From positions 1 to 64,000 of the forward strand of contig CANJQJ010000009.1 in assembly GCA_947476425.1 (NCBI GenBank): a stretch of 64,000 nucleotides of DNA, given 5' to 3'. Within the stretch, counting starts at the first letter, position 1; each line of letters starts with the position of its first letter. Shown piece by piece: positions 1 through 64,000 of the stretch. This DNA is from Sphingomonadaceae bacterium (GTDB lineage Bacteria > Pseudomonadota > Alphaproteobacteria > Sphingomonadales > Sphingomonadaceae). The position numbers were made by a program, and so were the translations under genes. A model generated the notes under the pieces. The model saw nothing but the letters and a program-made list of their open reading frames with translations. It ran no database searches and was not told the DNA's origin.

Positions 1-152
1 AAGGACAGCTGCTGGTAGCCGTGGACTACGTCGCAAGTATCGTCGATGTCGAGCGTCACCGCCTCGGGTTCGGTAGGATAGCTGTCGCAGTAGATGGAAA
101 TCATCGCGCGCATCAGCCTTGCCAACTCCCGTGTGGTCGGGGCGTTCTTCAT
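1..152 (-). mobile_element. IS1380-type transposase fragment, cut by window edge and 5'-truncated
   Basis: The leftward reading from 152 gives a peptide containing TLDIDDTCDVVHGYQQLS, closely matching the conserved core of IS1380-family transposases (DDE acid motif within LDIDDT, followed by VVHGHQQLS). In intact members this motif lies well inside a protein of over 400 residues. Here the same frame runs into a TAA stop at 183-185, only about ten codons upstream of the first Met, so the N-terminal part is missing. I see no terminal inverted repeat between 186 and 327. The rest of the element, if present, is beyond the left edge. Most likely a decayed insertion next to parC; family assignment rests on motif recognition. 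Confidence 0.75.
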
Positions 153-207
153 CACAAGCTTAGAGGATGGGTTACTCGTCACTTAACAATAAAACATTGC
201 AAATCAG

Positions 208-215
208 ATGGTTAA
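208..215 (-). promoter_or_regulatory. CtrA-like half-site upstream of parC
   Basis: ATGGTTAA on the plus strand is TTAACCAT on the minus strand, the half-site reported for the alphaproteobacterial cell-cycle regulator CtrA. It lies about 115 bases ahead of the parC start. A second TTAA at the full-site spacing is not present, so this is a weak candidate. Confidence 0.25.
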
Positions 216-327
216 TGTTAGGGATGTTGGACCGATATTATGATGGCGAGGTGATCGTTGGAATCATGTTGCAGCCAGCGAACATTGGCCCCTCGCGTCA
301 TTGGTTGACGGCTGCTATCGACCCGGA

Positions 328-2577
328 ATGACCGACGTTGCCGAACCCGCAAACCTGATCGTCGAAGCAGCGTTCGATGACGCGCTGTCGCAGCGATACC
401 TCGTCTATGCGATGTCGACGATCACCGCCCGCTCGCTACCCGATGTCCGCGACGGACTGAAGCCGGTCCATCGTCGGCTGCTGTGGGCGATGCGGCTACT
501 CAAGCTTGATCCGGCTTCGGGATATAAGAAATGTGCTCGCGTCGTTGGCGACGTGATTGGCAAATATCATCCCCATGGCGATCAATCGGTTTATGATGCG
601 ATGGTCCGCCTCGCGCAGACCTTTTCGCTGCGATATCCACTGGTCGATGGCCAGGGCAATTTCGGCAATGTCGACGGCGATAACGCCGCGGCCATGCGGT
701 ATACCGAGGCCCGCTTGACGCAGGCCGCCGGGGACCTGATGGCTGGGCTCGACGAGGGTGCGGTCGATTATCGCGCGACCTATAATGGCGAGGATGAAGA
801 GCCCGAGGTTTTCCCCGGCCTGTTTCCGAACCTGCTCGCGAATGGCGCCTCGGGGATCGCCGTGGGCATGGCGACGAATATTCCGCCGCACAATGTTGCC
901 GAATTGATCGATGCGGCGACACATATCATCGACCAGCCCGAATGCGATCCGGCCGAACTCATGCAGTTCGTAAAGGGACCGGATTTCCCGACCGGTGCGC
1001 ATGTCGTCGACAATCCGCTGTCGATCGCCGAGGCCTATGCCACGGGCCGGGGATCGTTTCGCGTGCGGGCGCGCTGGGCGCTCGAGGATCAGGGGCGCGG
1101 TACCTGGGTCGCGGTGATCAGCGAGATTCCATACCAGGTCCAGAAATCGAAGCTGATCGAGCAGATTGCGACTCTGATCGCCGACAAGCGATTGCCGATC
1201 CTCGCGGATGTTCGGGATGAATCGGATGCCGAAATCCGCATCGTGCTCGAACCGCGTTCGCGCACTGTCGAGCCGCAGGTCCTCATGGACAGTCTGTTCC
1301 GGCTGACCGAGCTCGAGACTCGAATTTCGCTTAATCTCAATGTCCTGGATGCAGATCGTACCCCCAAGGTGATGAGCCTGAAGGAGGTGCTCACTGCCTG
1401 GCTCAAGCATCAGATCGATGTTCTGGTGCGGCGCTCGCAGTTTCGGTTGGCGAAGATCGACGATCGCATCGAGCTGCTGGACGGCTATCTCATTGCATAT
1501 CTCAACCTGGACCGGGTGATCCAGATCATCCGCGGGGAGGACGAGCCCAAGCCGGTGCTCATCGCCGAGTTTGGGCTCAACGACCGCCAGGCTGAGGCGA
1601 TCCTCAACATGCGGCTGCGCTCTTTGCGCAAGCTCGAGGAAATGGAGATCCGCAAGGAACGCGATGCGCTCGACAAGGAACGCGCGGATCTCGTCGCGCT
1701 GATCGAGAGCCCTGCGAAGCAGCGGACCCGTCTCAAGCGTGATCTCGCCAAGATGCGTGATCGCTACGGACCCGAAACCGAGCTCGGCCGTCGACGTACC
1801 ACGATCGAGGAGGCCGCCGCAGCGCGCGAGATTCCCCTCGAGGCGATGATCGATCGCGAGCCGATTACCGTGATCCTTTCGCAGCGCGGGTGGATTCGGG
1901 CGATGAAGGGCCACGCGGCACTGGCTGAGGCGGAGACGTCGAAGTTCAAGGACGGTGACGGACCGTGGCTGGCCTTCCACGCCCAGACGACCGATAAACT
2001 ACTCCTCGTGGCTGATAATGGACGATTTTACACGCTGGGAGCCGACAAGCTACCTGGCGGTCGAGGCTTCGGCGAGCCGGTGCGGATGATGGTCGACATC
2101 GAGAATGATGCCCAGACGATTTCGCTGATGCCAGCATTGCCGGGCCTGAAGCTGTTGCTGGCCGCATCCGATGGCCGAGGGTTCATCGTCGCGGCGAGCG
2201 ATATCCTGGCCGAAACGCGCAAGGGTCGTCAGGTCGTCAACCTCAAGGCCGATGCGAAACTCAAGATTGTTTCGCCGGTCCCTCCCGATGCAGATTATGT
2301 CGCTGTCGTTGGGGATAATCGCAAGTTGCTCGTTTTCCCGCTAACGGAGCTGCCGGAAATGACGCGCGGGCAAGGCGTTAGCCTCCAGCGCTATCGTGAT
2401 GGCGGTCTCTCCGATGTCACGGCATTCCGTTACGAAACCGGTCTGAGTTGGGCGATGGGCGGCGACTCCGGCAGGACCCGCACCGAAACGGATCTTACCG
2501 GCTGGCGCGCGGCGCGGGGTGCGGCCGGTCGCATGCCGCCGAACGGGTTCCCCCGGAATAATCGGTTCCGTAGTTAG
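328..2577 (+). CDS. parC: DNA topoisomerase IV subunit A
   Basis: Cytoplasmic type IIA topoisomerase A subunit that cleaves and rejoins DNA to unlink sister chromosomes, working with ParE. The 749-residue product has the N-terminal winged-helix/tower region with DGLKPVHRRLLWAM, the quinolone-determining segment KYHPHGDQSVYDAM (residues 79-92), the catalytic tyrosine in AAMRYTEARL (Tyr125), the GIAVGMATNIPPHN motif, and a C-terminal beta-pinwheel region from about residue 500. The ATG at 328 is preferred over an in-frame TTG at 301 because family proteins begin close to the conserved NLIVEAAFDDALSQRYLVYAM stretch. Position 86, equivalent to E. coli Ser80, is Gln. The partner parE is not in this window. 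Confidence 0.96.
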   Translation: MTDVAEPANLIVEAAFDDALSQRYLVYAMSTITARSLPDVRDGLKPVHRRLLWAMRLLKLDPASGYKKCARVVGDVIGKYHPHGDQSVYDAMVRLAQTFSLRYPLVDGQGNFGNVDGDNAAAMRYTEARLTQAAGDLMAGLDEGAVDYRATYNGEDEEPEVFPGLFPNLLANGASGIAVGMATNIPPHNVAELIDAATHIIDQPECDPAELMQFVKGPDFPTGAHVVDNPLSIAEAYATGRGSFRVRARWALEDQGRGTWVAVISEIPYQVQKSKLIEQIATLIADKRLPILADVRDESDAEIRIVLEPRSRTVEPQVLMDSLFRLTELETRISLNLNVLDADRTPKVMSLKEVLTAWLKHQIDVLVRRSQFRLAKIDDRIELLDGYLIAYLNLDRVIQIIRGEDEPKPVLIAEFGLNDRQAEAILNMRLRSLRKLEEMEIRKERDALDKERADLVALIESPAKQRTRLKRDLAKMRDRYGPETELGRRRTTIEEAAAAREIPLEAMIDREPITVILSQRGWIRAMKGHAALAEAETSKFKDGDGPWLAFHAQTTDKLLLVADNGRFYTLGADKLPGGRGFGEPVRMMVDIENDAQTISLMPALPGLKLLLAASDGRGFIVAASDILAETRKGRQVVNLKADAKLKIVSPVPPDADYVAVVGDNRKLLVFPLTELPEMTRGQGVSLQRYRDGGLSDVTAFRYETGLSWAMGGDSGRTRTETDLTGWRAARGAAGRMPPNGFPRNNRFRS

Positions 2578-2606
2578 CCCCGAAGAATTCCGTACTCAAT
2601 CAAGCG

Positions 2607-2613
2607 TTAACCG
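2607..2613 (+). promoter_or_regulatory. CtrA-like half-site upstream of the GGDEF-EAL gene
   Basis: TTAACCG lies 21 bases ahead of the start codon, in the 56-bp gap after parC. It matches the first six bases of the CtrA half-site TTAACCAT. No second half-site at full spacing is visible. Confidence 0.2.
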
Positions 2614-2633
2614 TTCTGGTGTAGCGTCCCCGA

Positions 2634-4391
2634 ATGTCATTTCCATGCCATTCGGATGTTTCAAAGGGTCAGGATATCGGTGGAGCCTTGCAGGTGACCG
2701 ATGGAGCCCGTGTACATGCGGATTATCTCGCTATCCTGAATGCGCTTCCAATTCCGGCAGCCGCCTTCCGGTCCGAGGGTAATTTGGCGCCCGTCCTGCT
2801 TCGTGCCAATGATTGTTTCGTCACCTTGGCCCGGATTGCGACGGCAACCTCCGAGTGCATTGCGAGCCGTGTAATGGAAGATCCGGCGATGGCTGCGGCG
2901 ATCGACGATTTCCTGCATTCGGGCGCGAACTCCTCGAAATTCGAATGGCTTGATGGCGATGTCGTCGATCGCCATCATTATACTGTCGGGCTTTCGCTGC
3001 TTCCCGCCGAAGGCGAAGACCATCGCGACTGGTTGCTGACATTCATCGATCGTACCGCGGCGATCGAAGCCGAACGTTCGCTGCGTGCGGAGATGTTGCG
3101 CGATAGCCTGACTGGCCTGCCCAATCGTTCCGCATTCATCGAAGCCGTCGATACGGCGATCGAAACCGAGAGTGGCCCAGCCAGTTTTGCCGTGCTGATT
3201 GTCGATCTCACGCGCTTCAGCCGCGTGAACGAATCGATGGGCGCGCTCGCTGGAGATGAGTTGATCATCACCGTAGCGCGACGGCTGGTATCGGCATTGC
3301 GCTCCGGCGATTTGCTCGCGCGCCTCGGTGGCGATGAATTTGCGATCCTGCTCAAGTTGAAGGATGGGCCCGGCGACGCGCTTCATGCCGCCCGGCGTAT
3401 TCATGCAGCGCTGCTGACGCCGTTCAGGCTGTCCGATCTCGAAATTCGCATCGACTGTGCGATCGGCTGTTCGCTGATGAGCGACGCGATCAACATGTCC
3501 GAAGACCTTGTCCGCAATGCCCAGTTCGCGATGAAGCGTGCCAAGCAATCAGGGCGAGTCGAAGTATACCAGCCGGGCGAGGTCGCAGTGGCGCGACGTC
3601 GGTTCAGCATGGAAACCGAGCTCCGCCGTGCGATCGAAGCCGGGGATCTCAAGCTCGCCTATCAGCCGTTGATCGATCTCCAGGGTGATCGCATCGCCGG
3701 CTTCGAAGCGCTGACTCGCTGGGAGCATGCTGACTATGGCTTCATCTCGCCGGTCGATTTCATTTCGGTTGCCGAAGAATCGGGACTGATTGTTCCGCTT
3801 GGTCGTTGGGCAGTAAACGAAGCGACGCAGACGCTGGCCAAGTGGGATGCCTTGGCGGGCGAGATCCTGCCAATCTATGTCGCAGTCAATGTTTCGGCTG
3901 TGCAGCTTGTCCGTGACGACATGGCTGCGGTGACTCGCAATGCGCTTGAAGCATCCAGCCTGCACGGAAGCCGCCTGATGCTGGAGCTCACCGAAAGCGC
4001 AATCATCGCCGATCCCGAGCGCTCGGGGCGCATGCTCAAGCAGCTCAAGGCGCTCGACATCACGATTGCCATGGACGATTTCGGCACGGGCTATTCCTCG
4101 CTTGCCTATCTCCAGCGTTTGCCGATCGACGTTCTCAAGATCGACCGCAGTTTCGTCACGGGTATGTTGGGTGATCGCGATTCGGTTGCCATCGTCAGGG
4201 CTATCCTCAGCCTTGCCAGTGCGCTCGGCATGAATACCACGGCCGAAGGCGTGGAGACCGCCGAAGTTGCGCAAACTCTCACCGCACTCGGCTGCTCCTA
4301 CGGGCAGGGCTATTATTTCGCGCGCCCGCTTGCGCCCGATGATGCGCTCGCCTTCTGCATCCGATCAGGCCTGTTCAAGAAGCGCGCATGA
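2634..4391 (+). CDS. Diguanylate cyclase/phosphodiesterase (GGDEF-EAL)
   Basis: Predicted soluble c-di-GMP turnover enzyme of 585 residues. Residues 1-150 form a PAS-like sensory region without membrane helices. The GGDEF domain (about 155-320) has an intact active-site motif at 232-236 and an inhibitory RxxD I-site (RSGD, 223-226) five residues before it. The EAL domain (about 325-580) keeps EAL (358-360), NVS, ELTES, DDFGTGYSS, KIDRSF, AEGVE and a terminal QGYYFARP, so both activities look possible from the sequence. It follows parC after 56 bp. Its last 17 bases overlap the convergent 3' end of cca. The input signal cannot be read from the sequence. Confidence 0.92.
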   Translation: MSFPCHSDVSKGQDIGGALQVTDGARVHADYLAILNALPIPAAAFRSEGNLAPVLLRANDCFVTLARIATATSECIASRVMEDPAMAAAIDDFLHSGANSSKFEWLDGDVVDRHHYTVGLSLLPAEGEDHRDWLLTFIDRTAAIEAERSLRAEMLRDSLTGLPNRSAFIEAVDTAIETESGPASFAVLIVDLTRFSRVNESMGALAGDELIITVARRLVSALRSGDLLARLGGDEFAILLKLKDGPGDALHAARRIHAALLTPFRLSDLEIRIDCAIGCSLMSDAINMSEDLVRNAQFAMKRAKQSGRVEVYQPGEVAVARRRFSMETELRRAIEAGDLKLAYQPLIDLQGDRIAGFEALTRWEHADYGFISPVDFISVAEESGLIVPLGRWAVNEATQTLAKWDALAGEILPIYVAVNVSAVQLVRDDMAAVTRNALEASSLHGSRLMLELTESAIIADPERSGRMLKQLKALDITIAMDDFGTGYSSLAYLQRLPIDVLKIDRSFVTGMLGDRDSVAIVRAILSLASALGMNTTAEGVETAEVAQTLTALGCSYGQGYYFARPLAPDDALAFCIRSGLFKKRA

Positions 4392-5559
4392 TCTCGTCGG
4401 CGATCGCCAGCGTGCGATCCCGTCCGGGAAAGCCTTCCGCAATCCACTGATTCTCGACGGCCTTCAACGCCGCTGCGACGGCGGGGCCGGCCTTGATACC
4501 GCCTGCGACGAGAGCACCGCCGCTGATCGGCAGTGAAGGAATCTCCCATTGCGATATCTCGCGTGCGGTTGCCGCTTCCCCGGCCAGGAGGAGGCGATCA
4601 AGCGCTCCTTCGCGTCCGATTCGATAGGCGAGCGCCCGGGCGTCGGTGGAATCGGCTGGGCCGATCGCCTGGGCGAGGCGCTTGCGTGCCGCATTCGAGA
4701 GTTTGAGGCGCGCGCCGATCGCCTGGACGACATCGATATTGGCGGGCAGCAATGCGGACAATCGGCGAAGCGCTGCGGGCGGAATTTCAGCTGCCTGTTC
4801 GGCGTTGACGAGTGCGGTCAGTCGAGACGGCGCATCGATGCTGATTTCCGGGAGCACCGGTCGCAAGATACCGAGGAACACCATCCGCATGATCGTCGGC
4901 GACGGATCGTCGAGACCGAGCAGCTTGATGAGTTCGTCGGCGATGCGCTCGCGCGATAATGCCATCAGGTCGTTGGCGCGCGCAGCGCAGGCGGCCAACG
5001 CTTCATCGTCAGGATCGCCGCGACCGAAACGCGCATGAAAACGGAAAAATCGCAGGATTCTCAGATGATCCTCGGCGATTCGCTCTGCTGGATCACCAAT
5101 GAAGCGCACATGGCCTGCTGCGAGATCGGCGAGGCCGTCGAAATAATCATGGACGATCCCACCGCCGGGTTCGACCGACAGCGCGTTGATGGTGAAATCG
5201 CGCCGACCGGCATCCTCGCGCCAATCGTCGGTGTAGGCGATCGTGGCGCGCCTTCCGTCCGTTGTCACGTCGCGCCGCAGCGTCGTGATCTCGACCGGTC
5301 CCGACGGCAGTATCGCGGTGACCGTGCCATGCGCGATCCCGGTCGGAACGGCCTTGAATCCCGCTCCCGTGATTCTCTCCAACACGACCTGAGGGGCGAG
5401 GCTGGTCGCGCAATCGATGTCGGCAGTGGTAATTCCGAGCAGCGTGTCTCGAACGAAACCACCGACGAATCGGGTCTTGCCCTGGTCGGCCTCCAGCGCA
5501 TCGAGAAGCGTCTTCAACCCGGCGTGATCGATCCATGCTGCATCCGGAAAATGCGTCAT
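4375..5559 (-). CDS. cca: CCA tRNA nucleotidyltransferase / poly(A) polymerase family
   Basis: Nucleotidyltransferase of the class II CCA-adding/poly(A) polymerase family, which adds or repairs the CCA end of tRNAs. The 394-residue protein has the signature FVGGFVRDTLLG (31-42), the metal-binding DID (47-49), the RRDFTINAL motif and the ERIADELIKLL region. The start at 5559 is set by a 4-base ATGA overlap with the upstream NUDIX gene; longer readings lack the family's N-terminus. It is the last gene of a leftward chain DUF1285 - NUDIX - cca, each pair overlapping by ATGA, so translation is probably coupled. Its 3' end overlaps the GGDEF-EAL gene tail to tail. Confidence 0.92.
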   Translation of the reverse strand: MTHFPDAAWIDHAGLKTLLDALEADQGKTRFVGGFVRDTLLGITTADIDCATSLAPQVVLERITGAGFKAVPTGIAHGTVTAILPSGPVEITTLRRDVTTDGRRATIAYTDDWREDAGRRDFTINALSVEPGGGIVHDYFDGLADLAAGHVRFIGDPAERIAEDHLRILRFFRFHARFGRGDPDDEALAACAARANDLMALSRERIADELIKLLGLDDPSPTIMRMVFLGILRPVLPEISIDAPSRLTALVNAEQAAEIPPAALRRLSALLPANIDVVQAIGARLKLSNAARKRLAQAIGPADSTDARALAYRIGREGALDRLLLAGEAATAREISQWEIPSLPISGGALVAGGIKAGPAVAAALKAVENQWIAEGFPGRDRTLAIADEIMRAS

Positions 5560-6152
5560 GCAGCCGTTCCGATGCGCGCGGCGAGATTGACGATCATCGC
5601 GGCAGTCGCTCCCCAAATCCGGAATTCTTCCCAGTAGATTTCATAATAGCTGCGAGCACTTCCCTGATAAACCTGCTCGCGCAGTACGCGGTTTGCCGGA
5701 TCGAGGACATGGCTGAGGCGCGCCTCGAACACGGCTGCAACTTCCTCCGCATGGGGGCTCAGCACGAGATCCGGCGGAACGATCGCGATTACCGGGGTGA
5801 CGACGAAGCCGGTCACCGTGCGGTAGCGGTCCGTCGTTCCGATGATATCGACCTTGGATGGCGGCAGTCCAATCTCCTCTTCCGCCTCGCGCAGGGCTGC
5901 GGCAATTGGCCCCGAATCGCCGGGATCAATTCGTCCACCGGGAAAGGCGACCTGACCCGCATGCTTGCGCAGATGGGCAGTGCGAAGGGTAAGCAATAAT
6001 CCCGGCTCCGGGCGATCCGTGATTGCGACCAGCACGGCTGCGGGCACGAGACCATCTTCGGCAAGATTATAACCAGTGTCTCCGGGCATCGGCGGAAGTG
6101 TTTCGTGATTCTGTCCCGCGAGCTTCAGGCGGAGTCGTTCGGCGAGATTCAT
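5556..6152 (-). CDS. NUDIX hydrolase, coenzyme A pyrophosphatase (NudL) type
   Basis: A 198-residue NUDIX protein. The region LLTLRTAHLRKHAGQVAFPG (about 53-72) is the signature of the CoA/acyl-CoA diphosphatase subgroup (NudL, PCD1, NUDT7), directly followed by a NUDIX box GGRIDPGD...REAEEEIG with the catalytic glutamates present. Known members split CoA into 3',5'-ADP and phosphopantetheine; substrate here is inferred from the subgroup motif. The ATG at 6152 overlaps the stop of the DUF1285 gene by ATGA, which decides the start, and its stop overlaps the cca start in the same way. Confidence 0.88.
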   Translation of the reverse strand: MNLAERLRLKLAGQNHETLPPMPGDTGYNLAEDGLVPAAVLVAITDRPEPGLLLTLRTAHLRKHAGQVAFPGGRIDPGDSGPIAAALREAEEEIGLPPSKVDIIGTTDRYRTVTGFVVTPVIAIVPPDLVLSPHAEEVAAVFEARLSHVLDPANRVLREQVYQGSARSYYEIYWEEFRIWGATAAMIVNLAARIGTAA

Positions 6153-6718
6153 GCGGCGGACTCGAACGAAAAGAAGGTGTCGCCGCTCCACAGGCCGATT
6201 GGAGCATTTTCTTCGTCGAGGGCTTGCCGGACGAGTTCGTAATAGACCGGGCGGGCGATCAAAGAGTCCAAACCTTGCCGAACGCGGACATAGGGGTGGG
6301 GCCCGTCATCATGTTGTTCGAAGCGAATTGGATGATCTCGATCGGCGACGACGGCTTCGCCGGTGTTGAGGCGAAAGCCAAGGCGTCGTTCGCGGCCCTT
6401 GCCTTCGGACAGAAGTTCGACCGCGACGAACGGTGCGTCGTCGACATCGATGTCGAGCTTTTCGACCGGCGTCACGAGGATGAATCCGCCATCGGGTTCG
6501 CGGCGGAGAATGTCGGAAAACAACCGCACCATGGCTGGGCGGTCGATCGAACTACCCTCATGATACCAGGTGCCATCGCGGCCGATTCGCATGTGGCTAT
6601 GTCCGCAATGCTGCGGGTTCCACTGCTCGACGGGGGGCAATCGCCGCTCGGCAGCAAGTTGCGCGATCTGTTCGAGGGAGAGGCTTGCGAGGTCCGGCGG
6701 GGGAAGGGTTTCAGGCAT
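6149..6718 (-). CDS. DUF1285 family protein
   Basis: A 189-residue protein of the DUF1285 family, recognised from GRDGTWYHEGSSIDR followed by LVRLFSDILRREPDGG-like and TPVEKLDIDVDDAPF stretches. No signal peptide or membrane segment. Biochemical function is not established for the family as far as I know. It heads the three-gene chain with the NUDIX and cca genes, linked by ATGA overlaps. An in-frame ATG at 6745 would add nine residues; 6718 starts with MPETLPPPD, closer to the usual family length. Confidence 0.85.
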   Translation of the reverse strand: MPETLPPPDLASLSLEQIAQLAAERRLPPVEQWNPQHCGHSHMRIGRDGTWYHEGSSIDRPAMVRLFSDILRREPDGGFILVTPVEKLDIDVDDAPFVAVELLSEGKGRERRLGFRLNTGEAVVADRDHPIRFEQHDDGPHPYVRVRQGLDSLIARPVYYELVRQALDEENAPIGLWSGDTFFSFESAA

Positions 6719-6793
6719 TGGGCCGACCCTAATCGAAATCATCATCCTCGCGAAGGCCTCATCCCGGCACTTTGACCGCGGTCACCGTCAGGA

Positions 6794-7303
6794 TCATTTT
6801 TGGGGATCCGGCGCCAGCATCCCGGACCGTCCCTTCATCCGGGGGCCCCGCAGGCGCGCGAGCAGCCTTCGCCGCTCTACAGGGCCCGGAACCTCCCAGC
6901 CGCCGGTCTCGTCCGCATTGAAGCCGAACAGCCGATCATAATATTCCGGGTCGCCGATCAGCATCAGGGCATCCTCGCCTGCGCGGTCGGCGTCCTCGAG
7001 CATGTGCTTCATGAGCGCCAGCCCGATGCCGGCGCGCTGGCGCTGCGGCAATACCGCGACCGGACCGACCATGATCAGCGATTCGGCATTTCCCTTCTTA
7101 TCGACGAGCTTGATCGGCCAGCTTTGCAGGGTGCCCACAAGCGTATCGCCCTCAATCGCGGCATAGGAGTGTTGCGGGATCGGGAGCGTTCCCGCGCGCA
7201 ATCGATATGCCGTTCGGCCGTGCCTGTCTGAGCCGAAGGCAGCATCCAGCAGGTCTTCGACGAGGACGGGATCGGCATCGGCAATGGGAAGGATGCGTAG
7301 CAA
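6794..7303 (-). CDS. GNAT family N-acetyltransferase
   Basis: A 169-residue GCN5-related acetyltransferase. The acetyl-CoA pyrophosphate loop is visible as QRQRAGIG (near residue 88), preceded by the beta strand MVGPVAVLP and followed by an MKHMLEDADRAG helix and the YYDRLFGF stretch common in this group of putative acetyltransferases. Substrate is unknown. It sits 75 bp upstream of the DUF1285 chain on the same strand and might be co-transcribed with it. Confidence 0.88.
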   Translation of the reverse strand: MLRILPIADADPVLVEDLLDAAFGSDRHGRTAYRLRAGTLPIPQHSYAAIEGDTLVGTLQSWPIKLVDKKGNAESLIMVGPVAVLPQRQRAGIGLALMKHMLEDADRAGEDALMLIGDPEYYDRLFGFNADETGGWEVPGPVERRRLLARLRGPRMKGRSGMLAPDPQK

Positions 7304-7434
7304 ACGGTATATCCCGAACTGTGAATCGTGGCCCGATCCCGCTGAAACGCGGCGTTTAGCGGCCGTACATCAGAATGAAAGAATTTTGATCAATGATGTA
7401 TGGGCGGCGTTCCTCGCGACTTTTCCCCTGCATC

Positions 7435-7454
7435 TGGGGACAAGCTGTGGATAA
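7435..7454 (+). promoter_or_regulatory. Tandem DnaA-box-like sequences
   Basis: TGTGGATAA at 7446-7454 is the exact reverse complement of the DnaA box TTATCCACA. Directly before it, TGGGGACAA at 7435-7443 is a two-mismatch relative in the same orientation, so the two sites are 11 bp apart, about one helical turn. They lie in a 235-bp gap between a leftward GNAT gene and a rightward reductase gene, near an AT-richer stretch at 7370-7402. Nothing else is recognisable in this gap. Confidence 0.4.
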
Positions 7455-7538
7455 ACTGTTGGCAATTGCCCCTTTGGGGCGGTTTTCGGGGATGCCGCCC
7501 GGCTTGCTCCATTTTCGGGCAGCGGCTAACCGCGTCCC

Positions 7539-8291
7539 ATGACTTTCGATCTTTCATTCCCCCGCACGGCGATCGTGACCGGAGGCGCGAAGCGAATCGG
7601 AGCAGCGTTGGTCGAGGCGCTGGCCGAGGATGGCTGGGACGTGCTGATCCATTGCAATCGTTCGCGAGCCGAAGCCGTTGCACTGGCTGCGCGCCTCGGT
7701 CGCGCGCGCGTTGCCGTTTCCGATCTCGCCAGCGCGGATCCCTGTGCTCCGCTGCGCGAGGCGCTCGCCGGGATGCCACCCGTTGGTTTGCTGGTGAATA
7801 ACGCATCGCGCTTCGAACATGATGATTTCGACGATTTCACGCTCGATCAATGGGCGGCTCACTTCGACACCAATTTGCGGGCGCCTGCGCTCTTGAGCCG
7901 GATGTTCGCCGAATTGGCGGGCGAGGGCGGGGGGCTTATCGTCAATCTGCTAGATGCAAAGCTCGCGCAGCCCAATCCCGACTTCTTCACCTATACATTG
8001 TCCAAGATCGGCATGGCCGGCCTCACGGAGCTTACCGCGCGAAAGCTCGCCTCGCGCCAGATTCGAGTCTGCGGCATTGCGCCTTCCGTAACGCTGGTTT
8101 CCGGGCCGCAATCGCGCGAGAATTTCGCTGCGGTACATGCCATGAACGCCCTTGGCCGTGGCGTGGACGTCCTCGAGATCGTCGCCGCGCTGCGCTTCAT
8201 CATCGCCACCCCGACGCTCACCGGCCAGGTGATCACGCTCGACGGCGGACAGCGCTTTCTTGGCCTGCCCCGCGACGTACAGTTCCTTTGA
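7539..8291 (+). CDS. SDR-family reductase, FolM/pteridine-reductase-like
   Basis: Short-chain dehydrogenase/reductase of 250 residues. The cofactor loop is TGGAKRIG (14-21); the Arg after the glycines is typical of NADPH-dependent pteridine reductases (PTR1, FolM). NNAS and the catalytic YxxxK as YTLSK (Tyr152, Lys156) are present, and GGQRF closes the fold. Folate or monapterin reduction is inferred from the loop motif plus the next gene, folB, 22 bp downstream with its own ribosome-binding site. It could instead reduce another carbonyl substrate. Confidence 0.82.
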   Translation: MTFDLSFPRTAIVTGGAKRIGAALVEALAEDGWDVLIHCNRSRAEAVALAARLGRARVAVSDLASADPCAPLREALAGMPPVGLLVNNASRFEHDDFDDFTLDQWAAHFDTNLRAPALLSRMFAELAGEGGGLIVNLLDAKLAQPNPDFFTYTLSKIGMAGLTELTARKLASRQIRVCGIAPSVTLVSGPQSRENFAAVHAMNALGRGVDVLEIVAALRFIIATPTLTGQVITLDGGQRFLGLPRDVQFL

Positions 8292-8313
8292 ACCGGCCAA
8301 TCATGGAGTTAGC

Positions 8314-8712
8314 ATGACCTTCGAACAATTTGACGGACTGGTTCCCGAAGAGCTTCGGCCGCGGACATGGCGCGCTGTGTTCGAGGATCTGGAGATCATG
8401 GCCGACATCGGCTTCCACGAATTCGAGATTGGGACGCCTCAGCGTCTCTTGGTCTCGCTCGAGGTATGGCTGGACGAGGCGCATTTCGCCACGGACGACG
8501 AAGTCGCCTCGGCCTGGAATTACGATAATGTTCGCGAGGAGGTGCTCCGCCTGACACGCGGGAGGCGCTACAATCTCCAGGAAACTCTCGTTCGTGCAGT
8601 CTACCAGTTCGTTGCGGTCCGGGCGGGCGTCAAGGCGCTGAAGGTTTCCTCGCGCAAGCCGGACGTCTATCCGGATTGCCGCGCGGTCGGTGTCGAACTT
8701 TCATCGTTTTAG
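8314..8712 (+). CDS. folB: Dihydroneopterin aldolase
   Basis: Folate-pathway enzyme cleaving 7,8-dihydroneopterin to 6-hydroxymethyl-dihydropterin and glycolaldehyde. The 132-residue product contains VFEDLEIMADIGFHEFEIG at the N-terminus of the tunnel fold, NYDNVREEV in the middle, and the C-terminal KVSSRKPDVYPDC with the conserved Lys-Pro. The ATG at 8314 follows a GGAG ribosome-binding site at 8304-8307. Pairs with the upstream FolM-like reductase; folE lies about 50 kb away in this window. Confidence 0.9.
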   Translation: MTFEQFDGLVPEELRPRTWRAVFEDLEIMADIGFHEFEIGTPQRLLVSLEVWLDEAHFATDDEVASAWNYDNVREEVLRLTRGRRYNLQETLVRAVYQFVAVRAGVKALKVSSRKPDVYPDCRAVGVELSSF

Positions 8713-8725
8713 GGCGCGAAATTCC

Positions 8726-9571
8726 TCAGTGTGGAGCCCGTTTGCAGGCGCCGAGCTGTTCCATCACGAATCTGTAGTCGGCGTTGGTGGCGATCGCGTC
8801 GTCCGGTGACATGTCCGTTACGCTTTGTGCGGGCAGCGAATCGGGCAGGAAACACGCCAGTCGATACCACAGCAACGTGTCCGGCGCGGGCGAAGGGGCC
8901 GATTCGTCGACCATCTCGCCCAAGGCGACAGACCAGCGCGGATCCTCGCCGGGGCGACGCAATATGCTCAGCGAAACGGGGCGTTCGTCCTTGGTCTTCA
9001 GGAAAATCTGGGTTTCGCTTTCGCCGGGGAGTGAGCCGGGGACGTGAAATGCATTGCCGATGCCAATGATCGTCGGTGCAGCATCGGGCCGAACAAGATC
9101 CGATATTATCTTGCGAGCAAGCGCTTCATTCGATTCGCTCCATGCCATCTGGGCCTGCGCGGAGACGAGCTGAAGCATGTCCGGTTTGCCTGGAACCTCG
9201 CTTGCCGCGATCAGGAATTTTTGTTTGCGGAGTTTGGGTGGCCGATTCGCTGCCGTGAGCGGGACATCGAAAAGATAGGTGATTCGTGGGGGCAGGCCAT
9301 GGTCGCCGCGAAGCAATGTATCGACCATCGCTGTTACCAGAAGGCGCGCATGTCCAGGAGGTACGTTGACCGCCAACTCCTTGTGAAGCCATTCGGTCTT
9401 TCCAATCGTCGCAATGGCGATAACTGGCGAGCGATTGGCCAGATCTGCCAGATCTGCGTAGAATAGAGTCTGTGTTTCAGGCGCTTGCTGGCTACCTACC
9501 GATGGAGAGGCGAGCGCGAGCGCGCTCCAAATTAATGGCGTCAGCGCAAGTGTGGATTTGATGAGTTGCAA
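8726..9571 (-). CDS. Predicted exported protein of unknown function
   Basis: I do not recognise this family. Read from the TTG at 9571 it has 281 residues and begins with a classic signal peptide: a Lys near the start, then the hydrophobic stretch STLALTPLIWSALALA and a likely cleavage region around ASPSVGSQQ. An AAGG sequence 8 bases upstream supports this TTG; an in-frame start at 9655 would place 28 uncharged-to-basic residues ahead of the signal sequence. The mature part is mixed alpha/beta with three scattered cysteines late in the chain. It converges with folB, 13 bp apart. Confidence 0.6.
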   Translation of the reverse strand: MQLIKSTLALTPLIWSALALASPSVGSQQAPETQTLFYADLADLANRSPVIAIATIGKTEWLHKELAVNVPPGHARLLVTAMVDTLLRGDHGLPPRITYLFDVPLTAANRPPKLRKQKFLIAASEVPGKPDMLQLVSAQAQMAWSESNEALARKIISDLVRPDAAPTIIGIGNAFHVPGSLPGESETQIFLKTKDERPVSLSILRRPGEDPRWSVALGEMVDESAPSPAPDTLLWYRLACFLPDSLPAQSVTDMSPDDAIATNADYRFVMEQLGACKRAPH

Positions 9572-9828
9572 CGGAACAACCTTGTGTTGGATTCGGTCGA
9601 TAATAGGATGGTTGACCACACCACGCACTAGATCGTTTGGAAAGCCTGCTTTCAAGCCGTTTACAAAGGATTTGCGTCAACACAGTTGCCACGATAGACA
9701 CAGGGAACACCGTCCTGAATTAATAGCGGACTCAGCGTGAGAGAGCGGCAAAGGTCGCCAGGCTGGGGGGTGCAATTGGTTCGGCACGTAGAGAGCATGA
9801 ATTAATTCGAAGGAGTTGGGTTCCTTAA

Positions 9829-10476
9829 ATGGCTTACGCTGATCAATCGATGAGCTCGCGCCGGTTGGTTGCACTCATATCCGTGGGCCTACTTCATGCG
9901 GTCATCGGCTATGCGTTCGTGACCGGACTTGCTTACAATGTCGTTAAGAAGGTCGCTCAGGATCTCAAGACGTTTGACGTCGCCGAGGATGAACCACCGC
10001 CCCCGGATGAGCCGCCACCCCCGCCACCGCCACAGCAGAAGTTCGAGCCGCCGCCCATGGTAGCTCCGCCGCCGATCGTGCAGGCTCCGGTTTCGTTCTC
10101 GGCTCCGGTCCAGACGATTTCGCAGGCTCCGGTCATGCATGTGGAAGCTCCGGTGGCCCCGCCGTCGAAGCCAAGCATGGCGGTTGGTCCAAAGCTCAAG
10201 GGCGATCCGAAGAGCTGGCTTTCGACGGACGACTATCCGTCAGGCGCACTCCGTGATGGCAACCAGGGCACGACCGCCTTCCGTCTGGAAATTGGTATTG
10301 ATGGCAAGCCGACAAGCTGCACCGTCACGGCTTCCAGCGGCTTCCCCATTCTTGATGACACGACCTGCAAATTGGCCACGCGTCGCGCCCGGTTCAAGCC
10401 GGCGCAAGACACAGAGGGCAATCCGATCGTGTCGTCATTCTCCCACCGCGCGCGGTGGGAAATACCGAAAGACTAA
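9829..10476 (+). CDS. tonB: Energy transducer TonB
   Basis: Inner-membrane-anchored periplasmic protein that transmits proton-motive force to outer-membrane TonB-dependent receptors. The 215 residues show an N-terminal membrane anchor (about 13-37), an acidic/proline-rich spacer (DEPPPPDEPPPPPPPQQ and following PPP and QAP stretches, about 55-120), and a C-terminal TonB domain with GIDGKPTSCTVTASSG, a disulfide-capable Cys pair, and RRARFKPA. It has an AAGGAG ribosome-binding site at 9810-9815 and is first in an operon with exbB and two exbD genes. Confidence 0.93.
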   Translation: MAYADQSMSSRRLVALISVGLLHAVIGYAFVTGLAYNVVKKVAQDLKTFDVAEDEPPPPDEPPPPPPPQQKFEPPPMVAPPPIVQAPVSFSAPVQTISQAPVMHVEAPVAPPSKPSMAVGPKLKGDPKSWLSTDDYPSGALRDGNQGTTAFRLEIGIDGKPTSCTVTASSGFPILDDTTCKLATRRARFKPAQDTEGNPIVSSFSHRARWEIPKD

Positions 10477-10556
10477 CTGAATAATCGACGGGCCGTCCCG
10501 CATTGCGGTGGGGCGGTCCGTTCACAACAAAGCGAACGAAGAGGAAAGTTACGAAT

Positions 10557-11306
10557 ATGGCTACCCCAGAAGCTGCGGCCGCTGCTGCCGGCTCCAACCC
10601 GTACGGCCTGCTCGCGGCGCTCGAACAGGGCGGCACGATTGCATGGTCGGTTTTCATCATCCTCGTCATCATGTCGGCGGGATCTTGGTACATCATGCTC
10701 ACCAAGCTGCTCGAGCAGCAGAAGATCATCAACCAGGGCAATCGCGCTCGCGCGACCTTCTGGGGTGCTCCGACGCTCAACGATGGCGCCAACAAGCTCG
10801 AGAAGAATTCGGCTTATCGCCAGCTCGTCGACGACGGCCTGCGCGCTCAGTCGGAGCACACCAAGCTGACCGATCCGATCGATCAGCATGATTGGCTGCT
10901 CAGCTCGCTCGGCCGTAGCCAGGCAGCGATCAACTCGAAGCTCGGCACCGGCCTCGCCTTCCTGGCGACCGTTGGTTCGACTTCGCCGTTCGTCGGTCTG
11001 TTCGGTACGGTTATCGGCATCTATCGCGCGCTCATCAAGATCGGCGCTGCCGGTCAGGCTTCGATCGACGCCGTCGCTGGCCCGGTCGGTGAAGCTTTGA
11101 TCATGACCGCGCTTGGTCTCGCCGTGGCTGTTCCCGCGGTGATCGGCTATAACTGGCTTGCACGTCGCAACAAGTTCATCGCCGAGCAGCTCAGCGCGTT
11201 CGCTACGGACATCCACGGCTACATGGTGTCGAACGGCGCCGTTAAGCCGTCGGCACTGACGCAGCGTGGCGCAACGCCGGCCAAGCCGGCAGCTGCCAAG
11301 GCCTGA
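10557..11306 (+). CDS. exbB: TonB-system proton channel subunit ExbB
   Basis: MotA/TolQ/ExbB-family inner-membrane protein (249 residues) forming the proton channel with ExbD. It has one helix near residues 25-45 (VFIILVIMSAGSWYIM), a cytoplasmic loop, and two C-terminal helices containing the family motif SPFVGLFGTVIGIYRA and LIMTALGLAVAVPAVIGYN. The ATG at 10557 follows GAGGAAAG; upstream in-frame codons have no ribosome-binding site. A strong hairpin and a 144-bp gap separate it from the first exbD. Confidence 0.93.
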   Translation: MATPEAAAAAAGSNPYGLLAALEQGGTIAWSVFIILVIMSAGSWYIMLTKLLEQQKIINQGNRARATFWGAPTLNDGANKLEKNSAYRQLVDDGLRAQSEHTKLTDPIDQHDWLLSSLGRSQAAINSKLGTGLAFLATVGSTSPFVGLFGTVIGIYRALIKIGAAGQASIDAVAGPVGEALIMTALGLAVAVPAVIGYNWLARRNKFIAEQLSAFATDIHGYMVSNGAVKPSALTQRGATPAKPAAAKA

Positions 11307-11319
11307 TTTGGATACGGGT

Positions 11320-11345
11320 CGGGCGCCGGTTGTTTCCGGCGCCCG
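11320..11345 (+). other. Hairpin in the exbB-exbD gap
   Basis: CGGGCGCCGG, loop TTGTTT, CCGGCGCCCG: a perfect 10-bp GC stem starting 14 bases after the exbB stop. No run of T follows, so it is not a standard intrinsic terminator; it could stabilise the upstream mRNA or reduce read-through into the exbD genes. Confidence 0.6.
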
Positions 11346-11450
11346 TACCTTCCAGTCGATGGTGGCTTCGGCCTCCGGTCATTTCAGGCTGGCGGATGTT
11401 TCAGTCTGACGCGGCAGACGGCAGATTAGACTAGGATAGGATCATTACCC

Positions 11451-11933
11451 ATGGCCATGAGTGCGGCCCCCGTTGACGAAGACGGCCCCATTTCAGAAAT
11501 CAACACGACACCACTGGTGGACGTCATGTTGGTGCTGCTCATCATCTTCCTGATCACCATTCCGGTCGTCATCCAGACGGTTCCGGTGACCTTGCCCAAG
11601 GTCGTGTTCGAAGTGACGACGACCAAGCCCGAGAACGTCTCGCTTTCGATCCGTGCAAGCAAGACGGGGACATGCGAGGTCTATTGGGGCCTGACGAAGG
11701 TTTCGGCGCAGGAGCTGCTCGACCGTGCGGTCGTGAAGCTGCGGCACGAGATCGACCGCCAGGGTGGTCCCAACGCTCCGGGCGTCGAACTTCCCGAAGC
11801 TCATATCCGCGGTGATATCAACACGCCTTACCGTTGCATCGGCGGCGCGATCTTCACCATGCAGCGCGCAGGCTTCGCGCGGGTCGGGTTCATTTCCGAA
11901 CCGCCCGCCGGCTACGCAACGCCTCGGCTTTGA
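11451..11933 (+). CDS. exbD: ExbD-family biopolymer transporter (first copy)
   Basis: A 160-residue ExbD/TolR protein: short cytoplasmic N-terminus, INTTPLVDVMLVLLIIF with the proton-carrying Asp in the single membrane helix (about 18-43), then a periplasmic domain. The periplasmic domain contains two cysteines not found in the second copy. It shares the DINTTPL-like signature with the next gene, which follows after 22 bp. Duplicated exbD genes behind tonB-exbB are known from xanthomonads and sphingomonads. Confidence 0.92.
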   Translation: MAMSAAPVDEDGPISEINTTPLVDVMLVLLIIFLITIPVVIQTVPVTLPKVVFEVTTTKPENVSLSIRASKTGTCEVYWGLTKVSAQELLDRAVVKLRHEIDRQGGPNAPGVELPEAHIRGDINTPYRCIGGAIFTMQRAGFARVGFISEPPAGYATPRL

Positions 11934-11955
11934 CGGATCGCAGGAGTAATTTGAC

Positions 11956-12387
11956 ATGTCTATGAGCGCTGGCGGTACCGCCGAAGGCGAACCCATGATG
12001 GACATCAACACGACGCCGCTGATCGACGTCTTGCTGGTGCTACTCATCATGTTCATCATCACCATCCCAATCCAGACCCACGCGGTTAAGCTGGATCTTC
12101 CAGTGGATGATCCCAACCAGAAGACGCCGCCGCCGATCGATCCCGTCAAGAATGACGTCACGATCGATCCCGCCGGCACCATCTTCTGGAACGCAACGCC
12201 GATCGATCTGGTCCGTTTGCGCCAGTATCTCGATCTGACTCAGCAGATGAGCCCAATTCCGGAACTGCATCTGCAGCCGGATCCGCAGGCTCGCTATCTG
12301 GTGGTCGATCAGGTGCTCGCGGTTACCAAGCGGGCGAACGTCGAGAAGATGGGCTTCGTCGGAAACGAGAAGTACGCAGCTTTCTGA
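11956..12387 (+). CDS. exbD: ExbD-family biopolymer transporter (second copy)
   Basis: A 143-residue ExbD/TolR protein with DINTTPLIDVLLVLLIMFI (Asp in the helix about residues 16-40) and a periplasmic domain lacking cysteine. Ends the tonB-exbB-exbD-exbD operon: a strong intrinsic terminator starts 25 bases after its stop codon. Both copies keep the essential Asp, so either could pair with ExbB; a division of labour is possible but not visible in the sequence. Confidence 0.92.
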   Translation: MSMSAGGTAEGEPMMDINTTPLIDVLLVLLIMFIITIPIQTHAVKLDLPVDDPNQKTPPPIDPVKNDVTIDPAGTIFWNATPIDLVRLRQYLDLTQQMSPIPELHLQPDPQARYLVVDQVLAVTKRANVEKMGFVGNEKYAAF

Positions 12388-12411
12388 GGTTTTCCTCCTC
12401 GAGACTTTGCG

Positions 12412-12445
12412 AAAGGGCGGGCCTGATGGTCCGCCCTTTTTCTTT
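12412..12445 (+). terminator. Intrinsic terminator of the tonB operon
   Basis: AAAGGGCGGGCC, loop TGAT, GGTCCGCCCTTT: a 12-bp stem with one G-U pair, followed by a T-rich tract (TTTTTCTTT overlapping the stem end). Confidence 0.9.
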
Positions 12446-12550
12446 GGCCAACGCTTCCGGCGCCCGTCCAGTCTCTGGTTCCCGGTCACCGAGGGATGCG
12501 ATATGACCGTTTCCAGGTAGAAATCTGGCGGATCCGAGGAGACAATTGGC

Positions 12551-13660
12551 ATGAAGACGCGGGCAGCGGTTGCGTTCGAGGCAAAGAGGCCGCTCGAGAT
12601 TGTCGAGCTCGATCTTGAAGGACCCAAGGCGGGTGAGGTCCTTGTCGAGATCATGGCGACCGGCATCTGCCATACCGATGCCTACACGCTCGATGGTTTC
12701 GACAGCGAAGGTATTTTTCCCTCGATCCTCGGCCATGAAGGCGCTGGCATCGTGCGCGAGGTCGGCGCTGGCGTAACTTCGGTAAAGCCCGGCGATCATG
12801 TCATTCCGCTCTACACGCCCGAATGCCGTCAGTGCAAAAGCTGCCTCTCCGGCAAGACCAACCTGTGCACTGCGATCCGAGCGACGCAAGGGCAAGGGCT
12901 GATGCCCGATGGAACCAGCCGCTTCAGCTACAAGGGCCAGACCATCTTCCATTATATGGGCTGCTCGACCTTCTCGAACTTCACCGTGCTGCCCGAGATC
13001 GCGGTGGCGAAGATTCGCGACGACGCGCCGTTCGACAAGAGCTGCTACATCGGCTGCGGCGTCACTACGGGCGTGGGTGCGGTCGTCAACACCGCCAAGG
13101 TTACCCCGGGATCGAACGTCATCGTCTTCGGGCTTGGCGGAATCGGCCTCAACGTGCTCCAGGGCGCCCGGATGGTGGGGGCCGACAAGATCATCGGCGT
13201 CGACATCAATCCCGCTCGCGAGGAATGGGGCAAGCGCTTCGGCATGACCCACTTCGTCAACCCGACCCAGATCGAAGGCGATATCGTCCAGCATCTCGTC
13301 GCCCTGACTGACGGCGGTGCGGACTACACCTTCGATTGCACGGGCAACACGACCGTCATGCGCCAGGCGCTCGAAGCCTGTCATCGCGGCTGGGGGGTCT
13401 CCACCGTGATCGGCGTGGCCGAGGCCGGCAAGGAGATCAGCACGCGTCCGTTCCAGCTCGTCACGGGGCGCGTCTGGAAGGGCTCGGCGTTCGGCGGCGC
13501 TCGCGGACGCACCGACGTGCCGAAGATCGTCGACTGGTACATGAACGGCAAGATCGAGATCGATCCGATGATCACGCATGTGCTGAGCCTGGACGAGATC
13601 AACAAGGGCTTCGAGTTGATGCACGCGGGCGAGAGCATCCGCAGCGTCGTGGTCTTCTGA
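12551..13660 (+). CDS. frmA: S-(hydroxymethyl)glutathione dehydrogenase / class III alcohol dehydrogenase
   Basis: Zinc-dependent medium-chain dehydrogenase that oxidises the glutathione adduct of formaldehyde to S-formylglutathione with NAD+. The 369-residue protein has the catalytic-zinc region [11 protein letters not shown] and GHEGAGIV, the structural-zinc cluster [15 protein letters not shown], the Rossmann loop GLGGIGLNV, and the class III landmark [14 protein letters not shown]. It is followed after 23 bp by S-formylglutathione hydrolase, completing the two-step conversion of formaldehyde to formate. No frmR-type regulator is adjacent. Confidence 0.96.
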
Positions 13661-13683
13661 CCGCCCCCTACGAGACTGGTCGC

Positions 13684-14529
13684 ATGACCCTCGAAACCAT
13701 CGCCGAAAACCGCGCCTTTGGGGGCACCCAGGGCGTCTATCGCCATGCTTCAGCTGAGACGCGGACGGAGATGACCTTCTCGGTCTATCTTCCCCCGCAG
13801 GCGATGGCCGGCGCGAAATGCCCGGTGGTCTGGTATCTCTCCGGGTTGACCTGCACCCATGCCAACGTGACCGAGAAGGGCGAATATCGACGCGCCTGCG
13901 CCGAACTGGGGCTGATCTTCGTCTCGCCCGATACGAGCCCGCGCGGCGAGGGCGTGCCCGATGATCCGGACGGCGCCTATGATTTCGGCCTCGGCGCGGG
14001 CTTCTATGTCGATGCGACCGAGCAGCCCTGGGCGCAGCATTATCGCATGCGCAGCTATGTCGAGCATGAGCTGCCGGCACTGGTCGCCGAGCATTTTCCG
14101 GTTGATGTGGCACGGCAGGCGATCATGGGCCACTCGATGGGCGGTCATGGCGCATTGACGATCGCGCTTCGCAATCCCGGCCGCTTCGCCAGTGCCTCGG
14201 CATTTGCCCCAATCGTTGCACCCTCACAGGTGCCGTGGGGCGAAAAGGCGCTTGGCGGATATCTCGGCCCAGATCGCGCGGCGTGGCGCGCCTGTGATGC
14301 GGTTGCGCTGATCCAGGACGGCGCGCGCCTGGCGGATCTGCTGGTAGATCAGGGCGAGGCGGATGGCTTCCTGTCCGGTCAGCTCAAGCCGGAATTGCTT
14401 GCCGCTGCCTGCGAACAAGCGGGTATTCCGATCACGCTCCGCCTGCAGCCGGGCTATGATCACAGCTATTATTTCATATCGACCTTCATGGAAGATCATC
14501 TGCGCTGGCACGCGCAGCGGCTGGGCTGA
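13684..14529 (+). CDS. fghA: S-formylglutathione hydrolase
   Basis: Alpha/beta-hydrolase (esterase D family, 281 residues) that releases formate and glutathione from S-formylglutathione. Nucleophile motif GHSMGGHG with Ser151; oxyanion segment YLSGLTCTHANVTEKGEYR; the acid/His part is seen as DQGEADGF and GYDHSYYFISTF. The start at 13684 gives MTLETIAENRAFGG, the usual family N-terminus; a longer upstream reading would overlap frmA in another frame. Forms a two-gene unit with frmA. Confidence 0.95.
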   Translation: MTLETIAENRAFGGTQGVYRHASAETRTEMTFSVYLPPQAMAGAKCPVVWYLSGLTCTHANVTEKGEYRRACAELGLIFVSPDTSPRGEGVPDDPDGAYDFGLGAGFYVDATEQPWAQHYRMRSYVEHELPALVAEHFPVDVARQAIMGHSMGGHGALTIALRNPGRFASASAFAPIVAPSQVPWGEKALGGYLGPDRAAWRACDAVALIQDGARLADLLVDQGEADGFLSGQLKPELLAAACEQAGIPITLRLQPGYDHSYYFISTFMEDHLRWHAQRLG

Positions 14530-14573
14530 GGTCGTCGCGATAGCGATTGAATATGCGACCCGGCGCTCTGCTT

Positions 14574-14668
14574 CGTCATCCCTACGAAAGTCGGGATCCA
14601 ATGGGACCCACAAGTCTCACGATCGTGCGACCACCGTATCGTGGATCCCGGCTTCCGCCGGGATGACG
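14574..14668 (+). repeat. 94-bp bipartite palindrome, copy A
   Basis: Outer ends CGTCATCC and GGATGACG. Left arm hairpin around ACGAAAGT, right arm CCCGGC-TTCC-GCCGGG. Lies between the convergent ends of fghA and the GT-C-like gene. Extra half-motifs (GGGATGAC) follow at about 14682 and 14702. The rest of this 225-bp gap shows nothing else. Confidence 0.9.
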
Positions 14669-14754
14669 GGGCGTGGGTACTGGGATGACGGGGGGAGGGA
14701 TCGGGATGACAGGGTGGCGTCAGGGGGAAAGTGAACTCTCGATTTTACCCACAG

Positions 14755-16443
14755 CTACGGCTGCCTTATCGCCGCGCTGCGCAGGCAGCGGACGTCGAGG
14801 AGCATCATGATCGGACCCGCGTAGGTCGTGCAGGCACTGGCGTGCGTGGCGAGCACAGTCTTGCCGCTCGCCATGCTTCGTTCGGCTTCCTCGACCGCGT
14901 CGGGCAGGACGATTCCGTAACGACCCGGAATTTTGCCAGTCGTGAACATCGGGAGCTCGACGACCAAATAAGTCGCGCCCAGGCGATCGAGCGCGGCTTC
15001 GAATGTTTCCGGATCGCGAGTCGATACGGCCACAAGTGAATCCCGCAGTCCGCCCTCGATGATTCCGAAATATCGCGTGTGCCAGGGGATTGCCTGCTCG
15101 GGCGCCCCCATGATGCTTCGCCCCGTGATCGCCGGAACCGCGTTGAGTTCCTCGGAAACGCCGGCGATTCGCGCATTGCGCGGCAATGCTGCAATGTGGC
15201 GTATCAACGCCGGATCAAGGGGGCGCTGGAAGCCCGGCGTCGGCGTGAAGAACGAGATTATGATCAGGCCGCCAGCAGCCGCCCCGGCGATGCGACCTTT
15301 TCGATCCAGCCATGCTGCGGCCATCTGCCCGATCGCCAGCCATTCGAGCATGCCGAGGATACGCTGGCTGTAGCGGCTGGGAAGATGAAGCTGGAAGGCG
15401 AGAACGGCCGCGATCGCGAAGCAAATAGCCGTTGCGAGTAGCACGTGGAAATAGACGAGATCGCGCTCTGACGTTTCGGGATCGCGCTTGCCCCGCGCGG
15501 CCTTGATCGCGCTCAGCACGAGCGGAACCAGTAGCAGCACGTCGACGATCGGCGCGCCCGGGATGTTCCGGTTGCAGGGCATGATCTCGGGCACGAAGCC
15601 CATTCGCGCATTGCAGACCCAGCCGATGCGGCCGCTGTCATCGACTATTGCGCTCCGTCCGGTCGGCGTGCCCGTGTTGGCATTTTGGAGCGCTTGCTGG
15701 AGCGTTACGACAGGTCCCCAGCCACGCGTGCTGGTCTTGAACGGAACGGTCGCGGCGACCAGCACGATCCCCGCGCCAGCCATCAACATGACCGAGCGAA
15801 GCGACATGGTAAAGCCGAGACGCCCGCCGCGCTTGATCTGCCGCAATCCCAGCACGGCAATCGCGATGACCGCGGAGGATGGATAGGTCGTTTCCAGCAG
15901 CAGCAGACACAACATCATCAGCCACGTCCGCCCAGCGAGCATCGCCTCGAGGAAGAAGATCAGCAGGATCGGTGAAAATGCTCGTGGGCTGGCGCTGTAG
16001 ATCGAATCGTCGTGCAGCAGGTAGATCAGCATGAAACCTGCGGCGATGAAGGCGTGGCGCGGATTGCCGGACAATCGCAATGCCAGCCGCCAGGATCCCA
16101 TCAGTGCCAGCGCGAGCAGCGGGGCGGGAAGGAGCCGGCCAAACAGCAGCGGATCGATGCCAAGCCGAGTCGCCGCCGCGAAAAGATAGCGATAGAGCGG
16201 CGGCGAGACTGTCTGCCAGTAATCGGCGATTCGATCGCCCGGCAGCAGCCCCGGATCGACGAGACGCGGCATCCAGAGATGGAACTGGCGCGCATCGTCC
16301 TGGATCGTGAAGGGCGCGTATTGGAGCGTGCCGGGCTCGAACAGAGCGAGATAGAGATAGATCAGGATCGTCGCGCCGCCGAGCAGGCACAAAAGTCGCG
16401 CCCAGCCCGCCTGGTCATCCCGGCGAGGCAAGCTTGTGATCAT
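14755..16443 (-). CDS. Polytopic membrane protein, GT-C glycosyltransferase-like
   Basis: A 562-residue inner-membrane protein with about ten hydrophobic segments in the first 420 residues and a soluble C-terminal domain of about 140 residues. An acidic motif in the first non-cytoplasmic loop (QDDARQFHLWMPRL) resembles the Asp-Asp/Glu signature of GT-C lipid-linked sugar transferases; this is pattern inference, not a firm family match. The ATG at 16443 overlaps the upstream stop by ATGA, so it is translationally linked to the UPF0104 gene. Last gene of a three-gene leftward operon. I cannot name a substrate. Confidence 0.55.
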   Translation of the reverse strand: MITSLPRRDDQAGWARLLCLLGGATILIYLYLALFEPGTLQYAPFTIQDDARQFHLWMPRLVDPGLLPGDRIADYWQTVSPPLYRYLFAAATRLGIDPLLFGRLLPAPLLALALMGSWRLALRLSGNPRHAFIAAGFMLIYLLHDDSIYSASPRAFSPILLIFFLEAMLAGRTWLMMLCLLLLETTYPSSAVIAIAVLGLRQIKRGGRLGFTMSLRSVMLMAGAGIVLVAATVPFKTSTRGWGPVVTLQQALQNANTGTPTGRSAIVDDSGRIGWVCNARMGFVPEIMPCNRNIPGAPIVDVLLLVPLVLSAIKAARGKRDPETSERDLVYFHVLLATAICFAIAAVLAFQLHLPSRYSQRILGMLEWLAIGQMAAAWLDRKGRIAGAAAGGLIIISFFTPTPGFQRPLDPALIRHIAALPRNARIAGVSEELNAVPAITGRSIMGAPEQAIPWHTRYFGIIEGGLRDSLVAVSTRDPETFEAALDRLGATYLVVELPMFTTGKIPGRYGIVLPDAVEEAERSMASGKTVLATHASACTTYAGPIMMLLDVRCLRSAAIRQP

Positions 16444-17363
16444 GCTTCGTCCGGCGCTGGGCGGCGGTGGAGATAGTCGCCCATGAAGGGCAGCCCCGCG
16501 ATGGCCGGGAGGACGTAGCGCAACGTCGCGAGCAGACCGAGCATGGCGCACTGCGCCGGAGTCAGCCAGTCATGGTAGAAATAGACGATCGCGGCGTCGC
16601 GAGTGCCGACTCCGGCCATGGTGAAAGGCAGCAATCCTGCGAGGATCGAAAGGGTGGCGGCCGCCATGTTCCCGATCAGCGGCACCGAGCCCAGCGCGCG
16701 TGCATAGAGCCAGAATTGCGCAAGATGCCCAGCCCAGATCGCGAGCGACAGCCCGACGGTATTCATGGCGCGAAGTTTTTCGCCCCAGAACCAGCCGGTG
16801 AAATCATGCCATTGCTCGGCCATAGCGGCGAGTTTCCTCGGAAGATGGCGACCAAGCATCGTCATCCCGGTGCCTGCCGCCCAGGGCGAGAGCAGAAGCA
16901 TGAGCAAGCCAAGCAAGCCCGCCGTAGCGAGCGCGCCAAGCAGGAAAACGGGATCGTCGGGACGCATCCAGATGAGCGCCAGCACTCCCCAGAAGAGCAG
17001 CGAGGCAAGATCCAGCAATTTCTCGAATATCACGAGCGCGAAGGCGAGCTTCGGATCATAGCCATAGCGGCGATCGAGCACCCAGGCCTTGGCGAGATCA
17101 CCCATCTTGGACGGCAGTAAGAGGTTGAGCGTCGAGGCCGAGAGGATCAGGCGCGATGCCACGCCAAGGTTGAGCCCGGTGCGGCTGAGCATGCGAAATC
17201 GCCAAGCCGTTGCGACCGTAAGCGGGATGACGGTGAGGAGGCCAGCCATCAGCCACAGAGGATCCGAACGGCGCGCCGCCGCCATGATCGCGTGGATATC
17301 GACTCGCCACCAGATCACGCTGACGATGATCAGGCTGACCGCAAGGGAGATGAGGCGCTTCAG
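16440..17363 (-). CDS. UPF0104 / lysylphosphatidylglycerol-synthase-like membrane protein, probable CTG start
   Basis: A protein with about eight membrane helices of the flippase-like UPF0104 family (N-terminal domain of MprF, AglD-like). Family features: LNLLLPSKMGDLAKAWVL, FEKLLDLASLL and LLPFTMAGVGTRDAA. The first ATG/GTG/TTG in frame (GTG at 17318) would cut into the first helix. Reading from CTG at 17363 gives LKRLISLAVSLIIVSVIWWR, a full first helix, with GGAG 8 bases upstream and a 4-base CTGA overlap with the preceding stop, the same geometry as the ATGA link downstream. I therefore place the start there (307 residues). Role inferred: glycolipid or lipid transport or anchoring of the pathway encoded around it. 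Confidence 0.7.
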   Translation of the reverse strand: MKRLISLAVSLIIVSVIWWRVDIHAIMAAARRSDPLWLMAGLLTVIPLTVATAWRFRMLSRTGLNLGVASRLILSASTLNLLLPSKMGDLAKAWVLDRRYGYDPKLAFALVIFEKLLDLASLLFWGVLALIWMRPDDPVFLLGALATAGLLGLLMLLLSPWAAGTGMTMLGRHLPRKLAAMAEQWHDFTGWFWGEKLRAMNTVGLSLAIWAGHLAQFWLYARALGSVPLIGNMAAATLSILAGLLPFTMAGVGTRDAAIVYFYHDWLTPAQCAMLGLLATLRYVLPAIAGLPFMGDYLHRRPAPDEA

Positions 17364-19072
17364 GCGACGAACTCCGGCACGCGATCGAGCGTCAGGCTTT
17401 CCTGCGCGCCGAGGCGGGAGGTCGCCGGGGTCAGGTCAAGCCAGGGCTGGAGCTGCGCGGGTTGCCAGACGCGGGCGACGACCGTCGTCATCGAGCATTG
17501 GAAGCCGCCGATCCCGGCTTGCGCGACTTCGTCCCAGCCATTTTCGGGGATTACCTCGTCCTTGAGCGTCCAGCGGCCTGCCTGCCACTCGAGAATGCGG
17601 CGGAAACGGAAGGGCGCAGGCTTGCGTCCGGTGACCAGCATGCGCTGAAGCAGACGGCGGATCAGATCCGGGAACCAGCGTCCGACGGTGATCATCAGCG
17701 CCCGGAAGATGATCGATTTCACCGGGGTGAGCAGCGCTGATTTCGCCCACGCCATCTGGCCTTCGATGACGATCCGATCCGCGCCAAGCTCGACCTTGTT
17801 TTCGGCCTCGAGATGCGTGACCGCGACTCGACCGCTCTTCATCGCCAGCGTCGGCCCGGTATCGGCAAGCAGCAGCCGCCCCTTGTCGAACAACCGGAAC
17901 GCGCCGCCATGCGACCAGCCTAAATAGAGGCGCTGGTCGCCGCGGCCCTCGATCAGCAGCTTCGCATCCTGGTAGATGACTCGGCCATCGGGGAGCGGGG
18001 AAGGGCCGGGGCGCTCCGCCTGCCATTCCTTCCATGCCATCAGCCAGCTCGTGACGTGATGGCCGAAGATGCGATCGTCGGCGACCGCCGGATTTTCACC
18101 GCGTGCAAGGATGGGCAGCGCGGCGTCGTTGATCGCGAGGCCGAGCGGGCACCAGCTGCCAGCGATCTCGAAACCATGGACGAAGAAATTGAGCGTGCAG
18201 CGGCTGGTATATTCGCCGCCCAGCGTGCCGTCCGGATGCAGCATCGAATGGATGAAGCGGATCGCGCGCTCGCAGGGATCGCGCAGCCCGAGCTCGGGGC
18301 GGCGGCGGTCGAGATCGGCGAGCAGCGCGATGGTGAGCGTCGTATAGCCCGGATCGGCGCCCTCATATTCCGCGAACCAGCCTTCGCGATGCTGCCATGA
18401 CAGCAGCCGGCCAAGCCGCTTGCGGAAGGGCGCTTCCCACTCGTCGCCAAAGCGTTCGAGCATGCGCTGGAGGCAGGCAGCGATCAGCGCTTCGTGGTTG
18501 GAAAGCCGCCCGCTTTCCGCGTGCGTGGCGAGCCAGTTGGCGCGGAGCTTGAGGAAGGCGTCAATCTCGGGATCGCCGTGCAGGCCGATGATCTCGGATG
18601 CGTCGAGGAACGCGATGAGCGAAAATGCTGCGGCACCGGCGGCGCGTTCGAACGGGTAATAATCGTCGCACGAACCGTCGGGATGCGAAGCGCGCGCGGC
18701 GAAGCGGATTCCAGCCTCGATCCAGTTGCGGATCTCGGGCTGCCGGAAATAGGGATTGCCGGGAATATCGAGCGACCATGCGAGCGCGAGCGGCAGCACT
18801 TCCTTCTGGGACATGCCGGTTGGAAAATCCATCACCCGGTAGTGCCACCACATGCGATCGAAGCTGCCATAGGTCGGGCTGACCGGCGTGCGATCCTGGA
18901 GCGTGAGGAGGCGCGGAATTTCCGCCAGGGCACGGCGGGCAAGCACGTCGCGGAGCGGGGAAGCTGAGTTTTCTGGCAAGATCTTTCCAGCCTTCATCGC
19001 GGTGCGGGCACGCGGTCGGTTAGCCGCATAGGTGCTGCGGCGCAAGCGATATGGATCGGTAATTCCCGCCAT
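17360..19072 (-). CDS. Alpha/alpha-toroid protein with heparinase II/III-like C-terminal region
   Basis: A 570-residue protein without signal peptide or membrane segments. Residues about 60-330 are helix-rich with aromatic/His motifs typical of alpha/alpha-toroid glycan-processing enzymes (MWWHYRVMDFPTG, HPDGSCDDYYPFER, LSNHEALIAACL, HPDGTLGGEYTSRC). The C-terminal 200 residues look beta-rich, with YLGWSHGGAFRLFDKGRL. This layout resembles the heparinase II/III group, but I cannot identify a catalytic residue set, so lyase activity is a guess. The start is uncertain: 19072, 18997 and 19123 are all possible and none has a good ribosome-binding site. Its stop overlaps the proposed CTG start of the next gene. 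It diverges from the DUF2141 gene. Confidence 0.5.
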   Translation of the reverse strand: MAGITDPYRLRRSTYAANRPRARTAMKAGKILPENSASPLRDVLARRALAEIPRLLTLQDRTPVSPTYGSFDRMWWHYRVMDFPTGMSQKEVLPLALAWSLDIPGNPYFRQPEIRNWIEAGIRFAARASHPDGSCDDYYPFERAAGAAAFSLIAFLDASEIIGLHGDPEIDAFLKLRANWLATHAESGRLSNHEALIAACLQRMLERFGDEWEAPFRKRLGRLLSWQHREGWFAEYEGADPGYTTLTIALLADLDRRRPELGLRDPCERAIRFIHSMLHPDGTLGGEYTSRCTLNFFVHGFEIAGSWCPLGLAINDAALPILARGENPAVADDRIFGHHVTSWLMAWKEWQAERPGPSPLPDGRVIYQDAKLLIEGRGDQRLYLGWSHGGAFRLFDKGRLLLADTGPTLAMKSGRVAVTHLEAENKVELGADRIVIEGQMAWAKSALLTPVKSIIFRALMITVGRWFPDLIRRLLQRMLVTGRKPAPFRFRRILEWQAGRWTLKDEVIPENGWDEVAQAGIGGFQCSMTTVVARVWQPAQLQPWLDLTPATSRLGAQESLTLDRVPEFVA

Positions 19073-19148
19073 GGAGGCACCATAATTCCGCCTTGAACGG
19101 CCGATATCGAGCAGCCTACCCATGGTAGTGCCGGAGAGGGTTTGCCTG

Positions 19149-19649
19149 ATGAAGATTGATCGTTTCGCTATATTGGCCCTGCTGTCGTTCGCGGCCGCAG
19201 CGCCAGCGAACGCCCAGGCCGCGATTGGGCCCGACGCGGCATCGTGCCGCGAAGGCGCCTCCGGCCCGGCGATTCTCGTCAACGTCCACGGCTTCCGCAA
19301 GCAGACCGGTACGATCCGCGTTCAACTGCATGGCAGCGATGGCTCGACATGGCTTCAGAAGCTGAAATGGATGCGTCGCATCGAATTGCCGGTAACCGGG
19401 GCAAGCATGCCAGTCTGCATCGCGGTTCCAGCCCCCGGCCGCTACGCGATCGCGGTCCGGCATGACGAGGACGGCGATCATACGATGACGAGCAAGGATG
19501 GCGGCGGTTATTCGCGCAATCCAAAGCTGTCGATATTTCACTACAAGCCGACCTACAGCGAAGTCGTGTTCAACGTCGGTCCGCGGATCACGCCGGTGGA
19601 TGTGGAGTTGAACTATCTGTCGGGGCTGACGATCGGGCCTGTGGGGTAG
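19149..19649 (+). CDS. DUF2141 domain protein, exported
   Basis: A 166-residue protein with an N-terminal signal peptide (FAILALLSFAAAAPANA, cleavage expected after ANA) and a DUF2141 domain: ILVNVHGFRKQTGTIRVQL, VPAPGRYAIAVRHDEDGD and GGGYSRNPKLS. Predicted periplasmic or surface beta-sandwich of unknown function. Start chosen at 19149, after GGAGAGGG and at the signal peptide; an earlier in-frame start would add nine residues. Divergent from the toroid gene. Confidence 0.85.
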   Translation: MKIDRFAILALLSFAAAAPANAQAAIGPDAASCREGASGPAILVNVHGFRKQTGTIRVQLHGSDGSTWLQKLKWMRRIELPVTGASMPVCIAVPAPGRYAIAVRHDEDGDHTMTSKDGGGYSRNPKLSIFHYKPTYSEVVFNVGPRITPVDVELNYLSGLTIGPVG

Positions 19650-19717
19650 GACTCGGCCTTCGACTATGTGATCGTCATCCCTACGCCCCCTTCTTCGTCA
19701 TCCCGACGCCCCGCGCT

Positions 19718-19811
19718 CGTCATCCCGGCGGACGCCGGGATCCACGTTACGGTGGTCCCTCGATCGCAAGACCTGTGGGTCCCATGGATCCCGACTTTCG
19801 TCGGGATGACG
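19718..19811 (-). repeat. 94-bp bipartite palindrome, copy B, with flanking half-copies
   Basis: Reverse orientation relative to copy A: CCCGGC-GGAC-GCCGGG arm first, then CCCGAC-TTTC-GTCGGG. Half-motifs flank it: CGTCATCCC at about 19696-19704 and the arm CCCGGC-ATCC-GCCGGGATGACG ending at 19888. Located between the convergent ends of the DUF2141 and acyltransferase genes and filling most of that 259-bp gap. Confidence 0.9.
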
Positions 19812-19908
19812 ACTGGAGGCGTCGGTATGATGCTGCGCGGGATTGACCGACAGGAGACGTCGGGATCCCGGCATCCGCCGGGATGACGATTCAATTAGTC
19901 GGCCGCGC

Positions 19909-21879
19909 TTACTTCTTCCCGTCGATCCGCCGCAGCATTTCGTCGGCGACCATTTCCTCGCCGATCACCGAGAGATGATGCCCGTCGAAATAAAGCGACT
20001 TGCCGCCTCGCGCCGCAAAGCATTGGCTGGCGTCGCATAGCAGCGGCGTAGGATCGATCACCGTCACCCCCGCCGGTATGTCTCCAAGATGCGCGGTCAC
20101 ATAGGCCGAGCGCCGGTTCCACCAGTCGCGGCTGACGCCTAGGATCGTCGGGCTGTCATGCTTGGCGATGAGGTCCTGGATGTTGCGGGGCAGTTCCGGC
20201 GGCTGCAGGAGCAGGATGACGTTCTTCCCGGAATCGCGGAAATAGCGGAGCAGGCGGATATAGGAGGCCCACGCCTTGGCACGCTCCGATGGCAGGACCA
20301 GATCGGGAAGCCCCGGATAATATTCCGCGTGCTCGCCATACAGATATTTGTCGATCCGGTAGGACACCACGACGGTCTTGATCGTCTTGCTGGCCGCTAC
20401 ATAGCGCGCGGCCTCGTTGGTCCAGCGAATGCAGGGATCATCCGCCCCGGTCTGGCCGAAGGCTGGCTGGCAGGCGCGAAACGAGAGCTGCTTGATCCCG
20501 TCACCGCGCGGCTTGAGCCGTTCAGCCAGGGCATAGGACAGCTCGACGACATGGCTGTCGCCGAAGGTCGCCCAGCTTGGATGGGGCACGAAGAAAGCGC
20601 AGGCCAGCTCGGGCTTTCGGTAATCGGATCCCCGCGTGTGGCACTCCTCGCGCTTGGGGCTTGGCGCCGCGGTCACCAACATGCGCTGCTGGGCTGGCGA
20701 AAGGCGAAGCTTGAGATAGCCACTGGTGGCTATCGCGCCAGCGCCGATCCCGATCACCACGAGCGAGAGCGAGCCTGCCCACAGCACCAGCGTCCGAAGC
20801 GACATTTCCGATTTCCTGCGGAAAGGCCGCTCGACGAAACGCCAGCTGAACCACGACAGCAGGAAGGTAAGCGCGATCAGGCTCGCCAGCATCGCCGGGC
20901 CAAGCGAAGCCGGGCTCATGATGCGGGCAAAGGCGAAGATCGGCTGATGCCAGAGATACAGGCTGTAGCTGATCAGCCCGATACCAACCATGACGCGGCT
21001 GGCGAGCAGCCGGTAGGTCCAGGTGCCGGGTTGCGCATAGAGGATGATCAGCGCGGTCCCCGCGGTCGGCGCGAGGGCATAGATGCTCGGGAACGGGGTC
21101 GTGCGATCGAACGCGAAGACCGAGAACAGGATCAGCCCAAGCCCGAGCAGCCCGGCGCATTCGGCTGGCCAGCGCCTCATCCGCGTCGGCATTGGCGCAT
21201 GGCGCCCGCGATAATAAGCGACGATCGAGCCCATCAGCAATTCCCACGCGCGGGCATGGGGCAGGTAGAATCCCCATTCGGGCACATAGCGGAAGGTGAA
21301 GGGGGTGAATTTAGCCGGATCGAGCGACCCGAAATAACCGCCATATTGCGCGAGTGCGAGGCTCAGCAGAGCGGCCGCGACGAATATGTGGAGCAACCGC
21401 GCCCGCTGCATTCGCATGATCACGATAAGCAGGATCGGGAACAGGATGTAGAACTGCTCCTCGACCGCGAGGCTCCAGGTGTGGAGGAGCGGGTTGAGCT
21501 CAGCGGTGACCGAAAAATATCCGCTCTGCGCATAAAGCGCGATGTTCGAAGAGAAGAAGATCGTGGCGATGGAGGTGATCCCGAAGGCGCGCAGGTCCGA
21601 CGGTGAAAGCAGGACCAGCGCGAACGGGAGCACCGCGATGGCGACGAACATCAGCGCCGGCAGGATCCGCCGAGCGCGACGCTCGTAGAAATTGGCGAAG
21701 GTGAAGCTGCCGGTATCGATCTCGTGAATCAGCAGCGAGCTGATCAGGAAGCCGCTGATGACGAAGAAGACATCGACGCCGACGAAGCCGCCGGTGAAAG
21801 GCGCGATGCCCGCATGGAAAAGGATGACGGAGACGACCGCGATTGCCCTCAGTCCGTCGATCTCCCTGCGATACTGCAT
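19909..21879 (-). CDS. Acyltransferase with C-terminal SGNH domain (OafA/OatA-like)
   Basis: A 656-residue protein. Residues 1-370 are an acyltransferase-3 membrane domain of about ten helices, starting YRREIDGLRAIAVVSVILFH and containing FFVISGFLIS, HTWSLAVEEQFY and RFVERPFRR. Residues 430-650 are an SGNH hydrolase-like domain with the Ser block TFGDSHVVE and a terminal DGHHLS. Such fusions O-acylate surface polysaccharide or peptidoglycan, with the SGNH part acting outside the membrane. The start at 21879 is chosen because the family begins right before YRxEIDGLRA. It is 95 bp downstream of the GT2 gene on the same strand, so it probably modifies the same glycan. Confidence 0.9.
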   Translation of the reverse strand: MQYRREIDGLRAIAVVSVILFHAGIAPFTGGFVGVDVFFVISGFLISSLLIHEIDTGSFTFANFYERRARRILPALMFVAIAVLPFALVLLSPSDLRAFGITSIATIFFSSNIALYAQSGYFSVTAELNPLLHTWSLAVEEQFYILFPILLIVIMRMQRARLLHIFVAAALLSLALAQYGGYFGSLDPAKFTPFTFRYVPEWGFYLPHARAWELLMGSIVAYYRGRHAPMPTRMRRWPAECAGLLGLGLILFSVFAFDRTTPFPSIYALAPTAGTALIILYAQPGTWTYRLLASRVMVGIGLISYSLYLWHQPIFAFARIMSPASLGPAMLASLIALTFLLSWFSWRFVERPFRRKSEMSLRTLVLWAGSLSLVVIGIGAGAIATSGYLKLRLSPAQQRMLVTAAPSPKREECHTRGSDYRKPELACAFFVPHPSWATFGDSHVVELSYALAERLKPRGDGIKQLSFRACQPAFGQTGADDPCIRWTNEAARYVAASKTIKTVVVSYRIDKYLYGEHAEYYPGLPDLVLPSERAKAWASYIRLLRYFRDSGKNVILLLQPPELPRNIQDLIAKHDSPTILGVSRDWWNRRSAYVTAHLGDIPAGVTVIDPTPLLCDASQCFAARGGKSLYFDGHHLSVIGEEMVADEMLRRIDGKK

Positions 21880-21974
21880 TCCGGCGGCATGCGGACGCGC
21901 CTCTGCATCGCGCGAATGGCGTTGCGGAACCGTCGCAGGCACGGCCTCGACCTCAAGTGCGAATGTGTCGGCTA

Positions 21975-23036
21975 TTATCGTTCTTCAGGTGCTTCGGAAT
22001 CGCTAGGATCGAGGCTGTCGTAATAGGCCTCCGCCGCGGCGCGCCGCAACCGATACTGGATGTCCTGGAGCAGCCGGCGATTGATCGAGAGCAGTTCGCC
22101 GATGAGGCCGAGCATCCACAGCAGGCCGGCCAGGCCGATCAGCATCGATGCCGCGATCAGGCTCGGGACGTGCGCGCGTTCGGTGCCCTGGAAATAGAGC
22201 AACAGCCAGCGCAGCATCAAGGCCACGCCCATCAGGGCAGGGGGGGCGCCAAGCAGGAAGAAGGTCTTGCCGGGCTTGTAGATCAGGAAGGCGCGCAGGA
22301 TCGCGGCCATCGAGCGCTTCACATAATTGCCGATCGAGCGAACCAGCCGCGAAGGCCGGGTCTCGCGCGGGCTCGAGATCGGGATCGAAACGATGCGGAT
22401 GCCCGAGAGCCCCGCCTGGATGATCGATTCCATCGTGTAGGAGTAGCTGTCGAACACGTTGATCCGCAGCGCTGCCTCGCGCGAAATCGCACGAAAGCCG
22501 CTCGGCGCATCCTGCACGTTGGTGCCGGAGACGACCTGGACCACCTTGGAGCCGAGCAGCTGGAGCTGCTTCTTGAGCCAGGAGAAATGCTCGACGTCCG
22601 AGATCGGCCGATCGCCCACCACGAACTGAGCGCGGCGTTCGAGGATCGGCGCGATCAGCGCTGGAATATCGGCAGCGTTATATTGATTGTCGGCGTCGGT
22701 GTTGACGATGATGTCAGCACCGAGTTCCACCGCGCGCTGCAGGCCAGCCATGAAGCCGTTGGCCAGCCCCTTGTTGACCGGGAGGTCGATGATGTGATCG
22801 GCGCCGGCCGCTCGCGCGACCTCGACCGTGCGATCGCGGCTGCCGTCATTGATGATCAGCCACTCGATCGTGTCGATCCCCGGAAGCGTGCGCGGGAGAT
22901 CGGCCAGCGTCTCCGCGATCGTCTCTTCCTCGTTGTAGCAGGGGATCTGGATGATGAGCTTGACTGGACGCCGCGCACCCGAACCGGCGGGCCGAACTGG
23001 CCGCTCGGTCAGGGGAAAAATCGTTTCAGGCGGCAC
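21975..23036 (-). CDS. Glycosyltransferase family 2 with C-terminal membrane helices
   Basis: A 353-residue GT2 enzyme of the dolichol-phosphate-mannose synthase-like type. N-terminal GT-A domain: IIQIPCYNEEETI, LIINDGSRDRT, VNKGLANGFMAGL and the metal-binding NTDADNQYNAADIP. Two hydrophobic segments near residues 255-315 (FFLLGAPPALMGVALMLRW and LIAASMLIGLAGLLWMLGLIG) anchor it, typical of enzymes that charge a lipid carrier. GTG start with GGAG 6 bases upstream; it overlaps the 3' end of the GT4 gene by 11 bp. Confidence 0.92.
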   Translation of the reverse strand: MPPETIFPLTERPVRPAGSGARRPVKLIIQIPCYNEEETIAETLADLPRTLPGIDTIEWLIINDGSRDRTVEVARAAGADHIIDLPVNKGLANGFMAGLQRAVELGADIIVNTDADNQYNAADIPALIAPILERRAQFVVGDRPISDVEHFSWLKKQLQLLGSKVVQVVSGTNVQDAPSGFRAISREAALRINVFDSYSYTMESIIQAGLSGIRIVSIPISSPRETRPSRLVRSIGNYVKRSMAAILRAFLIYKPGKTFFLLGAPPALMGVALMLRWLLLYFQGTERAHVPSLIAASMLIGLAGLLWMLGLIGELLSINRRLLQDIQYRLRRAAAEAYYDSLDPSDSEAPEER

Positions 23037-24339
23037 GGCTTACTCCCTTGGTCATTTGCGCGCCGTGTTCGATTGCTGCGGCATCATATCCTGCCGCGCC
23101 GGTTAGGGCATAAGTTTCGATCACGGCGTCGAGCGCGGTCGGCCAGTCGAAGCGGGCAGATGCGGTGCAGGCGTCGGCACCGAGGCGAAGCCGGCGCTCG
23201 TCATTCTGCATCAACTGAGCGACGGCGTCCGTATAGGCCTCGATATCGTCGGCGGGAACCAGCATTCCGCTCCGGCCATTCTCGATCAGCGCGCTCGCGC
23301 TTGGTACATCGGCGCTCACGATCGCGAGCCCTGCCGCCATCGCTTCGAGATTGACGTTGCCGAAAGCCTCGGTGGCACTCGGGTTGATCAAGATATCAGC
23401 GCTCGCGACCGCGCGGGCAAGTGCCGCATCCTCGAGATGGCCAGTGAACACGGCATCGCCAAGCGACGCGGTGAGCTTCTCGCGCATCGGGCCTTCGCCG
23501 ACGAGCAAGGCACGCACCTTGTGGCCGCGCGCCCGCAGCGCATCGACCACGGCCGCGAAGATCTCGGTGCCCTTTTCAACGACAAGACGGCCGAAGAACA
23601 ACAGCACGATCTCATCGTCGCCAAAGCCCTGTTCGCGCCGCCAGGCGACGTCGCGCCGGGTCGGGCTGAACAGCGTGCGATCGACGCCGCGACCCCAGAT
23701 GCGCGCGCGCGAACCAAGCCCGCCAGCGGCGAGTTCGTCGGCAAGATACTGGTTGGGCGCGAGCGCGAAATCGCAATCATTATAGAAACCCGTCAGATAG
23801 CGCTCAGCGGCGGGGCGGAACATGTCGAGCCCGTAATAGCTGAGATAGGTCTCGAAGCGCGTGTGCAGGCTGGCGACCACTGGGATGCCAAGCTTGTGGG
23901 CGAAGCGCTTTGCCTGCCAGCCGAGCGGATCGGGCGCCGAAAGATGGACGATATTGGGCTGGAAGGCCATGATATCGTCGCGCGTACTGCGCGGAAGTCC
24001 AAGCGCGACGCGATATTCCGAGCGCCCCGGAATCGCGAACGAGCGCACCGGGACGAGGTCACCGGTCGCCGGAAATGCCGGCTCAGCGATTGCAGGCGAA
24101 TAGACTCGGACGGCGGCGCCGCGCGCCAGCAGATGCCCGACCAGCCGGTTGAGCGCCTTGTTGGCGCCATCGCGCACACAATTGTAATTACCGGAAAAAA
24201 GCGCGACACGCATGCCCCTGGCGCTTGCGTCGGAGGTTTCCCCGCCAAAGCCGATATTCGCCTGGCGATGCAACCGGACAGGAGCGGAAGCAGTCACCGA
24301 CCGGACGGCCGAATTCGCGAACAGCATTTCGGTGGGCAT
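23026..24339 (-). CDS. Glycosyltransferase family 4 (alpha-mannosyltransferase-like)
   Basis: A 437-residue GT-B glycosyltransferase. After about 40 variable residues it shows VALFSGNYNCVRDGANKALN at the donor-fold N-terminus, VVASLHTRFETYLSYYG, the C-terminal-domain strand LLFFGRLVVEKG, and the nucleotide-sugar site NPSATEAFGNVNLEAMAAG. This pattern resembles the GT4 alpha-mannosyltransferases of glycolipid pathways. The start at 24339 follows GGAGAAG; an upstream reading lacks a ribosome-binding site. First gene of the GT4 - GT2 - acyltransferase group. Confidence 0.92.
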   Translation of the reverse strand: MPTEMLFANSAVRSVTASAPVRLHRQANIGFGGETSDASARGMRVALFSGNYNCVRDGANKALNRLVGHLLARGAAVRVYSPAIAEPAFPATGDLVPVRSFAIPGRSEYRVALGLPRSTRDDIMAFQPNIVHLSAPDPLGWQAKRFAHKLGIPVVASLHTRFETYLSYYGLDMFRPAAERYLTGFYNDCDFALAPNQYLADELAAGGLGSRARIWGRGVDRTLFSPTRRDVAWRREQGFGDDEIVLLFFGRLVVEKGTEIFAAVVDALRARGHKVRALLVGEGPMREKLTASLGDAVFTGHLEDAALARAVASADILINPSATEAFGNVNLEAMAAGLAIVSADVPSASALIENGRSGMLVPADDIEAYTDAVAQLMQNDERRLRLGADACTASARFDWPTALDAVIETYALTGAAGYDAAAIEHGAQMTKGVSRAA

Positions 24340-24543
24340 ATCTTCTCCGTTCACCGGTCCATGATGCAGGGCCGCTTTGCCGGAATGATTTGTCCAAAAA
24401 GAGGCACGAAATCGGATATTGGCCGCAAAACATACGATACCGTCTGCCGCCCCGACGCTCATGTGACGCGCGCAGGATCGCCATCCCGCTCCAGTCGGGA
24501 TGGCGATCCTTGCGTGTGACGGATCAGTGCCCGGAAACGGGCT

Positions 24544-24783
24544 TCAGGCTGCGTCGTTCTCGTAGACGCGCTCGCCGAGCGCGCGATCGATGTTGTCGAA
24601 CAGGATCCGCAGGTCGGTGATCCCGGCAGTCTTCGCGTGCGTGCGGACGCCGGTCACCAGCTGGTGCAGCTGTCGCGCGGTCGCGTCATCGAGCTGGCCC
24701 ACCTGGTCGAGTCGCTTGGTCAGTACCCCAACCATCATCAGCGCCAGCATGGCAATATGGTCGGTCTGGTTTTCAAGTTGCAT
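24544..24783 (-). CDS. Small helical protein of unknown function
   Basis: A 79-residue product with a very strong ribosome-binding site (GGAGGAGG, 6-13 bases before the ATG). It is acidic and predicted mostly helical, with a mild hydrophobic patch HIAMLALMMVGVLTKRL near the N-terminus and no cysteine. I do not recognise the family. It stands alone between the GT4 gene and tRNA-Glu. Confidence 0.7.
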   Translation of the reverse strand: MQLENQTDHIAMLALMMVGVLTKRLDQVGQLDDATARQLHQLVTGVRTHAKTAGITDLRILFDNIDRALGERVYENDAA

Positions 24784-24952
24784 AACGTCCTCCTCCCAAG
24801 GCTCCGGCGTTCATCCGACGCATCTCAGGATGCGTGGCACCCGGAACTTTCGAGCCCGCGAAATCGCGAACGGACAACGTACGCCTTGTCCAATCGTTCC
24901 GGAAGAGCAGTGAAATCGACGCTCGCAAACATTCGCACCAGCTCGTTTGAGC

Positions 24953-25028
24953 TGGTGACCCCTACGGGACTCGAACCCGTGTTTTCGCCGTGAGAGGGCG
25001 ACGTCCTGGACCGCTAGACGAAGGGGCC
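24953..25028 (-). tRNA. tRNA-Glu (CTC anticodon)
   Basis: Read on the minus strand from 25028: acceptor GGCCCCT pairing with AGGGGTC, anticodon arm TCGCC-CTCTCAC-GGCGA giving CTC, T arm with GGGTTCGAGTCCC, and an encoded CCA. A hairpin with stem CACCAGCTC and loop GTTT (24936-24957) uses the CCA end and may aid 3' processing or termination. Confidence 0.95.
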
Positions 25029-25185
25029 TTAGCGCGGCGGAAGACGGCCATTATGGCTGGATTCGACAGGCGTCAAGGCGGCGGGGAGGTGATCGGGAGA
25101 AAGCTTTGAATTGGTGTATATAAATCACAGCAACCAGGCGGCGATCGCGCTCGCGAAACGCCGCCCACGCTTTCCCGTCATTTGG

Positions 25186-26484
25186 TCAGGCAGTCGCGAG
25201 TGCCAGGGCCTGGTCCAGATCGGCGATGATGTCGTCGATATGCTCGAGGCCGACTGAAAGCCGCACATAACCCTCCGAAACTCCGGTCGCGAGCCGGTCC
25301 TCGATCGACAATTGCGAATGAGTCGTCGAGGCCGGATGGATGGCAAGGCTGCGGGCGTCGCCGATATTGGCGACATGGTAGAAGAGCTTGAGCTCGTCGA
25401 TGAACATGCGCCCCGCCTCGCGCCCGCCTTCGAGCTCGAAACCGACGAGCCCGCCGAACCCGCCGGTCAGAACCGCCTCCGCCCGCTCGCGCTGTGCGCC
25501 ATGCTGGAGCGAGGGGTGGATCACCCGGATGACGTCTTTCCGGCGAACGAGATGGTCGACTACCGCCTGGGCATTCTCGCAATGGCGGCGGATGCGGAGC
25601 GGCAGCGTCTCGACGCCCTGGATCAGCTGGAACGCATTGAACGGCGATAGTGCCGCGCCGAGATCGCGCAGCAGCACGGTGCGCGCGCGCAATATATAGG
25701 CGATCGGGCCGAGCGGTTTTGCGGCCTGCGCCCATATCGCGCCATGATAGCTCGGATCCGGGGTGTTGAGCATCGGCTGCCGCTCGGGGAAATCCTCCCA
25801 CGGGAAATTGCCGCCATCGACGATCATGCCGCCGATCGAGGTGCCGTGGCCGCCAATATATTTGGTGGTCGAATAGACCACGATCGCGGCGCCATGATCG
25901 AACGGGCGGGCGAGGAGCGGGGCGGCGGTGTTGTCGACGATCAGCGGAATGCCGATCTGGCGGCCGAGCGTCGCGATCTCGGCCATCGGCGCGACCACGA
26001 GCTTGGGATTGGGCAGCGTCTCGATATACCAGGCGCGGGTGCGGTCGTCGCTTGCGGTGACGAAGGCGTCGGCATTGGCTGGATCGACGAAGCGGACCTC
26101 GATCCCCATGTCCTTCATCGTGTTGGCGAAGAGATTGTAGGTGCCGCCGTAGAGATCGGTCCCCGCGACGATATTGTCGCCGGCGCGCGCGAGATTCTGG
26201 ATCGAGAATGCGGACGCGGCCTGCCCGGAGGCGACCGCAAGCGCAGCGGCGCCGCCCTCGAGCGCGGCGATGCGCTGTTCGAGCACATCGGTCGTCGGGT
26301 TCATGATTCGCGTGTAGATATTGCCGAGCTCGGCAAGCGCGAACAGGTTCGAGGCATGCTCGGTATCGCGGAACTGGTAGGAGGTCGTCTGGTGGATCGG
26401 CGGCGCCACTGAGCCGGTCGTCGGATCGGCGCGCCAGCCGGCGTGCAGCGCAAGCGTCTCGGGGTGAAGCTTTCGCGTGGTCAT
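25186..26484 (-). CDS. metY: O-acetylhomoserine aminocarboxypropyltransferase (sulfhydrylase)
   Basis: PLP enzyme of the Cys/Met-metabolism family (432 residues) making homocysteine from O-acetylhomoserine and sulfide, or methionine from methanethiol. Landmarks: YTRIMNPTTDVLEQR, SGQAASAFSIQNL, DLYGGTYNLFANT, the PLP-lysine motif YSTTKYIGGHG (Lys208), and the C-terminal HPASTTHSQL and VRLSVGLEHIDDI. AAGGAGG lies 8 bases before the ATG. Nearest palindrome copy begins about 90 bp upstream, leaving little room for a leader riboswitch. The cystathionine-synthesising relatives are similar in sequence; gap lengths and the YGGTYNLF motif favour MetY. Confidence 0.93.
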   Translation of the reverse strand: MTTRKLHPETLALHAGWRADPTTGSVAPPIHQTTSYQFRDTEHASNLFALAELGNIYTRIMNPTTDVLEQRIAALEGGAAALAVASGQAASAFSIQNLARAGDNIVAGTDLYGGTYNLFANTMKDMGIEVRFVDPANADAFVTASDDRTRAWYIETLPNPKLVVAPMAEIATLGRQIGIPLIVDNTAAPLLARPFDHGAAIVVYSTTKYIGGHGTSIGGMIVDGGNFPWEDFPERQPMLNTPDPSYHGAIWAQAAKPLGPIAYILRARTVLLRDLGAALSPFNAFQLIQGVETLPLRIRRHCENAQAVVDHLVRRKDVIRVIHPSLQHGAQRERAEAVLTGGFGGLVGFELEGGREAGRMFIDELKLFYHVANIGDARSLAIHPASTTHSQLSIEDRLATGVSEGYVRLSVGLEHIDDIIADLDQALALATA

Positions 26485-26577
26485 TTCGGCTGCCTCCTTA
26501 TGATGGGTTGCGCTGCGCCGTTATTTCGACGCCCTTTCCGTCATCCCGACGCGCGTTCCGTCATCCCGCCCTCACCC

Positions 26578-26671
26578 CGTCATCCCGACGAAAGTCGGGA
26601 TCCATGGGACCCACAGGTCTAGCGATCGTACGACCACCGCATCGTGGATCCCGGCGTCCGCCGGGATGACG
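26578..26671 (+). repeat. 94-bp bipartite palindrome, copy C, with flanking half-copies
   Basis: Left arm CCCGAC-GAAA-GTCGGG, right arm CCCGGC-GTCC-GCCGGG, outer CGTCATCCC/GGGATGACG. Two truncated CGTCATCCC motifs precede it (about 26539 and 26559) and one GGGATGACG follows (to about 26691). It occupies the gap upstream of metY; both flanking genes are leftward. Confidence 0.92.
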
Positions 26672-26715
26672 AAGGGCGCGCCGGGATGACGGATGCCCTT
26701 CGCCCCGGCGCGACC

Positions 26716-26961
26716 TCAGTGAATATCCGCTTCCTGCACCACCGGCCGGCTTTCGCGGGTTCCGCGCATGCGGCTGTCGACGGCTTCCGGATCGGCGGCG
26801 ATCACGACATGATCGTCATGGACCTCGAGAAGCACGCCAGCGAACGGGAAGCCGTCGAGCGAGCCGGTCACCCGGTAGCTCACCCAGTCGCCGACCTTGA
26901 AGGTGGCTGGATCGAAATTGAAATCGAAGGGGCATGCTTCGCCCATCATGTCTGCCGTCAT
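26716..26961 (-). CDS. Small protein of unknown function
   Basis: An 81-residue product starting at an ATG preceded by AGGAGGA. It contains FKVGDWVSYRVTGSLDGFPF followed by a short beta-rich stretch ending DDHVVIAADPE, suggesting a small beta-barrel (SH3- or PilZ-like) fold; that is only an impression. No signal peptide or membrane segment. It lies divergently from fliC, 170 bp away. A longer reading to 27072 has no ribosome-binding site. Confidence 0.65.
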   Translation of the reverse strand: MTADMMGEACPFDFNFDPATFKVGDWVSYRVTGSLDGFPFAGVLLEVHDDHVVIAADPEAVDSRMRGTRESRPVVQEADIH

Positions 26962-27064
26962 CAGTAAATCCTCCTGGCATCCTGTTAGCCCTCGATATCG
27001 GCGCTGATCAAGCCCGGGCAGGCCTCGGATTCCCAAAGTGGCGCATTTGCGGGCGTTTTCGACG

Positions 27065-27071
27065 TTAACCA
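27065..27071 (+). promoter_or_regulatory. CtrA-like half-site upstream of flagellin gene
   Basis: TTAACCA, matching seven of eight bases of the half-site TTAACCAT, 61 bases ahead of the flagellin start. CtrA controls flagellar genes in several alphaproteobacteria. No convincing sigma-28 or sigma-54 promoter was found in the same region. Confidence 0.3.
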
Positions 27072-27131
27072 ATTCGTGGTGAATAGGCGTTTAGATTTGC
27101 AGCACACTTTTCCGGTGGGGGTTTAGGACCA

Positions 27132-29099
27132 ATGACTGTCATCAATACCAATGTCGGGGCGCTTCGCGCCCAGAACGGATCGCGCTCGGCCAGCATGCAG
27201 CTGTCGACTGCGATGGAACGCCTGTCGACCGGCAAGCGAATCAACAGCGCCAAGGACGACGCCGCCGGCCTCGCCATCGCGAGCCGCATGAACGCCGAAG
27301 TCCGTGGCATGAACGTTGCGATCCGCAACGCGAATGACGGCATCTCGCTCGCGCAGACCGCTGAAGGCGCGCTCGGCGAAGTTTCGAACATGCTGCAGCG
27401 CATGCGTGAACTCGCGGTTCAGTCAGCCAACGGCACCAACAGCACCTCGGATCGCGCCGCGCTCCAGGCCGAGCTTTCGCAGCTCGTCCAGGAAGTCGAC
27501 GGCGTTTCGAAGTCCACGACCTTCAACGGCGTCCAGCTGCTCGATGGCTCGTCGCAGAATATCAGCCTCCAGATCGGCACGCGGGCAACCGACAACCTGA
27601 CCTTCGGCATCGCAGCCGCCGATTCCAAGGCGCTCGGGCTTGCCGGCTATTCCGTCGATGGTCAGCTGACCACTGGCCGCGTCGGTGCGGTTTCCGCGCT
27701 CGCCGTCGGTGACGTGCAGATCAACGGCAAGGACGCTTTCGCCACTGCCGCGACCGCCAACACCGCCGCTGCGCTTGCCGTCGCGATCAACACCAACACC
27801 GGCAACACCGGCGTCAAGGCAACCGCCTACAACCAGCTCACCGGTGCCCAGCCCAACGCGACGACCTTCGCCGCCGGCGCACTCACCATCAACGGCAACG
27901 CGATCGGCGCTTCGGGCGGCGTCGAGGAACTGGTCGCTAACATCAACCGCGATGCGGCGGGTGTCACTGCCACGCTCAACGACAATGGCACGATCGCATT
28001 GTCGAACGACACCGGCGCCAACATCGTCGTCGCCGGCTCCTCGCCGACCGACGCTGGCTTTACCGCCGGAACCTATACTGGCTTCGTCGCCGTCAACAGC
28101 GTCGATGGGTCCGACATCAAGGTCCAGGCCAAGAACGCGGCCAACGGCTATGTCGGTGGTGCGGGTACGCTTGCTGACGTCAAGGCTTTCGGCCTCAACG
28201 AAACCGGCGACGGCTCGACTTTCTCGGGTTCCGCGGTTTCGACTACAGCGCTGACCTCGACCGACGATCTCAAGATCAACGGCGTCCTCGTCGGCAAGTC
28301 CGATGCGGCTTCGGCGGCGTCCAAGGCTGCAGCGATCAACAAGATCTCGGCCGATACCGGCGTCCAGGCGACCGCGAAGACCGAAGTGAAGGTCATCGTC
28401 GATTTCGCCAGCCCGCCCGCCGCAACCGATACGATCATCAACGGCGTTGTCGTCGATCTCTCTGCCGCTACGACGCTTCCGGCGGTGGTTTCGGCGATCA
28501 ACACAGCTGCTCCGGGCAGCGTGGTCGCTTCGGCAGATGACCAGGGCAACCTGATCCTGAGCGCTTCGGATGGTTCGGACGTCAAGATCCAGGATATCGG
28601 CGGCAACATGTTCACCTCGGCGACCTCGCTTGCCGGTGAAGCCGGTTCGGGTTCGCTCGCCGCAGGGCTCACGATCGGCGGTCGCGTCACGCTCGCCTCC
28701 TCGACTGGTGCAGACATCCGCGTCGACGGCAGCAGCGCTTCGCTGACCAAGGCCGGGCTTGCCCTCCAGGGCGGTTCTTCCGACCTGCTCGGCGGCTCGA
28801 TGTCGATCGCCACGGTCAATGGCGCCCGCACTGCGCTCGACCAGATCGACAAGGCGCTCGACAAGGTATCGTCCGCTCGCGGCTCGCTCGGTGCGATCCA
28901 GAACCGGCTCGAAACCCGCGTCAACGTGCTGACTTCGTCTTCGACCAACATATCCGAGGCGCAATCGCGCATCGAGGATGCGGATTTCTCCCAGGAAACC
29001 ACCAATCTCGCCAAGGCCCAGATCCTGAGCCAGGCAGCGACGGCGATGCTCGCCCAGGCTAACCAGAGCCAGCAGGGCGTGCTCAAGCTGCTCCAGTAA
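27132..29099 (+). CDS. fliC: Flagellin
   Basis: Flagellar filament subunit of 655 residues. The N-terminal D0/D1 coiled region (VINTNVGALRAQNGSR, STGKRINSAKDDAAGLAIAS, NDGISLAQTAEGAL) and C-terminal D1/D0 region (LGAIQNRLETRVNVL through FSQETTNLAKAQILSQAATA to a final LLQ) are intact. The roughly 400-residue centre is an enlarged variable domain containing about four flagellin-IN style repeats, each beginning with ING (INGKDAF, INGNAIG, INGVLVG, INGVVVD) followed by an AINxxxxxTG-like helix. No other flagellar gene is in the window, so export and assembly genes must lie elsewhere. An intrinsic terminator follows. Confidence 0.96.
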   Translation: MTVINTNVGALRAQNGSRSASMQLSTAMERLSTGKRINSAKDDAAGLAIASRMNAEVRGMNVAIRNANDGISLAQTAEGALGEVSNMLQRMRELAVQSANGTNSTSDRAALQAELSQLVQEVDGVSKSTTFNGVQLLDGSSQNISLQIGTRATDNLTFGIAAADSKALGLAGYSVDGQLTTGRVGAVSALAVGDVQINGKDAFATAATANTAAALAVAINTNTGNTGVKATAYNQLTGAQPNATTFAAGALTINGNAIGASGGVEELVANINRDAAGVTATLNDNGTIALSNDTGANIVVAGSSPTDAGFTAGTYTGFVAVNSVDGSDIKVQAKNAANGYVGGAGTLADVKAFGLNETGDGSTFSGSAVSTTALTSTDDLKINGVLVGKSDAASAASKAAAINKISADTGVQATAKTEVKVIVDFASPPAATDTIINGVVVDLSAATTLPAVVSAINTAAPGSVVASADDQGNLILSASDGSDVKIQDIGGNMFTSATSLAGEAGSGSLAAGLTIGGRVTLASSTGADIRVDGSSASLTKAGLALQGGSSDLLGGSMSIATVNGARTALDQIDKALDKVSSARGSLGAIQNRLETRVNVLTSSSTNISEAQSRIEDADFSQETTNLAKAQILSQAATAMLAQANQSQQGVLKLLQ

Positions 29100-29150
29100 G
29101 CGAGCGGGCAGGGGCGCGGCCAATAATCGCCGCTTCTGCCGAACGATAGG

Positions 29151-29185
29151 TCCCCCTGGCGCCAGACGGTGCCAGGGGGATTTTT
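29151..29185 (+). terminator. Intrinsic terminator after fliC
   Basis: TCCCCCTGGCGCC, loop AGAC, GGTGCCAGGGGGA (13 bp, one G-U pair), then TTTTT. Confidence 0.95.
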
Positions 29186-29248
29186 CGTTGGGCTGACGGA
29201 TCGAGAGCTGCAATCTCGGCCGGCCCCGTTCGGAATTGGGAGAATTGC

Positions 29249-30310
29249 ATGAAGCCGCCGGTCGAACTCGTCATCGATGTCACCGAAGCCGCCGGGCTCG
29301 GGACGCCCGCGAAGACCGCCGTGACGGTCTATCTCCCTGAAGAAGGCGTTCTTTCCGATCCCCCCGTAGTCTGCTTCGGCTTTCCCGGCGGCGGCTATTC
29401 CCGGCGTTATTTCAGCTTCGACATGCCCGACAGCAACAGCGGCGGCGAAGCCGGCTTCCATGTCGAGCGCGGCTGGATCTTCGTTGCATGCGATCATCTC
29501 GGCTTCGGCGATTCGACGATTCCCGAGGGCAATGCGCTCGATCTCGACAATGTCGCGGCTGGCAATCACGCAACTGTCGCGGCGGTGATGGCGAAGCTCG
29601 AGAGCGGCACGCTGCTCGACGGCTATCCGGCGATCGAGGGCGCGACGAAGCTCGGCATCGGCCAGTCGATGGGCGGCTGCTTCACGATCATCGCCCAAGG
29701 ACAGTTCGGCACTTTCGACGGCGTCGGCATCCTCGGCTATAGCGGCATCCATACCATCGTTCCGACCCGCCCCGGCACGCCGCCGGCGGCCTGGCCGTGG
29801 ATCTCGCGGCGCAGCAGCCTCGATAATCCGCGTATCCTCAACGAGGCGGCGCTTGCCCGTGCGACCGGCCCGGCGCTTGGCAACCAGGAGCAGCTCCACG
29901 CCGCGGCGGCTTCGACCGAGCATCCGTTCCAATGGTCGTTCCATTATGACGATGAGCCGGCCGACATCGTCGCGCTCGACATGGCGGCATCGGCAGGCAA
30001 GGCCGATCCGCTGCCGGAGTGGCGATCGGCGACGACGCCCTCCTGCGGTCTCTACATGGTTGCGCCCGGCGCGGTGGCGATCGAAGCTGCGGCGATCACC
30101 GTGCCGGTGCTGGTCGCGGTCGGCGAGCGCGACGTTGTGCCTGATCCCTGGTCCGAGCCCAAGGCGTTCAAGAGCGCTAACGACATCGGCATCTATGTCT
30201 GCCCGCGCATGGGCCACATGCATAATTTCGCGCATACCCGCTTCCAGTTCTGGCAGCGGCTCCATGATTGGGGGAATGGCGTCGCGACATTGCGCGCCTT
30301 CGAGAGTTGA
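29249..30310 (+). CDS. Alpha/beta-hydrolase fold protein
   Basis: A 353-residue soluble alpha/beta hydrolase. The nucleophile elbow is GIGQSMGGC, the acid is likely in VAVGERDVVPDP, and the catalytic His in RMGHMHNFAH near the C-terminus. An early CFGFPGGGYSRRYFSF supplies the oxyanion region. The substrate is unknown. It is followed after 72 bp by a Rieske oxygenase alpha subunit on the same strand, so it may process a substrate or product of that oxygenase; this link is inferred from position only. Confidence 0.8.
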   Translation: MKPPVELVIDVTEAAGLGTPAKTAVTVYLPEEGVLSDPPVVCFGFPGGGYSRRYFSFDMPDSNSGGEAGFHVERGWIFVACDHLGFGDSTIPEGNALDLDNVAAGNHATVAAVMAKLESGTLLDGYPAIEGATKLGIGQSMGGCFTIIAQGQFGTFDGVGILGYSGIHTIVPTRPGTPPAAWPWISRRSSLDNPRILNEAALARATGPALGNQEQLHAAAASTEHPFQWSFHYDDEPADIVALDMAASAGKADPLPEWRSATTPSCGLYMVAPGAVAIEAAAITVPVLVAVGERDVVPDPWSEPKAFKSANDIGIYVCPRMGHMHNFAHTRFQFWQRLHDWGNGVATLRAFES

Positions 30311-30382
30311 CGGTTCGTCTAATTCAACATTTCGTCGCGATACGTGTCTCTGATATGGCATGATCGACAACAGGAGATACTG

Positions 30383-31585
30383 ATGCAGGGTGAAACAACG
30401 CTGATCCAGCAGGCTGTCGAAGACGAGCTGCGTCGCGACGCCTATCCGGAAAACTTCCCGGCGATCCCCGAGCTTCCCACCGCGCGCTATGCCGATCCGG
30501 CATTTTACGACATCGAGATGAAGCATTTCTGGCCGAAGACCTGGCTGACCGCAGCGCATATCAGCGAGCTGCCCGAGGTCGGATCCTACGTGCTGTTCGA
30601 GGAACTCGGCCGTTCGATCATCATCAGCCGGGGCGAAGACGACGTCGTCCGGGCGTTCCACAATGTCTGCCGCCATCGCGCATCGGCGATACTGCTCGAA
30701 AAGCAGGGCAAGGCGAAACGCTTCATCTGCCCGTATCACAGCTGGGGCTATTCGGCCGAAGGCCAGCTCGTCTCGGTTCCCGAGCAGCGCGATTTTGCCT
30801 GCCTCGACAAGAGCAAGCGCGGGCTGGTGCCGGTGCGTTGCGAAACCTGGCGTGGCTTCGTCTTCATCAATCTCGACGGTGAGGCTGCCCCGCTCGAGGA
30901 ATTCCTCGCGCCGGTCGCGAGGCAGTGGGCGAATTACCCGCTCGAAAACATGGTGATCAAGGGCGTCATGCGTTCCGACATGGAGTGCAACTGGAAGGTC
31001 GCCTACGATAATTTCCTCGAAATCTATCATCTTTCGAGCGTCCACGGAAAATCGCTCGCGCCATTCCTCGAATGGCGCAGCTTCTCGCTGTCGATGTACA
31101 AGGGCGGCCATGGCCGCTTCGCCACCCGCAAGAAGCAGGGCGCGACGATCTTCAAGCTCGACCAGGCGCCACCGCCCAGCACCAACGAACTGTTCAAGGA
31201 ACATACGCTGGCTCTGCCGACCTTCCCCAACGTCTTCGTTGCGGCCGATCCGGTCGGCTTCAACTGGCAGACCTTCTGGCCGAACGGCACCGGCAAATCG
31301 GTGATGACCTCGCGGCTGATGGGCTGGAAGGACGACAGCGACGAGGATCGCGCGCTCTGGGACCAGATGAAGGTCAATATCGCGGGAATCCTCGCCGAGG
31401 ACCTGATCCTGTTCAAGGATATCCAGCGCAATTACGAGACCGGCTCGCTGCCCGGCGCGATGCTGAGCTACCAGGAGCGGATGCTCTACTGGTACCAGGA
31501 AGAAGTCGATCGCGTGATCGGGGTCGAGAATATTCCCGAACATCTGCGCATGAAGCAGGTGCTGGCGGATTACGTGGCTGAGTGA
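30383..31585 (+). CDS. Rieske non-heme iron oxygenase, alpha subunit
   Basis: A 400-residue ring-hydroxylating/Rieske oxygenase catalytic subunit. The [2Fe-2S] Rieske motif is CRH-x17-CPYH (Cys96, His98, Cys116, His119). The mononuclear iron site is in DNFLEIYHLSSVH (Asp209 bridging; His216 and His221 ligands), with a later Asp in LILFKDIQ. No beta subunit, ferredoxin or reductase is adjacent; the nearest ferredoxin gene is 28 kb away. The ATG at 30383 follows CAGGAG. Substrate could be an aromatic or an aliphatic amine or steroid-type compound; sequence alone does not decide. Confidence 0.9.
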   Translation: MQGETTLIQQAVEDELRRDAYPENFPAIPELPTARYADPAFYDIEMKHFWPKTWLTAAHISELPEVGSYVLFEELGRSIIISRGEDDVVRAFHNVCRHRASAILLEKQGKAKRFICPYHSWGYSAEGQLVSVPEQRDFACLDKSKRGLVPVRCETWRGFVFINLDGEAAPLEEFLAPVARQWANYPLENMVIKGVMRSDMECNWKVAYDNFLEIYHLSSVHGKSLAPFLEWRSFSLSMYKGGHGRFATRKKQGATIFKLDQAPPPSTNELFKEHTLALPTFPNVFVAADPVGFNWQTFWPNGTGKSVMTSRLMGWKDDSDEDRALWDQMKVNIAGILAEDLILFKDIQRNYETGSLPGAMLSYQERMLYWYQEEVDRVIGVENIPEHLRMKQVLADYVAE

Positions 31586-31773
31586 GGCCTGGCGGCGGAA
31601 GGGCTGAAAACCCAAATCGCCGCTAAGGTGGTTTTAGCCTCGCTGAGTGGCTTTGACCTTTCACGGCAGTCGTGTGGCCGAAAATGATTCTTCGCGCTGT
31701 AGTGGGTCTCCAGGCGCCGTTACGGGGCGTGTTCCTGTCTCCCCTCGTGCCGTTGACGTCATCTCGTCATCTC

Positions 31774-31827
31774 GGGCGACTCCGTCCCGTCGGGCCCGGC
31801 GGACGGCGGGAGGACGGGACGTCGCCC
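31774..31827. other. Long stem-loop between convergent genes
   Basis: GGGCGAC, a 3-base bulge, GTCCCGTC pairs with GACGGGAC and GTCGCCC across a GC-rich 21-base loop: 15 paired bases. It ends 9 bp before the end of the convergent DAHP synthase gene. No T tract, but it may block convergent transcription. The rest of the 251-bp gap (31586-31836) holds nothing I recognise. Confidence 0.5.
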
Positions 31828-31836
31828 CGGCGGCCC

Positions 31837-33210
31837 CTAAGCCGCGTCCTTCTCGCGTTCCTTCATTTCCTGGTTGAGCATTTCCGCCAGCAGGAAGGCG
31901 AGCTCGATCGACTGGCCGGCGTTGAGGCGCGGGTCGCAGTGGGTGTTGTAGCGATCGGCCAGTGCCTCGTCGGTGAGCGCCATCGCGCCGCCGGTGCATT
32001 CGGTGACGTTCTGCCCGGTCATCTCGGCATGGATGCCGCCGCCGTGCGTGCCCTCGGCGCGGTGAACCGCGAAGAAGCCGCGCACTTCGGCGAGGATCCG
32101 GTCGAACGGACGCGTCTTGAAGCCGTTGCCGGTCTTGATGACGTTGCCGTGCATCGGATCGCATGACCAGACCACCGGCCGACCCTCGGCCTTCACCGCG
32201 CGGACGAGCTTTGGCAGGTGAGTCTCGATCTTGTCGTGGCCGTAGCGCGTGATCAGCGTGATCCGCCCCGGAACCCGATTGGGATCGAGGGTGTCGAGCA
32301 TCCGCAGCAGCGAGTCCGGATCGAGGCTCGGCCCGCACTTCAGGCCGATCGGATTGCCGACGCCACGAAGATATTCGACATGCGCCGAACCCTCGAAGCG
32401 CGTGCGATCGCCGATCCAGACGAAGTGCGCCGACGTGTCGTACCAGCCGCCGGTCAGCGAATCCTGCCGGGTGAACGCCTGCTCGTACGGGAGCAGCAGC
32501 GCTTCATGGCTGGTGTAGAAGGCGGTGCCCTTCAGCTGCGGCACGGTTTCGGGATTGATCCCGCACGCCGCCATGAAATCGAGCGCATCGCCGATCCGGT
32601 CGGCCACGGCCTGATATTGCGCTGCCCACGGGCTGCGGCCCATGAAATCGAGAGTCCAGCTGTGAACCTGATGGAGGTTCGCATAGCCGCCCTGCGCGAA
32701 GGCGCGAAGCAGGTTCAGCGTCGCCGCCGACTGGCTGTAGGCGCGGATCATCCGCTTCGGATCAGGGATGCGGCCTTCAGGCGTGAAGGCGATGTCGTTG
32801 ACGATGTCGCCGCGATAGCTCGGCAGGCTGACGCCGTCTATTTCCTCGGTATTGGCCGAACGTGGCTTGGCGAACTGACCAGCCATGCGGCCGAGCTTCA
32901 CCACCGGGAGCTTCGACGCATAGGTCAGCACCACCGCCATCTGGAGGACGACGCGGAAGGTGTCGCGGATATTGTCGGGATGGAATTCGGCGAAACTTTC
33001 GGCGCAATCGCCGCCCTGGAGCAGGAACGCCTTGCCCGCCGCAACCTGTGCCAGCTCGGCCGTCAGCGCCCGCGCTTCGCCGGCGAATACCAGCGGCGGG
33101 TAGCTCTTCAGTTCGCGTTCGACTTCGGCCAGCTCGGCCTGGTCGGGATATTCAGGCAACTGGCGGGCTTCATGCGCGCGCCAGCTGTCGGGCGTCCATT
33201 CGGGTGACAT
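31837..33210 (-). CDS. aroG: Class II 3-deoxy-7-phosphoheptulonate (DAHP) synthase
   Basis: First enzyme of the shikimate pathway, condensing phosphoenolpyruvate and erythrose 4-phosphate. The 457-residue protein is of the plant/actinobacterial class II type: [59 protein letters not shown] and [15 protein letters not shown], with the metal-binding Cys/His/Glu residues in those motifs. Starts at 33210 ([10 protein letters not shown]), the usual N-terminus. It stands alone; symbol given by function (class II). Confidence 0.95.
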
Positions 33211-33296
33211 CGTTTGGTCCTCATCGCTCCGCGTCATCCACGCAAAGGCGGGAAGGGCGCGGGAGTGTTCCGGCAGCCGCTAGCGGAAAACCGATA

Positions 33297-34403
33297 TTAT
33301 GTCACGATTCGCCCAGCGAAGTAATTTTCGATCACTGTGAACATTTTCCTCGATGCATCGCCGCGACCGAACGGGAAGCGAGGGCGGGCCATTGCGGCGT
33401 GCGCGGCGGCATCGTCGAGCAGCGCCGTGGCATCGGCCGTGATTCGGCCAGGATCCGTGCCCGAGAGCCGCGCCCCGCCGCATGCCACCGCCTCGGGTCT
33501 TTCGGTAGTGTCGCGCAGGATCAGCAGTGGAACCCCAAGTGCCGGTGCCTCCTCCTGCACCCCGCCCGAATCGCTCAGGATCAGCCGTGAGGCCTTCATC
33601 TGCGCGATCATGTCGCGATAGCAGAGCGGTGCGAGCAGCGCGATCGTCGCGACGTCCGCGAGTTCGTCGAGCAGGATGGCACGGACCAGCGGATTGGGAT
33701 GGAGCGGCAGGCTGATGACGATGTCGCCGCGTGCCGCCAGCGCCCGGAGCGCGCCGCAGATTGCACGCAGCGGCGCGCCGGTAGTCTCGCGCCGGTGGAG
33801 CGTGACGAGGATCCGGCTGCGTGGATCCGGCGGCGGGGGCGGGGGCAGGTCGGCAAGCACCAGATTGAGCGCGTCGATGCCGCTATTGCCGGTGAGATGG
33901 CGGCTTCCGGTAATTTGGCGATCACCCGCGAGATTGTCCATCGCGCCTTGAGTCGGCGCGAACAGCAGTTGCGACAGCCGATCGATGGCGATGCGATTGG
34001 TCTCCTCCGGGAAGGGCCGTTCGGGATCGTGCGAGCGAAGCCCGGCCTCGACATGGCCGATCGCGATCCCGAGATAATCGGCAGTGCAGGCGGCAGCGAA
34101 GGCGCTGCTGGTATCGCCCTGGACGAGCACGAGATCGGGCGCGAGCAGCTTGAGCAGCGGCAGCAGGCTGATCCCGATCGCATCCGCCATCACTGCGGGA
34201 ATCCCGCTGTCGCAGGCGAGATCGAGGCGATGATCCGGAGCCAGGCCGAAGGGGCGAAGCGCGTCATCGAACAGTTCAAGATGCTGGCCGGTCGCGATCA
34301 GGATCGATTCGAAACCGGCCTGTTCGGCGAGCAGGCGCAACATGGGCGCCATCTTGATGGCTTCCGGCCGGGTGCCGACAATGGTGGCGATACGCTTGCG
34401 CAG
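33297..34403 (-). CDS. wecB: UDP-N-acetylglucosamine 2-epimerase (non-hydrolysing), apparent CTG start or frameshift
   Basis: Makes UDP-ManNAc for surface glycans. Motifs: ATGQHLELFD, VQGDTSSAFAAA, HVEAGLRSHD, FPEETNR, LHRRE, ILSDSGGVQEE and RDTTERPEAV. The first ATG in frame (34352) would remove the essential N-terminal GTRPEAIK. Reading from CTG at 34403 gives LRKRIATIVGTRPEAIKMAPM, the normal family start, with GGAG 9 bases upstream; no ATG, GTG or TTG exists before the stop codon farther upstream. Either a CTG start is used, or a single-base change has cut the gene from an ATG about 40 bases upstream in another frame. Length 368, normal for the family. Confidence 0.88.
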   Translation of the reverse strand: MRKRIATIVGTRPEAIKMAPMLRLLAEQAGFESILIATGQHLELFDDALRPFGLAPDHRLDLACDSGIPAVMADAIGISLLPLLKLLAPDLVLVQGDTSSAFAAACTADYLGIAIGHVEAGLRSHDPERPFPEETNRIAIDRLSQLLFAPTQGAMDNLAGDRQITGSRHLTGNSGIDALNLVLADLPPPPPPDPRSRILVTLHRRETTGAPLRAICGALRALAARGDIVISLPLHPNPLVRAILLDELADVATIALLAPLCYRDMIAQMKASRLILSDSGGVQEEAPALGVPLLILRDTTERPEAVACGGARLSGTDPGRITADATALLDDAAAHAAMARPRFPFGRGDASRKMFTVIENYFAGRIVT

Positions 34404-34569
34404 TTGTCGTGGCTCCGCTGCCCCGGCCGAGAGGTTCGATCATAGGCGTAATAAGTCCATATGCCAAGCAATTGAGATATAACGTATTTCCGTGCATCTT
34501 GCGCTGCGGCACGGCAGCGACTAGAGAGCCGCGACTTTTCAAGACCCTTATGAATGGAGCCCAACGGCC

Positions 34570-34992
34570 ATGGCCGCGACCCGTACTTTCTCGATCATCA
34601 AGCCCGACGCCACGCGCCGCAACCTGACCGGCGCGGTCACCGCCAAGCTGGAGGAAGCCGGTCTGCGCGTGGTTGCCTCGAAGCGAATCCAGATGACCCG
34701 CGAGCAGGCCGAGGGCTTTTACGGCGTCCACCGCGAGCGGCCATTCTTCAACGATCTGGTGAGCTTCATGATTTCGGGCCCGGTCGTCGTTCAGGTCCTC
34801 GAAGGCGAGAACGCAGTGCTTCGCAACCGCGAGATCATGGGCGCCACCAACCCCTCCGATGCCGCCGACGGCACGATCCGCAAGCTCTTCGCTGAATCGA
34901 TCGAGGCCAATTCGGTGCATGGTTCGGATAGCGACGAAAATGCCGCGATCGAGATCGCCTATTTCTTCACGCCGGAAGAATTGGTGGGCTGA
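34570..34992 (+). CDS. ndk: Nucleoside diphosphate kinase
   Basis: A 140-residue enzyme transferring gamma-phosphate between NTPs and NDPs through a phosphohistidine. It starts [16 protein letters not shown], has [32 protein letters not shown], and the active-site motif NSVHGSDS with the phosphorylated His. Length and motifs are fully standard. Divergent from wecB. Confidence 0.97.
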
Positions 34993-34999
34993 CCTTACT

Positions 35000-35020
35000 C
35001 CCCTCCCAGGCAGGGAGGGG
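35000..35020 (+). repeat. Half-copy of the GC-rich hairpin element
   Basis: CCCCTCCC, loop AGGCA, GGGAGGGG, directly after ndk; may serve as its 3' hairpin. Same sequence type as the left hairpin of the element at 41273-41377. Confidence 0.7.
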
Positions 35021-35072
35021 AAGATGAATACCCGTCATCCCGACGCCCCCTTCGTCGTCCCGACGCCCCCTT

Positions 35073-35166
35073 CGTCGTCCCGACGAAAGTCGGGATCCAT
35101 GGGAACCACAGGGCTCGCGATCATACGACCACCGTATCGTGGATCCCGGCGTCCGCCGGGATGACG
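35073..35166 (+). repeat. 94-bp bipartite palindrome, copy D
   Basis: CCCGAC-GAAA-GTCGGG and CCCGGC-GTCC-GCCGGG arms; the outer left end is CGTCGTCCC (one change). Three truncated CGTC(A/G)TCCCGACG half-motifs lead into it from 35033. Between the convergent ends of ndk and purN. Confidence 0.92.
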
Positions 35167-35222
35167 AAGGGGTGCGCGGGTCGGACGAGAGGGCTGCACA
35201 GGTCGGACGAGAGGGGGTGCGC

Positions 35223-35801
35223 CTAGCGCAGCTTCCGCGCCATCTGCGCAAGCGCCTCCGGATAAATCCGGTGCTCCTCGGCGAGGATACGCCCGGCAAG
35301 GCTGTCGGGCGTATCGCCGGGCAGGATCGGGACTCGCGCCTGCGCGATCACCGGACCGTCGTCGAGTTCGGGCGTGACGACATGTACCGAGCAGCCCGCC
35401 TCGGCATCGCCTGCCTCGATCGCGCGCTGGTGGGTGTCGAGGCCCCTGTAGAGCGGCAGCAGCGACGGGTGGATGTTGAGGATCCGGCCTTGCCAGCCGG
35501 TGATGAATTCAGCCGACAATATCCGCATATAGCCAGCCAGCGCGATGAGCTGGACACCAGCGCTGCGCAGCGCGCCATCGATCATCGAGTCGAATTCAGC
35601 GCGCTTCATGCCCTTGTGCGGATGGGCGAAGGTGGCGATGCCCGCTTGCTGCGCGATTGCAAGCCCGGCGGCTTCCGGATTGTTGGAAGCGACCAGCACG
35701 ATCTCGTAGGGGCAATCGGCTTCGCGGCTGGCTGCGATCAGCGATGCCATGTTCGAACCGCGCCCCGATATGAGCACCCCGACGCGCACGCGATCAGCCA
35801 T
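35223..35801 (-). CDS. purN: Phosphoribosylglycinamide formyltransferase
   Basis: Third step of purine synthesis: formylates GAR using 10-formyl-tetrahydrofolate. The 192-residue protein shows [34 protein letters not shown] and the catalytic segment [18 protein letters not shown] (Asn, His) followed by [18 protein letters not shown] with the essential Asp. The start at 35801 ([13 protein letters not shown]) is the family norm and overlaps the end of purM by 8 bp. Confidence 0.96.
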
Positions 35802-36900
35802 TATGCGTTGCGCTCCACGCGTCGAGCGCGCTCCATGCTTCGTCCGAACCCGAAACCGTGCAGCCTTTAATACCCTCGGCGATGTGGCCGATGCGATGAA
35901 CGGTTTCGCCGGCCGCTTCGAGTTCAGCAGTGACCCCGGCGACATCGGCTTCGGCGACGACCACGGCCATGCCGATTCCGCAATTGAAGGTACGCGCCAT
36001 TTCGCCGGGCTCGATATGGCCCTGCGCCTGGAGGAAGGCCATCAGACGGGGCTGTTCCCAGCGATCCGCCTCGACATGCGCATGGAGCTCGTCGGGCAGC
36101 ACGCGCGGGATATTTTCGAGCAACCCGCCGCCTGTGATGTGCGCGAGCGCGTGGATGCGGCCGTCGCGGACGATCGGGAGGAGCGGCTTCACATAGATTC
36201 GAGTCGGCGCCATCAGTGCGTCGATCAGCAGCACCTCCTGGTCGAAGATGGCAGGGCGATCGAGCTTCCAGCCCTTGTCGGCGGCGAGGCGGCGGACGAG
36301 CGAATAGCCGTTGGAATGAACCCCCGAGGAAGCGAGGCCGAGGATGACGTCTCCCGCCTTGACCTTGTTGCCGACCAGCGCCTGCTCGCGCTCGACCGCG
36401 CCGACACAGAAGCCGGCAAGGTCGTAGTCGCCCTCGGCATACATGCCCGGCATTTCGGCGGTTTCGCCGCCGATCAGCGCGCAGCCGGCGATCTTGCAGC
36501 CCTCTGCAATGCCAGCAATGACTCGCTCGGCGACGCCGTTGTCGAGCTTGCCGGTCGCGAAATAATCGAGGAAGAACAGCGGCTCGGCGCCTTGCACGAC
36601 GAGATCGTTGGCGCACATCGCGACAAGGTCGATGCCCACCGTATCGTGCCGCCCGCTTTCGATCGCGAGCTTGAGCTTGGTGCCGACGCCGTCATTCGCC
36701 GCGACCAGCAGCGGATCGATATAGCCTGCCGCCTTGAGGTCGAAGAAGCCGCCAAAGCCGCCGAGTTCGGCATCAGCGCCGGGGCGACGGGTGCTCTTGG
36801 CAAGCGGGCCGATCGCCTTGACGAGCGCGTTGCCTGCGGCGATCGAAACGCCCGCCTGGGCGTAGGTGTAGGGCGAAGGGCTGTTCGATTTTTCGGTCAT
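35794..36900 (-). CDS. purM: Phosphoribosylformylglycinamidine cyclo-ligase
   Basis: AIR synthetase (368 residues), closing the imidazole ring with ATP. Visible: [79 protein letters not shown] and [15 protein letters not shown]. Start 36900 gives the usual MTEKSN...PYTYAQAGV beginning. Upstream of and overlapping purN; divergent from the DUF2066 gene with a 60-bp gap that must hold both promoters. Confidence 0.96.
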
Positions 36901-36960
36901 AAGGACGCGCCTAGCCATATCGGGCTTGGATTTCCACGGTGAACTCGCCAAAAGACGCGC

Positions 36961-38226
36961 GTGATCATTGTTCGCCCCCATAATATCCAGCGATTGACCC
37001 TCGCGATGATCGCGCTGTTGCTGATCGCCGGCATCACGGCCGTGGTCGTTCGTGCGCAGCTTGAAGGCAGCGATCGCGGAATTCCGCCGATCGACAGCTC
37101 GAGCGGTTATGAAATCGGCGGCATTACCGTCGATGTCGTTGCCCGCGATCCCGAACAGGCGCGACAGGCTGCCTGGCGGATCGCCCAGCGCAAGGGCTGG
37201 AAGATGCTCTGGTCGAAAATGAACGGCGGGGTCGATGGCGGGCCTTCGCTGAGCGATTCGACGCTTGATGCGATCGTCTCGGGAATCGTCGTCGAACAGG
37301 AACTGATCAGCGCCAATCGCTATATCGCGCGGCTTGGCGTGGTGTTTGATCGCGGACGGGCAGGGCAGTTGCTCGGCGGACAGCAGCAGATATTGCGATC
37401 GCCTCCGCTGCTGATGATCCCGGTCCAGCTTTCGGGCGCGACGCCAACCAGTTTCGAGCTTCGCAACCCGTGGCAGGCCGCCTGGGCGCGTTTCCGCACC
37501 GGCAGCAGCCCGATCGACTATGTCCGGCCGACTGGTAGCGGGGCAGATCCGCTGCTGCTAAACTATGGCCAGGTGATGCGTCCGGGCCGAGGCTGGTGGC
37601 GCAAGCTCCTCGATCAATATGGCGCATCGGATATTCTCGTGCCCCAGGTGATCATCCAGCGCCAATGGCCGGGTGGACCGGTGATCGGGCGTTTCTACGC
37701 TCGCTATGGTCCGGACAATCGCTTGCTCGGGAGCTTCGCGCTTCGTGCCGCCAATGGTGATTCGCTCGAGGCGATGCTCGACGAGGGCGTTCGCCGGACC
37801 GACCTGATCTATTCGGATGCGCTGCGCAGCGGCAGGCTCCGCGCCGATCCCTCGCTCGCGGTCGAGGAGGAGGAGGAGGTTCCAGTCGTTGACGAGGCGG
37901 TGACGCTCGAGGATGTCGTTGCCGAAGCGGTTGCGGGCGCGGCGGGCGGCAGCACCTTCACGGTGCAGGTCGAAACCCCCGATGCTGCGGCGCTCGGCCT
38001 TGCGGAAAGTTCATTGCGCGAGATCCCCGGTGTTCGGACATCGACCACAACGAGCTTTGCGCTCGGCGGGCTCTCGGTGATCCGGGTCGAATTCACCGGT
38101 GATCTGGAATTGCTCAAGACTGCGCTGACGTCGCGCGGCTGGCGGGTCGAGGCGGGGGCTGACACGCTTCGCATCAAGCGCGCGAACGGAGCGGCTGCGC
38201 CGCCGCCGCCCGTAATCGCGCCATGA
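36961..38226 (+). CDS. DUF2066 family protein, membrane-anchored
   Basis: A 421-residue protein. An N-terminal hydrophobic helix ([17 protein letters not shown], about 14-30) is followed by a periplasm-like region with [19 protein letters not shown], matching DUF2066. Residues 300-320 are an acidic low-complexity linker ([11 protein letters not shown]), then a small C-terminal domain and a proline-rich end. GTG start at 36961. The stop overlaps the hdaA start by 4 bases (ATGA), so the two are coupled. Function of DUF2066 is unknown to me. Confidence 0.78.
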
Positions 38227-38843
38227 GCCAGATCGCGCTGCCGTTCGATTGGCCGGCCGCCGAGAGCGAACAGGATTTCATCGTTTCCGACTCGAACCGG
38301 CTCGCGGTGCGGCACCTCGACCATTGGTCGCTATGGCCGGTGCCGGTGACGATATTGTCGGGGCCGCGAAAATCCGGACGGAGCTTTTTGGGCCGCCTCT
38401 TTGCTGCACGCTCGGGTGCCGAACTGATCGACAATGCGGAGCGGGTTGACGAGGAGGCGATCTTCCATGCCTGGAATCGCGCGCAATCCAAGCGTCATCC
38501 GCTGCTGCTGATCGCCGATGCCCCGCCGCCAAGCTGGGCGATCGCGCTGCCGGACCTCGCCTCGCGCCTCGCCGCGACTCCGCAAGTGGCGATCGGCGAG
38601 CCCGACGATGCCCTGATCGCAGCGCTGCTCGAACGGCTGATGGCGGCGCGGGGGCTCGCTATCGGGCCAGATGTCGCGGCCTGGATCGCGCAGCGGATCG
38701 AGCGGAGCTATATTGCGGTCCATCGCGTGGTCGATGTGCTTGACACGGCCGCGTGGTCGCGCCGCGGCAAAATCGGCATCCCCTTCGTCCGCGACACGTT
38801 GAAGGCGGCGGCTGTCATAGAAGATTCATCGGAAGAGGGTTAA
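38223..38843 (+). CDS. hdaA: DnaA-related regulatory protein, HdaA/Hda family
   Basis: A 206-residue AAA+ protein related to DnaA domain III but without its DNA-binding domain IV. It begins with the clamp-binding-like QIALPFDW, the peptide that lets Hda bind the DNA sliding clamp. A shortened Walker-A-like GPRKSGRSFLG, a Walker-B region LLLIADAPPP and a SYIAVHRVVDVLD helix follow. Known Hda/HdaA proteins promote ATP hydrolysis by DnaA after initiation. The classical GxxxxGKT loop is altered (GKS/T replaced by GRS), which may affect nucleotide binding. Coupled to DUF2066 and followed by ppk1 after 63 bp. Confidence 0.88.
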   Translation: MSQIALPFDWPAAESEQDFIVSDSNRLAVRHLDHWSLWPVPVTILSGPRKSGRSFLGRLFAARSGAELIDNAERVDEEAIFHAWNRAQSKRHPLLLIADAPPPSWAIALPDLASRLAATPQVAIGEPDDALIAALLERLMAARGLAIGPDVAAWIAQRIERSYIAVHRVVDVLDTAAWSRRGKIGIPFVRDTLKAAAVIEDSSEEG

Positions 38844-38906
38844 GGTACGCTCGCCCGTTGGTGCCCCGAATGCGGGGACGACGAATCATGAGGCGTAAAG
38901 GCGTAA

Positions 38907-41081
38907 ATGGACCATCAATCGACTGCCCCCGCTCGAGACGACGAAGTCGCCGATCAACCGCTGCTGACACCATCGGGATTGCAGAACCGCTACTTCAACC
39001 GCGAGTTGAGTTGGCTCGCGTTCAACGATCGCGTGCTCGAGGAAGCCTGCAACCCAGCGCATCCGCTCCTTGAAAGACTGCGCTTCCTGTCGATTTCGGG
39101 AAATAATCTCGACGAATTCTTCATGGTCCGAGTCGCCGGCCTCAAGGGCCAGCAGCTCCAGAATGTCGAGACCCGCTCGCCCGACGGACTCACCCCGGCG
39201 CAGCAGCTCGTCGCGATCGTCGAGCATGCCGATCGGCTGATGGAGCAGCAGGCGCAGGTCTGGCACGACTTGCGCGAGGAATTGGCGGCGGTGGATTTCC
39301 ACGTCCTCGACGTCGAGGAAATCGACGATGGCGCGGCGAAATGGCTCGAAACCCATTTCCGCGAGCAGATATTCCCGGTGCTGACGCCGCAGGCGCTCGA
39401 TCCAGCGCACCCGATCCCGTTCATCATCAACAAGGGCTTCAGCCTCATTTTCGACCTGAGGCGCCTGTCCGATGAGGAGCCGATTCGCGAACTGCTGATG
39501 GTGCCCACGACATTGCCGCGCTTCGTTCGCCTGCCCGGCACGGTCAGTCGCTACGTCGCGATCGAGACGATGATCCGTCGTTTCACCGGCGTGCTCTTTC
39601 CCGGATATGCGGTGGTGAATGTCGGCGCGTTCCGCCTGATCCGCGACAGCGACATCGAGCTCGAGGAAGAGGCCGAAGATCTGGTTCGCTATTTCCGCAG
39701 CGCGATCAAGCGCCGCCGCCGTGGTCGCGTGATCCGGCTGGAGATGATGGCTGGAATGGCCGAAGGGCTCGACGATCTCGTGCGAGTCGGCATTGGCGGC
39801 GCTGACGCACTCGTTACGCAGACGCATGGCTTCCTTGGCATTGCCGATCTCGAGAAGCTGGTCGAGGAAGACCGGCCCGAGCTCAAATTCTCGACTTTCT
39901 CGGCACGCTTTCCAGAACGAATCCGCGAACATGGCGGGGATTGTTTCGCCGCGATCCGTTCGAAGGACATCGTCGTCCACCATCCCTATGAGAGCTTCGA
40001 CGTCGTGCTGGCGTTCCTGCGCCAGGCGGCGGCTGATCCCGATGTCGTCGCGATCAAGCAGACGCTTTACCGCGCTGGCAAGCAATCCGCCGTGATCCGC
40101 GCGCTGATCGACGCAGCCGAGGCGGGCAAGTCGGTTACCGCAGTCGTCGAGCTCAAGGCGCGCTTCGACGAGGAGCAGAACCTGATGTGGGCGGCGTCGC
40201 TTGAACGCGCGGGCGTCCAGGTCGTGTACGGCTTCATCGACTGGAAGACTCACGCCAAGGTCTCGATGGTGGTTCGCCGCGAGGGCGACGGCTACAAGAC
40301 CTACTGCCATTTCGGCACTGGCAATTATCACCCGATCACCGCGCGCATCTATACCGATTTGAGCTTCTTCACCGCAGATCCGCGCGCCGGGCGCGATGCG
40401 GCGCAGCTGTTCAACTACATCACCGGCTATGTCGAGCCGGCCAATCTCGAGATGCTGACGCTTTCGCCGCTCGGCCTGCGCGAGAAGCTCTGCGCTCAGA
40501 TCGATGCCGAGATCGACCACGCCAGGGCTGGGCGAGAGGCTGCGATCTGGGCCAAGATGAACAGCCTGGTCGATCCGGCGATCATCGAGAAGCTCTATCG
40601 GGCAAGCGCCGCCGGGGTCGAGATCGATCTCGTCATTCGCGGTATCTGCTGCCTGCGGCCGGGCGTGGCGGGACTTTCGGAGAATATCCGGGTCAAGTCG
40701 ATCGTCGGGCGTTTCCTGGAGCACAGCCGGATCATGGTGTTCGGCAATGGCGATGCGCTGCCCAATCGCAAGGCGCGGGTCTTCATCTCCTCGGCTGACT
40801 GGATGCCGCGCAATTTCGATCGTCGAGTCGAATATATGCTGCCGATCGAGAACCCGACGGTGCATGCGCAGGTGCTCGACCAGGTGATGGTCGCCAATTT
40901 GATCGACGATGAGCAAAGCTGGCAGCTGCTGCCCGACGGCACCTACGAGCGCCTGGTCCCCGGCGCACGGCCGTTCAACCTGCACCGTTATTTCATGACC
41001 AATCCGTCGTTGTCGGGCCGTGGCGCGGCGATGGGGAAGAGCGGTTCGGTGCCGAAGCTGACGTTCAAGCGGAGTCATTAG
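38907..41081 (+). CDS. ppk1: Polyphosphate kinase 1
   Basis: Reversibly polymerises the gamma-phosphate of ATP into polyphosphate. The 724-residue protein has the N domain ([20 protein letters not shown]), head domain, and the two PLD-like C domains with the active-site histidines His449 (WKTHAKVSM) and His606 (EHSRIMVF). [19 protein letters not shown] and [13 protein letters not shown] are typical PPK1 landmarks. The start codon abuts two perfect copies of AGGCGTAA. Same strand as hdaA and, after repeats, ppx. Confidence 0.96.
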
Positions 41082-41133
41082 AGGGGTAGACGCCCGTCCG
41101 TCATTCCGGGCCCCGCTTCTTCGCCGCGCAATT

Positions 41134-41227
41134 CGTCATTCCGGCGGAGACCGGGATCCACGATACGGAGTTTGTTCGATCACGAGACCTGTGGGTCCCA
41201 TGGATCCCGACTTTCGTCGGGATGACG
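41134..41227 (-). repeat. 94-bp bipartite palindrome, copy E
   Basis: Reverse orientation. The first arm has diverged (CCGGCGGAGACCGGG), the second is CCCGAC-TTTC-GTCGGG; ends are CGTCATTCC and GGGATGACG. In the gap between ppk1 and ppx, both rightward. Confidence 0.88.
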
Positions 41228-41272
41228 GAGTGGCGCGAGGGATCGCGGAAGGCGCGTCGGGAAGTACTTGCT

Positions 41273-41377
41273 CCCCTCCCTGACAAGGGAGGGGCTGGGG
41301 GTGGGTGCGCGCGTCAGCGCGCCTACGGGACATGTCGTGAGGCTCGACCCACCCCCAACCCCTCCCTGCCAGGGAGG
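41273..41377. repeat. Second, GC-rich inverted-repeat element
   Basis: A different element: hairpin CCCCTCCCT-GACA-AGGGAGGGG, then AGGGGCTGGGGGTGGGT (41290-41306) inverted as ACCCACCCCCAACCCCT (41347-41363) with one mismatch, and a closing hairpin CCTCCCT-GCC-AGGGAGG. With copy E it makes up most of the 391-bp gap 41082-41472; I see no gene or RNA there. Confidence 0.85.
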
Positions 41378-41472
41378 TGAGTCAGGTCAAGGCTCCCGCA
41401 ACCAGCGCCCCCATTCCGCCAATCGACGATTCCAGCTTCCACCGGACCCGCCAAATCGGCTAGGGCGCGCGC

Positions 41473-42939
41473 ATGGACACGGGATCGGGGCGTATCGGCA
41501 TCATCGACATCGGGTCCAATTCGATCCGCCTTGTCGTCTATAGCGGTCCCGAGCGGGTTCCGGCGGTGCTGTTCAACGAAAAGGTGATGGCCGGCCTCGG
41601 TCGCGGGCTTTCCCAGAATGGCGCAATCGATCCCGAAGCGATGGAGCGCGCACTGGCAGCGCTCGCGCGCTTCCGGCTACTCGCGGACCAGATCGGGGTC
41701 GCGCAACTCCGTACGGTGGCGACGGCCGCGGTACGCGAGGCTTCCAATGGCCATCTGCTTCTCGATCGGCTGGTTGCACTCGGCTTTGCGCCCGAGCTCC
41801 TTTCCGGCGACGAAGAAGCGCAGATGGCGGGCTATGGCGTGATCTCGGCCATGCCCGAAGCCGATGGCATCGTCGGCGATCTCGGTGGCGGCAGTCTCGA
41901 GCTGGTCCGCGTCGCCGATGGCAAGGTGCATGAGCGCGCGTCCTTTCCGCTCGGGGTGCTTCGCATCGCGGCGTTGCGCGCCAAGCGGCCAGGCATGATC
42001 GATCGCGAAGTCGGCAGGATGCTGGAAAAGGCCGGCTGGGAACATAAATGCGCCGGGCAGCCATTCTATCTGGTCGGCGGCTCGTGGCGCTCGCTGGCGC
42101 GGCTCGACATGCATTTGTCCGATTATGCGCTGCCGATCGTCCATAATTACGCGATGTCGCCGGAATCTGCGCAGCGGCTGGTACGGGTGCTTGCTCATAT
42201 CGCGCCAAAGAAGCTTCGGGAGATGGGCGGGCTTTCCTCGTCGCGAATCCCCAATCTTTCCGATGCCGCGCATCTGCTCGCTGCCCTGGTCAAGCAACTC
42301 GATCCGACATCCCTCGTGGTATCAGCGAACGGCCTGCGCGAAGGGCTGCTGTTCGAGAGCCTTCCCCAGCGCGTTCGTGCGCAGGATCCGCTGATCTGCG
42401 CCGCGCGTGAGATGGGCGCCCAGCTCGGTCGCTATTCCGAGCATGGCGACGTGCTCGATCGCTGGATCGCCCCGCTTTTCGAAGGCGAATCCGCCGCGGA
42501 CCAGCGACTTCGCCACGCCGCCAGCCTGCTGGCCGATATCGGATGGCGCGCGCATCCCGAATTCCGCGCGGAGCGCGGCCTCGAGATGGCGCTTCACGGC
42601 AATTGGTCCGGGATCGATGCGCGGGGCAGGGGGCTGCTCGCGCATGCACTCTACGTCAATTTCGGCGGCACGGGCTGCGAGGCGGTCGTGACCCAGCTGT
42701 GCAGCGCAGAGGATCTTGCCCGCGCCGAGCGCTGGGGGCTCGCGCTCCGGCTCGGCCAGAGGCTCTCGGCCGGCGTCGCGATCGGGCTGGAATCCAGTCG
42801 CATCATGATCGACGACGTCCGCATCAGGTTGGAACTCGAGCCCGAACAGGCTTCGCTTTACGGCGAGAGCGTCGATCGGCGGCTCAGGGCGCTGGCATTG
42901 GCGATGGGCAGGAATGTGGAACTGGTTGTGCTTCAATAG
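41473..42939 (+). CDS. ppx: Exopolyphosphatase / guanosine pentaphosphatase (Ppx/GppA) family
   Basis: A 488-residue member of the ASKHA fold hydrolases that shorten polyphosphate and/or convert pppGpp to ppGpp. Motifs: GIIDIGSNSIRLVVY (phosphate loop 1), TVATAAVREASNG, LLSGDEEAQMAG, and VGDLGGGSLELV (phosphate loop 2). The C-terminal helical domain has the HD-like segment HAASLLADIGWRAHPEFR. It lies 391 bp after ppk1, separated by repeats. Both activities are possible in this family; the polyphosphate context favours Ppx. Confidence 0.93.
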   Translation: MDTGSGRIGIIDIGSNSIRLVVYSGPERVPAVLFNEKVMAGLGRGLSQNGAIDPEAMERALAALARFRLLADQIGVAQLRTVATAAVREASNGHLLLDRLVALGFAPELLSGDEEAQMAGYGVISAMPEADGIVGDLGGGSLELVRVADGKVHERASFPLGVLRIAALRAKRPGMIDREVGRMLEKAGWEHKCAGQPFYLVGGSWRSLARLDMHLSDYALPIVHNYAMSPESAQRLVRVLAHIAPKKLREMGGLSSSRIPNLSDAAHLLAALVKQLDPTSLVVSANGLREGLLFESLPQRVRAQDPLICAAREMGAQLGRYSEHGDVLDRWIAPLFEGESAADQRLRHAASLLADIGWRAHPEFRAERGLEMALHGNWSGIDARGRGLLAHALYVNFGGTGCEAVVTQLCSAEDLARAERWGLALRLGQRLSAGVAIGLESSRIMIDDVRIRLELEPEQASLYGESVDRRLRALALAMGRNVELVVLQ

Positions 42940-42966
42940 CCTCGCCCAGACGGACGAGGCCGGCGC

Positions 42967-44133
42967 TCATTCCAGCGACGACATCACCATGCGACCATCC
43001 TTGACGCTGAACGCAAGCCGACCCTCGACCAGATCCAGCGCATCCTTGCCGAAGACGTCGTTGCGCCAGCCGGTCAGCATCGCGAGTCCGTCGCGTTGTC
43101 CTGCAGCGATCGCCTCGAGCTCGTCGGCACGAGCGATCAGCCGCGGCGCGACATCGGCATCGCGGGCGCGGACCTTGAGCAGCAGCTTGAGCAGATCGGC
43201 GATCAGCGCGGCTTCCTTGCCGAGGCCGGGCTTGCGATCCTCGCGCGTCGGCATCTCCTCATCCGGAAGCGGCTCGGCCTTTTCGATCGCCGCCATCAAG
43301 CGCTGCCCGATATCGTTCTGGGCCCAGCTGGTCGCAAGACCGCGCACCCGGGCAAGATCGGCCTGTGTCTGCGGCGGATGCGCCGCGAGATCCGCGAGCG
43401 TCTCGTCCTTGATCAGGCGACCGCGCGGCAAATTCTTGTGCTGGGCCTCGCGCTCGCGCCATGCCGCGATCGCCTTGAGGCGGCCGAGCACTTCCGGCTT
43501 TCGGCTTGGTGCCTTGATCCGCATCCAGGCGAGATCCGGGATGTTGAGATAGGAGGCTGGATCGCCGAGCCGCTCCATCTCCTGGTCGAGCCAGTCGCCC
43601 CGGCCGGTCTTGCGAAGCCGTTCGAGCAGGCGCGGGAACATCTGGGCGAGATGGGTGACGTCGCCGATCGCGTAATCAATCTGTCGCTTGTCGAGCGGAC
43701 GGCGGCTCCAGTCGGTGAAGCGAGCGCCCTTGTCGAGGTTGACCTTGAGCATCGTCTCGACGAGATTCTGGTAGCCGATCTGTTCGCCCATGCCGAGCGC
43801 CATTGCGGCGATCTGGGTATCGAACAGCGGATGCGGGGTCTTGCCGGTAAGGTTGTGGACGATCTCAAGATCCTGCCCGCCGGCGTGGAAGACCTTAAGC
43901 ACCTCCTCATTATCCACCATCAGGTCGAGGAGTGGCTTGAGATCGATGCCGGGCGCCTTGGGATCGATCGCGGCCGCCTCTTCGAGATCGGCGATCTGGA
44001 TCAGGCAGAGATCGGGCCAATAGGTGTTTTCGCGCATGAACTCGGTATCGACCGTGACGAACGGCGACTTGGCGAGGCGGGCACAAAGTTCGGCAAGCGT
44101 AGCGCTGTCGCTAATGAGTGGATGAATGATCAT
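42967..44133 (-). CDS. rnd: Ribonuclease D
   Basis: 3'-5' exoribonuclease trimming tRNA and other RNA ends. DEDDy exonuclease domain: VTVDTEFMRENTYW (Exo I, Asp-Glu), FHAGGQDLEIVH (Exo II) and YAIGDVTHL (Exo III, Tyr/Asp). A C-terminal HRDC domain is around residues 205-290 (EREAQHKNLPRGRLIKDETL). Total 388 residues, the normal length. Convergent with ppx (27 bp apart) and divergent from aspS. Confidence 0.95.
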   Translation of the reverse strand: MIIHPLISDSATLAELCARLAKSPFVTVDTEFMRENTYWPDLCLIQIADLEEAAAIDPKAPGIDLKPLLDLMVDNEEVLKVFHAGGQDLEIVHNLTGKTPHPLFDTQIAAMALGMGEQIGYQNLVETMLKVNLDKGARFTDWSRRPLDKRQIDYAIGDVTHLAQMFPRLLERLRKTGRGDWLDQEMERLGDPASYLNIPDLAWMRIKAPSRKPEVLGRLKAIAAWREREAQHKNLPRGRLIKDETLADLAAHPPQTQADLARVRGLATSWAQNDIGQRLMAAIEKAEPLPDEEMPTREDRKPGLGKEAALIADLLKLLLKVRARDADVAPRLIARADELEAIAAGQRDGLAMLTGWRNDVFGKDALDLVEGRLAFSVKDGRMVMSSLE

Positions 44134-44205
44134 ACCCGCTCATAACCACGGCGAGGCGGGTTGACAAAGGGGCTTGGGAAAGGAAAGCGCATCCTCGGCA
44201 TTTCC

Positions 44206-44299
44206 CGTCATCCCAGCGAAAGCTGGGATCTCATTTCTTCTTCTCCGGCACCGGAAGAAGGAAGAGAGCAGTGAGATCCCAGCTTCCGCTGGGATGACG
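44206..44299 (+). repeat. Variant 94-bp palindrome, copy F, in the aspS leader
   Basis: The two ends (44206-44233 and 44272-44299) form a 28-bp inverted repeat with one mismatch. Each arm is also a hairpin: CCCAGC-GAAA-GCTGGG and CCCAGC-TTCC-GCTGGG. The central 38 bases form a third hairpin (CTTCTT...CCGG-CA-CCGGAAGAAG). It ends 27 bases before the aspS start codon in the divergent rnd-aspS gap. Confidence 0.92.
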
Positions 44300-44326
44300 G
44301 ACCCAGAATTGAAAGACGAACAGATC

Positions 44327-46105
44327 ATGCATCCCTATCGTACCCATAATTGCGCCGCGCTCCGGGCCGCGCAGGTCGGCCAGTCGGTCCGCCTGTCGGG
44401 CTGGGTCCATCGCAAGCGCGACCATGGCAACCTTCTGTTTGTCGACCTGCGCGATCATTATGGCATCACCCAGATCGTCACCGACGTCGATGCGCCGGCG
44501 TTCAAGGCGATGGAGGGCGTTCGCGCTGAATCAGTGATCACGGTCACCGGCGATGTCGTCGCGCGCGGGACAGATGTGGTGAACCCCAATCTTCCGACCG
44601 GGATGATCGAGATCCGGGCGCGCGAGGTGACCGTTCAGTCATCCGCCGCCGAGCTGCCGATGCCGGTCGCGGGAGAGGCCGAATATCCAGAGGATATCCG
44701 GCTTCGCTACCGCTATCTCGATCTGCGTCGCGAGCGCGTCCACGCCAACATGCTGCTCCGCTCGAACGTGATCGCGTCGCTTCGCCGCCGGATGATCGCT
44801 CAGGATTTCGTCGAATACCAGACGCCGATCCTGACCGCGTCCTCGCCGGAAGGCGCGCGCGACTATCTCGTCCCCAGCCGTGTCCACCCAGGCAAGTTCT
44901 ACGCGCTCCCGCAAGCGCCGCAGATGTTCAAGCAGCTGCTGATGGTTGCCGGCTTCGATCGCTATTTCCAGATCGCGCCCTGCTTCCGCGACGAGGATGC
45001 CCGCGCGGATCGCTCGCCGGGTGAATTCTACCAGCTCGATTTCGAGATGAGCTTCGTCACGCAGGACGATGTTTTCAATGCGATCGAGCCGGTTCTTCAT
45101 GGCGTGTTCGAGGAGTTTGCCGCTGGCCGCCAGGTCTCGCCATTGCCGTTCAAGCGAATCCCGTATCGGGAATCGATGCTGAAATACGGCAACGACAAGC
45201 CCGACCTGCGCAACCCGCTCGAGATCGTCGATGTATCGAGCCATTTCGTCGGCTCCGGCTTCGGGCGCTTCGCTTCGATCGTCGAGAGCGGCGATGTCGT
45301 GCGGGCGATCCCGGCGCCGAAGACCGCCGAGAAGAGCCGCAAATTCTTCGACGACATGAACAGCTGGGCGCAGTCCGAAGGCTTTGCCGGCCTCGGCTAT
45401 GCCACACGCAAGGGCGGCGAGTTCGGCGGCCCGATCGCCAAGAATCATGGCGAGGCGGGCATGGCGAAGCTGGCGGAAACGCTCGGCCTCGGCCCAGACG
45501 ATGGCGTGTTCTTCGCGGCTGGCAAGGAATCGCAGGCTGCCAAGCTTGCTGGCCTTGCCCGGACTCGTGTCGGCGAGCAGCTCGAACTGGTCGATGCGAA
45601 CCGGTTCGAATTCTGCTGGATCGTCGATTTCCCGATGTTCGAATATGACGAAGATACCAAGAAGATCGATTTCAGCCACAATCCCTTCTCGATGCCGCAA
45701 GGCGAAATGGCTGCGCTGGAGACGATGGATCCGCTCGAAATCCTCGCGTATCAATATGATATCGTCTGCAATGGCGTCGAGCTCTCAAGCGGCGCGATCC
45801 GGAACCACAAGCCGGAGATCATGTACAAGGCGTTCGAGATCGCCGGTTACACGCAGGAAGATGTCGACACCAACTTCTCCGGGATGATCAATGCGTTCAA
45901 GTTTGGCGCGCCACCGCATGGTGGATCGGCGCCTGGCGTCGATCGAATCGTGATGCTGCTCGCAAATGAACCCAATATCCGCGAAGTCGTTCTGTTTCCG
46001 ATGAACCAGAAGGCGGAAGACCTGATGATGGGCGCTCCTTCGGCGGTTTCGCTGAAGCAGCTACGTGAACTTAATATTCGATTGGTAGAACAGTCGAAGA
46101 CTTAG
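44327..46105 (+). CDS. aspS: Aspartyl-tRNA synthetase
   Basis: Class II aminoacyl-tRNA synthetase (592 residues). OB-fold anticodon domain ([20 protein letters not shown]), motif 1-2 region ([58 protein letters not shown]), bacterial GAD insertion (about 290-420) and motif 3 ([17 protein letters not shown]). The start at 44327 (MHPYRTHNC) is chosen because the longer open frame upstream merely translates the palindrome. Genomes without AsnRS often have a non-discriminating enzyme; that is not decided here. Confidence 0.97.
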
Positions 46106-46109
46106 CGCT

Positions 46110-46131
46110 TTCCCGCTGTCGCGGGAATGAC
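46110..46131 (+). repeat. Single-arm remnant of the palindrome family
   Basis: TTCCCGC-TGTC-GCGGGAA followed by TGAC: one hairpin arm with the typical outer end, in the 38-bp aspS-ppk2 gap. It could also act as a processing hairpin. Confidence 0.6.
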
Positions 46132-46143
46132 AAGGGTGACTGA

Positions 46144-46932
46144 ATGACGATCGACCTGAGGCATTTCGAAAAAGGCGACAAGTACGACGGCGACTATGAC
46201 GCCGCGCTTGCCGACGTACAGGCCCGGTTGGCGCATATCCAGGTTGCGCACATCGTTCATGCCAAGCGAAGCATCATTCTCCTCGAAGGATGGGACGCAG
46301 CTGGCAAGGGCGGGATCATCCAGCGCCTCACCGCCGAATGGGACCCGCGCTATTTCGAGGTTTGGCCGATCGCCGCGCCGAGCATCGTCGAGAAGGAACA
46401 TCATTTCCTTTGGCGCTTCTGGAACCGGTTGCCGGCGGCGGGCGACATCTCGGTGTTCGATCGCAGCTGGTACGGCCGGGTCCTCGTCGAACGAGTCGAG
46501 GGATTTGCGAGCGAGCAGCAGTGGCGTCGCGCTTATGACGAGATCAACGAATTTGAGGCACAGCAGAAGGACGACGGCACCACGATCGTGAAGCTGTTCA
46601 TCCACATCACCCAGGAGGAGCAGGACGAGCGCCTTGCCGATCGGCTGCGCGATCCGTGGAAACGCTTCAAGGTGAACGAAGAAGACTTCCGCAACCGGTC
46701 GAAACGCAAGGACTATCTCAAGGCGATCGACGAGATGCTCGCGCAGACCGATACCCGTTGGGCACCGTGGAAGATCATCGACGGCAACAGCAAGAAGTCG
46801 GCCCGCATCGCCGCGCTCAACTACATTGCGGACCGGCTGGAAAAGCATGTCCCGATGGAACCGCCCGAGGCGGATCCAAAGGTGATAGCGCTGGCCCAGG
46901 ATACGATCGGGGACTTGCTCGCCGAAAATTGA
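46144..46932 (+). CDS. ppk2: Polyphosphate kinase 2 family protein
   Basis: A 262-residue PPK2 enzyme, which uses polyphosphate to phosphorylate nucleotides (or the reverse). Walker A GWDAAGKGG, Walker B-type FDRSWYGRVLVERVEG, the basic lid RDPWKRFKVNEEDFRNRSKR and the C-terminal APWKIIDGNSKKSARI. The PPK2 class (ADP- or AMP-specific) is not evident by eye. It is 38 bp after aspS on the same strand, within 8 kb of ppk1 and ppx, so all three polyphosphate enzymes are clustered. Confidence 0.93.
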   Translation: MTIDLRHFEKGDKYDGDYDAALADVQARLAHIQVAHIVHAKRSIILLEGWDAAGKGGIIQRLTAEWDPRYFEVWPIAAPSIVEKEHHFLWRFWNRLPAAGDISVFDRSWYGRVLVERVEGFASEQQWRRAYDEINEFEAQQKDDGTTIVKLFIHITQEEQDERLADRLRDPWKRFKVNEEDFRNRSKRKDYLKAIDEMLAQTDTRWAPWKIIDGNSKKSARIAALNYIADRLEKHVPMEPPEADPKVIALAQDTIGDLLAEN

Positions 46933-46969
46933 CGCGGCGAAAGGTTCGCGGCGGCATCGAAACCACCTC

Positions 46970-47062
46970 CGTCATCCCGACGAAAGTCGGGATCCATGGG
47001 GCCCACAGCTCTTGCGATCGAGAAAACTCCGTATCGTCATCCCGGCGTCCGCCGGGATGACG
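46970..47062 (+). repeat. 94-bp bipartite palindrome, copy G
   Basis: Left arm CCCGAC-GAAA-GTCGGG. The right end reads CGTCATCCCGGC-GTCC-GCCGGGATGACG, a perfect 12-bp hairpin by itself, so the right arm has been extended relative to other copies. Between the convergent ends of ppk2 and oxyR. Confidence 0.9.
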
Positions 47063-47084
47063 ATTCAGCCATTGCCCAACCCCT

Positions 47085-48005
47085 CTAAGCCGCGGCCGCC
47101 AGTTCGGCGCTCTCGGTTCGCAACGCCTCTGCCAGCAATCGGAATTCCTTCTCGCGGGGTGATCCGCGGCGCCAGGCAAGCGCGATCCGGCGGGCGGGGT
47201 GATCGGCATCCAGCGGACGTGCCATGACATTGGTGTTCGCGAGTATCCCGGCACGGATCGCCATTTCCGGCAACAGGGTCACGCCAAGATCATTATCCAC
47301 CATCTGCACCAGCGTATGGAGCGATGTGCCAAGCATTTGCGCCTCCGCGCGCAACTCGGGGCGATTGCAGGCCGCGAGTGCGTGATCCTTCAGGCAGTGG
47401 CCGTCTTCAAGAAGCAGCAGGCGGTTCTCGTCGATCCCCTCCGAAGAGACGCTGATCGGCGGGATTGGCCGCGTGCCGCCCGGGAAGGCAACGAAGAGGC
47501 GATCCTCGAACAGATCCTCGCTCTCCACGTCGCCGCAGTGATAGGGCAGGGCGAACAGGATGCAGTCGAGATGCCCCCGATGCAGCGAATCGCACGCGGC
47601 GCTCGTGGTTTCCTCGCGGAGATAGAGCTTGAGATCGGGCCATTCCGCTCGCAGTTTCGGCAGGATGCGCGGCAGCAGGAATGGCGCGATCGTAGGGATC
47701 ACACCCATGCGCAAGTCGCCGGACAATGGCTTGCCCGCCGCACGCGCGAGCTCCGAAAGCTCCTCAGCCTCGCGAAGCACCCATCGCGCCTTGTCGGCGA
47801 TCCTGAGCCCGAGGGGTGTGAAGCGCACCACCCGTCGTGTCCGCTCGACGAGGGTCAGGCCAATCAGCGACTCGAGTTCGCGAAGACCTGCGGAAAGCGT
47901 CGACTGTGTCACGAAGCACGCGTCTGCGGCCTTGCCGAAATGGCCGTGCTCGGCGAGCGCGATCAGATATTGAAGCTGCTTGAGGGTAGGCAGATAGGTC
48001 GACAT
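47085..48005 (-). CDS. oxyR: LysR-family peroxide sensor OxyR
   Basis: A 306-residue LysR regulator: N-terminal winged helix-turn-helix (LKQLQYLIALAEHGHFGKAADAC, TQSTLSAGLRELE) and a substrate-binding-like domain. Cys204 and Cys213 in LLEDGHCLKDHALAAC match the redox pair Cys199/Cys208 of E. coli OxyR in spacing and surroundings, so it should sense H2O2 by disulfide formation. It lies 48 bp downstream of yaaA, itself a peroxide-stress gene, on the same strand. Confidence 0.94.
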   Translation of the reverse strand: MSTYLPTLKQLQYLIALAEHGHFGKAADACFVTQSTLSAGLRELESLIGLTLVERTRRVVRFTPLGLRIADKARWVLREAEELSELARAAGKPLSGDLRMGVIPTIAPFLLPRILPKLRAEWPDLKLYLREETTSAACDSLHRGHLDCILFALPYHCGDVESEDLFEDRLFVAFPGGTRPIPPISVSSEGIDENRLLLLEDGHCLKDHALAACNRPELRAEAQMLGTSLHTLVQMVDNDLGVTLLPEMAIRAGILANTNVMARPLDADHPARRIALAWRRGSPREKEFRLLAEALRTESAELAAAA

Positions 48006-48053
48006 TCATCGTTCCAGTCACTAACTGGCGCCATATTAATCGATCCTATGAAT

Positions 48054-48827
48054 TTAATCCAGCGCGACATCGCCTCGCATGAAGTGCCACAGATTGTCGT
48101 TCGAACCCTCGGCGACGAATCGGTAGCCATCGCTGTCGAAGCCCTTGAGGTGTTCGGGCTCGGTAACTCGGTGTTCGCAAAGCCAGCGCGCCATCATGCC
48201 GCGGGCACGCTTGGCGTTGAAACTGTTGAAGCGCGGTCCGTTCGGCCCCATTTCGCGGAAATCGATCGTGATGATGCGCGCGCCGTCTGGCGGGCAGGCC
48301 TCGACCGCATGCCAATATTCCTTGCTCGCGAGGTTGATGATCGTGTCGCTTCCTTCCAGCGCAAGATCATGGGCCAGTGCATCGGCGATTCGCGTGCCCC
48401 AGTGGCGATAGAGCGTCTTCGCCCGGCCCGGTGCCCAACGCGTTCCCATTTCGAGTCGATAAGGCCGGATCTCGTCCAGCGGACGCAACAGCCCGTAGAG
48501 CCCGGAGAGGATGCGGACATGGTCCTGCGCGAAATCGATTCCGGCTTCGTCGAGCGTGCGTGCCTCGAAACCGTTGTAGACGTCGCCATTGAATGCGAAC
48601 AGCGCCGGCCGTTCCGGAGCGTCTTCGAATTCCCGGAAACGCTGGGCATTCAGCGTGGCAAGCTTGTCGGAGATGCTCATCAGTTTGGCGAGTTTGCGTG
48701 CCCCGAGCTTTGCAGCCGATGCCGCGAGGGCATGGGCTTCCTCGCCAAACCGCGGGCGGCTGGCGTCGAGCTTCGGAAGCGGGCTCTTATAGTCGAGCGA
48801 TTTTGCGGGCGAGATAACGGCGATCAT
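48054..48827 (-). CDS. yaaA: Peroxide stress protein YaaA
   Basis: A 257-residue DUF328/YaaA protein, start MIAVISPAKSLDYKSPLP. Conserved parts: FNGDVYNGFEARTL, ILSGLYGLLRPLDEIRPYRLEMGT, INLASKEYWHAV, IDFREMGPNGPRFNSFNAKRARG and GFDSDGYRF. In E. coli YaaA limits intracellular free iron during H2O2 stress and is under OxyR control. Here it directly precedes oxyR, so the two probably share a transcript. Confidence 0.95.
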   Translation of the reverse strand: MIAVISPAKSLDYKSPLPKLDASRPRFGEEAHALAASAAKLGARKLAKLMSISDKLATLNAQRFREFEDAPERPALFAFNGDVYNGFEARTLDEAGIDFAQDHVRILSGLYGLLRPLDEIRPYRLEMGTRWAPGRAKTLYRHWGTRIADALAHDLALEGSDTIINLASKEYWHAVEACPPDGARIITIDFREMGPNGPRFNSFNAKRARGMMARWLCEHRVTEPEHLKGFDSDGYRFVAEGSNDNLWHFMRGDVALD

Positions 48828-49019
48828 CGGTACCTCCTAGCCGTCATTGCTGCCGAAATGAACAGGCAAGGTGTGGATCTCTCCAGTTCAACCGACGTTC
48901 ACGCACGATGAACGATTGGAACTCGCAAAGCTCCCTGCTTGTATGCCATCCAGACTGGCGATAGGCAGGCGCGCGAAAATGCGCGGTGATCCAATCCACC
49001 GCAGAGGAGGCTTGAAACG

Positions 49020-50267
49020 ATGAAGATCCTGTCCACGACATCCCTGGCGCTGGCGCTGGCACTTTCTGCGGCGGGCGGCTCGATGCTCGTCTCGCAGCCC
49101 GCTTTCGCCAAGGCGGCGGCACCGAGCTACAAGCTCAGCGATCCGGTTCGCAAGGCGGTCGTGGCATCCCAGGAAGCGCTGAAGAAGAGCGATGTCGCCA
49201 CAGCGACCGCGCAGGTCAATGAAGCCAAGGCAGCCATCAAGACCGAAGATGACCGCTATGTCGTCGGTAGCCAGCTCTATGACATCGGCAAGGTAACCAA
49301 GGATAACAAGCTTCAGGCTGAAGCCATTGATACCATGCTGCAAAGTGGACGCGTGGACGCCGCCAGCCAGCCGAATTTCTACCTTGCGTTGGGCCAGCTC
49401 TCCTACTTCGCGCAGGATTACGCGAAGGCTGAAACTGCGTTCGACCAGGCCATCAAGCTCAACCCAAATAATCGCGACCTTTATGCGCTTGCGGCGGAAA
49501 CCAAGTACAAGATGCGCAAGCCGACCGAGGCGGTTGACCTTATCCAGCGCGCGGCCGATCTCCCCGATGCGGCGGGAACCCCGGTGCCGCAGGATTGGCT
49601 GGCGCGCGGTATTGCGATCGGCGTCGAATCGAAGCTCGCCGAGCCAGTCACCAAGCTCACCTACGCGTGGCTGACAAAGTATCCGAACCCGACTCACTGG
49701 CGTGATTCGCTCACCATCTATCGGGATCTTCACACCCTCGATCCCGATTACGAGCTCGACATGATGCGCCTCCAGCGCGCAGCGGGTGCGCTGCGTGGCG
49801 AGCGTGATTATGTGGAATATGCCAACGCGACCTATCTTCGTTACCCGAACGAGGCCAAATCGGTGATCGACATGGCTGTGCGCTCCGGCACACTCAATCT
49901 CGCGCAGAGCCGTAACGCCAAGGAACTGGCAGATATCGCCGCAGGCAAGATCGCTGCCGACAAGGCATCGCTCAACACCAAGGTGACCACCGCCAAGGGC
50001 GCCGTCTCCACGGCCGACGCCTATGCGAGCTATGGTGAATATGGTCCGGCGATCGATCTGTATCGCAAGGCGCTGACGATGGGTGGGCTCGACGCCAACC
50101 TGGTCAACACCCGGCTTGCCGTGGCGCTCGCGTCGTCGGGCAAGAAGGATGAAGCGAAGCAGGTTTTCGCCAGCATCACCGGGCCCCGCGCCGCGCTTGC
50201 GCACTACTGGTCGATTTTCCTCGACCAGCCGGCCGCGGCTGCCGCCGCGCCTGCCGCGACCAACTGA
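49020..50267 (+). CDS. Exported TPR-repeat protein
   Basis: A 415-residue protein with a signal peptide (LSTTSLALALALSAAGGSML, cleavage probably after AFA) and several tetratricopeptide-like helix pairs, clearest at about residues 120-160 (YFAQDYAKAETAFDQAIKLN) and 335-385 (YGEYGPAIDLYRKALTMGG). The end is an Ala/Pro-rich tail. A strong AGAGGAGG site lies 9 bases upstream of the ATG. Predicted periplasmic scaffold; partner unknown. Confidence 0.85.
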   Translation: MKILSTTSLALALALSAAGGSMLVSQPAFAKAAAPSYKLSDPVRKAVVASQEALKKSDVATATAQVNEAKAAIKTEDDRYVVGSQLYDIGKVTKDNKLQAEAIDTMLQSGRVDAASQPNFYLALGQLSYFAQDYAKAETAFDQAIKLNPNNRDLYALAAETKYKMRKPTEAVDLIQRAADLPDAAGTPVPQDWLARGIAIGVESKLAEPVTKLTYAWLTKYPNPTHWRDSLTIYRDLHTLDPDYELDMMRLQRAAGALRGERDYVEYANATYLRYPNEAKSVIDMAVRSGTLNLAQSRNAKELADIAAGKIAADKASLNTKVTTAKGAVSTADAYASYGEYGPAIDLYRKALTMGGLDANLVNTRLAVALASSGKKDEAKQVFASITGPRAALAHYWSIFLDQPAAAAAAPAATN

Positions 50268-50276
50268 TCGCAGTAT

Positions 50277-50302
50277 TTCCCCCGGGTTCGCGCCCGGGGG
50301 GA
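50277..50302. terminator. GC-rich hairpin between convergent genes
   Basis: CCCCCGGG, loop TTCGCG, CCCGGGGG, located between the TPR gene and the convergent Lrp gene. No T tract on either side, so termination activity is uncertain. Confidence 0.5.
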
Positions 50303-50309
50303 AGCTGGA

Positions 50310-50804
50310 TCAGGCCTCGTCTACCGGAACCCCGGACACATCCTTTGATGTTCGGATCGTCAGTGAAGTCTTGACGCTGGCGACATTTGGGGCGGGGGTC
50401 AGTTGCGAGGTAAGGAACGACTGGAATGCCTGGAGATCATGCGCGACGATCTTGAGGATGAAGTCGATCTCGCCATTGAGCATATGGCATTCCCGCACTT
50501 CGGGCAGCTTCGCGACATGTTCCTCGAATGCCCTGAGATCGGCTTCGGCCTGGCTTTTGAGGCTGACGAGCGCGAATACCATGATCCCATAGCCAAGCGC
50601 AGCGGCGTTGAGCCGGGCAGTATATCCTTGGATAGCTCCGCCATCTTCAAGCTGCCGCACGCGGCGAAGGCAGGGCGGGGCGGTCAAACCGACTTCTCGC
50701 GCTAGTTCGACGTTGGTTTTGCGCCCATTTTCCTGGAGTGCTGCCAGAATTGCGCGGTCGACGGAATCGAGGAGCTTGGGTGGCGCCAAGGGGTTTTCTT
50801 TCAA
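50310..50804 (-). CDS. Lrp/AsnC family transcriptional regulator
   Basis: A 164-residue feast/famine regulator: N-terminal helix-turn-helix (LDSVDRAILAALQENGR, ELAREVGLTAPPCLRRVRQLED) and C-terminal RAM ligand-sensing domain (ECHMLNGEIDFILKIVAHDL). Amino acid ligand unknown. The start is TTG at 50804, with no good ribosome-binding site and a promoter so close that the leader would be only a few bases; a second TTG five codons in is the alternative. Confidence 0.9.
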   Translation of the reverse strand: MKENPLAPPKLLDSVDRAILAALQENGRKTNVELAREVGLTAPPCLRRVRQLEDGGAIQGYTARLNAAALGYGIMVFALVSLKSQAEADLRAFEEHVAKLPEVRECHMLNGEIDFILKIVAHDLQAFQSFLTSQLTPAPNVASVKTSLTIRTSKDVSGVPVDEA

Positions 50805-50817
50805 TTAACGAACGCTC

Positions 50818-50845
50818 TCTATAATAATATTTCAGCCATTGGCAA
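50818..50845 (-). promoter_or_regulatory. Putative housekeeping-type promoter of the Lrp gene
   Basis: On the minus strand TTGCCA (50845-50840), a 16-base spacer, then TATAGA (50823-50818). Transcription would start near 50810, about six bases before the TTG start codon. Confidence 0.45.
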
Positions 50846-50965
50846 TTGTTCCACTTTGCAACGTGCCAAAATCGGACCTTCACGCAGCGGGGTCGACGCG
50901 GTAACACGGAATTGGCCGCGTGGAGTATTTGCTGGTGCTGATGCTTGCGGGGCGCGGAGGTATGA

Positions 50966-52723
50966 GTGCGATTTGATGACATGCTGGCAACGTTGCTGGC
51001 GCAACCTCGCGATAGCGACGATGCGCGCGTGGCATTGTGGCGCCAGCTCGTCGATCTGCTCGCCCAGGGCCGTTTCACCGAGGATGAGGCGCTCGGCGAA
51101 AGCGCGCTAGATTGCATCACCGAACTTCGCTCGCGCGTACCCGCCGAAATCCGCGCAGAGACCGCACGCGCGTTTGCAGGATGCCCGGTAAGCGTTGCCG
51201 TCGTCGCGCTGTTCGCGGACGAGCCGGCGCCGATCGTATCGCTCGTGATCGGCCAGGCAGTGCTGGATGCTGACCAGTGGATTGCCCTGCTACCGCGGCT
51301 GACGCCGACGGCGCGGGCGTTGCTGCGCCACCGTCGCGATCTTCCGGCGGATGTGAGGCGTGCGCTCGATAGCTTCGGCCCCAGCGATTTCGTGCTGTCA
51401 TCCGATATCCCGCTCGAGGACGTGGTGGACGAGGAGGAATCGGCTGCGGTCGCCCAGCCCGTTCCTGACGAGACAATCGAAATTCCAATCGCAGCTGTTG
51501 CTGCGGCTGCGTCCGTTCCGTTGAAGACGCCATCGCGTTCCGCGTCGACCGATTTCGATCCTGGCAGCCAGATTCGCGAACTTGTCGAACGGATCGAGGC
51601 CTATCGATCGCATGATTTCATCCGCCCCGCCCCGCCGCGCTCGCCCGAGGCGCCTGCCGATCATGACGACGAGGACGAGCAGGACGAGCATGGCTTCCGC
51701 TTTGAAACCGGCGCTAGCGGAACGATTCGCTGGGTTTCCGGCGTCAAGCGAGGCCAGCTGATCGGCGTTACCATTGCGGTCGCCGGACGGAATGGCGACG
51801 AGGGAGTCGATAATCATGTCGCCGGCGCATTCCGCCAGCGCGCGCCATTTCGCGATGCGCGGATGACGTTGGGGGGCGAAGGCCTCGCGGCGGGCGAATG
51901 GCGGATTTCGGCGGTTCCTGTGTTCGACGATATTGATGGGCACTTCTGCGGCTATCGTGGAAGCGCACGTCGTCCGCGCATCGACGAGATTGCGGCGCCG
52001 CTCGTGCGTGGTGGCTTCCACACCGATGCCGCGTCCGATTCGATGCGCCAGCTGGTCCATGAACTGCGTACGCCGCTCAATGCGATCATCGGCTTTTCGG
52101 AGATGATCGAAGGCCAGCTGCTCGGGCCAGCGTCGTCACGTTATCGCGACAAGGCGTCCGACATCAGCGCGCAGGGACGTCGGCTGCTGACAGCCCTCGA
52201 GGATCTTGATCTGACGGCGCGCCTCGACGTTACCCCCGGGGACGAGATGCTCGTCAATCCCGCCGCGCTTATCGAACGGCTCCATTCCGAATATCTTCCC
52301 TTCGCCGAGGAGCGCGGTTTCAAGCTCAATTTCCGCGTCGCGACCGGCATCGGTGATGTCGCCGCGGCCCCGGTCGCGGTCGAACGGATGTTCGGTCGCC
52401 TGCTGGCGGCTACGCTTGCCGTGGCACAGCGCGGCGAATCGATCGTCGTCGACCTGCGCGTCGATCCCCGTAATGCGCAGCGGCTGCAACTCGCGGTGGC
52501 GCGCCCCGGGATCCTGGCCGGTCGCGACGAACGTACGCTGCTCGATCCAGGCTATAATCCCGATGGCGACTGGCCAGATGCACCCGTGCTCGGCCTCGGC
52601 TTCGCGCTGAGGCTGGTGCGCAATATCGCCATTGCCTGTGGCGGAGCGCTCGATATCGAGACCGAGAAGCTCATCCTCAGGCTGCCGCTGCGCAAGCAGG
52701 TGGCGCGGCGCGGCAAGGCATAA
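50966..52723 (+). CDS. Histidine kinase-like protein with degenerate ATP-binding domain
   Basis: A 585-residue soluble protein. Residues 1-150 are helical, function unknown; 150-240 is a low-complexity acidic linker; 240-345 is PAS-like (GFRFETGASGTIRWVSGV). A HisKA H-box with intact His365 (LVHELRTPLNAIIGFSEMI) follows. In the catalytic domain the N-box NLLxNA reads RLLAAT and the G1 box DxGxG reads RPGILAG, so both the Mg-binding Asn and the adenine-binding Asp are missing; only the G2-like LGLGFALRLVRNIA remains. Autophosphorylation is therefore doubtful. GTG start after CGGAGG. No response regulator is adjacent. Confidence 0.85.
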   Translation: MRFDDMLATLLAQPRDSDDARVALWRQLVDLLAQGRFTEDEALGESALDCITELRSRVPAEIRAETARAFAGCPVSVAVVALFADEPAPIVSLVIGQAVLDADQWIALLPRLTPTARALLRHRRDLPADVRRALDSFGPSDFVLSSDIPLEDVVDEEESAAVAQPVPDETIEIPIAAVAAAASVPLKTPSRSASTDFDPGSQIRELVERIEAYRSHDFIRPAPPRSPEAPADHDDEDEQDEHGFRFETGASGTIRWVSGVKRGQLIGVTIAVAGRNGDEGVDNHVAGAFRQRAPFRDARMTLGGEGLAAGEWRISAVPVFDDIDGHFCGYRGSARRPRIDEIAAPLVRGGFHTDAASDSMRQLVHELRTPLNAIIGFSEMIEGQLLGPASSRYRDKASDISAQGRRLLTALEDLDLTARLDVTPGDEMLVNPAALIERLHSEYLPFAEERGFKLNFRVATGIGDVAAAPVAVERMFGRLLAATLAVAQRGESIVVDLRVDPRNAQRLQLAVARPGILAGRDERTLLDPGYNPDGDWPDAPVLGLGFALRLVRNIAIACGGALDIETEKLILRLPLRKQVARRGKA

Positions 52724-52790
52724 TCGGCAGTTTCAAGTGTGACGCTTGGCAGCGCCGCAGACCTCGGCTATCGCCGCGTGGAAGAGCTAT

Positions 52791-52866
52791 GGGCCTGTAG
52801 CTCAATGGTTAGAGCTGGCCGCTCATAACGGCTAGGTTGGGGGTTCGAGTCCCTCCGGGCCCACCA
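52791..52866 (+). tRNA. tRNA with CAT anticodon, probably tRNA-Ile2 (elongator)
   Basis: Acceptor GGGCCTG pairs with CGGGCCC; D arm GCTCAATGGTTAGAGC; anticodon loop CTCATAA; T arm GGGTTCGAGTCCC; encoded CCA. Lacks the initiator features. The short D loop resembles tRNA-Ile2, whose C34 is modified to lysidine, more than elongator tRNA-Met; this choice is tentative. Confidence 0.9.
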
Positions 52867-52962
52867 TCTTGCCGCTTCCTCCCGGTCCGTGCGTCGCACG
52901 GTCGGGTGGGATGCTGCATCGATGCGGTTGGCGCGCGTGAGCGGTTGTGGCACAGCCGCCCC

Positions 52963-53892
52963 ATGGGTGCAGCACATCTCGACCATCATCATGATCACCA
53001 TCACCATGGTCATGCCGAACCGGCGGATTTCGGTCGCGCCTTTGCGATCGGGATTATCCTCAATCTCGCCTTCGTGGCCGTCGAGGCGACGGCGGGGCTC
53101 CTCGGCAATTCCATCGCGCTGATTGCCGATGCCGGGCATAATCTTTCCGATGTGCTCGGTCTCGCCATGGCATGGGGCGCACATTTCCTGACCGGCCTGC
53201 CGGCGACGCAGCGCTTCACCTATGGCTACCAGCGCTCGTCGATCCTCGCTGCGCTCACCAACGCGATCGTGTTGATGATCGCGTGCGGTGCGATCGGCTT
53301 CGAAGCAATCCGGCGCCTGATGGATCCGCCGCCTGTGATGGGCACGACAATGATGATCGTCGCCGGGATCGGTATCGTCGTGAATACGGCGACAGCCCTG
53401 CTTTTCATGCGAGGCCGAGCGGGCGATCTCAATATTCGCGGAGCGTTTCTCCACATGGCTGCCGATGCACTGGTATCGGCGGGCGTGGTGATCGCTGGCG
53501 CACTCGTACTGCTTACCGGTAAGGCCTGGATCGATCCGGTGGCCAGCCTCGCTGTGGTCGTCGTGATCGTGATCGGGACCTGGGGATTGTTGCGCGATTC
53601 GTTCGGGCTCGCGCTCGATGCGGTGCCCGGATCAATCGATCCCTCCGCCGTGACGAGCCAGCTGGCGCAGCTCGATGGAGTCGCGGCGGTCCATCATCTC
53701 CATATTTGGCCGATGAGCACTTCAGCTTACGCACTCACGGCGCATCTGGTGATGCCCGCCGGTCACCCCGGCGACGGATTCCTGGCTCGGGTCCGCGATA
53801 TGATCGCACATGATTTCGGCATCACGCACGCCACGTTTCAGATCGAAAACGGCGATGGCTGTCGGGACGAGGGGCCGGGCGCCTGCTTCTGA
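52963..53892 (+). CDS. Cation diffusion facilitator (CDF) transporter
   Basis: Inner-membrane proton/divalent-metal antiporter (309 residues), probably zinc or cobalt. A His-rich N-terminus (HLDHHHDHHHHGH) is followed by six membrane helices; the intramembrane metal sites are in IADAGHNLSD (helix II) and HMAADALVSAG (helix V). The cytoplasmic C-terminal domain holds VHHLHIWPMST. The start at 52963 is chosen since the longer open frame begins inside the tRNA. Confidence 0.93.
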   Translation: MGAAHLDHHHDHHHHGHAEPADFGRAFAIGIILNLAFVAVEATAGLLGNSIALIADAGHNLSDVLGLAMAWGAHFLTGLPATQRFTYGYQRSSILAALTNAIVLMIACGAIGFEAIRRLMDPPPVMGTTMMIVAGIGIVVNTATALLFMRGRAGDLNIRGAFLHMAADALVSAGVVIAGALVLLTGKAWIDPVASLAVVVVIVIGTWGLLRDSFGLALDAVPGSIDPSAVTSQLAQLDGVAAVHHLHIWPMSTSAYALTAHLVMPAGHPGDGFLARVRDMIAHDFGITHATFQIENGDGCRDEGPGACF

Positions 53893-53923
53893 GGCATCCC
53901 GGAAATGCGCCTGTTCAGACGGA

Positions 53924-54511
53924 TCAGCCCTTCGAGGTCATCCGCATCCTGGCGAAATCGAAAACCTGTCCCGCCAGCATGTCGAGCTGGCGCGAGATGC
54001 CGTCGTCAGTGCATTGGCCGTCCTTGAAGATGCCCCCGGCGCTGTTGATCGTAACGCCGAGCGGGGTTGGCCAGCCGCGAAGCGCGTGGGTGATCGAACG
54101 TAGCGCAGCAAGCGTGCTGCCCGTCGCCTGCCATCCATAGGCGGTCGAGATCAGGCCCACCGGCAGCCCGTCGAGATAGACGCGCGAATCCTTGGAGGTT
54201 TCCTCGATATAATCGATCGCATTCTTGACGAGGCCGGATACCGTGCCGTGATAGCCGGGGCTGGCGATGATAACGCCGTCGGCAGCGCGGATCGCTTCGA
54301 CGAGAGCCTTGCCCTCGGCGGATTCGGCGGATCCGGCGGTAAGGTAATGGGGAAGCACGGTAAGCGTTTCGGCTCCGAAAATCCTGGTCTCCGCGCCGAG
54401 CGCCTCAGCGGCCGCCAGCGCAAGCTTGAGCGCCTGCTCGGTGGACGATCCGACGTTGGTCGCGCCTCCGATACCGACGATGAGAGGCTTGCGAACCGCG
54501 CTGTCAGGCAT
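53924..54511 (-). CDS. NADPH-dependent FMN reductase family protein
   Basis: A 195-residue flavodoxin-fold reductase. Start region PLIVGIGGATNVGSSTEQAL supplies the phosphate-binding loop, DGVIIASPGYHGTVSGLVKNAIDYIE the isoalloxazine site, and AYGWQATGSTLAALRSI a later flavin contact. It may reduce FMN, quinones or other acceptors. The start at 54511 follows GAGATAG. Convergent with the CDF gene. Confidence 0.88.
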   Translation of the reverse strand: MPDSAVRKPLIVGIGGATNVGSSTEQALKLALAAAEALGAETRIFGAETLTVLPHYLTAGSAESAEGKALVEAIRAADGVIIASPGYHGTVSGLVKNAIDYIEETSKDSRVYLDGLPVGLISTAYGWQATGSTLAALRSITHALRGWPTPLGVTINSAGGIFKDGQCTDDGISRQLDMLAGQVFDFARMRMTSKG

Positions 54512-54617
54512 TTCTATCTCCAGAACCGTGTAAATCCGTGGCAATCGCTTTGCACGCCGCAACGCATCATGACAATGCCGCAACTTCGCTGAAAGCTTTC
54601 GCGGTTATGTAGGGGGC

Positions 54618-55766
54618 ATGTCCACTAATCGGAATGCCAATACCATGTCTATTGCCGCTCGCGTCCACCTGATCGCCGCCGCGCGTCCGAACTTCATGAA
54701 AGTTGCGCCATTATGGCACGCGTTGGCCGCCGCGCCTGATTTTTCGCCCGCGATCGTCCATACCGGCCAGCATTATGACGCTGCGATGTCCGACGACATC
54801 TTCGCAGACCTGCGCCTGCCTGCGCCCGATCACCATCTCGGTGTCGGATCCGGAAGCCACGCCGAGCAGACCGGTGGCGTGATGATCGCATACGAGAAGG
54901 TCGCGCTTGCCGACCGGCCGGACTGGCTGATCGTCGTAGGCGACGTCAATTCCACCGCCGCTTGCGCGATGGTCGGCGCCAAGCTTCGCATTCCAACGGT
55001 GCATCTCGAAGCGGGCTTGCGCAGCAGCGATCGCGACATGCCCGAGGAGATCAACCGTCTTATCACCGACGTGATCGCCGATGTGCTGTGGACGCCATCG
55101 CCCGACGGCGACGAAAATCTTCTGCGCGAGGGCATTCCGGCCGAACGAATCACGCGCGTCGGCAATATCATGATGGACAGCTACGAGCTCGTCCGTCCCG
55201 CGATTGCGGCCTGCACCTGGCCGTCCGAACTGGGCGTTGTGCCTGGCGGATATGGCGTGGTGACGCTGCATCGGCCATCGAATGTTGATGACCCGGCCCA
55301 GCTTGCCGGACTGGTAGCGGCGCTGGTGGAGGCTCAAAAGCGCTTGCCGCTCGTATTCCCGGTTCATCCGCGCACGCGGCAACGGCTCGAGGCGACGGGC
55401 CTCATGGCGCTGCTCGAAGCGGCGGGGGTCAAGCTCGTTGGACCGGCGCCCTACATCCGCTTTATGGCGCTGGTAAGCGGGGCGGCGGCGATCGTCACCG
55501 ATTCCGGCGGGATCCAGGAAGAAACCACTTATCTCGGCATCCCTTGCCTCACATTGCGCGACAATACCGAGCGCCCGATCACGATCAGCCAGGGCACGAG
55601 CCGGCTGTTGCGGGCGGAAACTCTGGTCGCAACCCTTGAAGCGGCGCTCGCCGAACCGCGCAGCGCACGCAAGCGACCGGAATATTGGGATGGCAATACG
55701 GCTGCACGGTGCGTGGCTGACTTGCGCCGCCGGCGTGATGCGAGAATGTGCCTCGCGGCGGAGTGA
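54618..55766 (+). CDS. UDP-N-acetylglucosamine 2-epimerase family protein (second paralogue)
   Basis: A 382-residue non-hydrolysing 2-epimerase homologue. Motifs parallel wecB: HTGQHYDAAMSDDIF, VVGDVNSTAACAM, HLEAGLRSSDRDMPEEINR, TLHRPSNVD, HPRTRQRL, TDSGGIQEETTYL and RDNTERP. The N-terminal loop is AARPNFMK instead of GTRPEAIK, a known sub-branch of the family. With the paralogue at 33.3-34.4 kb the window holds two such genes. Alternative start at 54645. It is overlapped or closely followed by rnr. Confidence 0.9.
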   Translation: MSTNRNANTMSIAARVHLIAAARPNFMKVAPLWHALAAAPDFSPAIVHTGQHYDAAMSDDIFADLRLPAPDHHLGVGSGSHAEQTGGVMIAYEKVALADRPDWLIVVGDVNSTAACAMVGAKLRIPTVHLEAGLRSSDRDMPEEINRLITDVIADVLWTPSPDGDENLLREGIPAERITRVGNIMMDSYELVRPAIAACTWPSELGVVPGGYGVVTLHRPSNVDDPAQLAGLVAALVEAQKRLPLVFPVHPRTRQRLEATGLMALLEAAGVKLVGPAPYIRFMALVSGAAAIVTDSGGIQEETTYLGIPCLTLRDNTERPITISQGTSRLLRAETLVATLEAALAEPRSARKRPEYWDGNTAARCVADLRRRRDARMCLAAE

Positions 55767-55786
55767 AACAGGTCGTAAAGGAGGCC

Positions 55787-58015
55787 ATGAACCGACGCCC
55801 TGCACCTGGCCTGCCCACGCGCCAGCAAATCCTCGAATTCATCACCGAAAGCGCCACCCCCGCCGGCAAGCGAGAAATCGCGCGCGCCTTCGGATTGCAC
55901 GCCCAGGACAAGATCCTGCTCAAGCAATTGCTCAAGGACATGGCCGACGAGGGGCTGATCGACAGCGCTCCCGGTCGGGCATTCCACAAGATGGGCGGAA
56001 TTCCCAAGGTGACCGTGCTTCGCATCGTCGATGTCGGCGACGACGGACAGGCTTACGCGACGCCTGAAAGCTGGCAAGGCGAGGGCGCCGCGCCGCGCCT
56101 CCGTGTGATCGAGCCCAAGCGGCGTGGCGCGCTTGCGATCGGCGATCGCATTCTCGCGCGGACCGAGGAAAAGGGCGCGGGACATGTCGCCCATCCGATG
56201 AAGAAGCTCGCCAAGGGCTCGGAGCTGATGCTTGGCGTGCTCCACCGCGAGGGGGATAAGCTCTGGCTGAAGCCGGTCGACAAGCGCGAACGGCGCGACC
56301 TGCTCGTTTCCGATGCGGGCGATGCCGATGTCGGCGATCTCGTGCTTGCCGAAAAGGCGGGAAGGCCACCGCGGATTACCGCCAAGGTTGCCGAACGCCT
56401 CGGCGATCCGTTCGCGCCCCGAAGCTTCAGCCTTGTCGCGATCCACAAGTTCGGAATCCCCAATGTCTTTACCGAAGAGACGGTCGACGAAGCGATCCGG
56501 GTGGCGAAGCAGCCTCTCGGCGAAGGCCGCGAAGACCTCCGCCATCTCCCGATCGTCGCCATCGATCCCGCCGATGCGCGGGACCATGATGATGCGGTAT
56601 GGGCTGAGGAGGACGATGATTCCGACAACAAGGGCGGCTTCAAGGCCATCGTGGCAATTGCGGATGTCAGCTTCTATGTTCGTCCGGGCAATGCGCTCGA
56701 TCGCGAGGCGAAGAAGCGCGGCAACAGCGTCTATTTCCCCGATAGGGTCGTGCCGATGCTGCCCGAAGTGCTTTCGGCGGATATCTGCTCGCTGAAGGAA
56801 GGCGAGGATCGAGCCGCGCTTGCGTGCCATCTCCAGATCACCCCCACCGGCAAGATGAAGAGCTTCCGCTTCACCCGCGCCGTTGTGCGGATTGCGGCCA
56901 ACATCGCCTATGAGGATGCGCAGGCGATCATGGATTCGGATGGGCCATTTACGGGCAAGGATGCCGAGATGTCGGCCATTCTGGATCCGCTCTGGTCCTG
57001 CTGGGCGGCGCTTGCCAAGGCGCGCGACGATCGCAAGCCGCTCGACCTCGACCTGCCGGAAAGGCGGATCATGCTCGACGAGAAGGGGCGTGTCACCTCG
57101 GTCAGCCCGCGCGAGCGGCTCGATGCACATCGTTTGATCGAGGATTACATGATTGCCGCCAACGTTGCCGCCGCCAAGGCGCTTGAGGCCAAGAAGGCGC
57201 CGGTGATGTATCGGGTCCACGAACCGCCAAGCCGCGAGAAGCTCGTGGCCCTCAAGGATTATCTTGCGACCTTCACGATCGAGCTTGCGCTTGGCCAGGT
57301 CATTCGCCCGGATACGTTCAACCAGATGCTCGCGAAGATCGACGATGAAACCGTCCGTCCGCAAATCATGGAAGCCGTGTTGCGCAGCCAGACCCAGGCC
57401 TATTATTCGCCGGTCAATGCAGGGCATTTCGGGCTCGCGCTCGGCAGCTATGCGCATTTCACATCGCCGATACGGCGCTACGCCGATCTGCTCGTCCATC
57501 GGGCGCTGGTCGGCGCTTATGGGCTGGGAGCGGGGGAGATGATCCCCGAGGAATCCGAGCGCATGACGGTTCTGGGGGAAGCGATCAGCCAGGCCGAGCG
57601 ACGTGCGATGGAGGCCGAGCGCGAAACCGTCGATCGCTATGTCGCCGCCTATCTCTCAACCCAGGTTGGGGAAATATTGTCGGCGCGCATCACTGGCGTC
57701 CAGCCATTCGGCTTTTTCGCGACGGTGGTGGATCTTGGTGGCGACGGGCTGGTGCCGGTCTCGACGATGGGGACCGAATATTTCCGCTACGACGAGGAAA
57801 GCCGCTCGCTTATCGGCGAGGAAAGTGGCGATGTCTATCGTCCTGGCCAGCGCATCGACCTTCGCCTGATCGAGGCGGATCCGATCTCGGCGCGCTTGCA
57901 GTTCGCGCTTCCGGAAGGTTCGAACAACATGCCGGTTCGTGGCCGCGACAGGAAGCGGCCGATGATGGGCAAGCGAGGCCGCCCCGCCAATATCCGGCAT
58001 CGCGGGCGGCGTTGA
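55787..58015 (+). CDS. rnr: Ribonuclease R
   Basis: Processive 3'-5' exoribonuclease (742 residues) degrading structured RNA. N-terminal helix-turn-helix (TRQQILEFITESATPAGKRE), cold-shock domains, RNB catalytic domain with IDPADARDHDDAVW (catalytic aspartates) and YFPDRVVPMLPEVLS, HFTSPIRRYADLLVHR, then an S1 domain (about 635-715) and a basic tail rich in Arg/Lys. The ATG at 55787 is preceded by AAGGAGG; a GTG at 55748 overlapping the epimerase gene would add 13 residues. Confidence 0.95.
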   Translation: MNRRPAPGLPTRQQILEFITESATPAGKREIARAFGLHAQDKILLKQLLKDMADEGLIDSAPGRAFHKMGGIPKVTVLRIVDVGDDGQAYATPESWQGEGAAPRLRVIEPKRRGALAIGDRILARTEEKGAGHVAHPMKKLAKGSELMLGVLHREGDKLWLKPVDKRERRDLLVSDAGDADVGDLVLAEKAGRPPRITAKVAERLGDPFAPRSFSLVAIHKFGIPNVFTEETVDEAIRVAKQPLGEGREDLRHLPIVAIDPADARDHDDAVWAEEDDDSDNKGGFKAIVAIADVSFYVRPGNALDREAKKRGNSVYFPDRVVPMLPEVLSADICSLKEGEDRAALACHLQITPTGKMKSFRFTRAVVRIAANIAYEDAQAIMDSDGPFTGKDAEMSAILDPLWSCWAALAKARDDRKPLDLDLPERRIMLDEKGRVTSVSPRERLDAHRLIEDYMIAANVAAAKALEAKKAPVMYRVHEPPSREKLVALKDYLATFTIELALGQVIRPDTFNQMLAKIDDETVRPQIMEAVLRSQTQAYYSPVNAGHFGLALGSYAHFTSPIRRYADLLVHRALVGAYGLGAGEMIPEESERMTVLGEAISQAERRAMEAERETVDRYVAAYLSTQVGEILSARITGVQPFGFFATVVDLGGDGLVPVSTMGTEYFRYDEESRSLIGEESGDVYRPGQRIDLRLIEADPISARLQFALPEGSNNMPVRGRDRKRPMMGKRGRPANIRHRGRR

Positions 58016-58082
58016 CAGCCTGCCGTCACGTCTGCGAAGGCGGACGTGCGTTGATTTCGATAGACAAGCAAGGAACCTCCAA

Positions 58083-58703
58083 GTGCCACAGCATGGCGAC
58101 CCAGAAGACGGCGACCTCGTTGAGTCACCCGCCAAGATCCCAATTCCGAAAGAGGTCGAGGACGCGATTCGCACGCTTATCAAGTGGGCTGGCGATGATC
58201 CCGCCCGCGAAGGGCTGATCGATACGCCGCGCCGCGTGGCTCGGGCGTGGAAGGAATATTGCCACGGATATGGCGAAGATCCGGCATCGCATTTGTCGCG
58301 GACGTTCGAGGAAGTCGGCGGCTATGACGAGATCGTCCTGCTCCGCGATATCCCCTTCCAGTCGCATTGCGAGCATCATATGGCGCCGATCATCGGCAAG
58401 GCTCACATCGCCTATCTGCCGCGCAGCACCGTCGTCGGTATCTCGAAGCTGGCGCGCGTGCTGAATGGATATGCGCGAAGGCTGCAGATCCAGGAGCGTC
58501 TCACCACCGAGGTTGCGGATTGCATCTGGACTCACCTCAAGCCGCAGGGCGTCGCCGTCGTGATCGAAGCGAGCCACGCCTGCATGACGGCGCGGGGCGT
58601 CCGCACGCCGGGCGTGGCGATGACCACGAGTTGCATGATGGGCGTGTTTCGCGAGGATGAGCGCAGCCGCAAGGAAGTTCTGGCGCTGATGGGGCTGGGG
58701 TAG
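58083..58703 (+). CDS. folE: GTP cyclohydrolase I
   Basis: Converts GTP to 7,8-dihydroneopterin triphosphate, the first step of folate synthesis. The 206-residue protein has PIPKEVEDAIRTLIKWAGDDP, zinc ligands in SHCEHHMAPIIG and EASHACMTARGV, and IGKAHIAYLPRSTVVGISKLA. The GTG start at 58083 has AAGGA 8 bases upstream. The folM-like/folB pair lies at 7.5-8.7 kb, so folate genes are dispersed. Confidence 0.96.
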   Translation: MPQHGDPEDGDLVESPAKIPIPKEVEDAIRTLIKWAGDDPAREGLIDTPRRVARAWKEYCHGYGEDPASHLSRTFEEVGGYDEIVLLRDIPFQSHCEHHMAPIIGKAHIAYLPRSTVVGISKLARVLNGYARRLQIQERLTTEVADCIWTHLKPQGVAVVIEASHACMTARGVRTPGVAMTTSCMMGVFREDERSRKEVLALMGLG

Positions 58704-58728
58704 GCTATTCGTTCGAGATTGCTTGAAT

Positions 58729-58821
58729 CGTCATCCCGGCGGAGGCCGGGATCCACGTCACGGTCTTCGTGCGATCGCTAGACCTGTGGGTCCCATGGAT
58801 CCCGACTTTCGTCGGGATGAC
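58729..58821 (-). repeat. 94-bp bipartite palindrome, copy H
   Basis: Reverse orientation: CCCGGC-GGAG-GCCGGG arm, then CCCGAC-TTTC-GTCGGG; the last outer base is changed (GATGACA). Between the convergent ends of folE and the epoxide hydrolase gene. Confidence 0.9.
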
Positions 58822-58834
58822 AAAGCGGAAGACT

Positions 58835-59212
58835 CTAAAACCCGCCCTTGGTATCGAAATAATCCCGCCAGGCGAGGATCTTCGGACCGTCCATCTCGAA
58901 AATGCCCATCAGCTTGATCGAGATGATCTGCTTGCCATCGGCATCGTAGAAAATGTCGGTACGCTCGGTGAGCACGACATTGCCCTTCGCCGCGGCGTGG
59001 TGGACAACCACCTCGCCACGTTCGAAGGGATATTGCGCGCCGAAGCCGTCGAGGAACATCATCGCCTGGTCGAAGCCGACCGTGGTGGCGATGCCGACGT
59101 TTTCCCACACCGTTTCCGGTGTGAAGCGACGCCGCATCGCCTCGATCATGTCCGCCTTGCCGAGCCCCCATTCGTCGAAGAAGGCGAGGACTTCGGTCAG
59201 CGCGTCAGACAT
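58835..59212 (-). CDS. Limonene-1,2-epoxide hydrolase-like protein
   Basis: A 125-residue SnoaL/LEH-fold protein. The Asp-Arg-Asp catalytic set of limonene-1,2-epoxide hydrolase can be matched to Arg and Asp in LTERTDIF and the Asp in AWRDYFDT. LEH-type enzymes open epoxides with water; substrate unknown. The start at 59212 is 4 bp after the ferredoxin stop on the same strand. Last gene of sulfotransferase - ferredoxin - LEH. Confidence 0.8.
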   Translation of the reverse strand: MSDALTEVLAFFDEWGLGKADMIEAMRRRFTPETVWENVGIATTVGFDQAMMFLDGFGAQYPFERGEVVVHHAAAKGNVVLTERTDIFYDADGKQIISIKLMGIFEMDGPKILAWRDYFDTKGGF

Positions 59213-59216
59213 GAAA

Positions 59217-59534
59217 TCAATCTTCCTCGGCAATCAGGACGCGCATTCCGGCGAGATCGTCGGTCATCACGAGCTGGCACGACAGGCGCGAATATTCATT
59301 GCGATGCGATGATCCGTCGAGCAGGTCGTTCTCGTCGGTCGAAAGCTCGGGGAGCTTCGCGGAGAATGCCGGATCGATATGGACATGGCAGGTCGCGCAA
59401 GAGCAGCAGCCACCGCACAAAGCGAGCAGTTCATCAACGCCATTGTCACGGATTATTTCCATGATGTTGGCGCCGGGGGCGGCGTCGAGAACCTTCTCGG
59501 AGCCATCGCGTGTGACGATGATCAGTTCAGCCAT
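59217..59534 (-). CDS. [2Fe-2S] ferredoxin, putidaredoxin type
   Basis: A 105-residue plant/adrenodoxin-type ferredoxin. Cluster ligands in LCGGCCSCATCHVHI plus the distal Cys in SRLSCQLV. Such ferredoxins usually feed electrons to cytochromes P450 or Rieske oxygenases; no P450 or ferredoxin reductase is in the window. It lies between the sulfotransferase and the epoxide hydrolase-like gene on the same strand. Confidence 0.93.
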   Translation of the reverse strand: MAELIIVTRDGSEKVLDAAPGANIMEIIRDNGVDELLALCGGCCSCATCHVHIDPAFSAKLPELSTDENDLLDGSSHRNEYSRLSCQLVMTDDLAGMRVLIAEED

Positions 59535-59634
59535 GACGAAATCTTCTCCAATAAATATGTGCGTTCGCTCAAATCGGCGGAGCGGCTGTCTGCACCTTCC
59601 GAACGGCAGGGTCCAGCCGGTTTTGGCCGTTCCG

Positions 59635-60918
59635 TCAGCGGACCTCGGGCTTCACCGGGAAGCGATCGAAGTAGAAATCGAAGTGCTTGCGGATCTCAGC
59701 GGCGGTGATGCCGAAATCCCGCTCCAGATTATAGACGAGCTTGCCTTTCTTCTGCTTTCCTTCGGTTTCGGCGAGATAGCTGTGGAGTTCGGCAAGCGCC
59801 TCGTCGGTAAGCGGCAGGTCCGCGATCCGATAGATTTCACGCAGGACGCTGTCCGGGTCCTTGATCCATTGATCGAAATAAACGTCGATGGTCTGCGCAG
59901 CGGGGAGCACGTCACGATCGCGAACGCAGGCACGCAGCAGCCGTTCGTAACGATCGATCCAATAGCCCTTCGGCTCTTCGGGGTCGACGCGCTTGCGCAG
60001 GATGCGTGAAGCATAGAGCGCCATCGTCATTGCCGATCGGATCGAGCCGACCGGATCGCGATGCGTGATCACGAAAGTCGCGTCGGGGAAGGTCTTGTAG
60101 AGCGCCGGGAGCTGCTCCATGTGCTGCGGGCACTTGATCACCCAGCGGTTCGGACCGCGCAAATAGGTCAGGGCCTGCATCGCCCGCTTGAGATAGGCAT
60201 AGGTGCCGCTCTGGTCGTGGCTGAGGAAATAATCCCGCCAGCGCGGTGCATAGGAAAGCCATTCGAGCAGGTAAGACGAGAAGTCGATTGCCTGGAGCTC
60301 GATGTCCTCGCTGATATGATCGGCTGAGAACTCATGCATGATCGCCATGTAGGGCAACACCGCCTCATAGCCGGCCCAGCCCTGCTCAGCGCGAGTCCAG
60401 CGTGGGTTGGGATCTTCGGCGGTCGGTTCGTCGCCCGGCGCGGGGATTGGAGCGATCGCCTCCCACCACGGCAGCGAGCGCAAGCGCTTGTCGGCGCTGA
60501 GCAACCCGAGCATGTGGGTCGTACCCGAACGCGGCAATCCAGCCACGATGATTGGCCGCTCGATCTCGATGTCGAGAACCTGCGGGTTGCGGCGGATGAA
60601 GTCTTCCAGGCGAAGGCGGGTGGCAGCGTAGCGCACCATCATCTGGAACAGGTTTACCCGAGTGATGGCGGAGGCGTTGTCGTCTTCCTCGACGGCCTGC
60701 ATCCATACGCCGAGACGCTCCCGGAAGTCGTCCGCACCGAAATCGGAGAGGCCCGTTTCCGCCATAGCGGCGCCAAGAATGGCCTCTTCGGTGAACGCGA
60801 TCGGCACTGACGCCGCGCCCGCAAGCGCCTGCTCCTGGATCGGCGTGAGCACCGGATTACGAAGGTCCGTCATATCGATGACGCCGCTGTCGCTCGCCTG
60901 ATCCTGCGTTGTCGTCAT
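59635..60918 (-). CDS. Sulfotransferase family protein
   Basis: A 427-residue PAPS-dependent sulfotransferase-like protein. The 5'-phosphosulfate loop is IIVAGLPRSGTTHML; the 3'-phosphate site is around VITHRDPVGSIRSAMTMA. RWVIKCPQHMEQLPAL is typical of the bacterial sulfotransferase group. No signal peptide. The ATG at 60918 has GAGAGGA 7 bases upstream. Acceptor unknown. First gene of the leftward group and divergent from an AraC regulator. Confidence 0.88.
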   Translation of the reverse strand: MTTTQDQASDSGVIDMTDLRNPVLTPIQEQALAGAASVPIAFTEEAILGAAMAETGLSDFGADDFRERLGVWMQAVEEDDNASAITRVNLFQMMVRYAATRLRLEDFIRRNPQVLDIEIERPIIVAGLPRSGTTHMLGLLSADKRLRSLPWWEAIAPIPAPGDEPTAEDPNPRWTRAEQGWAGYEAVLPYMAIMHEFSADHISEDIELQAIDFSSYLLEWLSYAPRWRDYFLSHDQSGTYAYLKRAMQALTYLRGPNRWVIKCPQHMEQLPALYKTFPDATFVITHRDPVGSIRSAMTMALYASRILRKRVDPEEPKGYWIDRYERLLRACVRDRDVLPAAQTIDVYFDQWIKDPDSVLREIYRIADLPLTDEALAELHSYLAETEGKQKKGKLVYNLERDFGITAAEIRKHFDFYFDRFPVKPEVR

Positions 60919-61002
60919 CCTGAATCCTCTCTCGATCAATCGGTCTGCATGCCTGTGGCCATGACTAAGCCGTACTCTGGCTATCGCACGCAATCGGCAA
61001 GC

Positions 61003-61014
61003 GTGTCGCGACAC
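61003..61014. promoter_or_regulatory. Perfect 12-bp palindrome in divergent promoter region
   Basis: GTGTCGCGACAC lies in the 211-bp gap between the sulfotransferase start (60918) and the AraC start (61130). A plausible operator, but no factor is known. The rest of the gap shows nothing else definite. Confidence 0.4.
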
Positions 61015-61129
61015 TGCCAAAAGTCGGCACGGTCTGCCACGCATGCCTTGCGTCTTGCTACGTTAACGCGCTATTTTCGCGCCCGACGAGCTTTGCCCGG
61101 CGCGGGACAAGGCCGGGGAGAGGCATGTC

Positions 61130-62002
61130 ATGCACGCCCAATCAGAAGTTTACGATATCCCACCGATCGATTCGCTTGAATGTGTGGTGGAGGGTCGGTT
61201 GTCGCTGCCAGGTGCGGTGATCGAGCTGCACGACTATAATTTTCATACGCCGCAGCACGCGCGGTTCACGTCGCCGCGAAGTTTTCTCGATCTCGCGCTC
61301 TCGCCGCGTCCGGGTACGCCACGTGGCGGTTATGCCGATGCGCCCGGGCTGCCCTACCAGGCTCTTGGCGAAATTTTGTTCGTACCGGCCGACAAGACGC
61401 TTGAGACCGAATGGGGCGCCGGCAGGCAGCGTTCGATCTGCTGCGGATTCGATGGCAAGCGACCAGACGATGAATTGTTCGATCTCCTCCAGCTTGAGGC
61501 TTGCCTCGATGTTCGCAGCCCGCTGGTCCGGGATGCGATGCTGCGGCTTGCTCGTGAAATCGAGTCGCCGGGTTTTTGCAGTGAAATCCTCGCCAATGCG
61601 ATCTGGATCGAGATCGCGGTCGAGCTTGGCCGCTATTTGCGCCGGGCCGGCGCGCACGCGGAAGACCATGCAGGGGCGCTCAGTCCGACGCAGTTGCGGG
61701 CGATCAATGAATTGATCCAGCAACCCGGCAAGCTTCCGACGGTATCAGATCTCGCACGGCTATGCGGGCTGAGCACGCGGCATTTTTTCCGCATGTTTCG
61801 CGCGACAACCGGAATGACGCTGTCCAACTATGCCGCCGAGAAGCGGATCGAGCGCGCCAAGCTACTGCTCGGAACGCCAAGGTCGGCGATCAAGGAAATC
61901 GCATGGCAGTGCGGTTTCGAAACTTCGGCAGCGTTTTCTGCGGCGTTCCGCAAGGCGGTTGGCGTTACGCCAAAGGATTATCGGGGCGCCTTGATCCATT
62001 GA
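61130..62002 (+). CDS. AraC-family transcriptional regulator
   Basis: A 290-residue regulator. The C-terminal 100 residues carry both AraC helix-turn-helix motifs (VSDLARLCGLSTRHFFRMFR and IKEIAWQCGFETSAAFSAAF). The N-terminal part (ELHDYNF, RSICCGFDG) looks like a ligand-binding cupin-like region with no clear family. Diverges from the sulfotransferase group and is followed by the SDR gene after 124 bp, so it may control either side. Confidence 0.92.
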   Translation: MHAQSEVYDIPPIDSLECVVEGRLSLPGAVIELHDYNFHTPQHARFTSPRSFLDLALSPRPGTPRGGYADAPGLPYQALGEILFVPADKTLETEWGAGRQRSICCGFDGKRPDDELFDLLQLEACLDVRSPLVRDAMLRLAREIESPGFCSEILANAIWIEIAVELGRYLRRAGAHAEDHAGALSPTQLRAINELIQQPGKLPTVSDLARLCGLSTRHFFRMFRATTGMTLSNYAAEKRIERAKLLLGTPRSAIKEIAWQCGFETSAAFSAAFRKAVGVTPKDYRGALIH

Positions 62003-62126
62003 GGGCAGCGATGCCGGACGTCGCTCCGGCGATGCTGATGGCATCCGCCAGCAATCTTCGATCCTTGTCGGGGCAACGCGCGCGCCGCAAGGTCCGGCCA
62101 GAAATTCATAAGATGAGGAGCATGTC

Positions 62127-62912
62127 GTGGCGGAAAACCTGTTTGATCTGACGGGCAAGGTGGCGGTCGTCACGGGCGCCAATTCGGGGCTCGGATTTGG
62201 ATTTGCACGCGGCCTCGCGCGCGCCGGCAGCGATGTCGTGATCTGGGGACGCCGGGCGGACAAGAATGAGGCCGCCGCGGAGAAGCTGCGGGCATTCGGC
62301 ACGCGTATCCTCACCGATGAAGTCGATGTCAGCAACGAGGAACAGGTGGTCGCTGGCATGGCTCGCGCGGTGGCCGAGATGGGGCGTGTCGACACCGTCG
62401 TCGCCAATGCCGGGTTCGCAACCCAGAAGCCGTTCCACGAGATGGACAGCAAGACGTGGCACGCCATGATCGATGTTGCGTTCCACGGGGCTTTCTACAC
62501 GCTGCGTGAGGCGGCAAAGCATATGGTTGCACGGTTCGACGCTGGCGATCCCGGCGGCTCGCTGATCATCTGCGGAAGCGGATCGATTTACCAGGGCGTA
62601 CCGACGCTGGCACATTATGCCGCTGCCAAGGGTGGCATGTGGTCGATGTCGAAGACGTTGGCGGCTGAGCTTGGTCCCAAGGCCATCCGCTGCAACGTGA
62701 TCGCACCGGGCTTCATCATCACCGAGATGACGATGGCCGATCCCGAGATCGGTGCCGCGATCACCAAGATGGTCGAGGCGAAGACCCCGCTGGGCCGGGC
62801 CGGAAATCCCGACGATCTCGAGGGCGCGGTCGTATATCTGGCAAGCGACATGTCGCGCTATCACACTGGCGACGCGCTCATGATCGACGGCGGCAAGCTC
62901 AACATGAACTGA
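62127..62912 (+). CDS. SDR-family oxidoreductase
   Basis: Classical short-chain dehydrogenase/reductase (261 residues): TGANSGLG cofactor loop, DVDVSN, NAGF, SGSGSIYQG serine region, catalytic YAAAK and the APGFI stretch; GRAGNPDDLEGAVVYLAS and DGG close the fold. GTG start with GAGGAG 6 bases upstream. Substrate unknown; acts with the following VOC and phosphatase genes by position only. Confidence 0.92.
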   Translation: MAENLFDLTGKVAVVTGANSGLGFGFARGLARAGSDVVIWGRRADKNEAAAEKLRAFGTRILTDEVDVSNEEQVVAGMARAVAEMGRVDTVVANAGFATQKPFHEMDSKTWHAMIDVAFHGAFYTLREAAKHMVARFDAGDPGGSLIICGSGSIYQGVPTLAHYAAAKGGMWSMSKTLAAELGPKAIRCNVIAPGFIITEMTMADPEIGAAITKMVEAKTPLGRAGNPDDLEGAVVYLASDMSRYHTGDALMIDGGKLNMN

Positions 62913-62997
62913 TTGGACCGCCAGTCCAAAGCCCATCTTCGGGTAGGGCACGCCCTACCCGAATTCACACAGTCATCCGTTCCCAGAGGATCAGATC

Positions 62998-63504
62998 ATG
63001 TTCGCACGTCCGAACGCCCAGCATAGCCAGATTGCCTACGTCACGAATGACATCGAGGCGGCGGCAAGGCAGTTTTCGGAGCAATTCAGCACACCCGGAT
63101 TTTTCATCTTTGAAAATCCCCGGGGTGAGCCGGGCATGCCTTCGCCGCACTTGAAGATCGGCCTGGCTCGCGTTGGCGGGATCGAGATCGAGTTGATCGA
63201 GCCGATCGGCGATACGGCGCCATTGTTCAGCGATGTGCTGCCTGGCGGTGATGGCCTTGCGATCCAGTTCCATCATGTCGCGATTCGCATCGATGGCCCG
63301 GTCGAGAATTGGGATGCCCATTCGGCGTCGATCGACAAGCAGGCGCATCCGATCGTCTTCGAAGGCACGATGGGAGACGATCTGCGCTTTTTCTACACCG
63401 ACGAGCGATCGACGCTCGGCCATTATGTCGAGCATGTGTGGATGTCCGAAAAAATGCTGGCGCAGGTTGGCGCTGCCACGCCGACCTATCCAGCCAAAGG
63501 CTGA
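62998..63504 (+). CDS. VOC (glyoxalase/dioxygenase) superfamily protein
   Basis: A 168-residue protein with the vicinal-oxygen-chelate fold: an N-terminal half starting HSQIAYVTNDIEAAARQF and a C-terminal half with FHHVAIRIDG and HYVEHVW. His and Glu residues at these places could bind a metal. It could be an isomerase, lyase or dioxygenase; sequence does not decide. It is 85 bp after the SDR gene on the same strand. Confidence 0.85.
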   Translation: MFARPNAQHSQIAYVTNDIEAAARQFSEQFSTPGFFIFENPRGEPGMPSPHLKIGLARVGGIEIELIEPIGDTAPLFSDVLPGGDGLAIQFHHVAIRIDGPVENWDAHSASIDKQAHPIVFEGTMGDDLRFFYTDERSTLGHYVEHVWMSEKMLAQVGAATPTYPAKG

Positions 63505-63515
63505 GGAGTTCTTTC

Positions 63516-64000
63516 ATGACGGTTGCGTTGTCCAAGCTCAATTTCCGGGATGTGGGTGGTCTCCGCGCAGTCGATGGGCGCGTGATTCGGCCCAATCTGA
63601 TTTTTCGCTCCGAAGGTCCGGCGAACTTCATGGCCGCGCATCACGAAGAGCTTGAAGCGATCGGGTTCAAGACGATCTGCGACCTGCGCTCGGCGATCGA
63701 GCGCGAGGAAGCGCCCAATGATTGGGCCGGCCCAGATTGCCGCATGCTTCATCTCGACATCAATATCGATATCCGCGCCCAAGGCGAGGAGTCCGATCCA
63801 GCCGACGAACATGACTGGGGTGACCTGTGGGGCTCGCTCCGCAACGATCCTACGGCGGAGCGTGCGCATTGGGTGATGAGCGAGAGCTATCGTCATATGC
63901 CGGCTGCGTTGCTGCCCAACATGAAGTTGATTGTGCAATCCCTTATCGACGGCGACGTGCCGATGATGATCCACTGCACCGCAGGCAAGGATCGCACCGG
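63516..64000 (+). CDS. Tyrosine-protein phosphatase (IphP-like), 3' end beyond window
   Basis: The visible 161 residues start LNFRDVGGLRAVDGRVIRPN and ICDLRS, typical of the bacterial DSP/IphP group of tyrosine/phosphoinositide phosphatases, and reach the active-site P-loop HCTAGKDRTG at the window edge (catalytic Cys in HC). The C-terminal part is cut off. It starts 11 bases after the VOC stop codon with GAGGAG upstream, so it is co-transcribed with the SDR and VOC genes. Confidence 0.9.
   Translation, partial: MTVALSKLNFRDVGGLRAVDGRVIRPNLIFRSEGPANFMAAHHEELEAIGFKTICDLRSAIEREEAPNDWAGPDCRMLHLDINIDIRAQGEESDPADEHDWGDLWGSLRNDPTAERAHWVMSESYRHMPAALLPNMKLIVQSLIDGDVPMMIHCTAGKDRT

Follow-up and report, generated by a model that had tools for sequence, protein, structure and literature searches.

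Results

The locus and its product

The window analysed here is a stretch of 64,000 nucleotides, and at positions 50966..52723 of its forward strand lies an open reading frame with a GTG start that encodes a protein of 585 amino acids. On the evidence of this frame, Pfam and orthologs, we treat the gene as the His-half of a proposed split histidine kinase. Its divergent neighbour on the reverse strand (50310..50804) encodes an Lrp/AsnC regulator, and a tRNA-Met(CAT) gene follows on the forward strand (52791..52866); an Lrp relative was found at 64 of 70 orthologous loci and the tRNA gene at 63, several of the misses having short flanks. The gene that comes after the tRNA in the window encodes a CDF transporter, and at two other loci (L016:3137-4234 and L046:5763-6836; G, C and L numbers are our labels for genomes, contigs and loci) a gene that by eye is polysaccharide deacetylase-like stands between the His-half gene and tRNA-Met.

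The protein opens with an all-helical domain (residues 1-142; 50966..51391) that is kept in the family and has no Pfam match. A variable acidic linker (residues 143-240; 51392..51685), with one helix predicted by AlphaFold2 at residues 200-218, leads to a PAS-like domain (residues ~243-338; 51692..51979), which has no Pfam match, is recognised by motif and fold and can be aligned with the PAS domain of the ATP-half described below. The DHp/HisKA domain (residues 353-420; 52022..52225), identified by Pfam and AlphaFold2, and a degenerate catalytic (CA) domain (residues 421-578; 52226..52699) complete the protein; all these features are on the forward strand. The AlphaFold2 model, produced from six input sequences, has a mean pLDDT of 69.6 and a pTM of 0.39 and shows the helical domain at residues 1-142, a low-confidence linker (pLDDT under 50 at residues 142-203 and 211-240), the PAS-like domain, a DHp hairpin at residues 353-419 and, where structure prediction had been suggested for the catalytic domain, a CA-like fold. 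It agrees with the N-terminal helical domain and linker of a preliminary description of this DNA, which had overlooked the PAS-like domain. The top Foldseek matches in the PDB were LOV-kinase chimeras and other kinases, with RetS and CusS among those to the kinase core.

The H-box of the protein is MRQLVHELRTPLNAIIGFSE, with His365, the predicted phospho-acceptor (codon 52058..52060), inside an intact HELRTP motif, and HisKA matches residues 360-420 in Pfam with E 1.5e-10. The former N-box (residues 478-483) reads RLLAAT, with Arg478 and Ala482 (52397..52411), and the G1 region reads VARPGILAG, with Arg513 (52502..52504) at the position of the G1 Asp; HATPase_c gave no Pfam match at E≤1. Set beside a canonical HisKA sensor kinase, the protein has the H-box His and lacks the ATP boxes, with G2 partly kept, and its sequence suggests that it could not serve as a kinase by itself. 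In NCBIfam there were partial matches far below the cut-offs, the best being the DivJ equivalog (43.9 bits against a cut-off of 1000), and the PdhS equivalog scored 35.2 against 2000.

Conservation across the family

Orthologs were sought in 59 relatives and in 298 genomes of one family, taken to be Sphingomonadaceae; the second search found His-half orthologs in 252 of the 298 at E≤1e-30. The five best named matches to the window protein come from Sphingobium, Sphingomonas and Novosphingobium. In an alignment of 70 orthologs the acceptor His is kept in 68, and both N-box Asn residues and the G1 Asp are missing from every one. The 76 histidine kinases used for comparison (74 picked by H-box pattern, two from the same genome) have an intact H-box by selection, and this does not apply to their N-box and G1 residues. 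At position 478 all 76 have Asn, against Arg in 67 and His in three of the 70 His-halves; position 482 is Asn in 75 of 76 against none, and position 513, the G1 Asp, is Asp in 75 of 76 against none. Position 517 is Gly in all 76 comparison kinases, and there is no Gly among the residues listed there for 69 of the 70 His-halves.

What remains of the catalytic domain is itself conserved. A remnant of the G2 box persists (Gly543 in 66 and Gly545 in 63 of 70), together with newly conserved residues at Arg478 (67), Pro514 (66), Phe546 (69) and Arg549 (68). In a larger set of 94 His-half genes the H-box His is present in 88, the Glu in 88 and the Thr in 83, and none of the 91 genes possessing the N-box region has an N-box Asn. 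The canonical H-box and the lost N-box and G1 residues of the preliminary description are thus borne out well beyond the window. Since the ATP motifs are absent from all 70 aligned orthologs, their loss is an ancient, fixed state of the His-half and not decay.

Several members deserve separate mention. In genus g24 the His-half genes L210 and L212 stop before the CA domain (the L210 match includes an in-frame stop) and the CA region of L217 is scarcely recognisable; all three keep the His, and the ATP-half is present in those genomes. One in-frame TAG is crossed by the His-half match at G287:C13:211460-213088. L031 (which is the ATP-half), L033 and L081 lie outside the 150-row alignment, with the H-box unmatched. 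Homologs L161-L164, from another family of the order and kept out of the family counts, also have an Lrp gene beside them, and their CA domain is degenerate.

A mirror-image relative adjoining gltA

Apart from itself, the best match of the window protein in its own genome (E 1.2e-6) is a 461-aa frame at G000:C14:5481-6848 that adjoins gltA, which we call the ATP-half. RVLKAP replaces HELRTP in this protein, and its N-box (NLIGNA), G1 (DQGKG) and G2 (GSGLGL) are intact; Pfam gives HATPase_c at 1.7e-27 and HisKA below threshold at 0.014, beginning at profile position 13. The same pattern holds in 45 ATP-half genes, in which the H-box His occurs once and the H-box Glu never, the two N-box Asn residues occur in 44 and 45, the G1 Asp in 45 and the three G2 glycines in 45 each. 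The sole His in the acceptor column (L177, genome G024) stands in HSFKPS, without the H-box Glu. Five genes were removed before the counts of 94 and 45 were made because they have Tyr at the place of the His (L220, L222) or are complete kinases (L223-L225), as were L221, L252 and L253, which are second matches of counted genes.

The two halves are homologous across PAS-DHp-CA (hhalign 99.6%, E 8e-24). An Asn or Asp functioning at another place would have spoken against the loss of the ATP motifs; the profile-profile alignment with the ATP-half family places none in the N-box or G1 positions of the His-half. The two genes are unlinked, and the partner went unseen in the preliminary description because only one window was in view. 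Among 45 fetched ATP-half loci, gltA (citrate synthase by Pfam) is present in 39 and, by our own count, a DUF2336-like gene in 28; at L256:4070-7876 and orthologous loci the ATP-half gene is flanked by gltA and the DUF2336 gene. A link between DUF2336 and the N-terminal domain of the His-half was tried by profile comparison, which returned a probability of 0.2%, and we make no such claim. At L257, L260 and L261 a small protein of ~105-111 aa that is Hpt-like by eye is encoded nearby; the two tested had no Pfam match. Pfam found no receiver domain in ten genes around the window gene, nor in those next to the ATP-half in this genome or in three more taken from relatives.

Co-occurrence and joint loss

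Both genes are present in 236 of the 298 genomes and neither in 42, while only the His-half is absent from four and only the ATP-half from 16 (Fisher p 4e-33, ignoring kinship). With completeness set at 90% or more, 277 genomes remain, and the corresponding numbers are 228, 36, two and 11 (p 5e-33, again ignoring kinship). Absence was called at E>1e-30 for the His-half and E>1e-60 for the ATP-half, cut-offs set in visible gaps, and a complete kinase of the same lineage was scored as an ATP-half present (seen in sequence in G007, G012, G064, G075, G079 and G108). Incomplete assemblies are found among the absences: completeness is 71-88% in six of the 42 genomes that lack both genes, 66-87% in five of the 16 that lack only the ATP-half and, among the four that lack only the His-half, 73% in two and 90% in one; the fourth of these is G075, whose top ATP-type match is a complete kinase.

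On an RpoB tree of 30 genomes, the minimum numbers of changes are nine for the ATP-half, nine for the His and eight for the His-half gene. Across eight independent contrasts in the ATP-half the His differs in the same direction in 6.5 on average, in the opposite direction in none and not at all in 1.5, a result that is barely significant by sign test (median p 0.03) in genomes picked with their states known and with G064, whose gene is a complete kinase, scored as ATP-half present. Sister genomes within one genus illustrate the losses: both genes are gone in G076 vs G209 and in G060 vs G142, and the ATP-half and the PAS-DHp region are gone in G225 vs G110. FliG, taken as a patchy and unrelated control, occurs in 30 of the 42 double-absent genomes against 191 of 298 (p 0.30); it does not track the pair, and a motility link was rejected. 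Joint presence and joint loss, a yardstick of our own for such a pair, are seen here with exceptions in G215, genus g6, G075 and genomes of low completeness, and because the genes are mostly kept together and lost together they are probably one kinase split over two proteins.

Fate of the histidine without the ATP-half

We read the His-half in 12 of the 16 genomes that have no ATP-half (G105, G140, G175 and G200 were left out) and in 77 of the 236 with both genes. Without the ATP-half the His is replaced or the PAS-DHp region deleted in five of 12, against loss of the His in one of 77 with an ATP-type gene (Fisher p 1e-4, ignoring kinship). The replacements are Glu in G027 and Asp in G070, G194 and G310, and in G225 a 399-aa His-half (L214, G225:C1:1040421-1041569) is missing HMM positions 217-425, comprising PAS and DHp, in frame. 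The one case among the 77 is G031, in which the His has become Lys and the ATP-half is cut to DHp-CA with one N-box Asn lost. The His is retained without the ATP-half in seven of 12, namely G005, G122, G184 and G233, all of genus g6, together with G022 (67% complete), G215 (100% complete) and G028, where the motif is HRLRDP and the Glu is lost.

Order of evolution

ATP-halves that lack the His group as a single clade of 43 rows (support 98/85) in a tree whose bootstrap has not settled; this tree carries a long-row warning for L251 with L254 and L255 and for L060, L250 and L191, and L237 and L240, which are in the counts of 94 and 45, are absent from it. A search of 13 genomes from the order's other families gave, in each of the 13, a best match with intact H-box His and N-box; six of these matches adjoin a DUF2336-like gene. 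Kinases with HELRTP adjoin gltA in G012 and G108. Five genomes (G007, G012, G064, G079 and G108) combine a His-half that has no N-box with a complete kinase as the closest ATP-type gene, which means that an obligate split does not apply to them. Read from these sequences, loss of ATP binding in the His-half probably came first and left it leaning on a complete kinase; loss of the His from that kinase followed. The first stage, a His-only relative dependent on a complete partner, would persist today in some lineages and, probably, a further family of the order; with the second, the loss of the partner's His, neither gene nor the remaining His would usually survive alone.

Discussion

A proposed split kinase and its alternatives

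We consider it likely that the window gene is the His-half of an obligate split HisKA kinase, in which the ATP-half phosphorylates His365 and the pair serves a response regulator. Acceptor His and ATP motifs lie on two proteins, with one His among 45 ATP-halves as the exception, and we class the pair with split histidine kinases in the sense that, to judge by its sequences, it would work like them. The homologous DHp hairpins of the two halves would pair into a heterodimer, with His365 and the HExxT motif of the His-half as the phospho-acceptor side and the ATP-half (PAS-DHp-CA, full N, G1 and G2 boxes, no His) using the ATP to phosphorylate His365 in trans. The His-half would then phosphorylate a response regulator and, when free, dephosphorylate it; the conserved HExxT suggests, by analogy with CheA3, that the His-half may double as phosphatase of its regulator. 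Its CA domain, having lost the ATP motifs, may now be a conserved domain of other use, and the PAS-like domains of both halves and the helical domain of the His-half may gate pairing. In most Sphingomonadaceae, we lean slightly towards an obligate HisKA-type split kinase derived from two reciprocally dead full-length kinases and built stepwise to mutual dependence.

In ChpT and other HPTransfase proteins, which act in phosphotransfer, the DHp is joined to a CA-like domain that binds no ATP. A stand-alone protein of this sort, with His365 fed by the receiver of some other hybrid kinase or HExxT merely dephosphorylating, and the ATP-half a separate member of the pathway, would share the ChpT design of DHp and degenerate CA, would account for the H, E and T of the H-box (88, 88 and 83 of 94) and would suit genus g6 and G215, which retain the His without the ATP-half. 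It is nevertheless unlikely, since it leaves unexplained why the partner should have given up its His but not the ATP motifs and why five genomes without the ATP-half lost the His or PAS-DHp. At E≤1 PF10090 does not match the window protein; it does match ChpT, which the same genome encodes as a separate gene at G000:C14:38354-38710 (PF10090 E 5e-36), and a role as a replacement for ChpT is ruled out. We give a lower chance still to a regulatory heterodimer without phosphotransfer, in which the two pseudokinases act allosterically by binding one another or further kinases, as partly in RetS-GacS. In the PDB, RetS comes closest by sequence and also stands among the top folds (6dk8, TMt 0.76; 7n0e, a RetS-GacS DHp co-complex, TMt 0.79), and RetS-GacS resembles the proposed pair as a kinase-kinase interaction; such allostery, however, requires neither a conserved His in one partner nor conserved N, G1 and G2 in the other, and a printed alignment shows RetS, unlike the window protein, with one N-box Asn and the G1 Asp still in place. 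An excerpt of PMC5992135 describes RetS as taking phosphate from GacS-P.

The preliminary description had doubted that the protein is an active kinase, and inactivity alone does appear likely; of the two roles it offered, phosphotransfer fits the retained H-box, and a pure scaffold is doubtful because it leaves unexplained both the retention of the His with the ATP motifs gone and the tendency of the His to disappear where the mirror protein has been lost. Its more particular suggestion, a DivL-type scaffold that senses a phosphorylated regulator with no catalysis by any party, is improbable. Like DivL the window protein is a PAS-DHp-CA pseudokinase, probably alphaproteobacterial, with a retained CA fold and, at Arg478, Pro514, Phe546 and Arg549, new conserved residues, but DivL, in the portion of PMC4211667 we cite, carries a Tyr where the His would be and retains its N, G1, F and G2 boxes, the opposite of a protein with His365 and lost CA motifs, so DivL-type logic fits poorly. 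A decaying pseudogene or chance divergence in one lineage would match a few eroded members (G225, G027) and can hardly be entertained for a gene present in 252 of 298 genomes at E≤1e-30, with an Lrp relative at 64 of 70 loci and with its His and new CA residues conserved.

Relation to known systems

The nearest precedent is CheA3-CheA4 of Rhodobacter sphaeroides, which the excerpted PMC3591291 describes as a split kinase of which neither half autophosphorylates alone and the acceptor half is also a phosphatase. Both cases put ATP use and the acceptor on two proteins, here as judged from motifs. According to the same excerpt CheA3-CheA4 is of the CheA type and lacks whole domains (P1; P3 and P4), whereas the present pair is of the HisKA type and consists of two full-length homologs, altered in the H-box on one side and in N/G1 on the other, unlinked and widespread in one family. 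Hik36 and Hik43 of Synechocystis, shown to interact by bacterial two-hybrid in the part of PMC7656254 consulted, are likewise a split kinase encoded by two distant genes, where ours is a proposed pair; in that text, however, the two genes are the parts of a split CheA homolog, and one of them encodes an Hpt domain. Amin et al. (PMC3591291, in excerpt) drew from SMART that 1.7% of HisKA proteins lack HATPase, carry a phosphatase motif and could be of split type, and modelling indicates that kinase splitting can permit ultrasensitive or bistable switching.

Among the matches listed from open-licence PMC papers, none concerned this HisKA pair of reciprocally inactivated full-length kinases. The split kinases in the literature we found are of the CheA chemotaxis type, and the present work puts forward a concrete HisKA pair in most of 298 genomes, with intermediates and natural losses that make the mutual dependence of two enzymes testable. 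If correct, it would name a signalling node in a group for which an excerpt of PMC2877005 reports DivJ-PleC-DivK as degenerate or lost. On a practical level, users should be aware that profile searches label each half a histidine kinase, even though neither, on its own, looks competent. Kinases with Tyr at the place of the His also exist alongside the His-half family: L220 and L222, from G075 and G079, are DivL-like by this Tyr alone, with YELRTP and an intact N-box.
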